Source of the DNA: Blattamonas nauphoetae | Lineage: Eukaryota > Preaxostyla > Oxymonadida | Length of the DNA stretch: 64,000 nucleotides | Direction: 5' to 3' | Assembly (NCBI GenBank): GCA_033064195.1 | Contig: JARBJD010000010.1 | Coordinates: forward strand, 62,001 to 126,000 | In this document: piece by piece, positions 1 to 64,000 of the stretch | How positions within the stretch are numbered: position 1 is the stretch's first letter | How the letters are laid out: every line of letters begins with the position of its first letter | Notes under the pieces: generated by a model | What the model was told of the DNA's origin: nothing | The model's database searches: none | Seen by the model: only the letters and a program-made list of their open reading frames with translations | Program-made: the position numbers and the translations under genes

Positions 1-5
1 GTCAT

Positions 6-30
6 TTATGAGAAATAAAAATATCTGAAA
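6..30 (-). promoter_or_regulatory. T-rich TAAATG-type start motif at the left edge
   Basis: On the minus strand the bases just before an ATG at position 5 read TTTTTATTTCTCATAAATG, matching the upstream motif of the other four element genes. It predicts that another element gene begins at position 5 and runs left out of the window. Only two bases of that gene after the ATG are visible. Confidence 0.45.
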
Positions 31-74
31 CATTTTTGAAATTCGATTAAATTAAAACGAACGAAGTTCTGAGG

Positions 75-1958
75 TCAGAGAAGACCGAACTCAGCAATGA
101 ACTCTGGAGTTAAGTCGTCAATTGAGTCTGCATGGAATTTTGTGTGTTGAATTGGAACGTACACCACTTTTGACAGACAAGTGAGACCATTCAGTAGAGT
201 TGCTACAACATTTCCGTGCTTGTATTCGATGAATTTCCCCACGAATTGAAACTGTCTACGCTTCTTCTGAAACTTAGCAACTGTTTTGTTTAAATCAAGG
301 TGGATCAATAGAATATTTCCTGGTTTGTATTTCCATAACATCTGAGTTGTCTGCTGTCGTTGGATGTTCTTCAATTGTTCTTCGCAACTGGAGATGTACA
401 AAGCTTCAATCTCTCTATTGTTTTGTGCTTGCTGTGGAGTGAATTTATTCCAGTACGCTCGATGAGGAGTCATGTTGTAGTATTCCACCATCTGATTCAT
501 CAATGAATGATTTGCCATTTGTGTTGCATTGTCCTGGAATCCATCTCTGATTGTTCTGATCACTCGATCCACAATTCTGTTGTGATTTGTGAATGGTGAG
601 CTTGTGAAATAAGTGCTGACTTTCTGTTCCTTGAAAAACACTGATGCTTCTCCACTTGTCCATGCAGCTTCTCCATCACCTCGAATGTTATTCACATGAA
701 CTCCACGATGATTAATCAGATCGTTGATTGCAGTCTTGACTTTACTCCATGATTTATCCAGAACAGGAATCACAACAAGGTATTTGGTGTTGATGTTAAT
801 TGCGAAGAGGTAGATCTGCAACACTGTTTTCGACGTTGGTGATTGAATGAAAACGAGATCAATGTCCCATGATCCGAACTTGGGAGAAAAGTATGGTCGA
901 TCACAATTCTGTGGAACCTTTCTGTCTGATGTCTTCTGTGGATCACCTGTAATTGCTTTTGACATGAACTGCATTTTTGATCGAAAAGGATACACGATTT
1001 TTTCTGTTGTTTTAGGAATCATTGGTGGATCAATTCTCATTCTGTCACTTCCTTTGTCTCTCTGAATTTTCCTCGGATGTGCAGCACTCCATCTATGATC
1101 ATATTCCTCATACCAATCCTGAAATGATCTTCCTCCGAATGGTATTTGTTTTGTGTGAGTCAGAATGAATTCAAGATCATCGTTCGCAATAGTGCTGTTC
1201 ATTGAGGCTCGAACGAAAGTGTCTCTGTTCATTTTATTGGCATCCAGAATGTGTGAGGTAATAAAGTGTTCCATCTGCTTTTGATTATTCAGTATTGAGT
1301 TCTCAGCTTTGATCTGTTCATCTTCTGAAACGTTTCTCTGTTGATGATCAAACATTCCTTTCATATGTGCCAACTTATTAAGAACTTGCTGTGTCGTAGG
1401 TTCGTACTGTCTAATCTCCAATGGATGTCGAACACTTTGAGTTGGTTGTGGTGACTTAGGAATATTGAGAACATCATCTTCGAACCTCATCACCTTTCTT
1501 GGACGTTCATACTCTTCACCAATCGATTTCAGGTTTCTCTTCTGTCCAATAATGATTGGAGATTCAGGTGATTCTATAACTATTGGTCTTTGCACTGGAA
1601 TTGGGATTGGGATTGGTATTGGAGTCACTTCCTGATTGTACTTTCGATGATATTCTTGATACTTTTTGTATGCTGTTTCACATCTCAAATCACTAATACG
1701 TATTCCCAAGAATGCAATCAGAAACTGTGAGACAACTTTACTTCCATCTGAATATGTTAAATGGGGAGAGAGACCTCCATTGAACCAATCCTCGAAATAC
1801 GTTTCATCATCTGCATTCCATTTTCCATGTGAATCATAGTCGCGATAGACTGGTAAAATCTGAGTTGGATTAAACATGATAATGAATATTGTGTTTTTAG
1901 AATGCTGTGTACACCGAAGTAACCTATTCACTAATGCATTGATCTGTTGAGTGTTCAT
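75..1958 (-). CDS. Polinton integrase (rve/DDE superfamily)
   Basis: A 627-residue protein encoded by one uninterrupted frame. The C-terminal half (about residues 360-520) has the RNase H-like integrase layout: a first strand with WDIDLVFIQ, a second acidic site in RGDGEAAW, and a helix around VDRVIRTIRD. This is the order of retroviral-type integrases used by Polintons to insert DNA copies. The N-terminal third is basic and low in complexity, with an alternating Ile-Pro run near residue 115 that I cannot assign. The region after the catalytic core (KYKPGNILLIHLD, VGKFIEYKHGNVV) resembles the small beta-barrel or chromo-like tail of other integrases, which is inference. It starts 24 bases downstream of the polymerase stop, and its start is preceded by the shared T-rich motif ending in TAAATG. 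Confidence 0.8.
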   Translation of the reverse strand: MNTQQINALVNRLLRCTQHSKNTIFIIMFNPTQILPVYRDYDSHGKWNADDETYFEDWFNGGLSPHLTYSDGSKVVSQFLIAFLGIRISDLRCETAYKKYQEYHRKYNQEVTPIPIPIPIPVQRPIVIESPESPIIIGQKRNLKSIGEEYERPRKVMRFEDDVLNIPKSPQPTQSVRHPLEIRQYEPTTQQVLNKLAHMKGMFDHQQRNVSEDEQIKAENSILNNQKQMEHFITSHILDANKMNRDTFVRASMNSTIANDDLEFILTHTKQIPFGGRSFQDWYEEYDHRWSAAHPRKIQRDKGSDRMRIDPPMIPKTTEKIVYPFRSKMQFMSKAITGDPQKTSDRKVPQNCDRPYFSPKFGSWDIDLVFIQSPTSKTVLQIYLFAININTKYLVVIPVLDKSWSKVKTAINDLINHRGVHVNNIRGDGEAAWTSGEASVFFKEQKVSTYFTSSPFTNHNRIVDRVIRTIRDGFQDNATQMANHSLMNQMVEYYNMTPHRAYWNKFTPQQAQNNREIEALYISSCEEQLKNIQRQQTTQMLWKYKPGNILLIHLDLNKTVAKFQKKRRQFQFVGKFIEYKHGNVVATLLNGLTCLSKVVYVPIQHTKFHADSIDDLTPEFIAEFGLL

Positions 1959-1980
1959 TTATTCAAAAATAAAGTTTGTG
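1959..1980 (-). promoter_or_regulatory. T-rich TAAATG-type start motif of the integrase
   Basis: The minus strand reads TTTATTTTTGAATAAATG directly at the integrase start. It is the shortest version of the motif. It fills almost the whole 23-base gap after the polymerase stop, so the promoter must be this short or lie within the polymerase gene. Confidence 0.5.
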
Positions 1981-1981
1981 T

Positions 1982-4900
1982 TTATTCAATTATGTAATCA
2001 GTTGCTTTCAGTCCATGAATGAATGGAGGACACGATTCATTTTCAAGTACGATTGCCTTCAGATGAATTCCACTGAGACTGAGTTTCTGTTGTTGTATTT
2101 TCGCAATCTCAAATCCATTGCTGTCCTCTTCGCTCACGATTCTTTTCGTCTGAAACGCATCATACTGATGCTTGAACCGTTTTACGGTGAAGTTCAGTGT
2201 TGTAGTCACAGTTTTCTCTCCATTGAGACACTTCACATAATCGTCACTTGTGATATTTGTTTTCTTTAATGACACTCCTTTAATCTTGCATTTCTCATCG
2301 AGAGAGTAACATTTTGGTGCAAGACAGATCATCTGTTCACCTTCCTTTTCAATTGCTAATCCCAACAACTTCTTCTCATCATCGACACCCTTTTCAGGAT
2401 TGGGAAACCATTCATATTTGTGGGCATCATAGAATTCCTTGTCAGCAATCACGTGTTCAAATTGTTGATGAATTCCTGCATTTGGATCTCCACGAATTGC
2501 CCAGTATGCAGAGTCAGTATCTCCCTCACAGAAGTGAATCTTGTTCATGTCTAGGCACTTATACATGAAGTTGTAGATGAAATTCAGATACCAGAACTTG
2601 GCATTGTCGAGTGTGAATACTGCTTCATGCAGACATGTTTTGCATGATGCTTTCTCTCTGTCTTCGATCACGATATAGTTGTCCTCATTGATCTCTCGAG
2701 TCGCTACAAATCCCTTTTTCATCTGTTTCAAGTATGTTCTCTTCTCATTGCAGATTGTGATTGAGTTGTATTTCTCAGTGTTCATTCCATCATATCCGTA
2801 ACTTCCATTGAGGTTGGTCTTACAGAACTGTTCATTTCCCTTGTTTCCGACCTTCATTGCTTCTATTCTGTCATTCATAAATGAAGTCACAAATGGTTCA
2901 AATCCAGCATGTCTCGAGAATACCATCACACTCTTAATATCGTCCACAATGAAGTGGCAATAGTCGATGAGGAACCATAGATAGTATGTCGAAAAGAACA
3001 TATACTGATCGTGTGTGCTCAAGAGTTGGGTCAGCTTCCTTTGCTTATCATCAGTCTTCAATCCATGTTTCTTCATCAACGAATAAGTCTTCTCTCCAAT
3101 GTTTTCTTCTGTTGTATTGACAATGATGTTTCTGAAGATTGGTGGGAAGTTAATGAACTCCTTTATGTACTTTTCATCGATGTGTCCTTTCAGTTCTGCA
3201 ACGAACAATGGCTTCTGATTTTTGTCCTCTATAATCTTCCTGCATTCTTTATCTCCTGTTGCGGTGAACAAACATCTTCCTGGCATGTACATTCTGTGAT
3301 TAGTGTATGGATTGTTCTTGTTCTTGATTGATGAGAAAGCACTTGGATACAGTGAATTGAAATCAACACCGCAGACATGAGTCATGATGTGTTCAGTATC
3401 GGTTGATTTGACAACACCATCTTCATATGTGAAGTGATTTATTGGAGTCATGTCTTTGATGTTCTGTCGATGTTGAACATTCGATAATCCACCAGTCACA
3501 GCTGCTCTCAACTTGTGGTATGTTTGCTCATGTGTCAGAGTCATTGGGAGAGATTTCCAGATACAATATTTCTTCAGTTGTATTCTCAATCTAGTGAGAT
3601 GTTCATCTTTGTCTGACTTGTATGTGTTACAGTAGTCACAACAGATCTTTACGTTCTCTTTTGAATGACCTTTCGAATTGTCGATTCTATCCAGTGTTGG
3701 TCGAACTGCTTGTGAGAAGTGGCTCTTGCAGATATAGCACACTCTCTTGCATTGTTGAACAAACCAATCGTAGTCTGCTTCAGTGACATTTTTGTCAGTA
3801 CTGCGATGAGCTTTCTGGTCTTGATAAATGTACGATGCAACCTTGTACTTCCAGTATTGTTTGGTGATTTTTATTTCACCAGATTGATCCACTCCATTGA
3901 AATCATCGTCGATATCAAAGTCCTTGTACGCACAAGCATACTTGATTGCTGAAGCATTGGCGGACAGTGATAGATTGTGCAGCATGTCCACTTTGTATTG
4001 GAAGTTCAGATCAATCAAATTGTCTAGTGGTGCAATCATACATTCGACGTCTCTGAGGTTATAGAATTTCAGATAGTCCCATCTGTTCTTGAATCCTTGC
4101 TTGTTCCAATCATCTAGGTACAATTGGTAATCAGTGTCGGACATTTCACTATTGTTCAGACTGGAGTAGAATTCATATTTGGAGAATGGTTCTTGTTTGC
4201 TCAGCACTGAATCATAGTCTGATGAATCAAATGATTCGTAAGCAAAGAATGATTTCTGGAGTGTAGTGTTTCCACCAAAAGCCTTCACTGCATTATCCAA
4301 TGTCATTGGTCCTGTGTACGACATCATGTCAAGAAAGCGAAGGACCTGTTGCGTCTTCTCATGTCTGATCAGCACTTGTTTGTACTTCGTTGTTGATCCA
4401 AGAAAGCTCACCACTTTCCAATCCTTGTCAACGAGATCTCTGAAGATGAGATTGATATCGAATCTGGAGCTGTTGAATCCAATCACACTGACTTCATTCT
4501 GAGATGGTATTTCTGGGTCTTCATAATAGTTGTCCTCTCGAACTGTTTCAGCATATTTGAAGAGTACTCTGATCCACTGCTTCACAAAATCCTTTCCATC
4601 TCGAAGATCAAAGTAGATTGACTTCATTCCTGATTTTGTTTTGATTGCTGATGCAACGGAGAGAGGCTTCAAGTGTGAGATCAACTGAGTGTTATCATCA
4701 GAGAATAGATTGTCAAGAATGAGATCTTCCATTGTTTCGAAATCGTATGTGATGTAGTATTGTGTTGGTTTGAATTCGTCTTGTCTCTTGTGTGCCATCA
4801 GAAACTCAAACGTTCTATTGTTGAGAATATGTGGAACGTATGGTCTTGGTGTTTTGTCAAGAGTGATCTTCTTCACATGTTTTCCATCAAGTTCTTTGCA

Positions 4901-6373
4901 CTCTTTGAGATGCTTCTCGTAGTATGTCTTGAAGTGAGAATCCTTGACTTGGAATCCTCTTGACTGACAATAAGGACAGAGTTTGTATCCAGTGATTTTC
5001 TCAGGATCAACAATGAACATCACATGAACGAGTGTGGCTGTAAGCGGAATCATTAGAAGTGGGAGAACTCTTGCATCATCATTCTCGTTGACATACGATT
5101 GACTCAGGAAATATTTCTTCTTGTCTTCATCGTATTCATAGATGTGAACTGTGATGTTGAATTCTTGCATGACTGTCTCCATATCACATGCAATATCAAA
5201 TCCAGGATAATTTCGTAAATGCTCAGTCAGTTGATGTGGTTTGAGATGGGTCAGCTTCTTATGCACAGCGAACAATCTTTTTGCTTCAACGTTTCTCATA
5301 TTGATTGATATCTTTTTCCCAGGAACTTCAGGAAGTGTGAGGAATGACAATGATTGAAAGAAGCAGATGTTGAACTCAGAATCGATGTACCGAACGTTTC
5401 TCGTTTTAATGTGTTCAGTGAGAATGGCATTCGCTTTTCCTGCCACTGAAAATCGATAGACTGCAACCAGAATGGAGTGGAATGCAACATACATTGTCTT
5501 CGTATCCATCAGTGTTCTCTCTTGAGATTCTTTGATCAGATTGATCGCATATTTTGAATACTCATTGATGTCTCCTGAACTTCTGATCACAGTTGGGAAA
5601 CTCTTTGATGTGTTCTCCAATTCTGGTCTGAAATCCTTGTATGTTGTCTCATCTTTGTCTTTTCTCTCAATAATCTTTCCAAAGTCAATGCTTATCTTGA
5701 ATGGATGATCCTTCTCTTTGTCGAACACTGCTTTGATGAAGGTTGTGATTTCTTCAACATTTTTCAGATGATTGTGGAAGTACAACTGATATGGTTTTCC
5801 ATTATCTTCAACCTTCTCGACCTCATTCTTTTTGAACTTCCTTCGTGCATCCATGAGACAAGAATTGAATGCTGCTTTGTCACGTGGTTCAGCTAGTAAT
5901 ATACATTCTTCAAATCCATCAAATGTCTGCACTTCTCTCTTTTCCATTTGTTCATTTTTCTTTTGAATGATCAACAGATTCTTCATCCAATGATCCATCA
6001 GCTTCTCCTCAATTGATTTCAGTTTCCACGTCATTCTGAACACTTGCTTCTTCAATTCATCTTTGTTCACTCTTGGATTTGCTTTCATGTTCTCAACAAT
6101 CATTCGGTGAGCGAGTCGATCTTCTGATGCCATCTGTTGTCGCAGTTTAACTTGTTCAATAAAATCTGGAAAGAGATTGAGATCGAGATTCTTTGTTGGA
6201 TGTGGAAACTCGAGATCTTTGTGTTGAAGCATATTCAGAAGAAATGATCTGTGATGTTGATAATTCTTACTGTCAGGATGGTACGTTCGACCATCAATGA
6301 ATTGAAACTGCGTATTCGGAAAGAGGTCTCGAATTTCTTGAATTCTAATTTTGATTGGTTTTAGCAGTGCCAT
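1982..6373 (-). CDS. Protein-primed family B DNA polymerase of the Polinton
   Basis: A 1463-residue protein. Polymerase and exonuclease motifs appear in order: ExoI YDFETMED, ExoII GFNSSRFDINLIF, polymerase A DFNSLYPSAF, motif B region TNLNGSYGYDG and motif C EGDTDSAYW. The family replicates linear elements from a terminal protein primer. Upstream of the exonuclease lies a segment with NICFFQSL and later a CPYC...H...C cluster, which resembles the OTU-like and zinc-binding N-terminal parts of other Polinton polymerases (inference). Between the exonuclease and polymerase A is an HNH-like insert: CYIC, then LDRIDNSKGHSKENV, then CCDYCN. The gene lies between the small module protein and the integrase, with 43- and 23-base gaps. 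The start at 6373 is supported by the upstream T-rich TAAATG motif. Confidence 0.9.
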   Translation of the reverse strand: MALLKPIKIRIQEIRDLFPNTQFQFIDGRTYHPDSKNYQHHRSFLLNMLQHKDLEFPHPTKNLDLNLFPDFIEQVKLRQQMASEDRLAHRMIVENMKANPRVNKDELKKQVFRMTWKLKSIEEKLMDHWMKNLLIIQKKNEQMEKREVQTFDGFEECILLAEPRDKAAFNSCLMDARRKFKKNEVEKVEDNGKPYQLYFHNHLKNVEEITTFIKAVFDKEKDHPFKISIDFGKIIERKDKDETTYKDFRPELENTSKSFPTVIRSSGDINEYSKYAINLIKESQERTLMDTKTMYVAFHSILVAVYRFSVAGKANAILTEHIKTRNVRYIDSEFNICFFQSLSFLTLPEVPGKKISINMRNVEAKRLFAVHKKLTHLKPHQLTEHLRNYPGFDIACDMETVMQEFNITVHIYEYDEDKKKYFLSQSYVNENDDARVLPLLMIPLTATLVHVMFIVDPEKITGYKLCPYCQSRGFQVKDSHFKTYYEKHLKECKELDGKHVKKITLDKTPRPYVPHILNNRTFEFLMAHKRQDEFKPTQYYITYDFETMEDLILDNLFSDDNTQLISHLKPLSVASAIKTKSGMKSIYFDLRDGKDFVKQWIRVLFKYAETVREDNYYEDPEIPSQNEVSVIGFNSSRFDINLIFRDLVDKDWKVVSFLGSTTKYKQVLIRHEKTQQVLRFLDMMSYTGPMTLDNAVKAFGGNTTLQKSFFAYESFDSSDYDSVLSKQEPFSKYEFYSSLNNSEMSDTDYQLYLDDWNKQGFKNRWDYLKFYNLRDVECMIAPLDNLIDLNFQYKVDMLHNLSLSANASAIKYACAYKDFDIDDDFNGVDQSGEIKITKQYWKYKVASYIYQDQKAHRSTDKNVTEADYDWFVQQCKRVCYICKSHFSQAVRPTLDRIDNSKGHSKENVKICCDYCNTYKSDKDEHLTRLRIQLKKYCIWKSLPMTLTHEQTYHKLRAAVTGGLSNVQHRQNIKDMTPINHFTYEDGVVKSTDTEHIMTHVCGVDFNSLYPSAFSSIKNKNNPYTNHRMYMPGRCLFTATGDKECRKIIEDKNQKPLFVAELKGHIDEKYIKEFINFPPIFRNIIVNTTEENIGEKTYSLMKKHGLKTDDKQRKLTQLLSTHDQYMFFSTYYLWFLIDYCHFIVDDIKSVMVFSRHAGFEPFVTSFMNDRIEAMKVGNKGNEQFCKTNLNGSYGYDGMNTEKYNSITICNEKRTYLKQMKKGFVATREINEDNYIVIEDREKASCKTCLHEAVFTLDNAKFWYLNFIYNFMYKCLDMNKIHFCEGDTDSAYWAIRGDPNAGIHQQFEHVIADKEFYDAHKYEWFPNPEKGVDDEKKLLGLAIEKEGEQMICLAPKCYSLDEKCKIKGVSLKKTNITSDDYVKCLNGEKTVTTTLNFTVKRFKHQYDAFQTKRIVSEEDSNGFEIAKIQQQKLSLSGIHLKAIVLENESCPPFIHGLKATDYIIE

Positions 6374-6398
6374 TTACTACAAAATAAAAAATCAGAAA
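6374..6398 (-). promoter_or_regulatory. T-rich TAAATG-type start motif of the polymerase
   Basis: The minus strand reads CTGA, then TTTTTTATTTTGTAG, then TAAATG at the polymerase start. It is almost identical to the motifs at 6843 and 9537, although the downstream genes are unrelated. That points to a regulatory role rather than shared ancestry of the genes. Confidence 0.6.
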
Positions 6399-6416
6399 AT
6401 AAAAAAAGTTGAGCGT

Positions 6417-6842
6417 TTATTTCTGTTTTCTCAGATGGGGCTTTTTCTTAGCAGTCAGCCATGCATCAAGTCTAATTCTGAATACTTCACTTCCACCAAT
6501 CTCTCGATATGTGAATGGAACCAGAACTTTGGTGTACTCACCCACGAGTTCACAATTGTATTTCTTCAGTTCATTCTCAACAAATGATTGAGTGTAGTGT
6601 CGACGTTTCGCTAGGTGAGGTCTGTTTCCTTGATTCCACAACTTTGGTTTTATTCTCCATTCAACTCCCTCATGAACATACGTCACCGGCACATTATTTC
6701 TGACATACTCAGAGACTAGCGAACAGTTCTCTTCTCTCATTGATTCAATTAATGCTTGTTCTGAACATACTCGACGTCTTTCACTCCACTTCGGAGTGTT
6801 CGAAGTCTCTGACGAGACCTTGTACATCGCAGTTGGATTCAT
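6417..6842 (-). CDS. Small two-module Polinton protein, function unknown
   Basis: A 141-residue basic protein with two copies of one module of about 55 residues. Copy 1 has REENCSLVSEYVRNNVPVTY followed by GVEWRIKPKLWNQGNRPHL. Copy 2 has KKYNCELVGEYTKVLVPFTY followed by RIRLDAWLTAKKKPHL. The pattern (NCELxxEY, V/PxTY, a strand, W/xxW, PHLxKR) recalls the small treble-clef or NUMOD-like repeats attached to phage and giant-virus homing endonucleases, which read roughly as ExxSEYxxxxTxVxxxHxxCGHxW. The zinc-binding cysteines of those repeats are absent here, so the link is inference. The protein at 8943-9536 has three copies of the same module. No nuclease domain is present. The start at 6842 has the same upstream motif as the polymerase gene. 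Confidence 0.6.
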   Translation of the reverse strand: MNPTAMYKVSSETSNTPKWSERRRVCSEQALIESMREENCSLVSEYVRNNVPVTYVHEGVEWRIKPKLWNQGNRPHLAKRRHYTQSFVENELKKYNCELVGEYTKVLVPFTYREIGGSEVFRIRLDAWLTAKKKPHLRKQK

Positions 6843-6868
6843 TTAATACAAATTAAAAAATTCAGAAT
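6843..6868 (-). promoter_or_regulatory. T-rich TAAATG-type start motif of the two-module protein
   Basis: The minus strand reads CTGAA, then TTTTTTAATTTGTAT, then TAAATG. It shares a T6-A-W-TTTGTA core with the motifs at 6374 and 9537. Confidence 0.6.
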
Positions 6869-8942
6869 TATATTTTCTTTCGTTGATTTCTCAGTTTTGG
6901 ATTTATCACTCAGATCGAGGATCAATGGGTTCGATCACTCATTTCTCGAAAGTGCGTTTTATGTTCTAATTCTTCGCGTTTTAGACTCGTCGGAACTGTA
7001 GGATCATCGTGGTATGCTTCTTTTTTTGAAGATTTCGGACTTTTGCAGAGTTATTTGAGGATTCACAACCGGGTGCAGATCTCGGAAAAAGTATGTATTC
7101 TTCATCATATCAACCTCATTTTCCTCTTATTTCAGCTCTGTTTTCTCTGTTTTTGATGGAATTGTCACTTCATTTTCACTAGTTATTGTTTCATTTTCAG
7201 GACCTGTTCGCACGTCATTTTCTCGTTGTATATCCTTTTTTACCACTTCATTCATGTTTCTTTCGTTCACACCTTTTCTCAAGTTCACTGGACTAATTTC
7301 CGTTAAGTGAAGATTCCGGACTTTTACCGAGATCTCACTTTCAACGGCTCACTTCATATCTCGGAATTTTTCCGTAATCTTCATCATTTCACGAACACTT
7401 TTGAATCATTTTTGTTGTTTTTAAGAGAGAAAAACCTGAACACAAGAAACATTTTCACTATTGACGCCACATTTCACGTCATTTTCACGATCGTCAATTT
7501 ACCTCTCAATTTCATACTTGCCCACTTCATTCATGCTTGTTTCGCTTTCATTTACTCTGTTTTTGTGAAAAAGGTGATGAAAATTTGACTAAAATGATGT
7601 GCTAGTGAAGTGAGAACGGCCCACAACAGTCATTTTGGTAATTGGTAACATGTCCCACTTTCTCCGTCAATGGGACGATCAATTCGGACATTTTTCACAG
7701 ACATCTCAAAGAGTACCCCTCTCGTTCAGAACAAGGATCGATGACCAAAAGACTTGAATAAACTGAACGATAACATCCGAAGATTCTTTCTTAATCACCT
7801 TTGCCAGTCGGCCCCATTCTTCGTTCTTCAAAGATCTGGGATAACGTCTCAACAAAGAAACCTTCTCAACATTTCTCAAAAGATTATTGAGTTTTGTTCC
7901 ATTTCATTATGATAGGAATGATTTGAAATCTAAATTGAATGGTTTCGATGAAAGGGTGGGACGATCGTCCCATTGATGAACAAAATGGGACCTGTTACCA
8001 TTTACCAAAATGACTGAAAATGGAAGTGATATGAGCAAAATGAAGAGGAATGATGAAGAGATCAAATGTGAAATGGGGAGCAAAAGTGATGAAATGAAAG
8101 GGACTACAGTCGGTTTTGAAGTGACAAAAACGGTCAAAGTTGTGAAGTGAAAACATGAAAAAGTGACTTTATGGGAGAACTATCCGACAAAATCTCCTCA
8201 AAATTTGAGCACACCTTACTCATACCGCGAGAAAGAAGGAATTGTTAGTGAAAATCGGATCAAAAAATCCATAGTGTCAAAATGTTGGTGCAAGAGTGTC
8301 GTCAGAGGTGTGATCAAAGAATCAACAAAATGAAACTAAGGAAATGCGCTATACGTCTCGCGTTGACTTATGTTCGTTAAAATGATGCAATAACGGAGTA
8401 AATGAAGTGAAAGTAGTGAAATGTGAAAATTCATGAAAAAGTGTCCGAATGTAGAGGTGTCAAAAGTTTTCAGAGATGAATGACACAAAAAGGCGCCAAC
8501 TAGCGTTTTCACACCCAAAAACACCGTAAGACGACGAAAAGTGATCAAAAGGACATAGTCCCGAACGTCCATACCTTTTCTAAAAAAATCTCAAAAAACG
8601 CGAAAAAACCTCAATGGGTCGGATCAAACCAAAAATCTCAGAAGTGCTTTTTATCGAAAATCCTACCTTTCAAAATGATTTCCGTCACAATCAAACGTGT
8701 TTGAACACAATTTGAGACATAAAGCGGTTCATAGTAGCAAAATCCGAACATCGACTTTTTTGGTCACTTTTTGGACCAAAGTTCGGTACGTAGCTCAACG
8801 AATTCCCAACCGATTTTCATCGGGATTGTTTTGATCGACGACCGACGTTGTCCCCGAGATTTTAGATTTTTTTCAGAATTTTTCGAAATGGTTCTCACAT
8901 TGGATTTCATTGATTTGTGGTAAAAATAGATTTTCAGTATTT
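6869..8942. other. Non-coding stretch between two element genes
   Basis: About 2.1 kb with no convincing reading frame on either strand. It is rich in short motifs such as TGAAATGA on one side and their complements (TCATTTCA) on the other, as if the two halves were related in inverted orientation. One clear inverted repeat is listed separately (7627-8016). It could be a foreign insert between the two paralogous small genes or a decayed part of the element; the sequence does not decide. Confidence 0.5.
7627..8016. repeat. Imperfect 54-base inverted repeat with a 282-base loop
   Basis: The left arm (7627-7680) begins CAGTCATTTTGGTAATTGG and ends TCAATGGGACGATC. The right arm (7963-8016) is its near reverse complement, beginning GATCGTCCCATTGA and ending ACCAAAATGACTG. 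About 42 to 45 of 54 positions pair. Arms of this quality and spacing could be ends of a small foldback or MITE-like insert, or a cruciform-forming site in the element. No flanking duplication was seen. Confidence 0.6.
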
Positions 8943-9536
8943 TCATGACCTATCATGGTACTTTCTCAAGTGAGGACGGTCTCCAAAATACAACCAATTG
9001 TCCAAGCGAACGTAATACTCATTCTTTGTTCGTAAATCGCGATATTTGAATGGCTCAAGTACCTTTGTGTATGTTCCAATGAGTTCACAATTCTCTTTTT
9101 TCAATTCATTTTCAACAAACGATTGTGTGTATCGTTTTCGTTTGTTCTGATGAGTTCTGAATCCTTTCATCCATTTTGATGGGATCACTATCCATTCGAT
9201 TCCTTCGTGTCGATATGTTACTGGAGTATTTGAATGAGTGTATTCAGAAATGAGTTCACAATTCTCATTTTTCATTGATTCAATTTGCTTCTCTTTTGTG
9301 CAACGATTCGCTGGTCGAAGATACTTCTGACGATTCAGATGTGGTCTGTATCCTTTGACGAAACTATTGACGTACACTTGATAAGTTTCATCAGGTTTAT
9401 CTTCGAGATAGTATTCGAAAGTGCTTCCAGTGAGATATGTTGTTCCTTGTCGATTGAGAGTTGGAGGTGATTTCATTTTCAAATTATCTTTCTCTAGAAT
9501 TTCTAGGAGTTGTGTTGGTGTCAAGACGCTGCTCAT
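8943..9536 (-). CDS. Small three-module Polinton protein, paralogue of the 6417-6842 gene
   Basis: About 197 residues from the ATG at 9536 (MSSVLTPTQLL). An ATG at 9578 is in frame, but only the 9536 start has the T-rich motif seen at the other element genes. Three modules are visible: a divergent first one ending KGYRPHLNRQK, a second with KNENCELISEYTHSNTPVTY and GFRTHQNKRK, and a third with KKENCELIGTYTKVLEPFKY and GDRPHLRKYH. Modules two and three match the two modules of the 6417-6842 protein closely, including the phrase YTQSFVENELKK that links them. The protein therefore looks like a paralogue with an extra N-terminal unit. Nucleic-acid binding is plausible from the basic composition but not shown. 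Confidence 0.6.
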   Translation of the reverse strand: MSSVLTPTQLLEILEKDNLKMKSPPTLNRQGTTYLTGSTFEYYLEDKPDETYQVYVNSFVKGYRPHLNRQKYLRPANRCTKEKQIESMKNENCELISEYTHSNTPVTYRHEGIEWIVIPSKWMKGFRTHQNKRKRYTQSFVENELKKENCELIGTYTKVLEPFKYRDLRTKNEYYVRLDNWLYFGDRPHLRKYHDRS

Positions 9537-9563
9537 TTTATACAAATTAAAAAATTGAATAAA
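9537..9563 (-). promoter_or_regulatory. T-rich start motif of the three-module protein
   Basis: The minus strand reads TTTTTTAATTTGTATA followed by AAATG. It fixes the likely start of this gene at 9536 rather than at the upstream in-frame ATG at 9578, which has no such motif. Confidence 0.55.
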
Positions 9564-9729
9564 AAAAGAAATCGACATTGTTTTCTAAAAGTACTCAAAA
9601 TTTGCTTCAAAAAAGACACTTTTCAAAAGGTCCGTTTTTGGCATTTATTTTCGAATTTACAGCCAAATATTGACTACTCTGAAATGTCAATATTTTCAGT
9701 AGTAAGTGAGATGGAAATTAGAATGAGTC

Positions 9730-10385
9730 ATATTAAAAAAAATCAATTGGCTTTGAGATTCAAATTGATTTCTCGTTCCAATTCTCCTAGGAGTATCACC
9801 TATGCCAGTTTGGTTCCCATTTCGCTTATACCACTACTTTTGATGAGAGTGGAAGGTTGGCTACCAAAATTCACAGTTGGATGAATTTCACCATATTCTC
9901 CTATCTGGTTCTCTGGTTTATTCTGTTTCTGTTTATCTACTGCCTCAATCACCGCATAACAAACGATCCGATCAAATGACTGTTGTTGACCTCCACGAAA
10001 AGGATGGTCTGTTCAATGACAGAATCTGGTTCTCAGATGAATCCAAATTCACCGTGGACTAAACAATCAACACTCACAAACCAGAAAAAAGGTGAACGTT
10101 TGGTGTGCTATGTACTCCCTTGGATTAATTAGCCAGCTCTTGTATGAAGGCACGATGACTGGTGAAAGAAACAAAAAGATGCTCACGATTCATTTCTGTC
10201 AGTTGCGGGGTGAGAAGGATCCTGAATGAAGAACGTGACATTTCTGCGGGAAAATTGTGGAAATCAATTGCAGAGGAAGGGTTCCCTTCCGATCCGCGGA
10301 TTATTGAATCTTTGTAAGAGCTCATTGAACATCCAATTGAAGACATCTTTGTAGTGTCAAAACTCCACGTCATGTCAATATTTCA
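9730..10385 (+). pseudogene. Decayed Tc1/mariner-family transposase
   Basis: Fragments of an IS630/Tc1/mariner DDE transposase lie in order on the plus strand. A helix-turn-helix-like stretch reads LALRFKLISRSNSPRSITYA around 9742-9800. The first catalytic-strand motif is NDRIWFSDESKFTVD around 10015-10059, typical of WFSDESKF in Tc1 transposases. The strand VNVWCAMYSLGLISQLLYEG follows around 10092-10150, matching the VNVWG...GxxxLxFxEGT block. Stops and frame changes break the reading between and after these pieces, and the region with the remaining catalytic acids is not recognisable. I could not find terminal inverted repeats, so the limits given are those of recognisable coding remains. 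Confidence 0.65.
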
Positions 10386-11579
10386 CGATCTGTGTTGAAT
10401 AAATCACGAAAAGTCCAACTAAGCAAAATTTTCTTATCCGGGTTTCAGGAGTTGAAAAAATAGATATTGTTCAAACTTAGCAAAAAATAAGTTTTAGAAT
10501 TATTGACCCATGCGAATCAGATGAAACCTCAAAATACCCCATTTTGCCAGAAGAAAAAAATCGTTTCGGCAATATCTCAACAACCAGTGAATCGATTTTG
10601 ATGAAATTTATCACAGTAACGTTTTTTTGGTGAAACGAACATTTTCAGGAAAAAATAGACACAAAAATTTTGGGTATCTGGAAAAATAGGGAAAACCCCA
10701 CATTGTTCTCGACAAAAAATTCTTAGCCACAATAATCGGTTTGTTTTTTGAGCAGTTTTTGTCGAGATGTTTATGGTCGCAATGCATTTTATTTGATTCA
10801 AAACGGATGGCTGGTTGTGGAGAAACGAGCTGAAAAAGTTGAGAAAAATGTGTGCATTTCTGGCTTTCTCACTCTTTTGAGGTTTTCTCTTGATACAGGT
10901 GTTTTTGCGCGGAACTACTAATTATTTCTCTTTGTTTAACCAATATAGATATTTCAAGCCCCACTACCCGGATTCATGACAATGTTCGGATTAATCACAT
11001 ATCTATCTCGTGTTTTAACACCATTCAACAATAATTTCACAAAAAAAGCACAGATTGGTAACAAGAACGGATTGGTGACTCCACAGTCATTTTCTTTTTT
11101 TCGACATCTTCTTTTTTCTCTCCCTCTTTCCCAACACGTCTGTACATTTTGATTTAGTCTCGACAATATTCTTTTCTGATAGTGAAGTGGTTCGTGAAAT
11201 GAACAAACATTTACCGTTGATTGTTCCTGGACAGCGATGCCAACAACTTTTGTCCATAACTGTGTTATTATTGATGCAAAAAAGATCGACTACCGAAATA
11301 GGTCGATCTTTCATCAAGTTTGTCACTTCAGCAGACTCTTTTTCTTTTCCATTTCAAAAAATGTCGTCTATAATCATTGAAAGATGAAAACAAAAACTTT
11401 GATCCGTTATTGCGCTGTACCGTCCCGGAGAAGATAGTTTTTCCAGTTTCACTTTCACTTTTGATCACATCACCTCTGTTTTAGTGATCATTTTTCCAGA
11501 TTGTCCAACAAAGAGAACTCATGAACCCATGTTTTCCCTCCTTTCTCGGTAATCTTGGGAAAAAAAGTCAATCAAACAG
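10386..11579. other. AT-rich intergenic sequence, nothing recognised
   Basis: There is no frame longer than about 80 codons with a recognisable product and no paired splice sites joining such frames. Probably decayed repeat sequence between the mariner remnant and element A. Confidence 0.4.
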
Positions 11580-11587
11580 GGGCCGGG
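11580..11587. repeat. Target-site duplication of element A, left copy
   Basis: GGGCCGGG, identical to 13537-13544. Confidence 0.9.
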
Positions 11588-11954
11588 TATACTGGACTGA
11601 CCGAGGTGACCGGTCACTTTTTTCAAAAAAGTGCTGACGGTCAGTAACCGAGAGTTTTAAAAATATGGGTCAGATCATAAGCGGTTCATTCATCCTTTCC
11701 ATGCCAGTGATTCAAAATAATGTCTCTTTAACATTGTCCTGCTTCTTCCACATAAATCAAACAGGAAGAGGCGTGAAACTGTCATTTCTTCAACGGTTCA
11801 TGTGGCTGGATCAAACTGTTTTTTTCATTTGGGTTGATCACATCTGTTCGGAGACAATTTAGTGACAACTCACGTTCAAGTGCAACAGTGTTTAAACTCC
11901 TCATCGAAATGGTTGAGAGTCGTCTGATCGTCTTTTCTTTGTGACATTTCTCTT

Positions 11955-12552
11955 TTAACAGAAATTTGTGAACTTGTTGTTGTGTCAGGTGTTGTCACCA
12001 CTCTCATCGAGACATTCGCCAAAACTGTGAACGAATCACTCGATGAACGACTCACACAGGCAATCATTTGTGTCTTGGTCCTTGTGTCATGTATGTTCTT
12101 TCTCTTTTTTGGATTTTGATTTCAATTACAGTCTCTACTTGAAATCGAAGCAACTACACAGCTCACAGAAGGCACAGGCATCAGCCAGTAAATTTCGACT
12201 GTCATTCATACCATTTTCATAATATTTACCCAACTTGCCAGCCAAGGGCTTGATCTCCTCATCACCTCATTTCTCCAGGACCAGAAAACACTGTCGATCA
12301 ATTTCTCAGCCTTAACATTGTGCCTCATGTTGTAGCTGTCTTCCGGCTTCACTGTGTGAATAACCAGTCGATCGCTCGAATCGGGACAGACCTTCTTGCT
12401 CTCCTCGCCCAGAACGACACTCAGGACGAAGATATGAAGAAGATATGGTCGATAAGGCAGCAACTTAAGATAAAACGCGAACTATATCCTACTCTCACAT
12501 CGTCGACATTGTCTCACCAATCCGACACGCTGTACCGCGTTCTGAACAACTA
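11955..12552 (+). pseudogene. Armadillo-like gene fragment carried inside element A
   Basis: Plus-strand pieces inside element A read like alpha-helical repeat protein: SGVVTTLIETFAKTVNES near 11985-12040, then NIVPHVVAVFRLHCVNNQ and SIARIGTDLLALLAQND around 12312-12420. The second pair has the VVPxVVxxxRLHxxNxSIxRxGxxLLxxLA pattern of armadillo repeats (compare adjacent helices in ARMC-type proteins). The pieces are separated by frame changes and stops and have no start or end of their own. They look like host coding sequence captured and decaying inside the transposon. The armadillo call rests on pattern only. Confidence 0.4.
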
Positions 12553-13536
12553 AACAGTCGTACAGGATGCGGGATGAAATAATGTGACCCTTCTTCCCTC
12601 ATCACTCCCTCCGACAGGAATAAAAAGAAGAAGTCAAGGGGTGTCGGTCCGAATGAGCAGAAAGTGCATCTCTCAGTGTCAATGCTTGACATACGGAACG
12701 AGTGGAATGTGCTGAATATCTTCATTCAACTGGGTTCCGAGAGAGGCGACGCAACGTTCGTTGGATACGATCTGTCCATCTCAACATCGATGACCTCTCT
12801 CAGTCTGCTCCTCTCCCCTTTTCTTCTCTCCATCCTTTCTCTCTCTTCTTGTACTCTCTAAGAGTCACTGGCGAACAGCTACTGTCTCACAACCCTCGTC
12901 TCTTCGTTCAAAAGTGCATGTGCCCTCACCCACTTCTCCGCATCACCAGGAATCATCCTCGCGTTCATCTGTACACTACATTTCCCTTCTCTTCAAGCAG
13001 GCGTGTATTATCTCGTATATCCGAAAGGATTGATTTAAAGAGGAGGGCATGGATTTGTAAGAGCGGAAAGGGGACTGGTGAGCTTGTACGGGGCTGAGTC
13101 GGTTGGATCGGGGCAGGAGTCTTGGTTGGATGCGCAGATTCATTTATGAACAATTGTCAGTCGTTTTTATCCTCATTTCGACAGTTTTCTTCACGTTGGC
13201 CTCAACAACCAGAGTTTTCGAATCGTTTGACATTTCTTAGAATTCATGCAGTTATTCGTCTGTCTTCTCTCTTTTCTGGGTCCGTCATCACTAGACGACG
13301 ACAATGTTCATGATTCGTGCGAGAAGAGTCCACTTTTCCCATTGTCACGAACTGATCGATGGAGGAGGTGAATGTGATCTGCCCGGAGAAGAAGGATTCG
13401 TTGAACAAGCTGTTGTTTCAGAAAATCAACAATCTGTCAGAATATATAGTCAATTCTAACTTTCACCTTGATCAGACCCTTAGAGGAAACTCCGACTGAC
13501 ACTGACCGAGCCTCGAGGCTCGGTCAGTCCAGTATA

Positions 13537-13544
13537 GGGCCGGG
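13537..13544. repeat. Target-site duplication of element A, right copy
   Basis: GGGCCGGG, identical to 11580-11587. Confidence 0.9.
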
Positions 13545-14220
13545 CGTTCAGAAGTGAAAGTTTGAGGGAATGGAAAGAGTGGAAAGTTGAATGACATGTC
13601 CGACGTATTTTTGGTTGATTTCGATCAACCCATTCTGTGAGACATCATTTGTGAGACACTGAACAGGTTCAAGTCCCCCTTTGTTCATTTTTTTGAAAGT
13701 TTTGTTATGAAACTATTAGTTTTGTCATGAAACACTGTTTGGGAAAGATGAAAATCAAAGAGGAAACGTTTGTGTGAGGATCCAATGATCTGGCCCATGT
13801 TGAATTAATGAAATAACCAAAACAAACGAGATGATGAAACAATCAATCATCTGTCGATATCCATTTTTTCTTGCTTTTCCATCAGAATTGTCTCTTCATT
13901 CCATCTCTCCCATCGTGTTGTTCTCGATCCTCCTCCCTCTCTTCCCCTCCTCCCGCTTTCTTTCCTCATCTCCATCTCCTTCTCTTCTTCGCTGCTTCTT
14001 TGTGTATCTTCACCTCCTTCTTCAATCGCTCTCCCCACAACAACACAAGTCCATCACACTCCTCGCACTTCACAATACAGTAATAAACGATAAAAATGAA
14101 CATGAAATAAAAAAAATGGAATACAAAAAATTAACATGAAGAGATTAGAACCAATGAGCTCCAGTCGTTCATTTTGCAAGTTGGTCGTACATGTAATAAA
14201 GCCCAAAAAATGGATATTGC
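13545..14220. other. Intergenic stretch with a pyrimidine-rich tract
   Basis: No gene recognised. About 13920-14035 is a long C/T-rich tract on the plus strand (repeated TCCTCC and TCTTC). A sequence at 13666-13676 matches a tRNA B box but lacks a tRNA fold. Confidence 0.5.
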
Positions 14221-14966
14221 CTAATCTTGGTCAAGAGCAGCAAGTCTTGCCTCAATATCATCCACAACGGGTTGCATAGTGCCTTGTTGTTGGGGTTGGG
14301 CGATCTGGAAAGAGAATCCAAAAAGAAGAAATGAACCTGTCCACGCTGAACCCGCTGTTGGTCTAACTGTCCTGCAACCATTTCAGCGACGACCTTGTCA
14401 ACTTCATCGTCGGCAAGATCATCCATGTCCCCGTCCAGGTCGTCGAAAGCTGCATCGACTTCTTCTTCAATCAGACCAGCCTAAAAAGATCAAGAGTGGA
14501 ATAGGAAATACCGTCATCATTTGTTTTGACATTTCTTGCATAACCTGAACAGAGTTAAGCGAGAGATGGAGCATACAGAAGCAACTTCAGGGACAGAACA
14601 AGCGGCGTTCATTGCTGCCTGAATTTCCGATGATTGTTGTATGATTTTCGTGGTTCGGAGCATGCGAGCCTGTTGGTCAATATTTGAAGTGAGAACGTCC
14701 AATTGGGCTTTTGCTGAATATGATCGATCATATGCTTTACGAACTTGAACGACATTTCTGGCCAGGGTACGAGCAGAGGCTTGGTCACCACGTTTGACGC
14801 ATGCTTGAATTTCCTTCTTCGCTTTCTGTTCCGAAAGTTTGTATGAATTCATTTGCTTGTCAAGTTCTCGTTGTGATTTTCGAATGTCTCGTTTCCATCC
14901 CCGAATAACTTCCCTCTGTTTTTCCTCGTCTGTTTGAATAACGGCGACAGATTCTTTGTTTCCCAT
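14221..14966 (-). CDS. CHMP3: ESCRT-III subunit CHMP3/VPS24
   Basis: A Snf7-family protein that polymerises on endosomal and other membranes for scission. Four exons: 14966-14577, 14544-14512, 14480-14337 and 14304-14221, with introns of 32, 31 and 32 bases (GTATGC...CAG, GTATTT...TAG, GTTCAT...CAG). The spliced product is about 215 residues, the usual size. The basic N-terminal helices read RGWKRDIRKSQRELDKQMN and later SAKAQLDVLTSNIDQQARML. The C-terminal half is acidic (DDLDGDMDDLADDEVDKVV) and ends EARLAALDQD, a MIM1-like tail that binds MIT domains. The N-terminal helix best fits the VPS24/CHMP3 group. The start MGNKES offers a glycine for myristoylation, as in animal CHMP3. Confidence 0.85.
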
Positions 14967-15409
14967 GAGCAAAGTGGTTCACAAATGTGTTAAGGGCACG
15001 GGTTTTTTGAACTGCACAGGCTGTCATTGCTCTTTTGAACGAGCTTATTTAAGGTTAATTAACCTCCACAGACTGACATCATTCTGGAAGTTCCGATAGA
15101 ATCATTCTCCTCAAGATCACTCTTGTGATGGTCGACTCTGAATTTTACATATCACACAATGGAGTTTCAAGAGTATGCGTTAAACTTTGTCTTGCTGATA
15201 TCATTTCTTGGGATATATTAGATCTAAAACGAATTTTACCGACTCCATCTCAACAAATTCCATATCGAAATCTCAACCATTCGAGTCTGTTTTTCCATCG
15301 TCATTTTCCTTTATGCTTTCTTTTCTATATCAAAACAACCAATTCAGACGAATACTTTGATTCGTGGTCAGATCATGTTCAAAGATTGTAGTGATTGAAG
15401 ATTGTGCAT

Positions 15410-16020
15410 TTAGCACACTCTCCGCAACATCTCATCCTCTCTTCTGAACATACTTGAAAGCCACAGGCGTTCATTGGAATCGCTGGAGAACCTCCTGTTT
15501 GAGTTTGGATGAGATTATGAAGCAACAGAAGAACATACTAAATGCGATTCAACATTCATCAAATTGAAACATCATCACAAAGATGACTGCGTGCTGTGTG
15601 TGGTGGAGGAGAGAGATGTTCGATGTGTTCATTCCCACTTCCCCATCCAATCGAGTCACCAGCACGAAGAACGACCCACACACACCCAACGTTCACATCT
15701 TTCAATCGCTCAATCTGCATGTCACAGTGTCCACTCAGATGAAGAAATGCTTCCTCTGGATCCAAACACAAAGATGGGTTGGAGAAAGGGATGAAAGCGG
15801 ATGTGTTGTGAAGTGGAGCGAGCTGCACAGAAGCACAGACGTGCGGAACAACGCTGACGACAGGAGGGGTGAGAATGGGGGACATTGTTTCATGGCTGGT
15901 GGTGTCGATCCTTTGCTCTTTCTTCAATGCACACACGATGACCACGAAGGATGAATACTCGCGGATCGCAGCCGACACTGTCCGTGACCTCCACACTCCA
16001 CTCCACTCCGCCTCCCACAC
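15410..16020 (-). other. Possible coding pieces of unclear status
   Basis: A 153-codon open frame (16020-15559) and a short downstream piece (about 15505-15413, ending MNACGFQVCSEERMRCC-GECAKC) could form a small cysteine-rich gene if joined by a short intron. Open frames exist on the opposite strand over the same bases, so the coding strand is not settled. I recognise no family. Confidence 0.2.
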
Positions 16021-16728
16021 AGTTGGAAATGCACTTTGTCAGACGATGGACTCTTATCTGTTACATCAACACGACTTCTTCAATCCTTCTGTTTCCAGCG
16101 GCAGTCAGAACCGCTTCTGGTCGCTCTTCAGAATGAAGCAGTCCAGACGTATTCACTCTTCCTCTCAGCCGCTCTCCACCACATCCTCGTCCCCTTCCTC
16201 TCGTTTGCCCCACCTCTCTCATCAGACATCGATGCTTTCACTGCTCATCCTGTCCCTGGCTTGGCTCTCCCAACGGACTCCAATGTTCTCATCGATGCCA
16301 TCACCTCGACATACCAAACATTCTTCACCAGTTCCGAGTTCAAGCACACAAAACGTTTCATGACGCAACTCAGCCAGAATGCGATCTGTTTGCTTCTTTG
16401 CTTCATCTTGTTCTGCCCTTTTTGGTTCAAGCACGGGCAGTTCACTGTGGAGGCTGTGAAGACCCTCAACGATGTTGAAGCTGCAGTGAACAGGCAGTAC
16501 AATGCTCCACACTCTCCACTCTTCTACTTCTGCACTTTTCCGATTCGAGAGTCCTTCTCCAGCCACACCTGTCTGAATTACACTCCAAACATCATCATTA
16601 CGAACATTAATCGATCTCTGACAAACTCAAAGACGGTAACTCTTTCCACAAGTGATGCCGGTGCTGAGATGTGTTGGCGATCGAGGTCTCCTCTTGCGAC
16701 ACACCTCCAAATGGGCGATTCTGAATGA
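15869..16728 (+). pseudogene. Unrecognised helical protein, probably decayed
   Basis: Two plus-strand frames overlap and together look like one broken protein. The first (from 15869) has EYSRIAADTVRDLHTPLHSA and LCQTMDSYLLHQHDFFNP. The second (to 16728) has PLLVALQNEAVQTYSLFLSA, then NVLIDAITSTYQTFFTSSEF and KRFMTQLSQ. The amphipathic helices recall vesicle-tethering or HEAT-type subunits, but I cannot name a family. The frame change near 16070 without splice sites suggests a pseudogene or an undetected intron. Confidence 0.3.
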
Positions 16729-16986
16729 AAACTTGTTTTACACTAATGTGCGTCACCAAAAATTATTTTTTGCCCAATTACCGTTCACCTGTGTAATAGA
16801 CAGAAAACAGGAAAATTAGTGGAATTAAAGTTCGATCGCGTTCGATATCGTCATTTTTTGTTGAAGACAATTGTGCACACTTTTTATCACAGAACAAGTT
16901 CAAAAAGAGATAAATGATGGAAAACGAAGGAAAAAGCTCATTCTGTGTGAAAGAACCAACACAAGGTCATCTATTGGAGAAAAAGT

Positions 16987-17547
16987 CACAAACTGTTCGA
17001 GGAGACATATTCAACAGACTTGATAAGATTAGTCTTGGAAATTTCAGAAAGTATCCGGACGATGCGGTTTGTGATAAATTGTGAAGGAAAAACGAGCATG
17101 AGAGGAACTGTAGCAGTGGGAGGAAGATCGAAAAGAGTGAATCGAATTTGACGGTTTACAACGAGAAATTGCTGAAACAAAAGGAGAAATAGAGCGAAAA
17201 CAGTCCAAAACGTTCAATCATGCGATTCTTGAGAGATCCTTATGGCTCCTGAGATTTGATTTGCGACGAGACAAAAAAGTGCTGAGTTTCAGCACATGAG
17301 AACAAAAAACAATACATACAGTCTGATCTACATCCAATACGCTGGTTGAGACGGGTCGGATCATCTAGATTCATAATCAAATAAAGTTGGATGGTGAGAA
17401 GGAGCCTGAACTTTGAATCGGAAAGATATCACGCGAGAATGAAGAAAAGTTGAATATCAAACCTTTATGATGTCGATAGTGGCTGGACCTGTGAACTGGG
17501 AGGATTTCTGGGAGATCTTCAACTTCAAGACGAAAGGGAGACGCATG
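16987..17547 (-). CDS. Possible small intron-containing gene, unrecognised
   Basis: On the minus strand a frame starting MRLPFVLKLKISQKSSQ near 17547 runs to a good donor near 17464 (AAG|GTTTGA) and continues after an acceptor (CAAAG) with FRLLLTIQLYLIMNLDD. The last exon begins after TTTCAG near 17164 with QFLVVNRQIRFTLFDLPP and ends SVEYVSSNSL and TGA at 16986-16988. I could not find splicing that keeps one frame through the middle, and no family is recognised. It may be a real gene with an exon I cannot resolve, or a decayed one. Confidence 0.3.
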
Positions 17548-17696
17548 CAAGTTTTGATTTAGAATCGCCCAAATTGGGGCGAAGCACAACACAGTCTGGG
17601 CAAGTGTATTAACACCCCTTTCCCTAATGTTACTCCTCGAACGATGTTCATGAAACCCATAAAATGAAGTTCAAAATGTTTGTGACAACACTGAGA

Positions 17697-19543
17697 TACA
17701 GTCCTTTTCAAAAAGATGTTCAACTGGTTCAAAAAGATGGCTGATCGACACGATACCCTCGCCCACAATACTGATTTTCCTCTTCTGACCACTTTCCACC
17801 CCTGACTCATCTCTCGTTTTAGAATGCCTGCATGGACAGATAGTGACAAAAAAGATGGTCTGTCTTATTTTTCGCCAAAAATGTGCACATTTTGTCGAGA
17901 TTTTCAGCATTTTCATTTTTTTCAACATTTTGCTCTCATCCTTCTTCTTTCTTTCAAATAGAACAAGATCCTTCCTCCAATTGAGATCTTATTTGGTGAA
18001 TCGCTGTTTTATCACTGATAAAGTCATGCTTTATTAAATTTCGATCTCGTCCATTCAGCCGTGGCAATTTGGAATGTATGTCAATTGTTTGTTCTTTTCT
18101 CATACTTCTCTATTGCACGCCCTGTATGTAGACAGTTCCCCGTATCCTTTCATCCGTTCTAATGTGACATCAAACTCGCAATCTGTTGATGAACTCTCGT
18201 TCTGACGCTCTCTCGTCATCGTCCTTAATCTGGTTTTCACATGTTTTCTCTTTTATGCTCATCATTTAATATAGATCTCTCAACTAATTTTGGCAAAACA
18301 ATCAGTTGTCCAATACTTGCATGCTTGTATCCGCAAAGCTCTCAATACACTGCCAATATCCCTCATAGAACTTCATTTCACAATCCAACACGGTCAGTCT
18401 CTTCGTGTATTCTCTTCACTCATTTTCATCGCTCTTACACTCCTGCTTGTTTCCAAAACAGTCACATCACGAGATCCTCATCCAGATCTTTAGATGCACA
18501 CTTGATGTTTGATGTAACTTGTACTTTTCTGACAAAATTATCATTCATCTTCATTTTTTATGTCAAAGGGAAAATAAAATCGATACGGTTCAACATTTCG
18601 ATTCAATACCTTCTGATCTCTTTTCTCCTTGAAACATTTTTTCTTGTCGATCCAATTTCTTGGTCCCAACACAGACACTCATTTCCATCTTGATTTAACT
18701 TTATTTGCGTTTCTGACTTTTCAAATGACAAGATCATCTTCTTTCGTGAAGTGACAGTTGTTGAATTGATATGTCATAAAACTGCAAGAAAAATATAGAG
18801 AGGAGATTAATCAAAGAGAATGAACGAGACTAACCGTGAAAGCAAGCATGAATATGGATACTTGGAATGATATGACTTATTTTCAATGTCGAGATGGGAA
18901 CACGAGGAATACTATAGAACACACAAAGCATGATCGAGATGACTGCATGTAATGATGAGAATAAACCAAGAAACCTAATGAAAACGCGATAGTGGCTATA
19001 CGATGAAAGATGGGCACGACGGGTGTTAGAAAAGTCCAGAACAGTCTGCAGTCCGTTTAAAAACTACCGGACCATCTGGATCTGCGCCGAACAGACGAAT
19101 CGAGGATGGGAACCTCTGTGAATAGAGCAAACAATTGACATACATTCCAAATTGCCACGGCTGAATGGACGAGATCGAAATTTAATAAAGCATGACTTTA
19201 TCAGTGATAAAACAGCGATTCACCAAATAAGATCTCAATTGGAGGAAGGATCTTGTTCTATTTGAAAGAAAGAAGAAGGATGAGAGCAAAATGTTGAAAA
19301 AAATGAAAATGCTGAAAATCTCGACAAAATGTGCACATTTTTGGCGAAAAATAAGACAGACCATCTTTTTTGTCACTATCTGTCCATGCAGGCATTCTAA
19401 AACGAGAGATGAGTCAGGGGTGGAAAGTGGTCAGAAGAGGAAAATCAGTATTGTGGGCGAGGGTATCGTGTCGATCAGCCATCTTTTTGAAACAGTTGAT
19501 CACATTTTTGAACCAGTTGAACATCTTTTTGAAAAGGACTGTA
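17697..19543. repeat. Long inverted repeat: two arms of about 400 bases around a 1,036-base unique centre
   Basis: The left arm 17697-18091 and right arm 19128-19543 are almost perfect reverse complements, so the same 64-residue open frame appears once on each strand. They start at the outer ends with TACAGTCCTTTTCAAAAAG and end inward at CAATTGTTTG. The right arm is 21 bases longer because of an extra unit of a short tandem (CTGTTTCAAAAAGATG-like). The near identity means recent origin or continuing conversion between arms. No target duplication was found next to the outer ends, so this is not proven to be a transposon. A foldback element or a recent inverted duplication both fit. Confidence 0.85.
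18092..19127. other. Centre of the long inverted repeat
   Basis: The longest open frame (18241-18693, plus strand) has no recognisable domain. A second frame encodes a hydrophobic stretch (SSLIFIALTLLLVSK) near 18415. No transposase motif was seen. Confidence 0.35.
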
Positions 19544-19762
19544 GCTCGAATCGAATCAACCCATATTCTTTTTTGGAGACCTCGAAATGCATGGCAGGAC
19601 TCTAACTCAATCCTACACCTTCAATAATTACTTTGACCAATGTTCGTTTTTTCTCTCATGTATTCCACAGATCCGGATAATAGTTTTTTCTCTCTCTTCT
19701 GAAATCACTCAGACATTCTTCGAATACACAACCTCCCAGATAGAGTTACTGAGGAAGAAATT

Positions 19763-21532
19763 ATGAATTCTATCACTACATATTTCGGTAGTGATGGTTT
19801 ACCAATTGAAAAGACCTTCATTACGTCTAGAAATAGCCGGAAAGTAAATTGCATCCTTCTTCGATTCGAATCCGAAGAGACAGTTCAAAAAATCTGCGAA
19901 AAATCACTACATGCAATCATTTTTCCGTCACATGCGCCAACAGAGTTCTGGGTTGGAGTGCACAGAGCTTTTCGAACAAGAGTCCTCCTGAATCCTCCTC
20001 CACCACATCAAACAGGTTTTCAGCATGATCACGATTATCTCAGGGATGTCATCGAAGAAAATATTGGTTCAGACAAAATTTTAATCTTCAAGACTCGCGG
20101 GCAGGCCGCAACTGCGAAAACCAAATTAAAGAACTGGAAATGGTTCAACCCGAGAGATGCGCAAATTCCTTTCATACTCCACGGTGCCTTGACATTCCCA
20201 GATGGGATTTTAGATTCATTGTCTCTTGATGACGCCAATCGTTTTGCAGACCAGTGCAACGAGGTCTTTGTCAAGATGCATGGAGCAGAACGTGTTGAGT
20301 TCAGGACGAGAGACACACAACTCAAAGACTTCATCTTGATTTTCTTCCAAGAAAGCAAAGAAGGGTCAATAAAAGCGCAAACATGTCAAAAACTGCCTGA
20401 TCCTCACGAGATCAGATTTGTCGTGAATGGAGCAGGGGAAGTTGTGGTGAGATGCTCACTGCATTTGCATGAATCAAAACGCCATCACACTCGACCACCG
20501 AACGAACAGACGAGCCAAATTCTCGTGTCAGGGAACCAAGTGTTCACATCCGTCAAACAGCAGCAACACTATCCTCCCCCCATCCCAAATTTACCACTCA
20601 CGTTGACCTTTACCCTCTCCAACCCCAACTCAATACCACCGACCACGGCAGAGATGCCCACAATACAGACACCCGACCCGAACATCCATCAACAAACATC
20701 CCCGACACCAGTGCCGCGTGTTCGACAAACGACAAACTGGAACCCCAAAGCAATCTTTGTCCCAAAGGAACAGCGACAGTTGGCACGGACCTCGGCAGAG
20801 ACGGTGGAGAAGTCTGAGCTTTCTCCTTCTGAGAACTCCAACTCCTCTTTCCACTCTTCCCCCGAGAACCTCTTCTCCCCTTCCAATCTGAGTGACTCCG
20901 CCGTGTCTGGCGTGCTCTCATCGACTCCTTCGTATGACCATAGCAGTTCTGTGCCAGCTTCGCCTAATCTGAGTGCATCCATCGCATCTTATGCGATCTC
21001 ATCAACTTTTTCGTATGATCATGACAGTTCTGTGCCAGATTCACTCAAATTGGCTGCATCAATCCAATCTGATGAATTCTCGCAGACTCTATTCTATCCA
21101 GTTGACATTCAGGATCAAGAAGCTGGATGGGACTCCAAACTCTCAAATCAGGATTTTCGAGCGAGCTCGCAGAATGAACAGCCTGTGTCGGACTCTTTTC
21201 AGTTACAACCACCAGAATCCAGCTCTCCTGTTTCCTACCCAATAAAATCCCCTGATTCAAACCAAATCCAATCTCCAGATTCTTACCAAATACAATCTCC
21301 GGTTTCTTTCCAAATACAGTCTCCTGATTCCTTAGCAGGTTATCAATCACTCGCCAACCAGTCTTTTCACTCCATCTCCTTAGAATCGAGCCAGTCACTG
21401 TTGCCACTTCGAGATGATACACCCAGCGGGGCCTCATTCCACAGCCAATTTTCTGACACCATACAATCTTACGATTTCAATCCTTTTATCTCTCCATATT
21501 CCCCTTCTAACTCAGAAATGGATATCATCTGA
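19763..21532 (+). CDS. RRM-type protein with long Ser/Pro/Gln-rich tail; start not resolved
   Basis: 589 residues from the ATG at 19763 to the stop at 21532. The same frame extends upstream to about 19713 with ILRIHNLPDRVTEEEI, giving a classical RNA-recognition motif: RNP2-like LRIHNLP, then RNP1-like KVNCILLRFES around residue 28-38. The first exon is therefore upstream, after an acceptor at CTCAG 19711-19712, but I could not find its ATG. A second RRM-like segment may lie around KILIFKTRGQAATAKTKL. From about residue 270 the protein is low in complexity: Pro-rich, then Ser-rich, with repeats of SPDSYQIQ-like units near residue 500. The role is probably RNA binding. No paralogue is recognised. 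Confidence 0.55.
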   Translation: MNSITTYFGSDGLPIEKTFITSRNSRKVNCILLRFESEETVQKICEKSLHAIIFPSHAPTEFWVGVHRAFRTRVLLNPPPPHQTGFQHDHDYLRDVIEENIGSDKILIFKTRGQAATAKTKLKNWKWFNPRDAQIPFILHGALTFPDGILDSLSLDDANRFADQCNEVFVKMHGAERVEFRTRDTQLKDFILIFFQESKEGSIKAQTCQKLPDPHEIRFVVNGAGEVVVRCSLHLHESKRHHTRPPNEQTSQILVSGNQVFTSVKQQQHYPPPIPNLPLTLTFTLSNPNSIPPTTAEMPTIQTPDPNIHQQTSPTPVPRVRQTTNWNPKAIFVPKEQRQLARTSAETVEKSELSPSENSNSSFHSSPENLFSPSNLSDSAVSGVLSSTPSYDHSSSVPASPNLSASIASYAISSTFSYDHDSSVPDSLKLAASIQSDEFSQTLFYPVDIQDQEAGWDSKLSNQDFRASSQNEQPVSDSFQLQPPESSSPVSYPIKSPDSNQIQSPDSYQIQSPVSFQIQSPDSLAGYQSLANQSFHSISLESSQSLLPLRDDTPSGASFHSQFSDTIQSYDFNPFISPYSPSNSEMDII

Positions 21533-21836
21533 CTCATCCGTTCTCTGGAGAAGACCCTTCACCGCACCAATCTTCTTCAACCACCCTCTCTTCTGTTCGA
21601 CACGAACTTTGACATCCACAGCAACACTCAACATAGCAGGCTAGTCACTTTTGAGTAACGTGACGTGCGATGATTCTTTTGCTGAGACGACTGACTTCTT
21701 GTACTGATTTTCCGCCTTGTAGTCGATGGTTCACCTCGTATAAATACGTTTTTCATTATTTTTGTTTGACATTGAGTGTAAACCAAAATACCTTCAGAGA
21801 CTAGAAAGATCATCCCCATGATTAAATTTCGTTCAA

Positions 21837-22497
21837 ATGCTCCTTCAACTCACCGCGCTTATACTGAGTGGAAACTGCCTTTCCTCAAAAGAAAGAAAGG
21901 AATGCAACATGAAAGGATTTGATTCAAGCGTTCTTGAGTGCTCAACTTGCAACATCGTCAAGAAATACACACGTGACGATGAACTTGTGTCTCTCTGCAA
22001 AAAGTGTTGCAATAAGTTCACCATTGTATGCACCCACTTCATGAAATATCTTTTGTCTTCTTTTTGCGCTTGATTCCGTCGTAATATCTCAAACCTTTTC
22101 TCTGATTTCAGGAAAAGTACGCACAAGCTATCTTTGAATATGATGAAAAATACATTACATCGGAAGTATATTTCTTTGTCATTCAGCGATAATTTATTCT
22201 TTGTTCCGAAGTTGATGTCATTTGTCGAGGGAGAAGCAGACCGAATCCCAAATCTGGAAGTTAAGGTTTCTTCTCTTCTTCAACATAAAATACAACCATA
22301 TTGATCTTCTCTATCATCATCAGAAACGACCCGGAGCATATGCCGAATTGTCTTTGATGAATTCACAAGGTCAAGCCATGGACAGGTTCTCGTGTTTGGA
22401 ATGGAGGTTTGAACATCAAATCCCTGTTCATATCAATATTTTTCATAGCACAAAAGAAGTTGTTCAATTTCTGAACGAAAAATTGCGTAAATATTAA
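21837..22497 (+). CDS. SELENOF (Sep15)-like ER protein without the redox motif
   Basis: Exons are 21837-22025, then from GAAAAG near 22113, then from TTGATG near 22212, then from AAACGA near 22324 to the TAA at 22495-22497. The start gives a signal peptide (MLLQLTALILSGNCLSS). The Cys-rich UGGT-binding part reads LECSTCNIVKKY and LCKKCCNKF, matching LLCSSCDLL...CRGCCQEE of animal Sep15. The thioredoxin-like part reads EKYAQAIFEYDEKYITSE, then FVEGEADRIPNLEVK, and ends VVQFLNEKLRKY (animal EEFLSEKLERI). At the place of the animal redox site CGU there is YDEK, so no Cys or Sec remains, and no SECIS was sought. It likely acts in the ER with the glycoprotein-folding sensor, but not as an oxidoreductase. 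It converges on the FIG4 gene. Confidence 0.75.
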
Positions 22498-22624
22498 TTT
22501 TCTGTTTATTTCTGTTTCTTCACTTCATCATTGATTTTATCCCTGTTTGCACACCAATGTATTGAACCAGACACTGACATCAATGGACAAGAGAACGAGG
22601 TTATAAATTAATGTGATTATTAGA

Positions 22625-25600
22625 CTAGACCAAGACTGCATCGCTCTCTTTGGTGTCTAAAAGTGGAGTGAAGAGAGACGGTTCCATCGTCATCCCAGAA
22701 TCATTCACATCTTGCAGATAATCCACGACAAACCCAAGTGAATGATCATACAGGGTGGATGGAGTCAGAAGACGTGTCACCTCTTTCTTCAGACTGGTTC
22801 GGAGCGAACACAGAATCCGTGGAGGTTTCAGTGGTTCGACTGGAACCACATCAGACTCCATGTCGTCGAGAAGGTCGTCCAGTGTTGGGACTCTGAATTC
22901 TGCCCTCTTCTTGCGGGGCGCAGGTGGAGTTTCGAGGTTGGTCATGAATCGGGCAGGGGGACGAGGGAAGGTGGAGGAGTCGGCGGCGGCCAGGTCGAAG
23001 ACTTGCTTCATCTGCCTCCGAATCCAATCGCTCTTTGCGGTGGACTGATCAGAGAACTTCCGAAGGATCGACGAGGAGAGATACGAGCGGAGAGGCTGAG
23101 TGAAGATCCGAACTGATCTCGGGGCGACAGTCGATCTGTTCACTTCGTACGAGCTGGCTTCATTTTCGAGATCTGTTCTTCCCTCCTCGCCCAGCCATCG
23201 AAGCCGATCATTCCTGAGCTTTCGCTGTTTGGTCATCGTCGAGATAAACAAGGCAGCAGTGGATTGGTGACCAGGAAGGGTCACTGCTCGCGACGAGAGT
23301 GTGAGAGACTCTGAGACTGTGTGGAAGATGTCGGAGAAGAGGAGCGAGGCGTACGTAGCGGCTGAGTGTGGGTTGAACGAATGCACAGCTTCGCCAACAA
23401 CATGCACTGGTTTGTCGTGTTTGAGTGGTTTCGGAGCGAATGAGAACGACGACGGAGAATTCTCCGAATGAGTGTCGCCTTGAGAGACGAATGCATATTC
23501 GTGTTCGGAAGCAGTAGCATCCTCCTTTTCGTCATCAGCGATCTGCGGTTGAGTGGTCTGCGGCGGATGGATGACAGACGAGATGGTGGGAGGAGCGACA
23601 GAGAAGTTGGCGTCGCGGATTCGAGTTGGAAGGATGGCGAGTTTGGAGGGCGTCTTGACGAGTTGCGGAAGATCCTTCTGACTCCCAATCCCTTTCGAGA
23701 ATGACGTGAGAGTCGAGATCCGACGGAAGGAGGATTGTTTGTTGAGGTCCAACTTCCGTTTGTTCTCGCTGTCCTGGATGGCCTCCTCCCACTCGTCGAT
23801 CACGTTGCCATTCGACGCATCTTCCGCTTCCTGCTTCTTCGGTCGGGAGGAGAACGGGAACAGAGGCTGCCAAAGGTGGTCCGATGACTGCCCATGGTGG
23901 ACTGTTGTCTTGTCCGGGACAGTCGTCTTGTCGTAGCTGAACATGGAGAAGCGAGAGAGGGGAATGTCTGGGTCTGTGACTTGGAGTCCGTTCCCCACTG
24001 TCTCGTTTGGTTGGATGGTTTCCGGTGCTGGAGCTACGGTCTTCCGACTGAGTGTGCAGAGCTGACTGTCCATCACCCACTCCTTCTCGTCTGCGTGCAT
24101 GCGATCGTACTGCATCCCCTCCTTCAACAGCGCCAGGTGAGAATCAAACCAGTTCGGAACCACAGTGTGTGCGGCGTTTCGTGACTTCTTGACTCGGATG
24201 AGAGGCTGGATTGGGGTGTCGTCGGTACACATCACTCCCGACGAGAAGGGCCGATACATTGCACCGCTCGACGGATCTTCGTAGAATTTGAGGGAGTGGC
24301 GGGCAGGAGTCGACGCGAAGAAGGAGTCAGTCGATGTTTTGTCTGGGTGCGTTTGTGTTTGGTCCACATGCACCCGCTCTTTGTTGTGCATCCGCTTCGC
24401 AAAGTTGAGAGTCTCGCAGATGTCCTTCAGTCTGCTCTTCTCTTCCGTCGCCCATCTCACTTCTTCGTTCTCTCGTTCGAGCATCTGCTGTGACTCGTCC
24501 CACATCACGTCCATCAGAATGTGGTGTTCATGAGCCTGCTTCTGTTTGGAGGAAGAGAGGTTGAATGTGCATCGCTTGAACGGATGGGCGGTCACACGAT
24601 GCGTGGCTTGTTGCTGGATCTGCCGAATGTTTCGAAGGAAGCCCGACGGTTCAGAGGAAGGAATGTGGATGTCTCCTCGAGCAGGAGTGAAGGGCACCTG
24701 ACGAGACGTGATGAGATCCGAACCGAATGGACTGAAGGATTGTGACGGTTTGAGTTGTTTTGGTTTGAGGTTGCTTCGATCGAAGGATATCTCGCCTTGA
24801 GAGCTTCGTCGGCTGAACTTGAACGACGGTGGGCCAGTGTCCACACGTGTTGGACTGCGTTGTGAGGAACGTGGAGATAGGACGTTGATTCGCGTGGAAA
24901 GGGGAGAGGGGGTATCAAGTGCTTGTGGAGCACGAGACTTGAAAGAGAACGGGATGTTGTGTGTGTGGGTATCGGTTTGAGATTCCGGGGGAGTATTGGG
25001 GCTGTGTTTGGAGACGATTGGAGGAGGAGTGTGCGGGGGACTGACAGGGCTGGGAAGAGGGGGAGGTGGAGACCCTGATGTGGTGAACGATGGAATCGAG
25101 CTTCTTGGGCGAGAAGCCGGCCTGTGCTGGTATCCCCACACGGCTGCTGACAAACGATTTGGTGGGGATGTTGGCTTCTTCGGTGCAAGATAGCTTGGAG
25201 GAGGGAAAACAACAGTTCGTGAGTGCTGGAGACGAGGCATCGTGCTTGGCTTGGTTTGAGAGAAAGAGGGTGGCGGTTTTGGAGTGGGACGGAGAGAGGA
25301 AATGATGAAGGGACGACTTGTTGTGTGAGCTAGTCTGTCTGTCAAAATAGGGTCAGTGAGAGGAGGCAGGTATCGAACGAGGTGGTGTTGGAATCCAAGC
25401 CGAGTGGAGGTCTCAACAAGACTTGGCGTGTTGAGCGTCTGGCAGAACATATCGTACGTCTGTTGGCTGATGTCGACATTGTCCAGTTTGGATCCGCTCG
25501 TCTTGAACAGTGCCGTGCTTCCAGGATCGGACATATGTCCAACATTTTCGGCAGAATCAGACCCGACTTGTTTGGTGACTGAATCGCGGTGCGGGTTTTT

Positions 25601-28600
25601 GGAGACGAGGGAGTGGCTGAAACACCCTGCGGCTCTCCGCCAGGATCGACTGAGTTGGATGATGTTCAGAATCGACGAATTGTGTGAATGCATCGAAACA
25701 CGGAAGCTTTCCTCTTTGGAGAAGCCGAGGAGGGCCATGAGGAGAGGGATGGTCATTGGCATCTCGTCGGAGTTTGTTGGGAGGTGTCTCCTGCTCTCGG
25801 GAGGCGGGAAATGGTGTTGGGGAGTGGGGCGAGACGAATCACTCAGAGCATACGACAAGAACTTGACCGTCGAGCTGAGCCCATACCGGTTCTCCGGAGA
25901 GTCGCGGATAGAAGTCCCGACAAGCGACCACGTGACGAGAGGCGGGGCAGGCGGTGGTCGAGAGGCTGTTGGGCAGATGTTGGCGAGGATTTTTTCGGAG
26001 TGTTTGATGACACTCCACTTTCCGAGAAGCAGCTCACGTGCTGCCGATCGACTCTCAAATTGTTCGCAGAACCAGCGCTCAGAAAAAGGAGCTCTCGTCT
26101 TGTCAAACACTCGCGGCTTGCAGAGAATGACAGGAGCACGCTGGAAGGTGCGGGGATACATGCGATGGTCGAATGAGGAGAGATGGGTTGGAGAGAACCA
26201 GAAAGAGAAGGGCCGAGTTGTGCTGACTTTGGAGGAGTGGAAATGATTAAGCCGTTTGGCTGGCTGGTCGTCTGGATGGGTCTTCGTGTAGAGTGGAGTG
26301 ACAAAGAAAGGGAGTGGGGTCGGGAGAAGAGGGGCGTGGATCATTTCGAAGGAGTGTTCAGCATCCTCCCACCAGCTCGTTACTTGCCTGGCCTTTTTGG
26401 GAACAGCACTCGGCGGGAGAGGAGTGCTCGACGCTTCCGAGTGAGGGAGACATTCTCCACCCGAACTGTTGAGAGAGGCGAGGGCAGTTTTATATTCCGC
26501 TGTCCGAATCACACCTTCCAAAACGTGCGAGGGGAGAGACGAGTGGAGAGTGACATCCGACTCGATCTCCCAAATTGGCACCATCATGGTTGGGATAGTT
26601 GACGGCGCAAATGTGTTGTGTTCAGGAGGGTTGATGGTAGGTTCGTATGCCTCCTGAGACGATTCGGGGACAGGGACTGGGAGAGACGACGGGATGACGA
26701 GCTGGACCTGACTTGATGTTTTGGATGGAGTACCGGATGTGGACAGCACATCGAACAAGTTGGAGAGCTCGTTGGTGGTGCTTCCCTGGCTGTGAGTAGA
26801 GAACGACGAAGCTGGCGTTGTCGCAACCGTCTCCAGATTCTCGCGAGGTGTTCCTGGATGCTGTGGATTGCTGATTGAAAGCAAACCATCCGCCTCAAAC
26901 GGTGTCCCAGCATCCACCATGAGGAAGGAATGGGAGGTGGCGACACGTGGATGTTGTTTGAGGAGAGGAATGCGTTTTGGGAGAGAGGTGTCAGAGTATT
27001 TGGGATGCGACACAAGTGACGGAGCATCAAACAGCGAGATGGAATCTCGTCTGACACGCAGAAGAGAGATGTCACTGTCGGTTGGTTGATTCTGATTCTT
27101 GAGTGGAGTGTTCATCAACGACAACATGTCGTCGGGCAGCTCGTGATCCTCTTCTTGTTCCTTTTCGACTTTGTGTCTTCGCCAAAACGGTCGCTTCTTT
27201 TTGACGAGATCCTTCTGCTCCATCTCCTTCTCTTTCAGCTGCTTCTGCAACATCGAGAACACCACCTCATCCTCAAGCCCGCCTTTCTCGTTCGACAGCA
27301 TGGTCATCATCTTCGTGCGTGCCACCACGACCCACATCGACTCCGTCAGAAAGGGCGGAAAGATCCCCAAAAACAGGTCAAAGAATCGCTGCTTTTGGAG
27401 GTTCTGGAACGTGTTGGAGATGAACCGTTTGATGTTGCTGATTGCGTTGGCCCCGGCTGCGATTTGCGTGACGGACGAATCAATTGACTTCTGCCGATCG
27501 AGGTAGTCCACCTTTTTGATGGCGTCCGACCCGCTGTACGTCTGTGCCACAATGTCACCCAGATCGGTGTGCATCTTGACTACTGTGTCAACCAACACGA
27601 ATGCATCAACAGACGCAAGTTCGAAGGAGAACGTGGAGAGGATCTCGAAGAGGGCCGCAATGAGGACGCAGAGTTGTGCAAAGTGTGTTCGGTCCAGACA
27701 GTCCAAACAGTTCGTCCGGATTGTTCCGCTTTGCATCTGATTCACGACAATCTCGTCGAGGTAGTCAGCATTGTAGCTCGTCTGTGTCTGGCTGCTGAAG
27801 CGAGGGGGGTGAGTCGTTGAGTTGGACGAGGAAGAGGTGTGGATTTGCTGTTTGTGTGCAGAGAACACACCGACGAGTTGGATGCTCTTCTGGGCGATGT
27901 TGAGGAGAGCCTCGTTGACGTTGACTGTTTTGTGTTTGAGATGCTCGTTGAAGTCGAAGGCGAGGAAGAGGATGCGCTTGTTGGGTGGAAGGGTTTGGTT
28001 GATCGTCCGCACAGAATCGCAGAACGCAGCGTTGATTGGCGCCTCTCTCCCCTTCGGCTTTTGCTCCTCCTCCCCCTCCTTCCCTTTCTGGTCCTCCTCG
28101 TTCTTCTCTCTCGTCTTCTCCTTCACCTTCTTTTCTTCGTGCAGAAGAGACAGTGCAATGATGGGAGTTCCATATCGAGCGAAGAGATCTCCGAAGTGAA
28201 CATACGTCGAGTCGAAATACGGATCGTGCTTCTGTCGGATGATGGGCGGCTTGGGGAGGACAGCTTCTGCGTCTTGACTCCAAAACACGGGTGGTGATCC
28301 TCTGACTTGCACAAACGCACCGAACTGTGAGGAGAGTGAAGATGTGAAGGAGTCCACAGTCCACGTGATCAGCTCCGTCTCCACATCGTTCGCTACCCAC
28401 CCCCTCTCGCTGATCCCTCGCTTGTAATACCGAGTCCCAGCGTAGTGTCTGGATCTCCGAGCGATGAGAGCGATGTTGAGTGTCCGTCCGTGCATTGTGA
28501 AAGAGCGGTGAGTGAACGACCCGTTCACAAGACAGACGACCAAGTCACTTGGCAAATATGATCGGACGAGAGGCGCAGCGACGGACATGCGCTCGTTCTG

Positions 28601-29705
28601 AGGGAAGAACTGCGGGATAATGTTCCTCAGAAGGTAGTTGTTCCACAGAAACTGTTCTCGGGCAAAGGTCATCGCGTTGTCGGCGTCGGGTGGGGAGAGC
28701 AGCCAGTTCTTGTCCTGCTCGACACAACCTCTCGACCGTCCATCTGACGATGTTGAGGCAATCTGCCTGAGGATATCCTGTCTGTTAGTGTGTGAGAGTG
28801 GGCCAGGAAACACGCTGTATTCTTGGACAAGTGGAGGTTCGGTGTTGAGTGGGTGGAGGATGTTGAAGCTGAGGGGGACTGGGAAGGAGTAGTTCAGATG
28901 TTCGTTGATCTTTGGGCGAGCTGTGTCATCTCCAAAGGGGTCAGTTCTCTGAAAGGGAGTGTCTTTGTCAACTAAGTTTGTTGGAGTGGACCAGAAATGA
29001 CCTGAACTGAAATAGTTTGCGACTTCGCGGCATTGTTCATCTGTGCGGACGAGAAGGTCATGAAAAGGCGATCGAAACGGCTTTTGCGATGAATTCAGTG
29101 TTGAAAGATTGTTTGTGTTTGTGAAACTGCTTATTTGACTCTGGGTTGTTCTGGTGAGGTCGAGGGTGAACGAGAAAATCATATCCTGTTTAAATGGATA
29201 TTCATGGAGGTATTTTCGATAGCGTTCCTCTTCCTTGCGTTGTTCAGATGTGAATAATGGTAATTTGAGGTAGTCTTGACTAGCAATAGGCACAATAAGT
29301 GTTGAATCGATTCCATAAATTTTGTGATCACCAATGTACCCGAGCATCCGTGGGGCTTGCACAAAAACCAAGTAAGACGTTAAAATTCCTTTGAAAGCTC
29401 CTATTTGATAATACAAAAACAAGAGATAACTGACCTATCAATGCGCATGCAGATCCGAGAGATTTCATTCCACCTGTCAATTTGCTTGCGTCATTCATGG
29501 ATATTAATGTTTGATTCATCTGAACCTGTGTGTAGTGTATAGGATCAACCTGTATATTGACCACATCTGGGGGGAAGCGAGATATTTTCAAGATTCTGTA
29601 AAAATCATTCTCCTCAGGATTATCTGTGCTTGAAGTCGCTGTACCTCTGAATTTTTGAACTAAAATGATCAGATATTCATTTGCATATATTTTTATTTGG
29701 CGCAT
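22625..29705 (-). CDS. FIG4: FIG4/SAC3-like Sac-domain phosphoinositide phosphatase with a giant C-terminal extension
   Basis: Two exons: 29705-29435 and 29400-22625, joined by a 34-base intron (GTCAGT...AATAG) within ACALI-GAFKG. The N-terminal domain matches FIG4: YRILKISRFPPDVVNI, HYTQVQMNQTL, LGYIGDHKIYGI. The Sac domain follows with VHFGDLFARYGTPIIALSLL and the catalytic CX5R loop RTNCLDCLDRT around residue 650, then LGDIVAQTYSGSDAI. FIG4 is the PI(3,5)P2 5-phosphatase that works with PIKfyve and VAC14 on endolysosomes. The usual length is about 900 residues; here it is about 2,350. The extra C-terminal 1,400 residues are Ser/Pro-rich and mostly low in complexity, with no domain I recognise. 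The residue after the DRT of the loop is His instead of the usual Asn. The gene is codirectional with SDE2 upstream. Confidence 0.85.
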
Positions 29706-29907
29706 CTAACCCATGAGAAAAGTTGATGAGTTGATCAAGCCATGATTTCTCCAAATACAAAAAAAGAACCACAATTCATCTCCAAATTTCACCTTTAGGG
29801 GTGAATTAGAGAATCATCATTTCAGGCTTTCTCGAAAATGTCAAAAAAGAACTGTGAAATGGAGAGAAAAATGCAAGATTATGTTTCGCCTACGAGCTTG
29901 TAGAAGT

Positions 29908-30582
29908 TTAAGATTCATCTTCGTTTTCTTCTTCTCCTTCTTCTTCCTCTTCATAGACAGGTTCAAATTCATCTTCAGCATCTACCACCTGTTCTTTTGA
30001 ATGCTTCTTCTTTTTTCTCAAGTACAAGGCCGCAATACCTTCGCTCAGAGCGTCATTAGTTGCTGAAGCTGTTTCAGATTGTAATCTCTCGAATTTGGAT
30101 ACGTCTGGATTGTAAATTCCTTGTGTGATTCGCTGGATTTGTTTATCGTACAATTCACGTCTTCGTGCTGCTCTTTCTGGAGCTTTTGCAAGCCAAGCTT
30201 CATACTTTTGCTGCGTTTTCAGGGCAGATATTTTCCGTCCCGCGAGATCACGACAATTTGCAACGGTAATAATCTTTCTGCCGGTCGGTTTGGCGTTCTT
30301 CACACTTTTTCCAAGTGCTCCCTGCTTTCCTCCCAAGATTTTTGCATTAATCTCGACGATAGAACCGTTGCACAAAATAGGCTTGGTCATATCCACAAAA
30401 GTCCCTTCTTTGAGAAGAAAACAGGATGTGGCTAATTCTGGTGGGATGATGGACCGTGAAACAGCTAAGGTCAGGAAATCTTGCGGAAAAATGGTTTCAG
30501 AAGGGCAGTCCATATATTGGCATGATTGTCCGGATACAGATGCAATGAGGAATGGAGATTCCATAGAAGAAAAATCGATCAT
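29908..30582 (-). CDS. SDE2: SDE2 homologue (ubiquitin-fold splicing and genome-stability factor)
   Basis: About 224 residues from the ATG at 30582 (MIDFSSMESPFL). The frame is open further upstream, but that would run into the divergent PPIP5K gene. The N-terminal ubiquitin-like part ends in ILGGKQGALGKSVKN, equivalent to the GGKGGFGS cleavage site at which a deubiquitinase frees the C-terminal chain starting with Lys. The following block CRDLAGRKISALKTQQKYEA matches the conserved CRDLSGRRLRxVNxEKxxxEW of SDE2. A basic helix and a long acidic tail (EEEEEGEEENEDES) close it. In fission yeast and animals the processed protein acts in splicing of selected introns and at replication forks. No intron was seen. 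Confidence 0.85.
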   Translation of the reverse strand: MIDFSSMESPFLIASVSGQSCQYMDCPSETIFPQDFLTLAVSRSIIPPELATSCFLLKEGTFVDMTKPILCNGSIVEINAKILGGKQGALGKSVKNAKPTGRKIITVANCRDLAGRKISALKTQQKYEAWLAKAPERAARRRELYDKQIQRITQGIYNPDVSKFERLQSETASATNDALSEGIAALYLRKKKKHSKEQVVDAEDEFEPVYEEEEEGEEENEDES

Positions 30583-30613
30583 GGTTTGATCGAAACCCCA
30601 CGAGGTTCGTTGA
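30583..30613. promoter_or_regulatory. 31-base gap between SDE2 and PPIP5K starts, likely bidirectional promoter
   Basis: Start codons of two divergent genes are only 31 bases apart if the upstream PPIP5K ATG (30614) is used. The gap begins with the near-palindrome GGTTTGATCGAAACC. If PPIP5K starts at the later ATG at 30776 the gap is 193 bases. Confidence 0.4.
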
Positions 30614-33600
30614 ATGCCACCACAATCGACTCCTTCGTCGTTCCTTATACGACGGGGATTGTGGTTGATTGTTTCATCGACAGATAAAGATGAGCCTCGT
30701 CTCAGTTTTCGCCAAGTCTCTCCATTCAAAATCTCCCAAAAAGAGTATCAAATTGCACAGAATCTCCTTCAAGGAATGAACCATGTCCATCTCAAACAAT
30801 ATCTCGCAATTCAACATGATGAAGAAAAGAGATTAAATTTAGTTTCCCCAGTTTACCTTGGCAATCTCCGAGACCTCCTCCCTCAATGCACCCCACAAGG
30901 ATTCTTCCGAATAAAGGACGAAACTATTATTCGCTTTGATCCAACCCTAAGCAAACAGAAGAATGTTGTCTATCTGTTTGATCAGTTTCGTTTGGGGATG
31001 GTCAGACTCGTTCTCTTCGATTGCTTAAGCTGCCTCCACTTTGCACGCTCTACACTACCTGCCTTTCGTTCTCTATCTCTTTCAGAATTATATTTGGATC
31101 AAAGTGGGATGATTAGATTCTCAGCCCTAACCTTTGAAATCATCCACGAAATCATCAAAGAACAGCTCGGAGAAACAAGTGACGTGACCCCAAAACCGGT
31201 TAATATCACAGATTCTATTCACTCCATGATAAAAAATAGATATAACACCATTCTAAACCACTATATTCCCTCACATTTCCTCGATACAGTTTTCACCCCA
31301 TCCAAGTCTGATCATTATCAGAGTCTCGAATCATTTGCGATTATCATGCTTTTTGTCTGTTTTGGGGCAGAATACACCCTCACTTGTCTCCAAAACTACG
31401 TCAAAGAAATCACTAAAACAGAACAAGTCAAAACTCTCGACGCCTCCATCGAAAAGTGTCTTGAACTTGAATCTTGGAAGCCAAACAACGAAGACAATAC
31501 TTCCCTCCCATCCACAGAGCTTGATTTCACTGAAGACAAGCGAGATCTGATGTGGACTTTTCTAACCAAGGCACTCACAGACTCTCCTCCCCCGACAATC
31601 CCATCCATCACCGACATCATTTCGAAGGACGGCAGCCTCACCAAGCCCCCACCACGTGCTCCACAACCGTCTCCACTCGGCTTACCCCGCTCTGATGCGC
31701 CAGAATTCATCTCCCTTCTGAAAGCATGCTTCTTCGCCCGCCGAAACGAAACACAAGTCGAAGACATCATCGTCCACACCTTCTTCGACGCCATCCGACC
31801 CTCCTCCTTCCTCGGCGGGGACAAGAACAAGACCCCACTCAAAGAGGCCGCCCCTGCTGGCCCCTCAACGTCACAACGCTCGCTGATGTTCACTTACACA
31901 TCCGAAGACATTAAGAAATATCGGCAGTCACTCATCACTCTCTGCACGTCGCTTCAGCTGTCTGTGCCCATCCAGGCCTCAATCTCTCCACAGATCGGCA
32001 GCTCTTCGTCTCATCTTCTCGTCCAGCCGAGTGACACTTCTTCGCTGACAGATGACATGTCTGAGCAGTCGAGTCCGCACCACTCTGAAGTCGCTCACTT
32101 TCCCAGCACGCAATTCAAAGACATCGGGCAGACACCACCAGATGACTCTCACTTCTTCCACGATGGCCAGAAGCACTTCCTCCCACGCAGCGTCCCATCG
32201 GCCGTTCGTGGAGAGGAAAGCGACCACGAGACATCAGAAATCAAGTTTTCTCCTCTCAACGAGATCGACACAGTCAAGCCGGAAAACACACCAATCCCGA
32301 AGTCGTCATCGGACATCTATCCCGCAACGAAGTCAAGCAACATGTTGACCGTGGAGGAGGAAGAAGAACTGTTCACTCCAACATGTCCAGCCTGTGGAAA
32401 TCCCCTCCGAAATGCCGTGAAATTGAAGAAAGCTATCAGCCCTCGCCAGTCACCCTGTCCCTTCCCAGCAGCGAGTGAGGATGAAAAAGAAGCAGCCATG
32501 TTCGAAGAGATCCCTTCTCCGTCCAACTCCCCCCCTCGCCAGAAGCTGTCCGTGAATATCTTCAACCACTTCTCTCCGTCCGGCCGTCGCCTGGTTTCGG
32601 GAGGAAGCATGTCGGCTCTGACGAAGTCTCTCGCCAGCTCCCCTCACCCTTCCTCCACTTCCCCCTCAGCCTCAACGTACGGCCAATCAGCCTTCCCTCT
32701 CGCCACGCAGACCATCGGGCCGTACTACGGACACAACCCGTTCTTCATGCACTACTCGTCGTACCTCACCAACTCCAACACGTTCGACAGGCGGTACATC
32801 AGCTCGCTCAACCAGAGGCCCAGTGCCATGTCACCATTCACCCACTACTCACAAAGCAGCCCGATCAACACCTTCCCCTATCCCGTGTCCAGCCCGCTCA
32901 CCACCCTCTACGATCCGGTTGGGTACCCCACTCGCCATGACTTCCATCAAGTCGTCCAGGAACAGCCGTCCATCAACGTCGAGTCGTACACAAAACGGTT
33001 TGAATTTGACACGGAACAGTCGTGCGTGTTGGGGATCTGCTGCATGGACAAGAAGACCAAGTCTCAACCGATGAAAGAGATTCTGAGCCGTATCAAAGAA
33101 CATGGCGACATCAAAATCATTTATTTCGGAGACGAGGTGATTCTGAACAGACCCGTCCTGGAATGGCCGCATTGTGACATCCTCCTCTCGTTCTACTCCG
33201 ACGGCTTCCCCCTTCAGAAGGCACAAGAGTACGTCCAGCTCCACCACCCGTTCATGATCAACGATCTCTTCGAGCAGGAAGCGCTCTTCCGCCGCGATAC
33301 AATTTACACTCGTCTCATCGCCCACAACATCCCTGTCCCCAACCATGTCATCGTTTATCGGGAGGACTTCGGACGAAACACAAATCCAGCAGAAGTCCAT
33401 GACCTCCCCGACCGCATCATTGTCAACAAGAAGACCATCCGGAAGCCGTACGTTGAGAAATCTCTGGACGCAGAGAATCACGACGTGTGGGTGTACTACC
33501 CGCCCGACATGGAAGTTGAGAAGGGCAAGTTCGGAGGCGTGCGGAAGCTGTTCCGAAAGGTGGACAACAAGTCAAGTGAGTATGACCCGACTGTGAAGCA

Positions 33601-36600
33601 CATCCGCACAGACCAGTCTTATTTGTATGAAGAGTTCATCCGCGTCGACAAAGGGATGGACGTGAAAGTGTATGCAGTGCTGCCTGACTATGTCCACAGC
33701 GAGCTCCGAAAAACACCGACGAAGGACGGAATTGTCGAGCGAGACCAGAACAACAAGGAGCGGAGAGAGGTCACGCTCGTTTCTGAAGAAGAGCGACGCA
33801 TCGCGCGGACCATCGGTCGTATTTTCAAACAGCGCGTGTGTGGCTTCGACTTCCTCCGTCGGACAGAAGACAAGAAAGTCAAGACGTATGTGTGCGATGT
33901 GAACGGATGGTCGTTCGTGAAAGGCGATCCAAACTATTATGAAGGTGTGGCTCGAATCCTCCGAAATCTGATGCTCCAAGCGAAGGCTCGTCTGAAGCAG
34001 CACATCGAGTCTCCTCTGCCTGAATCGCAGCGACGAGTGGCGTCTCTGAAGAAGATGGTCTGCCTCATCAGTCCGTGCGAGAGAGAGCCAAAGGAGAAGC
34101 TGAAAGTTCTCATCAGCTCACTCCACTTCCCAAAAACGATCGAGTTCTTCCGCACTCATCGGAGTTCACATGAAACTCCACACATGAAGTCAGAAGGGCT
34201 CGAAAGCTCTCGCCCAAGCATGCTTGTGATCCACCCGCCACGCTCAGCACACGACGACAAGGGAAGCCAACCGCCCATCTCCCGAGAAACATCAGTCTCC
34301 AATTTGATTCCGAAAGAACCATCACAATCGTCGTCTTCGAAGGGACACTCCAGAATCCCAGCATCGTCTTTCTACTCGTCAATCACCAACAACGAAGCAC
34401 TCTTCACGGAATTCAACAAGATTCTGAAAGAGGAGTTCATGGCTGCTCTGAGCAACGAAAACTTCAACCCAAACAACCTCTTCATCCAAAACGGGCAGGT
34501 CTGGAAAACTCGCGAACAACCGTCAAAGTCCACCAAAGACTCGAGAGATGAAAAGAAGGAGAAAGAGCCGGCCCAGCCAAAACCTCAAACAAAGACAAAA
34601 GAAGAGAAGGAGCAGGAACTCCGAGAAAAGCAGGACAAGGAAGAAGAATCGGAGAAGGAGGCGTCGAAAGCAAGTCGTACAGACGCCATCAACAAACTGA
34701 AATTGGACCAAGCAGTCTCAAGCAAGATCGAGAAGTTCGACAAAACCAAACCGCAAGCCTCTGCACCAGTCATCTTGACCAGCTCGCCCCACCACTCCCA
34801 TCTTGCCTCCCCCAAGAACCACCCCCACTCGCGCCCGCAATCCCCACAACTTCAGAACACAGGAGTGGACCGACCGCACAGCGCTGGGGTCCAGTCCGTC
34901 GTCTCAAACCAAGATCGCATTCTGGATGAAGACGAGGAGCAAGCCGAACAACTCCACTTCCGCGTGATGGATGTCTCAACTGAAACGGACGATGTGATCG
35001 AAACAGTCAACAGCATCCTCACCGTCGTGTCTGCCGGTCGACGCGGACTGAAGCTCGAAGCAAGCTCAGCTGACGTCGCCCCCGACGGCAGTCTCAGAGG
35101 CCTCTTCACCGCACCCGTCAAACAGAAAAAGGATTCGCAAGGAAAGCAAGGAGAGAAGTCGCCGAAAACAGAGAACGTGTCACACGCAAGACTCTCCTCC
35201 ACTCCGCGCAGCCAGTTCTCCATGAGTGTTCCTCTTAACACGCCCTTCAACACGCTGGGCGGAGACTCCTCCGAAGTGGAGGATTCGATCCTTCCACCCG
35301 ACACCGTTTTCGCTCCACTTGAGCCTGTCCCACCCGTCTCGTACATCGTCCTCTCCTGCCGGTGGGGTGGCGTGCTGAGTCATGCTGGTTTCCGAAGTGC
35401 TCAGACACTCGGCTTGTTCTTCAGAAACTTCCTTCTGGAAGGTGGACACAAGCAGAAGCGAAGCAGACACCATCTCCGCCGCTCACGTCGTCTCTTCCGA
35501 AATGACTCCGACTCGGATGGCTTTGAATTCGCGCTTGGGCAGGGACCAGACAGAGACAAGGGTGAGAAGATGCTGCGACACGCCAAACTGCACAGTGGGA
35601 CAAAGCGCAGAACCCGCGCAACGGCAATCGCATTCGCAGAAGCCTTCTTCAAAGGCGAGTACGGATCGAGACCGGATCTGTCCGACCTCGCCAACCCCGA
35701 CGCACTCCTCGATCGAACAAAATGCTGTCCAAAGTCAGATTCTCTCATCGTCGGAAGCACAATCGTCACCTGCGAACAACACGAGAACGCGCGAATCCGT
35801 TTGTGGGAGATGAAAAGCCAGTTGAAGAACGTGCTCATTGTGAATCGCGAGTATGGCTACGAATCTGACGACTACGACAACCCGATCATCGCAGCCCTCC
35901 TCTCGTCTGGTCTGAAGAAGCTCGGAAACCCACACAAACGACTGCTCCACATCCAAAGCGAGATGTGGAAGTTCATTCGACTGATCAACTTCAAGCAACG
36001 ACTGAACGATCCGGGGCCCAGCAATCCAGAACAGGAGACTGAATTCCCGATCGACAACAACATCCGACGATACCTCGACTCGATCTCTGCCAACTACAAA
36101 GGTTGTGGGGAGGAGAGTCTGGGGTTGATCAGACAGCGTTGGAAGAGACTTGCCGAGTCGCTCCGGAAGGACAACGGGTCGTGGAACACAACTGTCATCA
36201 TGCCGATCTACCAAAACTTGAAGTGGGACATCACACACAACAAGGAGCTCGCTCCCCTCCTCTCCCCACTCTTCGAAATCGTCGCTCCCCTCGCCCAGTT
36301 CCTTATGCCTCTTTATTATGGGATCCTCCGCAGACACCGCGTGGGCATCTCGGCAGACTTCTCCAAACACATCATCAAACACGTCATGCCATTCATTGTC
36401 AACCAGAAGCCGAAGGATGAAGAGAATACTGCCATCGAAAAGGCGCATCCGACAAACGTTGAGTTCCTCTTCACAGACGAGACCACCCTCTGTGGATTTG
36501 TGGACCAACTGCTCCTGTCAGACGTGCAGGGAATGCATGCTGAATCTCTGAGCACGCTGGGAGAGATGAACTATGCCAGCTATGCCATGATGAAGCTGTA

Positions 36601-38911
36601 CGAAAGTCCCGGAGGCCAAAAGTGGACAGAAGTGCTCGTCTCGACTGGTCTGAACGACAACCCGTACCAAATTGTGGATGAGAATCACTGCCTCCCACAG
36701 AACCAACCGATCGTCCTGCACGACTGCATCAGACCAGACGACATCATCGAAAAGTTCATCAACAGAAACATCTCGATGCCGCGAAAGGAGCAGCTGAAGG
36801 GAATCATCGGAGTGTTCAGACACGCCGACCGAAAGCCAAAACAGAAGATGAAGCTGACTGTTCACAACATGCGCCTGCTCGATCATCTGTTTGGGACGAG
36901 CCAATACCGCCTCGAAGGCATCGATGCTGTCTTTGGGCGACTTCTCATCGTCTCGCAAGACTCGTACGACAAAAAGGAGTTCATGAAGCAGTTTGGGAAG
37001 GGAAAGGGGAACGAGCAGCAGACGCAACAGCCTGACCCGTGGAGTCAGTACGGTCCGTTTGATTGGAGTCCAGATCCCGAACAGGACGAGCTCGTCTGGC
37101 CGAGCAACGTTCTTCTGAAGCAGGAATACAGCGCAGAGCAGTTTGATTCGCTGCTCAGCACGCTAACTGAAGCCATCCAAGACATCTACGCCTCGTCGAC
37201 CCAAGTTGCCAAGCCCACACTCTCCCTCAAGCAGTCCCAGACCGACGAACTCGAAGGGCTGATCAATCTCCGAGCTGTGCTGTCGAAGAGCTTTGTCGGA
37301 ACAAAAGCACAGGTCAAGCCGACGAAGGTGGAAGTGCGGACTGTGCGAGTGGTCGACAGGAAGGTGCAGAGGAAGAGGCCGACTCGATACTCCCAGCCCA
37401 GAATGAGTGCGTTGGATGACATGCATGTTTATGATCGACAGGCTACAACAGATGGCATCCCGTCTTCGAATTACAAAACAACAGATTCACTCGAATCAGA
37501 CAACCTCCGCACGCGACGAGTGGTGGTTGTGACTGAAGCTCAGATGATTGTGAAGTGGGGTGGGTCGCTCACTCACGCTGGACATGAACAGGCCAGAAAC
37601 TTGGGTCTTCTCTTCCGCGAGGCTGTCCTTCCTCTCGACCGCGCGGAATGCCACACCTTCCTCGAGAACGTGCGAGTCCGGACGAATGGCGAGCGACGTG
37701 TTCAGCGGACAGCGCGTGCATTCACAGCAGCCATGTTTGGAGTGGACCACCATCAACCCCTCCCCATCATGCACTCTCCCGAGCTGCTCGACATCATCCC
37801 AGACGATATCCGTGAGCGCCTACTCGTGACGAAGAAGAGGATGTCCAAAGTGATGCTGCTCAACCACGATTTCTCTCTGCAGACTCATCCGAAAAACACC
37901 ACACATCAATCTCCGGGCAAGGATCCCAAAGAAAAAGAGGCTGGCGGGTCACCAGCCCTGAACGCCGAGAAAGGCCTCGCGTCTGCAAACAGCCTGACTT
38001 CATCGACAACTCAACTGAATGTTGTGGAGGACACACACGACAAGTTCGAAAGCAGCGACGAAGAGGACGATCCCTTCTCGTTCATTTCTGATCAGCAGCT
38101 CAAACTGGACGTGCTGGAGAGCATGCCGTGGGGGCTTCAGAAACTCGGCAACCCGCTTGCCAAGCTTGTCAAGCTCGACCAGGGCATCCGCGTTCTGCAC
38201 GACGATCTCGCCCGAAAGGTGGAGCAGAGCGACCCGTTCCAATACTACGCTACGATGTGCGAGCACGAGACGTTCCGCTCGATGAGCCATCGATGGGAGA
38301 AGGCCATCCTCGATTTGCACGACAGACAGACCGACAAATGGGATCCGACCAAAATCGGCGATATTTACGACTCGATCAAGTTTGATGTGATCCACATGAA
38401 GGAGGTGCTTAAGACTCTCACTGTCCCGATGGAAGACCTCCTCCAAAACTCGAAGTCGCTCGCTGACTTTTGGGTGACGCAGGAGCACGGGATCTCGTTC
38501 GACGACAAACTGGAGATCGGAAGAGGGATCGCGGGTCCGCTGATGAGAGAGATCATCTCTGACATCGAATCTGCCGCTTTTGGATCCGCCCCTTCTGTCA
38601 ACCTCTTCTTCACCTCCGAGTCCCACATCCACGGCCTCCTCAACCTGCTCCTTCTGTCGGGTGTGGACGGGCTGATGCTCGAGCGCGAGAAAATGACCGA
38701 TCTGGACTATTTGTCACACTTTATCTTCAAAGTGTACGAAGCTGAGGCATCCAAGACGACTCGTGTGGAAGTGTTTCTGTCTGCTGGAGCCATTACCCCC
38801 AACCCCAAAATCGATGTTGGACAGTCTCATTGTCTCCCAATCGAATCTCCCATGCTTGTGTATGAGCACCTAACTCTTCAACAATTGAAGACCTTACTGG
38901 GACATCCATAA
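30614..38911 (+). CDS. PPIP5K/VIP1-like inositol pyrophosphate kinase with pseudokinase-like N-terminus and two phosphatase-like domains
   Basis: 2,765 residues in one exon. Residues about 55-400 look like a degenerate protein kinase: LSLSELYLDQSGMIRFSALTFE sits where HRDLKPENILL...DFG would be, then YQSLESFAIIMLFVCFG, then a HTFF-type end (VEDIIVHTFF). The PPIP5K kinase starts near residue 803 (VLGICCMDKKTKS, DIKIIYFGDEVILN, WPHCDILLSFYSDGFPL), and ATP-grasp residues follow to about 1,150. A first histidine-phosphatase-like region (about 1,583-2,055) starts at WGGVLSHAGF and lacks the leading RH motif. A second (about 2,065-2,765) has FRHADRKPKQKMKL, WGGSLTHAGHEQARNLG and a HCLP-containing end, the canonical layout with RHAD for RHGD. 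The family makes and breaks 1-InsP7 and InsP8. The true start could be 30776. Confidence 0.85.
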   Translation: MPPQSTPSSFLIRRGLWLIVSSTDKDEPRLSFRQVSPFKISQKEYQIAQNLLQGMNHVHLKQYLAIQHDEEKRLNLVSPVYLGNLRDLLPQCTPQGFFRIKDETIIRFDPTLSKQKNVVYLFDQFRLGMVRLVLFDCLSCLHFARSTLPAFRSLSLSELYLDQSGMIRFSALTFEIIHEIIKEQLGETSDVTPKPVNITDSIHSMIKNRYNTILNHYIPSHFLDTVFTPSKSDHYQSLESFAIIMLFVCFGAEYTLTCLQNYVKEITKTEQVKTLDASIEKCLELESWKPNNEDNTSLPSTELDFTEDKRDLMWTFLTKALTDSPPPTIPSITDIISKDGSLTKPPPRAPQPSPLGLPRSDAPEFISLLKACFFARRNETQVEDIIVHTFFDAIRPSSFLGGDKNKTPLKEAAPAGPSTSQRSLMFTYTSEDIKKYRQSLITLCTSLQLSVPIQASISPQIGSSSSHLLVQPSDTSSLTDDMSEQSSPHHSEVAHFPSTQFKDIGQTPPDDSHFFHDGQKHFLPRSVPSAVRGEESDHETSEIKFSPLNEIDTVKPENTPIPKSSSDIYPATKSSNMLTVEEEEELFTPTCPACGNPLRNAVKLKKAISPRQSPCPFPAASEDEKEAAMFEEIPSPSNSPPRQKLSVNIFNHFSPSGRRLVSGGSMSALTKSLASSPHPSSTSPSASTYGQSAFPLATQTIGPYYGHNPFFMHYSSYLTNSNTFDRRYISSLNQRPSAMSPFTHYSQSSPINTFPYPVSSPLTTLYDPVGYPTRHDFHQVVQEQPSINVESYTKRFEFDTEQSCVLGICCMDKKTKSQPMKEILSRIKEHGDIKIIYFGDEVILNRPVLEWPHCDILLSFYSDGFPLQKAQEYVQLHHPFMINDLFEQEALFRRDTIYTRLIAHNIPVPNHVIVYREDFGRNTNPAEVHDLPDRIIVNKKTIRKPYVEKSLDAENHDVWVYYPPDMEVEKGKFGGVRKLFRKVDNKSSEYDPTVKHIRTDQSYLYEEFIRVDKGMDVKVYAVLPDYVHSELRKTPTKDGIVERDQNNKERREVTLVSEEERRIARTIGRIFKQRVCGFDFLRRTEDKKVKTYVCDVNGWSFVKGDPNYYEGVARILRNLMLQAKARLKQHIESPLPESQRRVASLKKMVCLISPCEREPKEKLKVLISSLHFPKTIEFFRTHRSSHETPHMKSEGLESSRPSMLVIHPPRSAHDDKGSQPPISRETSVSNLIPKEPSQSSSSKGHSRIPASSFYSSITNNEALFTEFNKILKEEFMAALSNENFNPNNLFIQNGQVWKTREQPSKSTKDSRDEKKEKEPAQPKPQTKTKEEKEQELREKQDKEEESEKEASKASRTDAINKLKLDQAVSSKIEKFDKTKPQASAPVILTSSPHHSHLASPKNHPHSRPQSPQLQNTGVDRPHSAGVQSVVSNQDRILDEDEEQAEQLHFRVMDVSTETDDVIETVNSILTVVSAGRRGLKLEASSADVAPDGSLRGLFTAPVKQKKDSQGKQGEKSPKTENVSHARLSSTPRSQFSMSVPLNTPFNTLGGDSSEVEDSILPPDTVFAPLEPVPPVSYIVLSCRWGGVLSHAGFRSAQTLGLFFRNFLLEGGHKQKRSRHHLRRSRRLFRNDSDSDGFEFALGQGPDRDKGEKMLRHAKLHSGTKRRTRATAIAFAEAFFKGEYGSRPDLSDLANPDALLDRTKCCPKSDSLIVGSTIVTCEQHENARIRLWEMKSQLKNVLIVNREYGYESDDYDNPIIAALLSSGLKKLGNPHKRLLHIQSEMWKFIRLINFKQRLNDPGPSNPEQETEFPIDNNIRRYLDSISANYKGCGEESLGLIRQRWKRLAESLRKDNGSWNTTVIMPIYQNLKWDITHNKELAPLLSPLFEIVAPLAQFLMPLYYGILRRHRVGISADFSKHIIKHVMPFIVNQKPKDEENTAIEKAHPTNVEFLFTDETTLCGFVDQLLLSDVQGMHAESLSTLGEMNYASYAMMKLYESPGGQKWTEVLVSTGLNDNPYQIVDENHCLPQNQPIVLHDCIRPDDIIEKFINRNISMPRKEQLKGIIGVFRHADRKPKQKMKLTVHNMRLLDHLFGTSQYRLEGIDAVFGRLLIVSQDSYDKKEFMKQFGKGKGNEQQTQQPDPWSQYGPFDWSPDPEQDELVWPSNVLLKQEYSAEQFDSLLSTLTEAIQDIYASSTQVAKPTLSLKQSQTDELEGLINLRAVLSKSFVGTKAQVKPTKVEVRTVRVVDRKVQRKRPTRYSQPRMSALDDMHVYDRQATTDGIPSSNYKTTDSLESDNLRTRRVVVVTEAQMIVKWGGSLTHAGHEQARNLGLLFREAVLPLDRAECHTFLENVRVRTNGERRVQRTARAFTAAMFGVDHHQPLPIMHSPELLDIIPDDIRERLLVTKKRMSKVMLLNHDFSLQTHPKNTTHQSPGKDPKEKEAGGSPALNAEKGLASANSLTSSTTQLNVVEDTHDKFESSDEEDDPFSFISDQQLKLDVLESMPWGLQKLGNPLAKLVKLDQGIRVLHDDLARKVEQSDPFQYYATMCEHETFRSMSHRWEKAILDLHDRQTDKWDPTKIGDIYDSIKFDVIHMKEVLKTLTVPMEDLLQNSKSLADFWVTQEHGISFDDKLEIGRGIAGPLMREIISDIESAAFGSAPSVNLFFTSESHIHGLLNLLLLSGVDGLMLEREKMTDLDYLSHFIFKVYEAEASKTTRVEVFLSAGAITPNPKIDVGQSHCLPIESPMLVYEHLTLQQLKTLLGHP

Positions 38912-39092
38912 TTAATAGATATCTACTCATTTGTTGATTTTTAGACAGAAGACTCTCTTTCGTGATGGGTGTGATCGAGAAGAGACTCTTGCGCTTCAGT
39001 TTGTTATTGATTTAAGCGTCTTCATATTTTTCTTGACGTTTCATTTCATCTTTGGTGCTATCAATACTGACTTTCTCACATATGTCTCCCAG

Positions 39093-41092
39093 ATGTCGCT
39101 CGCTCTCTTGGTTCTCTTTGCTGTCTCCCAAGGGAAGCAATTCTATTATTCGGTGCAGAAAACTGAAACAGGAGCAAAAGTATCTACTGGCAAGCTCAAA
39201 GACGCGCCCGTGCAGCTTCGATATGAAGGTATTGAACTCCACTCAACGTCATGATTCGTTTTCTCTATTCCACAGATACTATCAAGAAAGAGGGATTCTC
39301 CCACTTGGAAATTTCCACGCTAAGCGAACAAACTACATCTACTTCCTATTTGATGGGAGTATCTTTTTCATTCTACTCACCGACATTTTTCGCCAGTATG
39401 GTGAAGGCTATGTTCTCCAAAAGCAAATCTCCAATCACTACGGCAACGTGATGGAATATGTCGAAAAGAATGTCTTCAAAACAGAAGAAACAAAGACTGT
39501 TTGTCTCATCACTTCCGCGACATTGTTTTCAGAAAGTTGTTGAGTTCTTCAAGCAGAACCTCGAATACATCAAAGAACAATGCAAAACATCCCCAGTATT
39601 CATTTTGTCAAATCACTTCCTTCAGGATTCCCCGTACTGGAAAACAGTCAACAGATTCATCGAAATGAACAGAGGTATCACTGAAGGATTCAACGACGCT
39701 GCCAAAAAAGCCGATCGCACCGAACTTGATTTCTATATCTACCAAAGCATTGACACCATTCGTGAAATCACAGATTGGCTCACAGGGGCAGAAGTTCCCT
39801 CAGTCCAAGAGCTCATCCAATATCAAACAGGAACAGTTCTTGCTCGCCTCGCCAAGAAATCTGCCGATCTTATCGTTGGCCACAACACATACGGCACATA
39901 CAACGCACTTAACCGTGTCGAAAAGCGATACAATTTCTTTGAACCACATTCGTACAAAATCGGAGGCACATCACAGCCTGGCATGATCTTCCCTGTCTCA
40001 TCCGCCAATGTCGTCAACAAGAAATATGTTTTCGCAGCTGTGACAATGATTCCCACAGTGAAGGCTGATCTCCCCACCACTCATGCCAACTACGTTCCTG
40101 GATGGCTTGCCCTTGCTGTGAGCACATACCTCACCAACGACCCAACATATGAAAAGGAGAAGGTCACCCGTGATAGATTTTTGAGCGCTTTTGATCTCGC
40201 CCTTGCCATGCCCTCGTATCACCAGGTACTTATTGTGGACTACTCCAAATTCACACGCAAGGCCGATCCCGAAGCCGAATGCGTCTCCATCTTTGAAAAC
40301 GGCCCCACAGCTAGCCACACTGAAGACCTCACGAAGGGACTGAAGGACAACGCCAAGATGAATGTTCTTCTGCTCAACGTGCCATGCCAAGAAACCATCA
40401 AAGCCAACATGAACACCGCCGAGTTCCTCGCTGCTGCTCCTGAGAACAAGTTCTATTTCGATCCCGTGGAATCCCAACGTGCAAAGGGTGCCCACAAATG
40501 GGGAGTGCAGATCACCTCTCAGAGCACAATGCAGAACGTGCTTCGCTACAACGAGTTCTACGCAAAGGATGCCCTCAATCCAGTCACTGGACAGCAGGAT
40601 CCATGTGCTGCCATCGCCCCTCGTTGCGATCTCCGAAATGCCACCCACAAACTCACCGCAACCCCGTTTGGAGTGGTTGACTCGACTGTGGTTCAATCGT
40701 ACATGATCCCACACCACAATTCGTTCCATCTGATGGGCCCCATCACAGGCACGTACGAAGGGCGCTACGACGGCAAAGTCACCAACGACACAAAGACGAA
40801 CCTCCCAACTGTGAACATGACTGCGATTGTCGAGAAATTCAAGCTCAAGGCAGACGGTATCGCTGTCTTCCCCAACACAAAGAACTGGAATATGATGGCG
40901 TGGATCAGAGAGGGACAAGAACCCATCATCGTCATGAACATCGTCTTCATTGTTCTGTCGAGCATTGGAATCGTGATTTTGGCTATTTCCATTACTGTCT
41001 ATATGATGAAGAAGAAACGTGCTACTGACACCTCATCGCAAGGTTCAGCAGATGGCACGTCACTCAATCCAGCAATTCAGGACAAGAAATAA
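39093..41092 (+). CDS. Phospholipase B-like (PLBD/laminin-ancestor family) protein with a C-terminal membrane anchor
   Basis: Four exons: 39093-39228, 39276-39358, 39397-39498 and 39533-41092, with introns of 47, 38 and 34 bases. The start gives a signal peptide (MSLALLVLFAVSQG) and then the PLBD opening YYSVQK, GFSHLEISTL, SYLMGYGEGYV. The core block ADLIVGHNTYGTYNALNR matches the family signature DLIVGHTTWxSYNxMLRI. Later blocks LRYNEFYAKDALNP, DPCAAIAPRCDLR and SYMIPHHNSFHLMGP also fit. Family members are lysosomal N-terminal-nucleophile hydrolases that cleave themselves before a Cys. The aligned position (before ARLAKKSADLIVGHN) reads TGTVL with no Cys. A membrane helix (IVFIVLSSIGIVILAISITV) and a short basic tail end the protein, unlike soluble PLBDs. 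It is likely a lysosomal or surface membrane protein, perhaps inactive. Confidence 0.75.
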
Positions 41093-41258
41093 CACGACAT
41101 AATCTTCTTTTTCATCTCTTCCTGTAAATGATCACATCTTGGTTTATTTTGTAAATTGTGAATTGATATGGACTGTTTTGTGAGCCCCATGAAATTAAGT
41201 ATGGTTTTGGCTCGCTCAGTGAAACTGACCGAACTATATCCATTTCACTGCTTATTCC

Positions 41259-41925
41259 ATGGCTGATGTTTCCTCCACTCTCCAACGCATCACATTAGGG
41301 TCTATTGTTCTCCTGGAAACAGTGTGGGGGGAAACAATCGAAGGACATCTCTATGCCTTCGATATCAGCAAACAACAACTTGTTATTGAAAAAGAAAATC
41401 GAGAGACACCACACAGAACTCCAAATTTTCAAGTTATGTACCAACAGGATAAGATGGGTGATCATACTCTTCGCATTCTCGCCTTCAAAGCCATCAAGTC
41501 ACTCACCACGAAAGCTCCTTTTGAATCTCTCACTGAGAAACAACAAATGCGAATTGCTCGCGAGTTGCAGTATGTGCAGACAGATCAACCAATTGATTCC
41601 CTAAGAAAGAGGGAAAATGCATTTTGTAAACAAGTAACTAAAAATCAGCAATTACTTGGTGCACAGGTAACTCCTGAAGTCCAAACACTCTTTAATTCAT
41701 TACATAGCATGTGTGAATGTTCTTTTCTTCTCAGTTCTTCCACTTTCATCTTCTTCCAACAGGTATCCTGATATCATTTGGAAAGACGAATCAATGTTTA
41801 TTCCAAAATGCAACGTCTATGTCCACCCACCTTATGGTCCAAACAATTGTACAGGAAGTGATGACAATGCAGTTCTTCGAATCCGCAAAATGGTTATACA
41901 GCAACAGCAGAAATCACGATCTTGA
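41259..41925 (+). CDS. LSM12: LSM12 homologue
   Basis: Two exons, 41259-41710 and 41763-41925, with a 52-base intron (GTGTGA...AACAG) splitting a Met codon. The N-terminal Sm-like fold reads LGSIVLLETVWGETIEGHLYAFD. The LSM12 anticodon-binding-type (AD) domain follows with AQVTPEVQTLFNSLHSM-YPDIIW, FIPKCNVYVHPPYGPNNC and AVLRIRKMV, matching GQQLFQTIHKT...VVMEEVVITPPYQVENCKG of animals. LSM12 binds ataxin-2-type RNA complexes; in animals it is also a receptor for NAADP. The length (about 204 residues) is normal. LSM5 lies 150 bases downstream on the same strand, but the two are separate families. Confidence 0.85.
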
Positions 41926-42075
41926 TTTATCTCTCTCTTTATTTGACTTTCCTCATTTTAGAGTTAAAAATCATTTCACCAAAGCGAATACACATTATAA
42001 TAATAAGAATTCATTCATCATACTCTCCCAGTCGAAACCTTAATATCTCTTTCTCGTCGATCAGTTCCTTCCTCC

Positions 42076-42649
42076 ATGTCAGTTGTCAAACAAGCCATTG
42101 CCTCTTCATCTATTTCAACAATTCTTCCAATGGGTATTCATTTTCATACACATCCAAGCCTCTTTCCTCTCTCTCTTGCACCCAAGAATTTATCGAGCAA
42201 TCAGTCGGAAAAAAGGTTCATATACTGATGAGAAATGAGAAAGAGCTGATTGGCACACTATGCGGGTTTGATGATCAGTTTAGTATGGACTTCTACTCCT
42301 TGAATCACCCAATTTCGTCATCATGAACATAAGACTTAGTCGTGGACGAAGCCATTGAATATGATCGCCTCTCGAATGTCTGTTCTTTGATATTGTCCAT
42401 TATTTCCGTTAGGGTGAAATGAGAGCAACAGCTGCGAACCATATACTCCTCAATGGCACAAATATCGTTATGTTCTGTCAACACACGGAGTCTGCACCTT
42501 CCTCAATTGAATTACTGTCTTTTTCAGAGATTCCATTGCATCTCCTTCTTGATTCATTTCATAAAAACAACAAAATCATCATCTTTGTTTTGCCGTTTGT
42601 CTTTCTTTCTGCAACGAACGGAGATTTGTCAAGAACGTTTGGTATGTAA
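42076..42649 (+). CDS. LSM5: U6 snRNA-associated Sm-like protein LSM5
   Basis: Four exons. MSVVKQAIASSSISTILPM (from 42076) joins EFIEQSVGKKVHILMRNEKE and LIGTLCGFDDQF, then NLVVDEAIEYDRLSN, then GEMRATAANHILLNGTNIVMF. Introns are about 53, 52 and 35 bases. Sm1 (KKVHILMRNEKELIGTLCGFD) and Sm2 (HILLNGTNIVMF) match animal LSM5 (RIHIVMKSDKEIVGTLLGFDD, QILLNGNNITML). LSM5 is part of the LSM2-8 ring on U6 and the LSM1-7 ring in mRNA decay. The 3' end is uncertain: the frame stays open to 42649, but a GT-AG pair (GTCAAC...TTTCAG, about 42478-42528) would end the protein right after NIVMF, closer to the usual length. Confidence 0.85.
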
Positions 42650-42828
42650 AAACGGAGACCCAGTGATTGTAACATCGTGAGAGAATGTGCGAACGAGAGT
42701 AGTATCATGTAGGATGGATTGAACATTTGATCGAAGGAATTCGGCTTATTGGTGCTTTTCATGATAATAGCTTGATGTAATCTTGTAGTATTCGCATGAA
42801 AGAGAATGTATGCCATTGTTGAACGGTG

Positions 42829-44071
42829 TTAAGTGTCCTGAATAGCCGAATGGGACAAATCTGGGTTCATGTGAATTACAGGAACAGTGTCATCGAGAAA
42901 GCTGTGTTGAGACAATATCAGTGAATCGAGTAAAGAGACACACCATGGGTTGTAAGATGTGATAAATTCTCGATATTTTGGTAGTTCGAGTTCAGATTCT
43001 ACGTAGTCATCATGGAAGAGGTCATCTTCAAACTCCAGACAAAACCTAAAACAATACATCCAAAATGGTCATTCACACTCAACGATAGCTTCTAAAAATG
43101 GGCGTAAAAGCTTCTTCTCATGGTATCCAAAGAAGTCCGGATACGACGCTAGAAAATCAGGTAAGATACTAATGATCCGGAGAAGAGAGTGCGCCCCATA
43201 TATATCACACAATGACGAAAATTGAGGGCATTGTGGCATTACAAGGTTTGTTGTGGTCTCTGAAGAGATTGATTGGGAAATTTGGTTTAATGTGTGTGAT
43301 TGATGAGTGAATTCGACACAAAGGCGAAAGTACTCATATTGCATAATTTCTTGTTCATTTCGTAAAACTTGTTTGAGGAGATTTGGGATATGTTTGAGTA
43401 ATGTTTGGGTGAGATTCTGATTGTCTGGCCTATGGAGATACGTGCTGACGAAGAAAAAAAGAAAACTGTTCCTTTCGGCGGAAATAATCCGCAGCAGCAA
43501 ATAAAATACAGTGAATGTTTGGTGTTGATGGAAGATTAAGAATCTTTGAGATTGAGATGATTACTAAGGATAAAGATCAAACTTTTTGAAACCCTGTTTG
43601 CGATGAACGTGGTGCGTGGAGGAATAGTTCAAGATTTAGTGGGACGGAGACGTAAAGACTTGCTTTCTGAACAGATAAAACCAAGAAAAATGAGACATTT
43701 TTCCTAATGAGTGGTTCTTCAATTTCAGCCTTCATTTTAAGATAAGGATCATCCACATCAATGTTCTCATCTTCGCTCTCGTCACTGGAATGTTGTTTGA
43801 GATAAGGTCTGAAAACTCGCATATTTGAGATTAAATTGAGATTGCTCTGTTTCTTAAACTGCTGAATAAAGCCTGGAATTGAGGCCTTAGTGATTCTATG
43901 TATTGTCTGTCCTTTCAATCCATGAGCAATCCATTCATCATACGATGCAGAGAAGCCGAGGAAATGTATGTAATATTCAGCCTTCCCATCTACGACACGT
44001 GTTTTCAGGATTCTTCCAGGGTAGAAGTAACCTTGGGTAAAAATCATTACATCCTCACCCAGCTCATACAT
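42829..44071 (-). CDS. MRG15/EAF3-like chromodomain and MRG-domain protein
   Basis: Several exons on the minus strand. The chromo-barrel reads GEDVMIFTQGYFYPGRILKT and KAEYYIHFLGFSASYDEWI, followed by an acidic linker (SSDESEDENIDVDD). The MRG domain is recognisable from its C-terminal half: SLCDIYGAHSLLRIISILPD (animal QVYGAPHLLRLFVRI), FLEAIVEC, then after a 32-base intron EFEDDLFHDDYVESELELPKY, matching FSASDYEVAPPEYHRK. The first part of the MRG domain is poorly conserved (VPLNLELFLHAPRSS), and the intron structure between 43620 and 43450 is uncertain. The family reads H3K36 methylation in NuA4, Rpd3S and related complexes. The start at 44071 (MYELGED) is preferred; an in-frame ATG at 44098 would overlap the start codon of epsilon-COP. 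Confidence 0.8.
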
Positions 44072-44096
44072 GAGATAAAAGTGGTTCGATCGACAC
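44072..44096. promoter_or_regulatory. 25-base gap between MRG15 and epsilon-COP starts
   Basis: The two divergent start codons are 25 bases apart, and the gap contains TCGATCGA. The upstream in-frame ATG of MRG15 (44098) would even share bases with the epsilon-COP ATG (44097). Promoter elements must sit here or inside coding sequence. Confidence 0.4.
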
Positions 44097-45318
44097 ATGT
44101 CATCATCAACTCTTGCCCAAGCACGTTCCCGCTTCCAAGTCGGAGACTTTCAAGGAACGTTAGATAAAATAGAAGCGTCCTCGATCCCACCTTTCACTAA
44201 TGAAGAAATTGATTCCCTCCGATTCCGCTCACTTGTTCTCCTCAACAAATCTGAACAAGCTATCAAAGAACTCTCAAACTCCGATCAATCCTTGCCTCAC
44301 CTCTCAGCATTACTTGCTTTTTCAAGGAGTTCTAGCCCAGAAACGACTCTCGAACAAAAACAGAATATACTGAAAGAACTCTCTGTTAACGAAACTAAAC
44401 CTGGATGGGGAGATAATCTGACGTTTAGAACAGTTCAAAGCCTTTTGTGTACGCAGTGTAATGAACTTACGGACTCTCTTAAATCCCTCCTCCTATCAAA
44501 CCGAGATCAACTGGAAATGTATGACTTTTCTTTTCAGTCATCTCTATCTCATTCATCTCGCTATTCCACATAATTTTCCTCGCATTTTCGCTTTCAGATT
44601 GTCACTCACTGTCTCCACACTGATTTCAATGAATCATCCAAAAAAAGCTCGGACTGTCTTGGATGATATGCAATCAATCAACCCCGAAGCTACCCTTACT
44701 CAACTTTCATCGGCACTCATTTCATTTCATTCTGTATCCATGATTTCTCGTTTTATGACTCGATCTTCCCTCTCATCACCTTTTTCACATCATTCTGGCA
44801 GGGAAATTTCCAGGAAGCCCTCGAAATTTACGAAGATCTTCTTTCAAAAGTTTGTCCTCATTTTCATTTTAACCATTGTCATGACTTTCCATCCATCTCG
44901 TCACACGAAATTGTCACCTTCTTAGCACGGGAAAACGCCACTTCTTCTTTCATTACAAGCCTCTGCATTGATTCAACTTGGTCAGTTCAACAAGGCTGAG
45001 ACATCACTCCATGAATCACTGGAAATTGTGTGAAACATCTTCTTCACATCACCCCCAAACTCATCTGCATCAAATCATTCCCATTCTTTTATTTGTCTTC
45101 TTCCATCATTTTCCCTTGATCCCTTTATATAGTCACCATCAGATCTACCAACGCTTCAAACGATGATCGTCTGTCAAGTTCGGAAAAACACGACTGAATC
45201 TCGAGAAAAGGCTGATGAACTCATCGCCAAAGTCCGTGCTGATTATCCGAATTCGGCTTTTGCACTGGAACAAGCCGAGTTCGACAGATCACTTGAACAA
45301 TTGCGTCTGAATCAGTGA
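44097..45318 (+). CDS. COPE: Coatomer subunit epsilon (epsilon-COP)
   Basis: Five exons, starting 44097-44518 with a 79-base intron to 44597. The TPR-like helices match epsilon-COP throughout. The clearest block is HPKKARTVLDDMQSINPEAT followed by LTQLSSALISFHS (animal [31 protein letters not shown]). Later blocks are GNFQEALEIYEDLLSK, TPLLLSLQASALIQLGQFNK and AETSLHESLEI. The last exon ends ADELIAKVRADYPNSAFALE and FDRSLEQLRLNQ, with TGA at 45316-45318. Later introns are 60 to 110 bases, longer than in neighbouring genes. Epsilon-COP is in the COPI B-subcomplex that coats Golgi-to-ER vesicles and stabilises alpha-COP. The length (about 300 residues) is normal. Confidence 0.85.
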
Positions 45319-45618
45319 TTCCTTCTTTTTGGCATCAATTCACGTCCACTTCTTGTTTTTTGAATATTTTTTGATTTTTTCTTAATCACAAAATCTCTAG
45401 GTGTAATTTCTCTCGACATCACACAATAGAAGCTCTGAATGGAGTTCTGTGTCTTTGTTCAATCATTGTGATCTCTATCTCTCCGAATCAACCAATTTTC
45501 CTAATTTCGATGTGTAACATGAAGGTATTTCCGAGTACGTCGACTGGACAGTGATTGGAATCGACTATGGGAGAGTTTGAATAGATCTCCGAGGACACGA
45601 TACACAGTCAATTATTCC
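45319..45618. other. Intergenic, nothing recognised
   Basis: About 300 AT-rich bases between epsilon-COP and the Hook-like gene. It could hold the Hook-like promoter and perhaps an undetected first exon. Confidence 0.4.
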
Positions 45619-48414
45619 ATGAACCAAGGGGATGCATTGATTGAATGGGCAAATGCACTCCCTTTTGTAACATCGCGTGCACAATCGACAAGTGATCTAT
45701 TGAATGGAGAACTCTTCTCACAAATTCTTTCTTCTCTGTTTGCCTCCAAAATAGTTTTCTTATCTCATCTAGAACACCTTCTTTGACCGATAATGTGGAA
45801 GATACTTCTCAAAATTCAACGACAAACTCCATATCTCTCTCAACAAACCTACACAAAAATCTCGAGGATGCTCTCGTCGATCCAAACCATATAGATGCAA
45901 TACGAAGTGCAATGTACCTTCAAATCGCTCATGACTTGCTATTAGTTTTCTTTTTTTCTCTTATTGTCTGCAGGCTCCTCTCAATGAATCCACATCATTC
46001 TTCCTTCTGGAACTCCTGTTGGCCCTTGGCTGTACAAGTGAGAAAACTGGGGAAGCTTGTGGGGATGTCTTCAATGATATTTGTGTTGGTGAATTCGGGG
46101 AAGACAAACGAATGTATTTTGTAGGAATTATTGAGAAAGTTTGTTTTCTGTTCATATTCTCCAATTTACTCAGTTTTTTCCACAGCCACAGAGTTCTGGG
46201 AATGACTCCATGTTGATTGACGAGACAACGTATCCAGAATGTCCAATCAACACCCCAAACGCACGACAAACGATGGGGATTCAAACGCCACTTAATTCGA
46301 GCGTACTGAGTCCAAGCAGGACACCGATGCATTCATCATCCAAAAAATCCGCCCATAGATCTCCCCACAGCTTTGTTCAAGGGTACGGACAATCTTCGAT
46401 CGATCCTGGCGACTCCCTTCTTCGAAACACCATCGAGCTTGAAAGCAAAATTGCCCGTCTCGAAGCAGATCTCCAAAACCTCTCTGAAGAAAAGGAGAGG
46501 ATCGGAAGGGAGTACAACACCCTCAACGGGAAGCACCTCTCGCTCGAAGACGACTTCAGAGTGATGTCGGAGGAGAAGGAGCGGCTGTCCAACGCGAACA
46601 CCCAACTGCTCCTTCAAGTGAGTGGCGGCGACGGTCTCCTCTCAGAGGACAGCGCCAAGTCGTTTCTGGAGAAGCAGAGAGAAGAGGAACGGAAGAGCGA
46701 CAAGCAGGCACTCCTTCGTGCGCGGGAGAGAGCTGACGAGCTGACGAAGATGCTGGTGGAGGCTGAGGGGATTGCTCGAGAAAAGGAGAGCACAGCTGCC
46801 CTTCTCACAAAGACCCTCGCAGCCACGCAAGCCCAACTTGAGAAAGTGCGGGCAGAGAAGGAGGAGCTGGAGCGGGGAGCAGACGAGGGTGGGATGGAGA
46901 ACGGCGAAGACGACGATGGGACGAGAAGGAGAGGCCGAGGAGGATTGAGGGGAGTCGACGATGAAGTGGAGAGAGGAAAGCAGACATCCGACACACTCAA
47001 ACTGGCAGAGCGGATCCAGAATCTGCAGAAACAGCTGAAGGAGGAGAAGACACAGCGTGACGAGGCTGAACTGCTGTGTGCTGAAATGCGTGGCCAGCTC
47101 GAACTGTTTCAGAGTCGGGTGGAACACGCGGAGGAAGCAATGCGGACACACTCCAAAGACCGGATCGAGTCGGAGACGAAAGTGCTCGAGACCGTCGCGA
47201 TGAATAACGAGCTGAACGAGACAGTCGAGCGACAGCGTGCGGAGTTGGGGATGCTTACGGAAGAGAGGGACAAGCTGAAGGAGACATGCGAACTGCTTCA
47301 GGCGCAGGTGGGTGGAGTGATGGAGCGGATCATGATGGACGAGAACGAGGACGAGGAAGGGGCGGAGCGGGCGAAGATGAACGAGAAGAAGAGGCAGTTT
47401 GAGGCGATGGTGGAAGAGATCCGAGTGACGAGGACGAAGACAAACGAGACGAAGCAACGGCTCGACGAAGAGAGGGCAGCGTTTGAGAGAGAGCGAGATG
47501 CAGTGCAGACAGAACTCGCCGAACTTCGACAGAACCAGCTCCGACTCGAGTCTCTCCTCCGTCAAAAGGAGGAAGAAGAGAAACAGCAGCTTGCGATGAA
47601 CCATCTTCTCTTCGCAAACACTCAGCAATCTGGAAGAGGCCCATCGCAGACAGGAGGAGGGTCGTCGATGACAAAGGACGAAGACGACCTCTTTCCCGAA
47701 ACTGTCGAAAGGGCAGACGGGGTCGCTCAGACAGACGAGAGCCTCTACGCTACACTATCGTCGCGGGCGTTCACAAACACGTCGAAGATGCTCCACCAAC
47801 AGCTTGAAGACAAAGAAAAGCTTGTTCAGCAGATGAAGACAGTCTCTGGGCATGTCGGAGATGAAAATGCGCTGATGCAGTGTGCTTTCTTCCATCTCGG
47901 TCGCGAGTTGATGCAAGCGTCGTTCCGTTCACAACTCCCTCTTGGCCAGCAGACCACCATTGCCCAGCCTGCATCGCAGGATCCTCAACCGCTCCCCATA
48001 AGCAGCCTCATGTCGATGCATCAAATCCAACAATCGGCTTTTGGACCGAAAAACAAGGCGACTGTTCCGATCCGACCGCCCCTCTCTGAACAGTCAATCA
48101 CGGAGCGGGTGAAGAATAGTGACCCTTCGCCGCTCACAGCCTCTCTGCAATTTAACTATCAGAAACGGCCCGAACAGCCGCTTGTGCCTTCACAGAAGAA
48201 AATTGGATTTGTCTTCCCAAATTTAGGTGCTGCACAGCCGCCTCCTCCCCATCAATTTCCACCTGTTTCCTCCCCTTCTTCCATTTCATTCCCTTCCTAT
48301 CAGTCAACTGGACCGGGACTCACACAAGACCCACAAGTCATCGCGAAGGCAAAACAAGGACAGAAATATCCCAAACCGAAGACGAGGCAAAATGTCAACT
48401 CATTTCATTCATGA
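45619..48414 (+). CDS. Hook-like dynein-adaptor protein
   Basis: Four exons. The first (to 45737) has MNQGDALIEWANALPFVTSR and STSDLLNGELFSQILSSL, the start of a Hook (calponin-like) domain. A 35-base intron (45738-45772) leads to TPSLTDNVEDTSQN and NLEDALVDPNHID. The next exon has SFFLLELLLALGCTSEKTGE, matching LGRLLQLILGCAxNCExKxExI of Hook proteins, then YFVGIIEKPQSSG. The last exon (from about 46188) is 2.2 kb and intronless. It encodes about 400 residues of charged coiled coil (RNTIELESKIARLEADLQNL and onward) and a Pro/Gln-rich tail. Hook proteins link dynein-dynactin to cargo. The C-terminal tail carries no domain I recognise. An upstream in-frame ATG exists at 45577. Confidence 0.75.
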
Positions 48415-48508
48415 TTAATTATTTTTTCCTTTTCATTTCATATATCATGATTTTGAAGGTGTGGGTCTTATTTTTCAACGATGAATGAAGATCGTAATTG
48501 TGAGGTGG

Positions 48509-49467
48509 TTACTGAAGTGGGTACGGGGATGGATCGTTGATGTACTTGTGGAATAACTCGAAGTTGTCCTGTTTGACAACCCAATTTGTTCCTTTCTCGT
48601 TGATAACAATGACATTGATTTGTCCTCCTGTTCCCGAGTCCCTGTGTGTTGCATGATAAATCGATTTCCGAGCAAGTTCAACTGCCTCATCTTCAGTCAA
48701 ATCTGGCCTGAATTCCTGATCAAGCACGCTCAAGGCGAACGTTGAACCACTTCCACATGCGAAGATGTCACCTCTCACCCGCTGTCCATCATTATCGATG
48801 TAAAACAAATCCGCACCCTAGATAGTAGAGATGAACGATTCAGAGAATTGAGAATCACAAACAAAGTCATCATAACCAACAATCATGGAACCAACAGAAA
48901 GGTCGCGCCCTTTGTACTGAATAAGAATGTTCGAATAGAATTTACTGGCACCAGCAACAGTCATGCGGCGCTTATTTCTAAGTTCAAATAATCTTGATTT
49001 AACGAGAGATTAGCAAAGGGGAGAGATTGGATACTGAGATTCACTTCCCACGTATCTACTCCAATATTGGCAATCTGCTGCGGATCCGGCCATTGTCGAA
49101 ATGATGTAGTCATTGATTTTGATCAGCTTGGTCACAGCTTGACTCGCTAAACCGGAAAAAAGAAATGGAAAAGTTATTCGGAGAATTTGTGAATTGACTG
49201 ACCGATTGTCTCTCCCTGAGTGGAACGGGAATCGGCAGCTGCGATTGCAAAACCATTACACCTAAAGGCAAGACATGTGGTTCCATGAGCAAAGTTGATA
49301 TTTGTTCCTTCGACCTGTAGAATGACGATGAAAGAGAATCGATGAATTCGGATGAAGTCGATAACACAAAGGGTGATTGGAGAAAAATTCAGCGAAAAAC
49401 GACGCGAAAGGTGAAATACCTTATATGAATGCCGTCCTGGCAGTGGAGGAGCGACAGAAGCTGACAT
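48509..49467 (-). CDS. PSMB5: 20S proteasome subunit beta5
   Basis: Multi-exon minus-strand gene. The first exon reads [16 protein letters not shown], then after a long intron (about 102 bases) [20 protein letters not shown]. The mature enzyme starts at the Thr after HG (T1). [14 protein letters not shown] supplies D17, and [11 protein letters not shown] supplies K33. [16 protein letters not shown] and [20 protein letters not shown] match beta5 (GTMAGGAADCSFWER, YELRNKERISVAAASKLL). The last exon has [20 protein letters not shown] and [17 protein letters not shown] (animal LARRAIYQATYRDAYSGG). Beta5 gives the chymotrypsin-like activity. Stop at 48509-48511. It is head to head with RAD6, with 34 bases between start codons. 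Confidence 0.85.
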
Positions 49468-49501
49468 CAGAAATGTTCAATGGGTGACGACCATACATCC
49501 A
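49468..49501. promoter_or_regulatory. 34-base gap between proteasome beta5 and RAD6 starts
   Basis: The divergent starts at 49467 (minus) and 49502 (plus) leave 34 bases for two promoters. No TATA-like or repeated motif is obvious. Confidence 0.4.
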
Positions 49502-50190
49502 ATGAGTACAGCAGCTCGACGTAGATTAATCCGCGATTTCAAAAAGATTCAGTCAGATCCCCCGGCTGGAATCACAGGTGCTCCAAAAGATGACAATATC
49601 ATGCAATGGAATGCAGTGATCTTTGGGTTCGTGTTTTGATCTCTTCCTCTCATCTTCAATGATGATTTCATTGCCCATCACACACCATTTCCTCATATCT
49701 TATGAACTACAGTCCAGACGATACCATTTGGGAAGGAGGAACGTTCAAATTGACACTTGAGTTCAGCGAAGAATATCCGAACAAACCACCGAAAGTGAAA
49801 TTCGTGACAAAAATATTCCATCCCAATGGTACATTCTTTCTATTCGATTCCATTTCTCCCATCAACCCTCCAAGTTTACAATGACGGCAGTATCTGCCTC
49901 GACATTCTCCAGAACCAGTGGAGCCCCATATACGATATCTCCGCTATCCTCACTTCAATTCAAGTCTGAACATCACTTTTCATGATCTATGCATTCCTTT
50001 TTAGTCTCTCTTAACTGATCCAAATCCAAATTCGCCAGCAAATTCAGAAGCCGCGCGATTATACACCCAAAATCGACGGGAATATGATAGAAAGGTCAAG
50101 GAGGTAGTAGAGCAATCCTGTTTGTCCATTTCACCATATTCATTCTATTTTTCACAGGGAATATGGATTAGAGCAGATCATCATTTTTAG
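49502..50190 (+). CDS. RAD6: RAD6/UBE2A ubiquitin-conjugating enzyme
   Basis: Five exons. The spliced product is [80 protein letters not shown], then [20 protein letters not shown] with the catalytic Cys in SICLDIL, and a tail ending [12 protein letters not shown]. It is about 151 residues, closely matching animal UBE2A/B over its full length, without the acidic tail of budding yeast. It monoubiquitinates H2B with Bre1-type ligases and PCNA with Rad18. Introns are about 41 to 78 bases. The TAG stop is at 50188-50190. Confidence 0.95.
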
Positions 50191-50433
50191 GCAAAACTTG
50201 CTTCGTTTCAACACTCATTCATTTCTATTTTTGGCACTCATGGCACCACTCACTTCAAATTCCAGATTATATTGATCATTATGTTGGCAATCATGAACCA
50301 CTCAACCATGGAAATGAATGTGTTGCGTGTGCGTCCTGTTTCACAAAGATGATCATAAGTGGAGGAAGTATCCTCCAAAATTGATCGAAATTTGATATGC
50401 AAGTTGATTCTCTCGAATTGAAAAGGAAGTCCT

Positions 50434-51119
50434 TCACAAATCTTCCACTTCATCATCATCATCAAAGAAAAACTCGATCTCATCCTCATCTTTCTTTTCC
50501 TTGCTTGCATATCGTATAGTATTGTACTCCTTCATCATATGCTTTGCGTTTCCGAGGGCTCCCGTCGAGCCTTGAAGAAAGTGATCGATCATAAGTTCTC
50601 CACCCTGCCCGCCAGATTCGTCATCAAGATAAGCACTGCCTCGACTCCTACCTTCTCTTTGATTCAGTTCATCTCTCTCCCGTAGTTCATCTTCTTTCAT
50701 GCGTTGCATGATGTCTGTTGACCTGAATTCTCTTCTGAGGATAAACTCATTTCGATGGGATCCTCGCTTCACAATAACTGCGACTGTACTCAAGATGTTG
50801 CGTAGATACGCTTCTGGTTGGTCTGTTTCGTCTACAAGAGCCTTCAGTGACCAGTAAGGTGATCTCTCCTCAAAAAGTGTGAATAACATTCGCCTGAGGT
50901 GATCTTCACTGATACGTTCTCGTTTCTCTGGAGCTGCTTTTTTTTGTAAAAGATATTGTCTGTTTTTCTCAAAATCTCTGCTATCTGGGAGACGATAACG
51001 TTTAACAGTTAATGGAGCAATGGAAAGAGATAATGACAGAAGAGTTGTGGGCAATCAGGTAAAAAAGGAGTAGGTCATACGTGCAGACCTTCCAGGTCCC
51101 GAACCACGCTTGAGATTCA
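50434..51119 (-). CDS. TFIIF beta (RAP30) C-terminal winged-helix protein, N-terminus apparently short
   Basis: The core reads RISEDHLRRMLFTLFEERSP, YWSLKALVDETDQPEAYLRN, ILSTVAVIVKRGSHRNEFIL, matching the C-terminal winged helix of RAP30 (VLDMLFSAFEKHQYYNLKDLVDITKQPVVYLKEIL). A Met/Arg-rich linker and an acidic end (FFFDDDDEVEDL) follow. A likely first exon starts at 51119 (MNLKRGSGPGRSA) with a donor at 51079; the acceptor in TCTCCCAG gives SRDFEKNRQYLLQKK. With this start the protein lacks the N-terminal dimerisation domain that pairs with RAP74. Either it is truncated or an exon is hidden. TFIIF helps RNA polymerase II initiate. Head to head with POLD1. Confidence 0.65.
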
Positions 51120-51180
51120 TCGGTTGTCAAAATCTTGTGCCCATGACAACATTTTCTCTCTTGATTCCATATAAAATAGG
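51120..51180. promoter_or_regulatory. 61-base gap between TFIIF-beta and POLD1 starts
   Basis: A divergent pair. The gap holds TATAAAATAGG just before the POLD1 ATG at 51181, a possible TATA-like element. Confidence 0.4.
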
Positions 51181-54100
51181 ATGAGTTCTCTTCGATTCAC
51201 CACGTCATCGGACTATAGTTTGTTTCAACGTCAAACTCCAGAAGTCCTGCAGGATAACACCAGTCCACTTAGTCTGTATTCGTCGCTTTCATCATCTCAC
51301 TCCCCCTCCTGACTGTACTCTGAAATAGTTTTCCAATGGATAGATGCTGATTATACAGTTGCTAAAGTGCCTTACCCTGGAATGCCAGGGTCAAAACAAG
51401 GAGAAGTATCTCATGCTCCCATGTTTTCAATCATTCAAATTAAAGGTTCCAGTCGTTCGATTTTATGGAATCACTGCGGAGGGATATTCTGTCATCGCAC
51501 ATTGTCATGGATTTACTCCGTATCTGTACATTCAGGTCTGTGATTATTCCTTTTCACGCTTTTTTTTAAATCATCATCTCTTCCATCTTCAGTCACCTCC
51601 ACGGTTCACTGACGCAAATATCGAATCACTCAAAGCTGCTCTGAATGCTTTTGTATGATTTCATTTGCTTTTATCCATTTTTCTTAACAGGCCGTCGTTC
51701 ACTCTATCATCAAATGCCGAAAAAAATCTCTCTACCACTATCAAGCTGAAGATGCTGAATTCCTCAAAATTTACGTTCAAGTGCCTTCAAATGTTCCAAA
51801 AATTCGCGGTTTTCCATTCTATAGTCTTCATACTTTGAAGGTGAACTTGAAAAGGGTGTGAACATTGAAGGCTACGGCGCTCGTTCGTTTTTGACGTACG
51901 AATCAAATATCGACTTTGTTCTTCGTTTTCTTTTCGATACAAAAGCATTTGGAAGTTGTTGGATGGAGCTTCCAAAGGAGAAATACTATCTTCGTAAAGA
52001 AAAAGACACCTTTCCCAGAACTGGAACAGCCCTCTATGAAGCCGATATTGCGTATTCCCCCTTGTGTTGTTTCAATCTCTCCATTTCTTCTCAACACACA
52101 GATTCAATAACGTCGTTTTCCATGATACCGAAGGGCAATACATGTCAATCGCTCCACTGCGCATTCTCTCGTTCGATATTGAATGTCAAGGACGCAAGGG
52201 TGTCTTTCCTCAGCCGGAATTTGATCCTGTAATCCAAATCGCTGCAAATATCCAGAATTACGGTTTGTTCTCCTCATTTTAATCTATTCCAGGAAGTGCC
52301 GAAGTTGAACATCGAGTGGTGATGACTCTAAACACATGCACGCCCATTCTCGGTGCCCACGTCTTCTCCTTCGAGCGAGAGGATCAGCTCCTCACCGCCT
52401 TCAAGGATTTCATCATCGCTGCCGACCCGGATATTCTCACAGGCTACAACATCATGAACTTCGATATTCCCTACCTCTACAACCGAGCTCGGTCATTGGG
52501 ACTGACTGAAGCCCACAAAATCGGGAGAATTCGGGACAAACCGATGACTGTGAGGAAGTCAAACTTCCACAGCAACCAGCATGGCAACAGAGAGACACAC
52601 GACATCTCGATCGACGGGCGGGTGATGATTGACATGCTGACCGTGATGCAAAACGAGCACCGCATGTCCTCGTACTCTCTCAACTCGGTCTCGCAGCACT
52701 TTCTCGGCTCACAGAAGGAGGATGTGCATTGGAGCATCATTTCTGACCTGCAGGAGAAGGATGCTGAGTCTCGTCAGCGACTGGCTGTGTACTGTCTGAA
52801 GGACGCTCTCCTCCCGCTGTTGCTGATGGACAAGCTGAAGGTGGTTGTGAACTTCACCGAGTTGTCTCGCGTGACAAGTGTTCCTATGTCGTATCTCTCC
52901 ATCCGAGGGCAGCAGATCCGCGTCATCTCCCTCCTCTACCGATACGCCAACAAAAAACACATGATTGTTCCCTGTCTGAAGAATCAGATCACCGAAGAAA
53001 AGTACCAAGGAGCGACGGTCATTGAACCACAGCGCGGGTTCTACCCCGACCCTGTTGTGACCCTCGATTTCTCGTCTCTGTATCCGTCGATCATGATCTG
53101 CCACAATCTGTGCTACTCCACTCTCCTCCATCCCGAAGCAGCCTCCAAGCTCGACAAAGATGACTACAACAGAACACCCACTGGCAACTTCTTCATCAAG
53201 TCCCATCTGCACAAGGGTCTTCTGCCAGAGATTCTGGAATGGCTTCTTGCTGCTCGAAAGCGGACACGAAAAGAACTGGCTGAAGCGACAGACCCGATGA
53301 ACAAGTTGGTTCTGAACGGAAGGCAGTTGGCCTTCAAAGTGACAGCAAACACTGTGTACGGTTTCACAGGAGCACAAGTCGGGCGCCTGCCGTGCCTCGA
53401 GATCTCGCGAAGTGTGACAGCATATGGCCGGCAGATGATTGATCGCACGAAGTCGATTGTGGAAGATCGATACACAACAGCGAATGGGTACGGCACAAAC
53501 GCTGTGGTCATCTACGGAGACACAGACTCTGTCATGATCAACTTTGGGATCAAAGACCTCCCCACAGCCATGGCTCGGGGGAAGGAAGCAGCCGACCTTG
53601 TCACGTCGGTATTCAACTCCCCGCCAATTAAGTTGGAGTTCGAGAAGGTGTACTGGCCGTACTTGCTGATCTCGAAGAAGAGATACGCTGGGCTGTTCTG
53701 GACGAAGACCGACAAGTTCGACAAGATCGACACGAAGGGTATTGAGACTGTGCGACGAGACAACTGTGCGATGGTGCGGCTGGTGTACGAGACGTGTCTG
53801 CAGAAGATTCTCGTCGAACGAGACATCGAAGGGGCGCAGAGCTTCACAAAACAGATCATCTCGGATCTTCTCCAGAACAAGATTGATCTGTCGCTCTTGC
53901 TGATTTCGAAGCAGCTCACTCGCTCGGCCGAGCAATACGAGAACAAGCAGCCACACGTCGAGCTCGCCAAGCGGATGAAAGAGCGAGACGGTAGTGGGCC
54001 AGGGATTGGAGACCGAGTGTTCTATGTGATTGTGGAAGGCCCGAAGAACGCAAAGGCGTACGAGAAGAGTGAGGACCCGCAGTTCGTGATGGATCGTGGG

Positions 54101-54601
54101 CTGTCAATCGACACCGATTACTACCTCAACCAGCAACTCGCCAAGCCCCTCGAAAGACTGTTCAAGCCGATTATGGGCGATGGCTTCAAATCGTTGCTGA
54201 ATGGCGAACATACACGAGTGATTCGCAAGCCAAGCAAGGTCACTGCACAGGCAACGGGGATGCTGCAGTTTGTGGGAGTGGTGCGGACGTGCATCAACTG
54301 CAAGGCGAGGATGGGGAAGGACGAGCAAGGTGCTGTGTGCACGAAGTGCAAGCCGAAGGAGCCTGAGCTGTTTATGGACGCTCAGCGCTCGGCGTCTCGA
54401 GCGGAGGAGCAGTATTCGCAAGTCCATGCACAGTGCCAGCGGTGCTCGATGTCGATGCACCAGCCCTTCCTGTGCTCCAGTCGAGATTGTCCGCTGTTCT
54501 ATTTCCGCACAAAGGCAAAGAAAGATTTGGAAGATTGCTACGAACTTCTGAAGCGTTTTGGCTCCCCCTGTGTGTTTCCTGATGAATCTTCATCTCCGTA
54601 A
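51181..54601 (+). CDS. POLD1: DNA polymerase delta catalytic subunit
   Basis: Short 5' exons, then one 2.3-kb exon. Exon 1 is 51181-51285, then introns 51286-51328 and 51406-51445. [11 protein letters not shown] joins [20 protein letters not shown], as in other delta polymerases. ExoI is [17 protein letters not shown]. Polymerase motif A is [17 protein letters not shown] is [19 protein letters not shown] and C is [12 protein letters not shown]. The C-terminus has the zinc module CysA ([14 protein letters not shown]) and the iron-sulfur module CysB ([20 protein letters not shown]), which binds the B subunit. It is the lagging-strand replicase. All introns found lie in the first 1.1 kb. Product about 1,050 residues, the usual size. 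Confidence 0.9.
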
Positions 54602-54766
54602 TCTTTATTCGTGATCAATTTTCTTTTCTTTGAACATTTCACTTTCTTCCCTCTCAATCATAATTCAGAAGTTTGTTCAACCATTTCGATAAATGAAGAT
54701 GAATTCATGACAGTGGATGTTGATACTGCCTAATCCTGACGGAAGAGAGTCCCACACCCATCACAA

Positions 54767-56369
54767 TGTCTTTCCCACCAATTCCAGCTAACGATGCAAT
54801 AACCTTCCATTTCAGTCTGACTATCCTTTTATTTACACCTTGTGACAACATATTCTTTCTGCAACATTGATCTTCAGTTGATGGAGCAAATTTTAACCAG
54901 CCTCTCTCATCTTTTCAACCAATGCAAACGTATCCTTTTTTTGGAGAGGCCCAAATCATTCCTGGATATGAAACAGTTCACATTGATTGCTTTATCCAAA
55001 AGGACACATTCAATTGTGTTTATGAACAACAGTTGGGTGAAGCAACGCCTCAAGTTTTTACTTCCGTTTTCTTCGCGATGTTGTGCTCCATCTCGAAAAA
55101 TCTCTCTCAATGATATTTTAGGCTCAAGATCCTCTCGAAATTATCCTCACCTATCTGAATCGCTGCACACTTTCGAGAGATAGAAACTCATTCTCAAATG
55201 TTCGTCATTCTCATTGAAAAGCGTCATTCTTGAATATCCTCCTACAGCCTGAGAACACTGATGAATTTCACCTCCCATGGAAACCCATTCGCGAGTATAT
55301 GCCTTGTCCTTCGTACAATCCAAATGGAAATTCTTCGACTCCACTTGGTAATTCGATCTTCCAAATCTATCGTGTTTGTTATTTTTGAGCCCTTTCTTCT
55401 TTAACATTCGATTCATCTTTCTTTTCTCCAGGCACCCCTTTCAGACCCAGATATGAAGATCTTTCATAAAAAGTTGATGGCCATGCCATTCTTCTTCATC
55501 AACTATGCATCTTATCTCGACGAAGACGATCCAAATTGGGACGTCTATTTGATGTACTATTTTCTCCTTCAATATCCTTCGATTTCAGGTACAAGAAGAC
55601 AAACAAACCTGGCGACAGTTCAAACCCCCCACGTGTTGATTTCCAAATTGTTGGCTATGCAACCGTGTACCGCTTCTTCCATTTTCCAAATTCTTCCTTG
55701 TGGAGAATCAGGTCTGCTCTAGCATAGTTTATCCTTCTCAGCCAAGTTCTCGTCTTTCCACCGTTCCACCATCAGGGTCATGCCACTTATCTTACCGATA
55801 CGGTGTACTCACTCTCAAAGAAGAACAATGTCACTCTGATTACCGTCGAGCTGCAGTCAGTTCAGTGTGCTTCTTCAATTACTGTTTCTCTCTCCAATGA
55901 AGATTTAAAATGATGCGCACTTTGGTTGATATGGCCCACCTTCGTCGTAACCACATTTTTCAGTTTCGCCAGAACGAGGCCGTTGCTCCTTTCTCGAATT
56001 TTATCATTTCCGACATTCAGTCCAAAGTTCCAATCATCAAGGTACTTTCTATTCTCTCCGACTCTCTCAGGAACAACTCCAACGATGCTATTTCATATTC
56101 AGGTGGCGGGTTCTCGATCAGAAGAATGCAGAGCTTGTGAAAGACTTCAGAGTTGATGTCTGACTCTTTCATCCTCATTTTTGCAGGTCAAACGGTATTT
56201 GTACCTCAAGCACGAGGAAGAATTGGCAGGATTGGAACAATCGGAACGGATGACCAAGCTTGATCTCCTGTATCAAATCCAAGTGACTGAAATGAGGATG
56301 GCATCAAGTTGTTTTGATAAACATCTGGACTTTATCGAACAAGGTGTCTGGAATCCCCCAGATGAATAA
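54767..56369 (+). CDS. HAT1: HAT1, type B histone acetyltransferase catalytic subunit
   Basis: Multi-exon gene. MSFPPIPANDAITFHF (from 54767) joins IDGANFNQPLSSFQPMQTYP, then FFGEAQIIPGYETVHIDCFI (animal HQLFGDDETAFGYKGLKILLYYI). The middle has MPFFFINYASYLDEDDPNWD (animal TASFIDVDDERWHYFLVFEKY) and IVGYATVYRFF (VGYMTVYNYYVYPD). The acetyl-CoA loop reads VFPPFQGHATYLTDTVY (LTPFQGQGHGAQLLETVH). The C-terminal helices end VKRYLYLKHEEELAGLE and then IEQGVWNPPDE. HAT1 acetylates new H4 at K5 and K12 before deposition. Introns are 40 to 70 bases. The family call is secure; some exon joins between 55150 and 56160 are approximate. Confidence 0.85.
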
Positions 56370-56480
56370 TCATTGGGATTAAATTGATTTCGGGAAATAT
56401 CACTTCACAATTGCTTTGTCTGATTGAGAAGAGAGCTGATGAGTGAGAATTAAGGGATGGATCATCCTTCACCAAAGGCC

Positions 56481-59400
56481 ATGGCATTGTACTCGCGATA
56501 TATATCTAAGCACGGGTATATTTGTGTCTTCGTTAAGACTTTCTTTGATTGACTTAGTCCCCTTAGTCAAGTATGGATTGCAGCGAACAATGACCGAAAT
56601 CTGTCTAAAGGCAAGATTCTCCAAATCAACATTCCCGCAGCAGTGAAGATCATCAAAGAGGGTATTCCGATAGAAGAGAATGGGAAGAAAAAGATATCTC
56701 TTCCACTTCGGTATCAAGCGCATCTCCTGCTTGGACTGATTCGAATTTATACGCGGAAACTGAAATACATGGCCGATGATATCAATGAATTTCAGTCACG
56801 CCTCAATACTGTATGCTTTTTCCAAGACTATATTGCCGACAAAAATTTCTTGACTTGTTTATTGTGAGTTTCTTTTTCAACGCATTTTTGCTTTTTTTCT
56901 CTGTATGTAGAGTTTTCACACATCGAATATCGACCTTCCCCCTAATACTGGTCATGGATGTCGGTCACACATCACGATCCCAGAATCACCTCTGAATATG
57001 TCCACACCTCGCGATCCAACTCTGAACATATTTGGATCTCCATGTCCATCGCTGCTCATGCCGGACCCAACGCTGCAAAATATACTGGCCTGACCGGGGG
57101 TGACCGGTCACTTTTTCCCAAAAAGTACTGACGGTCAGTGACCGAGAGTTTTCGAAATATGGGTGACATTAGATCGAAGGATCCCGATGAAAACTGGATC
57201 AAATCTCCCTTTCTTTTCCATTTGATCCTCCTAGGACTCTGTTCTCTCTTTCTCAAACTTTTCATATTAAAATACTCCTGTTCTTCCGAATTCTTCAACA
57301 TCCATTTCAAAGGACATGTTCTCACGAGATCGGCCCAGAATCATGTGCTTTTTTCTCAAACAGTTCATTTGGGCATGATGTTGCTACAATGATGGACTCG
57401 ATACTTTCCTAATCGTCATTACGATACCTCACATTTCGTGGAAACTCGATTGGTGACAAGGATGTGTCTTAAATTGCTCGAGGCCGTTTTGAAGCACCAG
57501 AAGAGAGTGTTGATGGAATTGAGAAGAAGCAACAAGAGATAAAAGAGAAAAAGCGAAAGCAGATGGAGAAGAAGGGACTGTCGCTGGACAAAGACGTTGG
57601 CAATGCGAAACAGGAAGCAGATCCGTCCCCGACTGCTTCACCGATGATGGACGAGGAAGAAGAAGAAAAGAAGTCGAAATAAATCGAGGAAGAGCTGAAA
57701 GGGATGCTGAACATGGAGCTGGACTTAATTTACGAAGCACTTCATCCACCACTGATTATCCAACGACAAAAGAAGCCAAAACAAAAGGAGAGACTCTCTC
57801 TGTGCGGTGGAGTGAACGAAAGAACAGTTGCGGAGGTGATCGAAGAGGCTTTTGTGCCGATCGAAGAATACGACGAAGAAGTCACGGAAGACGAAGACAT
57901 TTCGGCGCTGAAACTGTCGTGCCTCTCGTACATCACTCTAGCCACATATATTATCACAGAGCGCGGAATGAAAGTGTTTGCAGTGGCGCTGATGAAAAAT
58001 AGGTTCTTGACGACAGTGGATCTGTCGAACAACAAAGCTGGGATGGGGAGGCCAAGCAAATAGCGGAAATGATCATAACGAACAAGACAATCACAACACT
58101 AACACTGAACAACTGCAAAATCGGGAACGTGGCGGGGAAGGATGTGTGCGAGGCGTTTGCGTGGAACACGACGATCGAACGATTTGATCTGTCACACAAC
58201 AACCTGTAGAACGAGGGAGCGGAAGGCCTTGCGAATGCGTTCCGGTCAAACAAGATCTGCCAGCTGACGCATCTAAACATTTCATCGAACAGGATGAAAG
58301 ACAAGGGAGGGATGGCACTGAGTGGAGAACTGGCCACGAACGAGAGACTGCGGCACATGAACGTGGCATCGAATGACTTGAACAACACTGTGAACTCGCT
58401 GATCTCGACACTGCGGACGAACACGTGTCTGCAGACGGTGGACTTCAGATTCAACGATTGCTCGCACATCCTGCTCGCTTATGCTTCTGTCTTCGCTGAA
58501 GGAGCTGCTGGACAAGAACAGGACACGGCAGAGGGATTGGTTAGAGGATGGTGTGAAGTCGAATTTGGTGTCGCTCCAACAGGATATGGATGAAATGGAT
58601 GAACTTCGGAGCCTGACAGCGAGCGAAGGAGCGACTCTGTCGGAGCGATGTCGATTTCTTGTCACGTAGCATCTGCTGCTGATCGAGACACAGCGAGAAT
58701 GCGAGCGGAAGGAACGGAAACTGCTGGAGCAGCTGGATGCGGGAGCGAAGCTGGTAATCACGCTGGGTGATGAAACGAAGGAGCTGACGAAGAGGAAGGA
58801 TGAGGACAGGAAGGACGGGGAGTTCCTAGCGCGAACGCAGACGACGGAAGCAAACCGACGAGTGCAGGAACGATCAGAAGCAGAGCGAAAGCGGAAGAAG
58901 ACGATTCGCCAGTTGGAAGACATGGAAGTGGGAGGGAGTGAGAAGATAGAGGAGATGGGGCTGGTGAGCTCGTATGGAGTCGAGGCTGTCGGATCGGTGG
59001 GATCGGGGCAGCGTGTTGCGAGCTCGCACCAGGAGCTGCGTACTGATGGATAGAGGGAGGGAGAAGAACTATTCAGTGAGGAACCGAAGCTGACCGTGAA
59101 GTTGGCTCGGTAGATGCGAGTGGAGATGGACGAGGTGGTTGTGATGTGACAGTGGAAAGTGGAGAAGATGAAGAACAAGCTGTGAAAAGTGGGAGAGCAC
59201 TTTCTATTGAGCTGATAATGGAAGAGAAGAAGGAAGAGGAGATTGGAAAGAAGGAAGAAGTGGAGGAGAGGGTGTGGAAGATGATTTGAACGCGAAGATC
59301 TCCATTTCAGTTTGTCAAGAACCAATCGACGTTGAAAGCAACTTTAATCTGGTGTGTGAGGGAATAATCGTAGGAGAAGCTGTTATATCACGACACATCA

Positions 59401-61152
59401 CAACAAATCAACAATTTGAGTCAATTCTCTCAGGTAGAGTGATCGGGCCCGTAGAAGAGAAGCGAGGTGACACTGACCGAGCCAAAAGGCTCGGTCAGGC
59501 CAGCATACTGCAAAATGAAGAATCGCCGCGTTCATCACTTTCACCGTTCACACTCCCCTCGAATCAGCTCAGAACACCGATGACGGACGGATACGATTTC
59601 AGAGAGTCTGACTACTTTGCGGGAGCAGCAGACAATCTGATGAGTGATATTCCTACGGTATGTCTCTTTTTTCATCTATAACTCTGCTGCTTCTTCTTGT
59701 TAGGTTTTCGTGACGCCAACAAATGATCCCGACGAGATTCGATGGCTGATCGAGTATGCTCACCAACAAGGAGGCTTCCAAGACTTCGATACATTCATGC
59801 AAACCACTGAGTTTTATAACCAACGTCCATCAGAATATAATCATCCCGATTCCTCGTCGCTCGCGTTTCACCCAACAACAATGCCCGAAATGGAAGACGG
59901 ATTCGAATATCCTGAACCCCAAGCACAAGAAAAGTCAAACAAGATCCTATTGTTCCTGGAAGACGATTTGGCGGCTCTCAAATCTTCTACGGGGAAGAAA
60001 AAGCGACAACAATCAGGTCCTCCGACCAAATCCGACTCAAGTCGAAACAAGGGTGTCAAAATAGATCAAGTCATTACATTGAGCGATCAGATAATGAGCG
60101 ATAACCAAGACGATACTCGAGATATTGTGAGGAGAATGGAGTTGAGCGAAATGATCATCTTCCCCTCACTGAACAACTGGTTGGATGATGAGCTCCTTGT
60201 CCCTCCGACAGATGAATTTATGGAGGAGTGGAAGAAACAGATTGACTTCGACCCTTCAGCATATCTGGAAAGGCTGAAAGCGATCAAGAGCAAAACATAC
60301 CTTGCCGCGCCTCCCGTTCAAATCGAGACACCTGACTCTCAAACTGTTCGCACTGGTATTGTTCTTTCTTCATGTTCCCATTCATTCTTCTCTCTTCTGC
60401 ATGTGCTGAAGACGCCCTCGCTAAAGTAGAGGGAAAGACGACAAACGAAAGCACTCCCTCGACAGACTCACTCGCCTCCCTCGAGGAAGCTGCTCGTCGA
60501 ACAACCACGAACAGCACGTCCACCACCCCACCGGGATTTGATGGAGTGTTTGAAGAACTCCGGTCACCCGGACCGTCTGATGAGCAAGGAGCCCTGGACG
60601 AATTCGCGACTCCACGGAGCATCACAGGCACGGAGGGGCAGCCGGAGGAAATGTTGATGGATGAGGAGATTCGCGACCTCCATTCGAGGATTCTCGCATC
60701 GAACTCGCCAGACGTCAACTCGAAGACGAACAGCCCTCACCGCACGATGGCCCCGTCACACGATCCTCACCAACAAAGCAAGCCTCCTCATGCTTTCTAT
60801 GACGACAAGACCCTTGACATGTTGGAAGTTGTCGCCTATCAATTCGACAAGGAGGAAGAAACAGAGCTTCCCTTCGAAAAAGCCTTCGACTACACTCCGC
60901 CCGGAAAAGACGCAACAGAACATCAGAAGAGGGAGGGGAGAAGGTACAAGGCACGCGCCTTCGCTGCCCTCCTCACTTTCGTGCAGGACAGGAATGTGAC
61001 GTCAAGACAGGATGCTCCGTACGCGCAGATCATGGTAGGGAGGACAGTTTGACATCTCTTTTTCGTTGATTTTTGATGAATTCTCGTTCTAGATTCAATT
61101 AGACAACTTCCTAAAGGAACTTTCGACCGAACAAAGGACCAGAAGTGACTAA
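56481..61152 (+). CDS. RAD21: Cohesin kleisin RAD21/SCC1, interrupted by transposon element B
   Basis: Exon 1 (56481-56520) MALYSRYISKHG joins PLSQVWIAANNDRNLSKGKI across a 42-base intron, then YQAHLLLGLIRIYTRKLKYM: the N-terminal SMC3-binding kleisin fold (animal SKRGPLAKIWLAAHWDKKL). The third exon reads SFHTSNIDLPPNTG to LLMPDPTLQ, where element B (57081-59507) is inserted. It resumes NEESPRSSLSPFTLPSNQ. The STAG-binding middle is KGVKIDQVITLSDQI to FPSLNNWLDDELLVPP. The C-terminal SMC1-binding winged helix is RRYKARAFAALLTFVQDRNV and QDAPYAQIMIQLDNFLKE, stop TAA at 61150-61152. Apart from the insert the gene looks intact, with about five short introns. With the insert present, the frame meets a TGA seven codons after PDPT, so this copy cannot make full-length protein unless the element is absent from another copy or removed. 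Confidence 0.9.
57073..57080. repeat. Target-site duplication of element B, left copy
   Basis: CTGCAAAA, identical to 59508-59515; reads Leu-Gln-Asn in the RAD21 frame. Confidence 0.9.
57480..59115 (+). pseudogene. Leucine-rich-repeat and coiled-coil gene carried inside element B
   Basis: Plus-strand pieces read as one degraded protein. A charged start (KKQQEIKEKKRKQMEKKG) is followed by EEELKGMLNMELDLIYEALH. Then come ribonuclease-inhibitor-type leucine-rich repeats: FLTTVDLSNNKAG, TITTLTLNNCKIGN, IERFDLSHNNL, QLTHLNISSNRMKDKGGMAL and RLRHMNVASNDLNN. A long coiled coil follows (ETQRECERKERKLLEQLDAG, NRRVQERSEAERKRKK). About five in-frame stops and at least two frame changes break it, for example within the AGMG/EAKQ repeat near 58050 and after HNNL at 58207. 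The design resembles flagellar or cytoskeletal LRR-coiled-coil proteins of protists. It is probably captured host sequence, and the intact parent gene is not in this window. Confidence 0.65.
59508..59515. repeat. Target-site duplication of element B, right copy
   Basis: CTGCAAAA, identical to 57073-57080. Confidence 0.9.
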
Positions 61153-61532
61153 AATTGATTTTGCTTCTCGCGATGGCACTCTCAATTGACTCCTCTTGTG
61201 CCGGTCGGTATAATCATACTTAACACTTCAAATTCTGATACAATATCGTTCAATGCACTTCACTAATTCTGTTATTGAACTTTCCGAAAACCAGCAAGAG
61301 CATGCCCTCGGACCGCTTTTCACATGTTTTTTTCTCTGATTTATCCAGTCAGAGTGCTCCTCATTCTGAAAGAGACCAAAAAATGGAGATACATCTCAGT
61401 TATGAGCTGGGGAACGCTCCCAAGTTTTCAATAGTTTGCTCCCATTTGGTCAAGTGGAAACCACCAACCAAAGTCACCCAATTGGTTAATAACAAAGAAC
61501 AGTACTGTCTTAGACATGTGAATGAAGTGTTG
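61153..61532. other. Gap between RAD21 and the next gene, nothing recognised
   Basis: 380 bases between two converging genes. A plus-strand frame here overlaps the 3' end of the minus-strand gene and shows no recognisable product. Confidence 0.4.
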
Positions 61533-63053
61533 TCAATGACCCATCGCCGCGTCCTCGAAGAGCTCATCGTTCCCTTCCAAGATCGGGTCGTCCGCCAGCT
61601 CCAACACTCTCACCTCCTTCCTCACTCCCTTTGCCTGGGCCTGCTTGCTCTGTGCTTTCGGTTTTTTGGAGGGTTTCGGTGGTGAAGGAGGGTGTTCGTC
61701 GTCATCATCGTCTCTGAGCATTTCCGTCTGATGGACCGTTCTTGGCTGAGCCTCCTCTTCCTCATCTTCCACATCGACGTCGTTGACGATGGTTGTGCGG
61801 TGGGTAGGTTCTGGTGCTGGCTCGGTATTCTTTTTTTCTTGGAAGTTCTGCCAGAAGTTGCGTAGGGCTTCAAATACCTCGGGTTCTCTCTCTGGCATCG
61901 ATTGGTCAAATGTATAGGTCAGTCTGAGGAAGTGTTTCCCAACTTTCATCAGTTCCTTTCGTTTCAACTTCGGGAAGAACTGCTCGATCAGGTGAAGGGT
62001 GTGTATGCGCAGGGTGAGGTCAGAACCCGTCCAGTCAACCAAAGACTGGCAGACTTTAACAGCTTCCGAGTGATTTCCGAATGGTGGAGGAAGTTGAGAG
62101 GTTATTGTTCGTGCAATTTGGATAGCATAGTGTTGGGAGAGGAGTGGAGGCTCGGAAAAAGTGAACTCAGAAAGATCTTGAAAAGTTGTTAGGTCCACTC
62201 GATATTCTGGCTTTGGGGGAATGTCGTCTTTCTCCACACGATATTTCATCGCATCTGTTCGTATTTTCATCTCGTCAGCGAAGATGGCGTTCTGAAGTGT
62301 CTTCGCTTCTTCCCTCAGTCGCTGTGTTCGCCTCGCGAGATTTCTCCCCATTCAAAACAAGCACGGTGCGAAGTATGGAACCAGGTCGATGGAATTTGGA
62401 TCCGTGTAGAGTGATGTCCGAATGGATTCGATGAGGCGTGTCAGTCGTTTTCGGATGGAGTTTCTGACGAGATTGTATTGGACGAAGACGGGGTTGTCGA
62501 GAAGACGTCTGATAGACTCGTTCGTCACAGCAAGTGAGGTTTGTCTGGTGAATCTGGTGAAGAACGAGACGGGAGAGAAGGCCGATGGGATGGGCGACTG
62601 GAGAGAGGATTGAGTGAACGATTTGCGGGTGACCATGCCATCAGCGATGTGATTGATGAAGCCGAGATATTCTCGCACAACTCCGGTCATCTGAACATTA
62701 TTGGAGATCAGGTTGTCTGTGAACACGAGTGGGAAGATCGACGTATCCGCTGTTTGGGACGAGAGGAAGATGAGTGCTTCTCGGCTGAGTTTCTTTGTTG
62801 GAATTGGTATGGTTGGTGTCTCTTCGAGCTCAATATCTTCGTCTTCCACAGGATCTGGATATGCCGATGTCCGTTTCGTCTTCTGAATTGGCTTTGGCGC
62901 TCCATCTCCCTCCTCATTCGCACTTTGAGCCATTTCGGTGATTTCAGTCCCTGTGCTCACGACAATATCCTCCGCGAGTTCAACAATCCTCTTGTTCACC
63001 AGCTGCTGATGAGCATAAAGCAGCAGTATTGATGCCTCCGCAAAACGCTGCAT
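61533..63053 (-). CDS. Unrecognised helical protein, two exons
   Basis: Two in-frame stretches (63053-62352 and 62351-61533) are separated by a TGA. A 60-base GT-AG intron (GTTCCA...CACAG, about 62384-62325) removes that TGA and keeps the frame: YTDPNSIDL joins RLREEAKTLQNAIFADEMKI. The spliced product is about 485 residues. The N-terminal half is helical (FAEASILLLYAHQQLVNKRI, ESIRRLLDNPVFVQYNLVRN). The C-terminal half has HEAT-like helices (LTLRIHTLHLIEQFFPKLKR, KELMKVGKHFLRLTYTF) and ends in an acidic then basic tail (RDDDDDEHPPSPPKPSKKPK). I do not recognise the family. A nuclear or chromatin scaffold role would fit the tail, but this is a guess. Confidence 0.6.
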
Positions 63054-63099
63054 TTGTTCGGCGATACAGCTCGACTAGTTCTGAATTGCATTGTAATTT

Positions 63100-63224
63100 T
63101 TCAGAAATATACTTTAATTATTCAGAAATGAACATAATTGTTCAGAAATGAACAGAGATTGTTCAGAAATGAACAATGATTCTTCACAAATGAACAGTGA
63201 TTTTTCTGAAATGAACACTAATTG
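63100..63224. repeat. Tandem array of a 21-base unit, six copies
   Basis: Units of 20 or 21 bases begin TTCAGAAATGAACA at 63100, 63121, 63141, 63162, 63183 and 63204, with changes mostly in the last seven bases and in the outer copies. The core TTCAGAAATGAA is nearly palindromic. Read on the plus strand the array gives a seven-residue repeat (SEMNNDS-like), on the minus strand SLFISEQ. Neither is linked to a recognisable protein. Confidence 0.8.
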
Positions 63225-63686
63225 GGTCAATATTTTTGACATCATAGAAAAGTTCGAGATCACCCCTTCAAAACCTCCTCTCCGCATTCTTTTTTTCAAA
63301 TTTGCTGTTAAATCTCAAATAGCTCTTTCTCACCTCCATGAACTGATTACATGTGTTTTTTTCGATCTATTCATACCAGTAGACAAATTGGAGGTGGATT
63401 ACAAAACAATATGGGTTGATCGTCATTTGGTGGACTATGTACGGTCTACCATCTTCCTCACTGCACTGGATGTGGTGTTCCGGGCGAATGTCTCCTTCAC
63501 CACCATATTACCTCTTCTCTCATTCTCTCTCTCTTCTGTTTTCCCTCTCTTCGCACGATTTTGAAGCTTGGATGAATGATTTCAGTTTTATTCACTTTTG
63601 GTGGTGTATTATCTCAAACAAGTGATTTTTCTTTAGTTTGTTTTCTCAAGAAAGTGTTAATTGTGAGTTGAAAACAACAAGATTCA
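63225..63686. other. Intergenic or decayed coding sequence
   Basis: A plus-strand frame (63148-63564) continues from the 21-base array with IALSHLHELITCVFFDLF and YVRSTIFLTALDVVF. It has no recognised domain and could be a small unknown gene. I cannot support it further. Confidence 0.25.
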
Positions 63687-63754
63687 TGGAAGACACAATT
63701 AAGATGGAAAGTGCTGATGAGAGAAAGAGTGGAGGGAGGCGGAGGCTCGAGGAG
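63687..63754 (+). CDS. Possible first exon of a gene running right
   Basis: The ATG at 63687 gives MEDTIKMESADERKSGGRRR and LEE, then a strong donor GAG|GTGAGT at 63755. The rest would lie to the right. A basic, purine-rich reading this close to minisatellites may be chance. Confidence 0.2.
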
Positions 63755-63798
63755 GTGAGTTTGGATGTCGCAGAAGGAAAAAGGGAGTCTATCGGAAG

Positions 63799-63860
63799 GA
63801 GGTGAGTGGAGGACGAGGGAGGTGAGTGGAGGGCGAGGGAGGTGAGTGGAGGATTAGAGA
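63799..63860. repeat. Purine-rich tandem array, 20-base unit
   Basis: Three copies of GGAGGTGAGTGGAGG followed by RCGAG, the last diverging into GATTAG. Each unit contains GGTGAGT, identical to a consensus splice donor. Confidence 0.6.
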
Positions 63861-63907
63861 GGGGAGGGGAGAAGTGCAGAAGACGAGGGAGGCAAGTAGA
63901 GGTGAGT

Positions 63908-64000
63908 GGAGTGTGTGGTGGCGATGGGGAGCGAAATGGAGTGTTTGGTGGCGATGAGGAGCGAAATGGAGTGTTTGGTGGCGATGAGGAGCGAAGCGGA
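63908..64000. repeat. Tandem array, 30-base unit, running to the window edge
   Basis: Units of GGAGTGTTTGGTGGCGATGA plus GGAGCGAAAT at 63908, 63938 and 63968, nearly identical. The period is a multiple of three, and one frame reads GVFGGDEERN repeatedly, so a repeat protein continuing to the right is possible. Confidence 0.65.

What the first reader, a model, noticed from the sequence alone, without database searches (positions are those of the whole stretch)
56481..61152. An essential cohesin gene (RAD21) is split by a TIR transposon, with the frame intact across the empty site
Seen in sequence: element B lies between PDPTLQ and NEESPR of RAD21, with perfect CTGCAAAA copies on both sides. 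Reading from the left flank through one CTGCAAAA into the right flank continues the same frame with no other damage. With the element present the frame meets TGA seven codons later, and no donor lies before it, so ordinary splicing cannot bypass it. Cohesin kleisins are normally essential (established). The element must therefore be very recent, confined to one allele or one of several nuclei or gene copies, or removed from DNA in a programmed way. Precise removal leaving one duplication copy would be unusual and worth testing.
Basis: partly seen in the sequence, partly recalled or inferred. Interest (0 to 1): 0.88.

Follow-up and report, generated by a model that had tools for sequence, protein, structure and literature searches.

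The report
hAT transposon splits spare RAD21 copy
A very recently inserted hAT-type transposon has broken one copy of a multi-copy cohesin gene in a gut protist, while open copies elsewhere in the genome, one of them still showing the unoccupied site, make the break ordinary and not a sign of programmed DNA removal.

Summary
A 2427-bp element (57081-59507) with near-perfect terminal inverted repeats interrupts a RAD21/SCC1-like gene, flanked by the 8-bp duplication CTGCAAAA. Across one duplication copy the frame continues; with the element present it meets TGA at 57091.

The premise that this is the one essential cohesin gene fails. The genome (Blattamonas nauphoetae, by matching deposited proteins and contig lengths) holds at least 11 other loci of this family. 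In 10 of 10 fetched the element is absent from the site. One, 42 kb away on the same contig, has the exact unoccupied target and an open frame, and is deposited as a putative SCC1. Two divergent kleisins lie elsewhere.

The element is a non-autonomous hAT-type transposon: at least 11 full-length copies (97-100% identical), 8-bp duplications, decayed LRR-gene cargo, and a probable autonomous partner (8972 bp, 885-codon frame with a hAT dimerisation domain). Another RAD21 copy is broken by an unrelated TA-flanked insert.

So: a recent, ordinary insertion into a redundant copy. Programmed or precise removal has no support, but no reads were available to exclude it.

The parts
56481..56515 (+). 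RAD21-like gene, exon 1 (ATG at 56481)
   Evidence: Spliced model; agrees with deposited paralogue P0001
56558..56810 (+). RAD21-like gene, exon 2 with most of the Rad21_Rec8_N domain; acceptor at 56556-56557 gives KHGPLSQVWIAA
   Evidence: PF04825 E 1.1e-19 on the frame 56553-56867; P0001 has the same residues at this splice; model
56911..57080 (+). RAD21-like gene, exon 3, part left of the insert, including the first target copy
57073..57080 (+). Target-site duplication, left copy CTGCAAAA
   Evidence: single copy in paralogue L009
57081..59507 (+). Element B: non-autonomous hAT-type transposon, 2427 bp, with decayed LRR-gene cargo
57081..57096 (+). Left terminal inverted repeat TATACTGGCCTGACCG
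59492..59507 (-). Right terminal inverted repeat
57091..57093 (+). First in-frame stop (TGA) met by RAD21 inside the element
59508..59515 (+). Target-site duplication, right copy CTGCAAAA
59508..59657 (+). RAD21-like gene, exon 3, part right of the insert (new gene sequence from 59516)
59704..60355 (+). RAD21-like gene, exon 4
60412..61052 (+). RAD21-like gene, exon 5 as mapped from the deposited protein (acceptor GAAG 60408-60411); the acceptor position of most paralogues reads GCAT here, 60399-60402
59218..61049 (+). Deposited chimeric protein BLNAU_2360 (P0005, 534 aa) as mapped here: begins inside the element, two gaps there that must be predicted introns, reads through the right repeat into RAD21
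   Evidence: the deposited coordinates themselves were not seen

Best explanation
A non-autonomous hAT-type DNA transposon, probably mobilised by the transposase of a larger element with the same ends, inserted very recently into exon 3 of one member of a multi-copy RAD21/SCC1-like gene family in Blattamonas nauphoetae and duplicated 8 bp of target. The insertion truncates this copy after 156 residues. The cell tolerates it because other copies, and two divergent kleisins, remain. The frame-intact 'empty site' is simply the state before insertion, still visible in the sister copy 42 kb away. Shown: insertion anatomy, duplication, paralogues with open frames, unoccupied sister site, other element copies, a transposase-bearing element with the same ends. 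Inferred: that this transposase moves element B, that the split copy is non-functional, and which copies supply cohesin.
For: 8-bp duplications at 21 of 22 element sites. At least eleven full-length copies including this one, 97-100% identical; two of the others are 99.96% identical over 2428 aligned columns. RAD21 paralogues: 12 loci of this family by PF04825 counting the window's own, two of them hit in two pieces. The element is absent from the site in 8 of 8 paralogues fetched and in 2 of 2 fetched. L009 carries the exact unoccupied target, an open frame, and is deposited as 'putative cohesin complex subunit SCC1'. Synonymous divergence between the window copy and L009 is 0.112, so the duplication is far older than the insertion. 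Two other kleisins carry both PF04825 and PF04824 above the cut-offs, with stop-free domain-bearing frames of 228/502 and 195/555 codons (full gene models not made). C446 element: 8972 bp, duplication CAAAGTTC, 885-codon frame with Dimer_Tnp_hAT. L016, another RAD21 copy, is broken by a TA-flanked 2.2-kb insert, with a 99.9%-identical uninterrupted twin, L015, so extra copies do take hits.
Against: dN/dS between the window copy and L009 is 0.47, so the copy was under some constraint before the insertion; on its own branch I count 17 synonymous and 27 nonsynonymous changes against 19 and 20 for L009, at most a slight relaxation. Identity between the two copies varies from 0.77 to 0.99 along the gene, so gene conversion may blur the age comparison. 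No DNA or RNA reads were available, so somatic or allelic absence of the element was not tested. Which kleisin copy is expressed or essential is unknown; the window family has a clearly RAD21-like N-terminus (human RAD21, E 8.3e-16), so it may be the main SCC1, though in several copies. Pfam finds the hAT domain of the partner only just above its cut-off (23.5 against 21.4 bits), and by position only 2 of the 61 elements paired (C412, C446) contain a match to that transposase; these long elements could themselves be composites.
Confidence: 0.93

Rival explanations
1. Programmed or precise DNA removal: the element is cut out of the expressed genome and leaves one CTGCAAAA, so the gene works.
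For: The frame is intact across one duplication copy. This is equally true of any recent insertion into coding sequence.
Against: The unoccupied sequence exists as a separate older paralogue (dS 0.112). The element behaves as an ordinary repeat, with at least 11 full-length copies and 8-bp duplications that mostly differ from site to site. It carries decayed cargo. hAT excision usually leaves a footprint (recalled). Open RAD21 copies remove the need for rescue.
Confidence: 0.03
2. Heterozygous insertion: the other allele of this locus lacks the element and was collapsed out of the assembly. This is a variant of the best explanation, not an alternative to it.
For: The insertion is very recent (99.96% identity to sister elements). 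The assembly's handling of alleles is unknown to me.
Against: No near-identical second copy of the flanks in the assembly: best non-self 96% left, 93% right.
Confidence: 0.25
3. Domestication: the element now supplies a promoter and start for a 5'-truncated RAD21 C-terminal protein, as the deposited protein BLNAU_2360 implies.
For: The deposited 534-aa protein maps from 59218 inside the element through the right repeat in the RAD21 frame; the stop-free stretch 59211-59681 spans the junction.
Against: The mapped model needs two introns within about 220 bp of element, has no Pfam match at E 0.1, and may be an automatic prediction; whether transcripts support it was not visible.
Confidence: 0.07
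4. Assembly artefact: a chimera between a RAD21 copy and an element copy.
For: The element is multicopy, and the B. nauphoetae genome bins were polished with Nanopore and Illumina reads (passage of PMC10703272), so long-read misassembly is conceivable.
Against: A clean target duplication with both true element ends is what transposition makes and a chimera would not (inference).
Confidence: 0.02

Closest known systems
hAT superfamily DNA transposons, non-autonomous members
   Same: 8-bp target duplications, short terminal inverted repeats, ends shared with an element whose 885-codon frame has Dimer_Tnp_hAT
   Different: Termini begin TATAC, which departs at position 5 from the hAT end consensus as I recall it; in the partner Pfam gave no BED zinc finger or DUF659 match at E 0.1
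Pack-TYPE transposons (plants; PMC8903248, search listing and start of abstract seen)
   Same: Non-autonomous TIR element carrying sequence related to a host coding gene: 86% identity over element 274-2203 to a locus with an 844-codon open LRR frame (LRR_6, 114.1 bits) and none of the element's ends
   Different: Found in a metamonad, not a plant; the cargo is decayed here; direction of capture is inferred
RAD21/SCC1 kleisin with multiple paralogues, e.g. Fusarium oxysporum rad21 paralogues (PMC6591460, search listing and start of abstract seen)
   Same: Several RAD21 genes in one genome
   Different: About a dozen loci here, at least two of them split by transposons; functions untested

Membership tests
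hAT superfamily (element B) | 8-bp target-site duplication | tested here: met
   CTGCAAAA here; 21 of 22 sites; the exception is the 8961-bp C412 element
hAT superfamily (element B) | Short terminal inverted repeats shared with an autonomous element | tested here: met
   First and last 40 bp of element B each differ by one base from the C446 element; that C446 is autonomous is inferred
hAT superfamily (element B) | hAT transposase in the partner | tested here: met
   885-codon stop-to-stop frame, PF05699 23.5 bits against cut-off 21.4; 26.6 bits for the C412 piece
hAT superfamily (element B) | Terminal consensus of the hAT type (recalled: second base A, fifth base G) | tested here: inconclusive
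   TATAC: second base A met, fifth base is C
hAT superfamily (element B) | Catalytic residues of the transposase | not tested
   No alignment to known hAT transposases was made
Pack-TYPE element | Carries host gene sequence between transposon ends without a transposase | tested here: met
   LRR_6 28.8 bits in a sister copy; C32 844-codon LRR frame matches element 274-2203 and not the ends
RAD21/SCC1 kleisin | N-terminal Rad21_Rec8 domain | tested here: met
   PF04825 71 bits in the window piece, 81.1 bits in P0001; human RAD21 E 8.3e-16
RAD21/SCC1 kleisin | C-terminal winged-helix Rad21_Rec8 domain | tested here: inconclusive
   P0001 matches PF04824 at 13.2 bits, below the 22.7 cut-off; the genome scan for PF04824 gave 3 hits, none in the window's family
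Programmed DNA elimination (IES-like) | Element absent from the somatic or expressed genome with precise junctions | not testable with these tools
   No reads available; the assembly retains at least 11 full-length copies

The most novel reading that the evidence does not exclude
The element is removed precisely from DNA or RNA of this locus in part of the cell's life, or the two halves are made separately (the C-terminal half from a start inside the element), so that this kleisin works as a removable-insert or split protein.
Probability: 0.04. Interest if true: 0.8.

Novelty: new member of a known kind. Interest (0 to 1): 0.2.

Why it matters
It points to recently active, gene-carrying hAT-type elements in an oxymonad, and to a strongly duplicated RAD21-like family of which at least two copies have been broken by transposons. 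It also shows that 'essential gene split, frame intact' means little until copy number is checked. The expanded kleisin family is arguably the more interesting biology.

Tried and rejected
Programmed removal: considered, no support. An intron-like reading of the element: rejected, since no GT lies between the insertion point and the first stop. The GCAT acceptor as proof of earlier pseudogenisation: rejected, since paralogue L015 also lacks AG there (CCGG) and an in-frame AG lies 9 nt on. The 8961-bp C412 element as autonomous partner: not preferred, because it has no target duplication and its transposase frame is in pieces; the C446 element has a duplication and one open frame. My first splice model misplaced two acceptors; one was corrected and both. 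PDB searches with the large exons of the two divergent kleisins gave nothing that classifies them: best E 0.12 for C801; for C1, 0.0056 to an uncharacterized protein (5x4h) and 0.33 to a '64-kDa C-terminal product' (8p0a). The PF04824 scan's control rang in 3 of 14 genomes, all below the cut-off; the PF04825 control rang in 0 of 14. In one search, 61 of 87 left ends paired with an exact right end; some unpaired ones (among them the window's own, C49, C70, C224, C623:289877, C689, C804) are full-length copies that miss the exact right-end pattern, and the tool did not list all of the 102 right-end matches, so 61 is a lower bound. Papers: searches (2 of 2 listed; 3 of 4; 10 of 14; 10 of 46) showed no title on this element or on a RAD21 expansion in oxymonads; only titles and abstract starts were seen. 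In PMC10703272 the words cohesin, RAD21 and transposable occur 0 times in the main text. Nothing else in print was searched.
Full report
What is there. Window 56481-61052 holds a RAD21/SCC1-like gene in five modelled exons, split in exon 3 by a 2427-bp element (57081-59507) with 16-nt terminal inverted repeats and the 8-bp duplication CTGCAAAA on each side. The left piece has the Rad21_Rec8_N domain (E 1.1e-19). Read across one duplication copy, the frame is open through the modelled exons; read into the element it stops at TGA 57091, and there is no GT in the element before that stop.

Which genome. The assembly has 88,311,006 bases in 837 contigs. PMC10703272 (passages seen) gives 88,537,989 bp in 879 contigs for Blattamonas nauphoetae. 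All nine deposited proteins found are named as B. nauphoetae, and their contig lengths (666738, 77696, 852974, 235715, 28631, 63848, 258993, 93507) equal those of G000 contigs C2, C261, C1, C833, C578, C324, C801 and C211.

The gene is not single-copy. PF04825 gives 16 rows above its cut-off in this genome (control 0 of 14 genomes). Two of these rows are more divergent kleisins (C801:90718 and C1:194655), with a C-terminal PF04824 hit above its cut-off about 2 kb downstream of each (control 3 of 14 genomes, all below the cut-off). Their domain-bearing frames are free of stops; I made no full gene models of them. The other 14 rows make 12 loci of the window's own family, the window included, with two loci hit in two pieces. 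I fetched eight of the other eleven (L009-L016) and two more (L060, L061); the C801:38225 copy was not fetched. In 8 of 8 and 2 of 2 the element is absent from the site. One, L009, about 42 kb away on the same contig, reads CCCAACGCTGCAAAATGAAGAATC: the target exactly as it would have been before the insertion. The seven others shown have diverged there (for example CTAACCGATCCAGAATC).

Are the other copies usable? Of the seven paralogues aligned, five are open through the modelled exons (L009, L012, L014, L015, and the shorter, diverged L011), while L010 and L013 have frame-shifting indels. Such indels can be assembly errors. L013 and L014 lie on the same contig, and the deposited P0002 maps over its length to L014; P0004 is deposited from L010's contig, but its sequence was not read. 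L016 was left out of that alignment because it is itself interrupted: a 2.2-kb insert with ends CAGCTCGACTAGTTCTGAA flanked by TA, at a site that reads CCAAATAATG in L015. Outside the insert L015 and L016 are 99.94-99.96% identical, so that insertion is recent too. L009 is deposited as 'putative cohesin complex subunit SCC1' (P0001); the deposited protein lacks a 14-residue stretch next to the target that my model keeps. Pairwise dN/dS among five copies (10 pairs) is 0.39 to 0.68: constraint, but not strong. Function is inferred throughout; no expression data were available.

Age. The window copy and L009 differ at synonymous sites by 0.112, while element B is 99.96% identical over 2428 aligned columns to the C224 and C49 copies. 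The insertion is far younger than the gene duplication, with the caution that identity between the two gene copies varies from 0.77 to 0.99 along the gene, which may reflect gene conversion. A young insertion fits a frame otherwise almost undamaged. The one possible extra lesion is the intron-4 acceptor (GCAT), which is ambiguous because L015 also lacks AG there and an in-frame AG lies 9 nt downstream. On the window copy's branch I count 17 synonymous and 27 nonsynonymous changes, on L009's 19 and 20.

What the element is. At least eleven full-length copies including this one match end to end at 97-100%. In one search, 21 of 22 element sites, several of them shorter relatives with partly or wholly other interiors, show perfect 8-bp duplications; the exception is the 8961-bp C412 element. 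The sites are not all unrelated: L020, L035 and L037 (and perhaps L018, which has the same duplication as L035) lie within a few bases of each other in what looks like one repeated host sequence. A pattern for the left end has 87 matches in the genome against 0 for the reversed control. Element B's interior is decayed sequence from a leucine-rich-repeat gene. A sister copy's frame matches LRR_6 (28.8 bits), and an 844-codon uninterrupted frame on C32, with LRR_6 at 114.1 bits, matches element positions 274-2203 at 86% with none of the element's ends found there, so the cargo was probably captured from such a gene. The likely mobiliser is an 8972-bp element on C446 with duplication CAAAGTTC and ends that differ from element B's by one base in each 40. 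It has an 885-codon open frame with Dimer_Tnp_hAT at 23.5 bits, above the 21.4 cut-off. By position, only the C412 and C446 elements among the 61 paired contain a match to this transposase. I conclude: a non-autonomous hAT-type, Pack-TYPE-like element. That this transposase moves element B is inferred from the shared ends.

Why not programmed removal. The argument for it was that cohesin is essential, so the split copy must be rescued. With several open copies and two further kleisins that argument falls. The clean site is accounted for by a paralogue that shows no sign of ever having been hit. The element sits at many places like any transposon. What is left is the possibility that some DNA or RNA molecules of this locus lack the insert, which only reads can test.

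A curiosity worth checking. The deposited protein for this locus, 'hypothetical protein BLNAU_2360' (P0005, 534 aa), maps from a start inside the element at 59218, over two gaps that must be predicted introns, through the right inverted repeat in frame and on as RAD21. Whether transcripts support this is not visible here; it may be a gene-prediction product.

Changes made on checking. The best non-self left-flank identity was mended from 95% to 96%, the PDB result for the C1 kleisin was corrected, and the branch counts, controls and clustered insertion sites were added.

Noticed in passing
window 11588-13536: A relative of element B (1949 bp, ends TATACTGGACTGACCG, perfect duplication GGGCCGGG) with a different, decayed interior.
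   Followed up: partly
window 63067-63223: Exact copy of CAGCTCGACTAGTTCTGAA, the end of the TA-flanked insert that breaks RAD21 copy L016, followed by TTCAGAAATGAACA-type tandem repeats: possibly the same family, Tc1/mariner-like by its TA duplication.
   Followed up: no
L016 (C211:38487-46487): A second RAD21 copy is interrupted by an unrelated 2.2-kb TA-flanked inverted-repeat element in exon 4; its 99.9%-identical twin L015 shows the unoccupied site.
   Followed up: partly
L013/L014 (C261) and L015/L016 (C211): RAD21 copies come in pairs on one contig with shared upstream DNA, and L009, L010, L012 share one left border of similarity at window 56143: repeated segmental duplication.
   Followed up: no
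L020, L035, L037: Three element copies sit within a few bases of each other in a repeated host sequence (TTGGATTCATTTAATA), beside a frame beginning MNPT.MYKERRR in L035 and L037.
   Followed up: no
L059 (C1:194300-200900): A divergent kleisin has an inverted partial copy of its C-terminal exon about 3.3 kb away.
   Followed up: no
window 59218-59660: Deposited protein BLNAU_2360 begins inside the transposon and fuses its right end to RAD21 in frame.
   Followed up: partly
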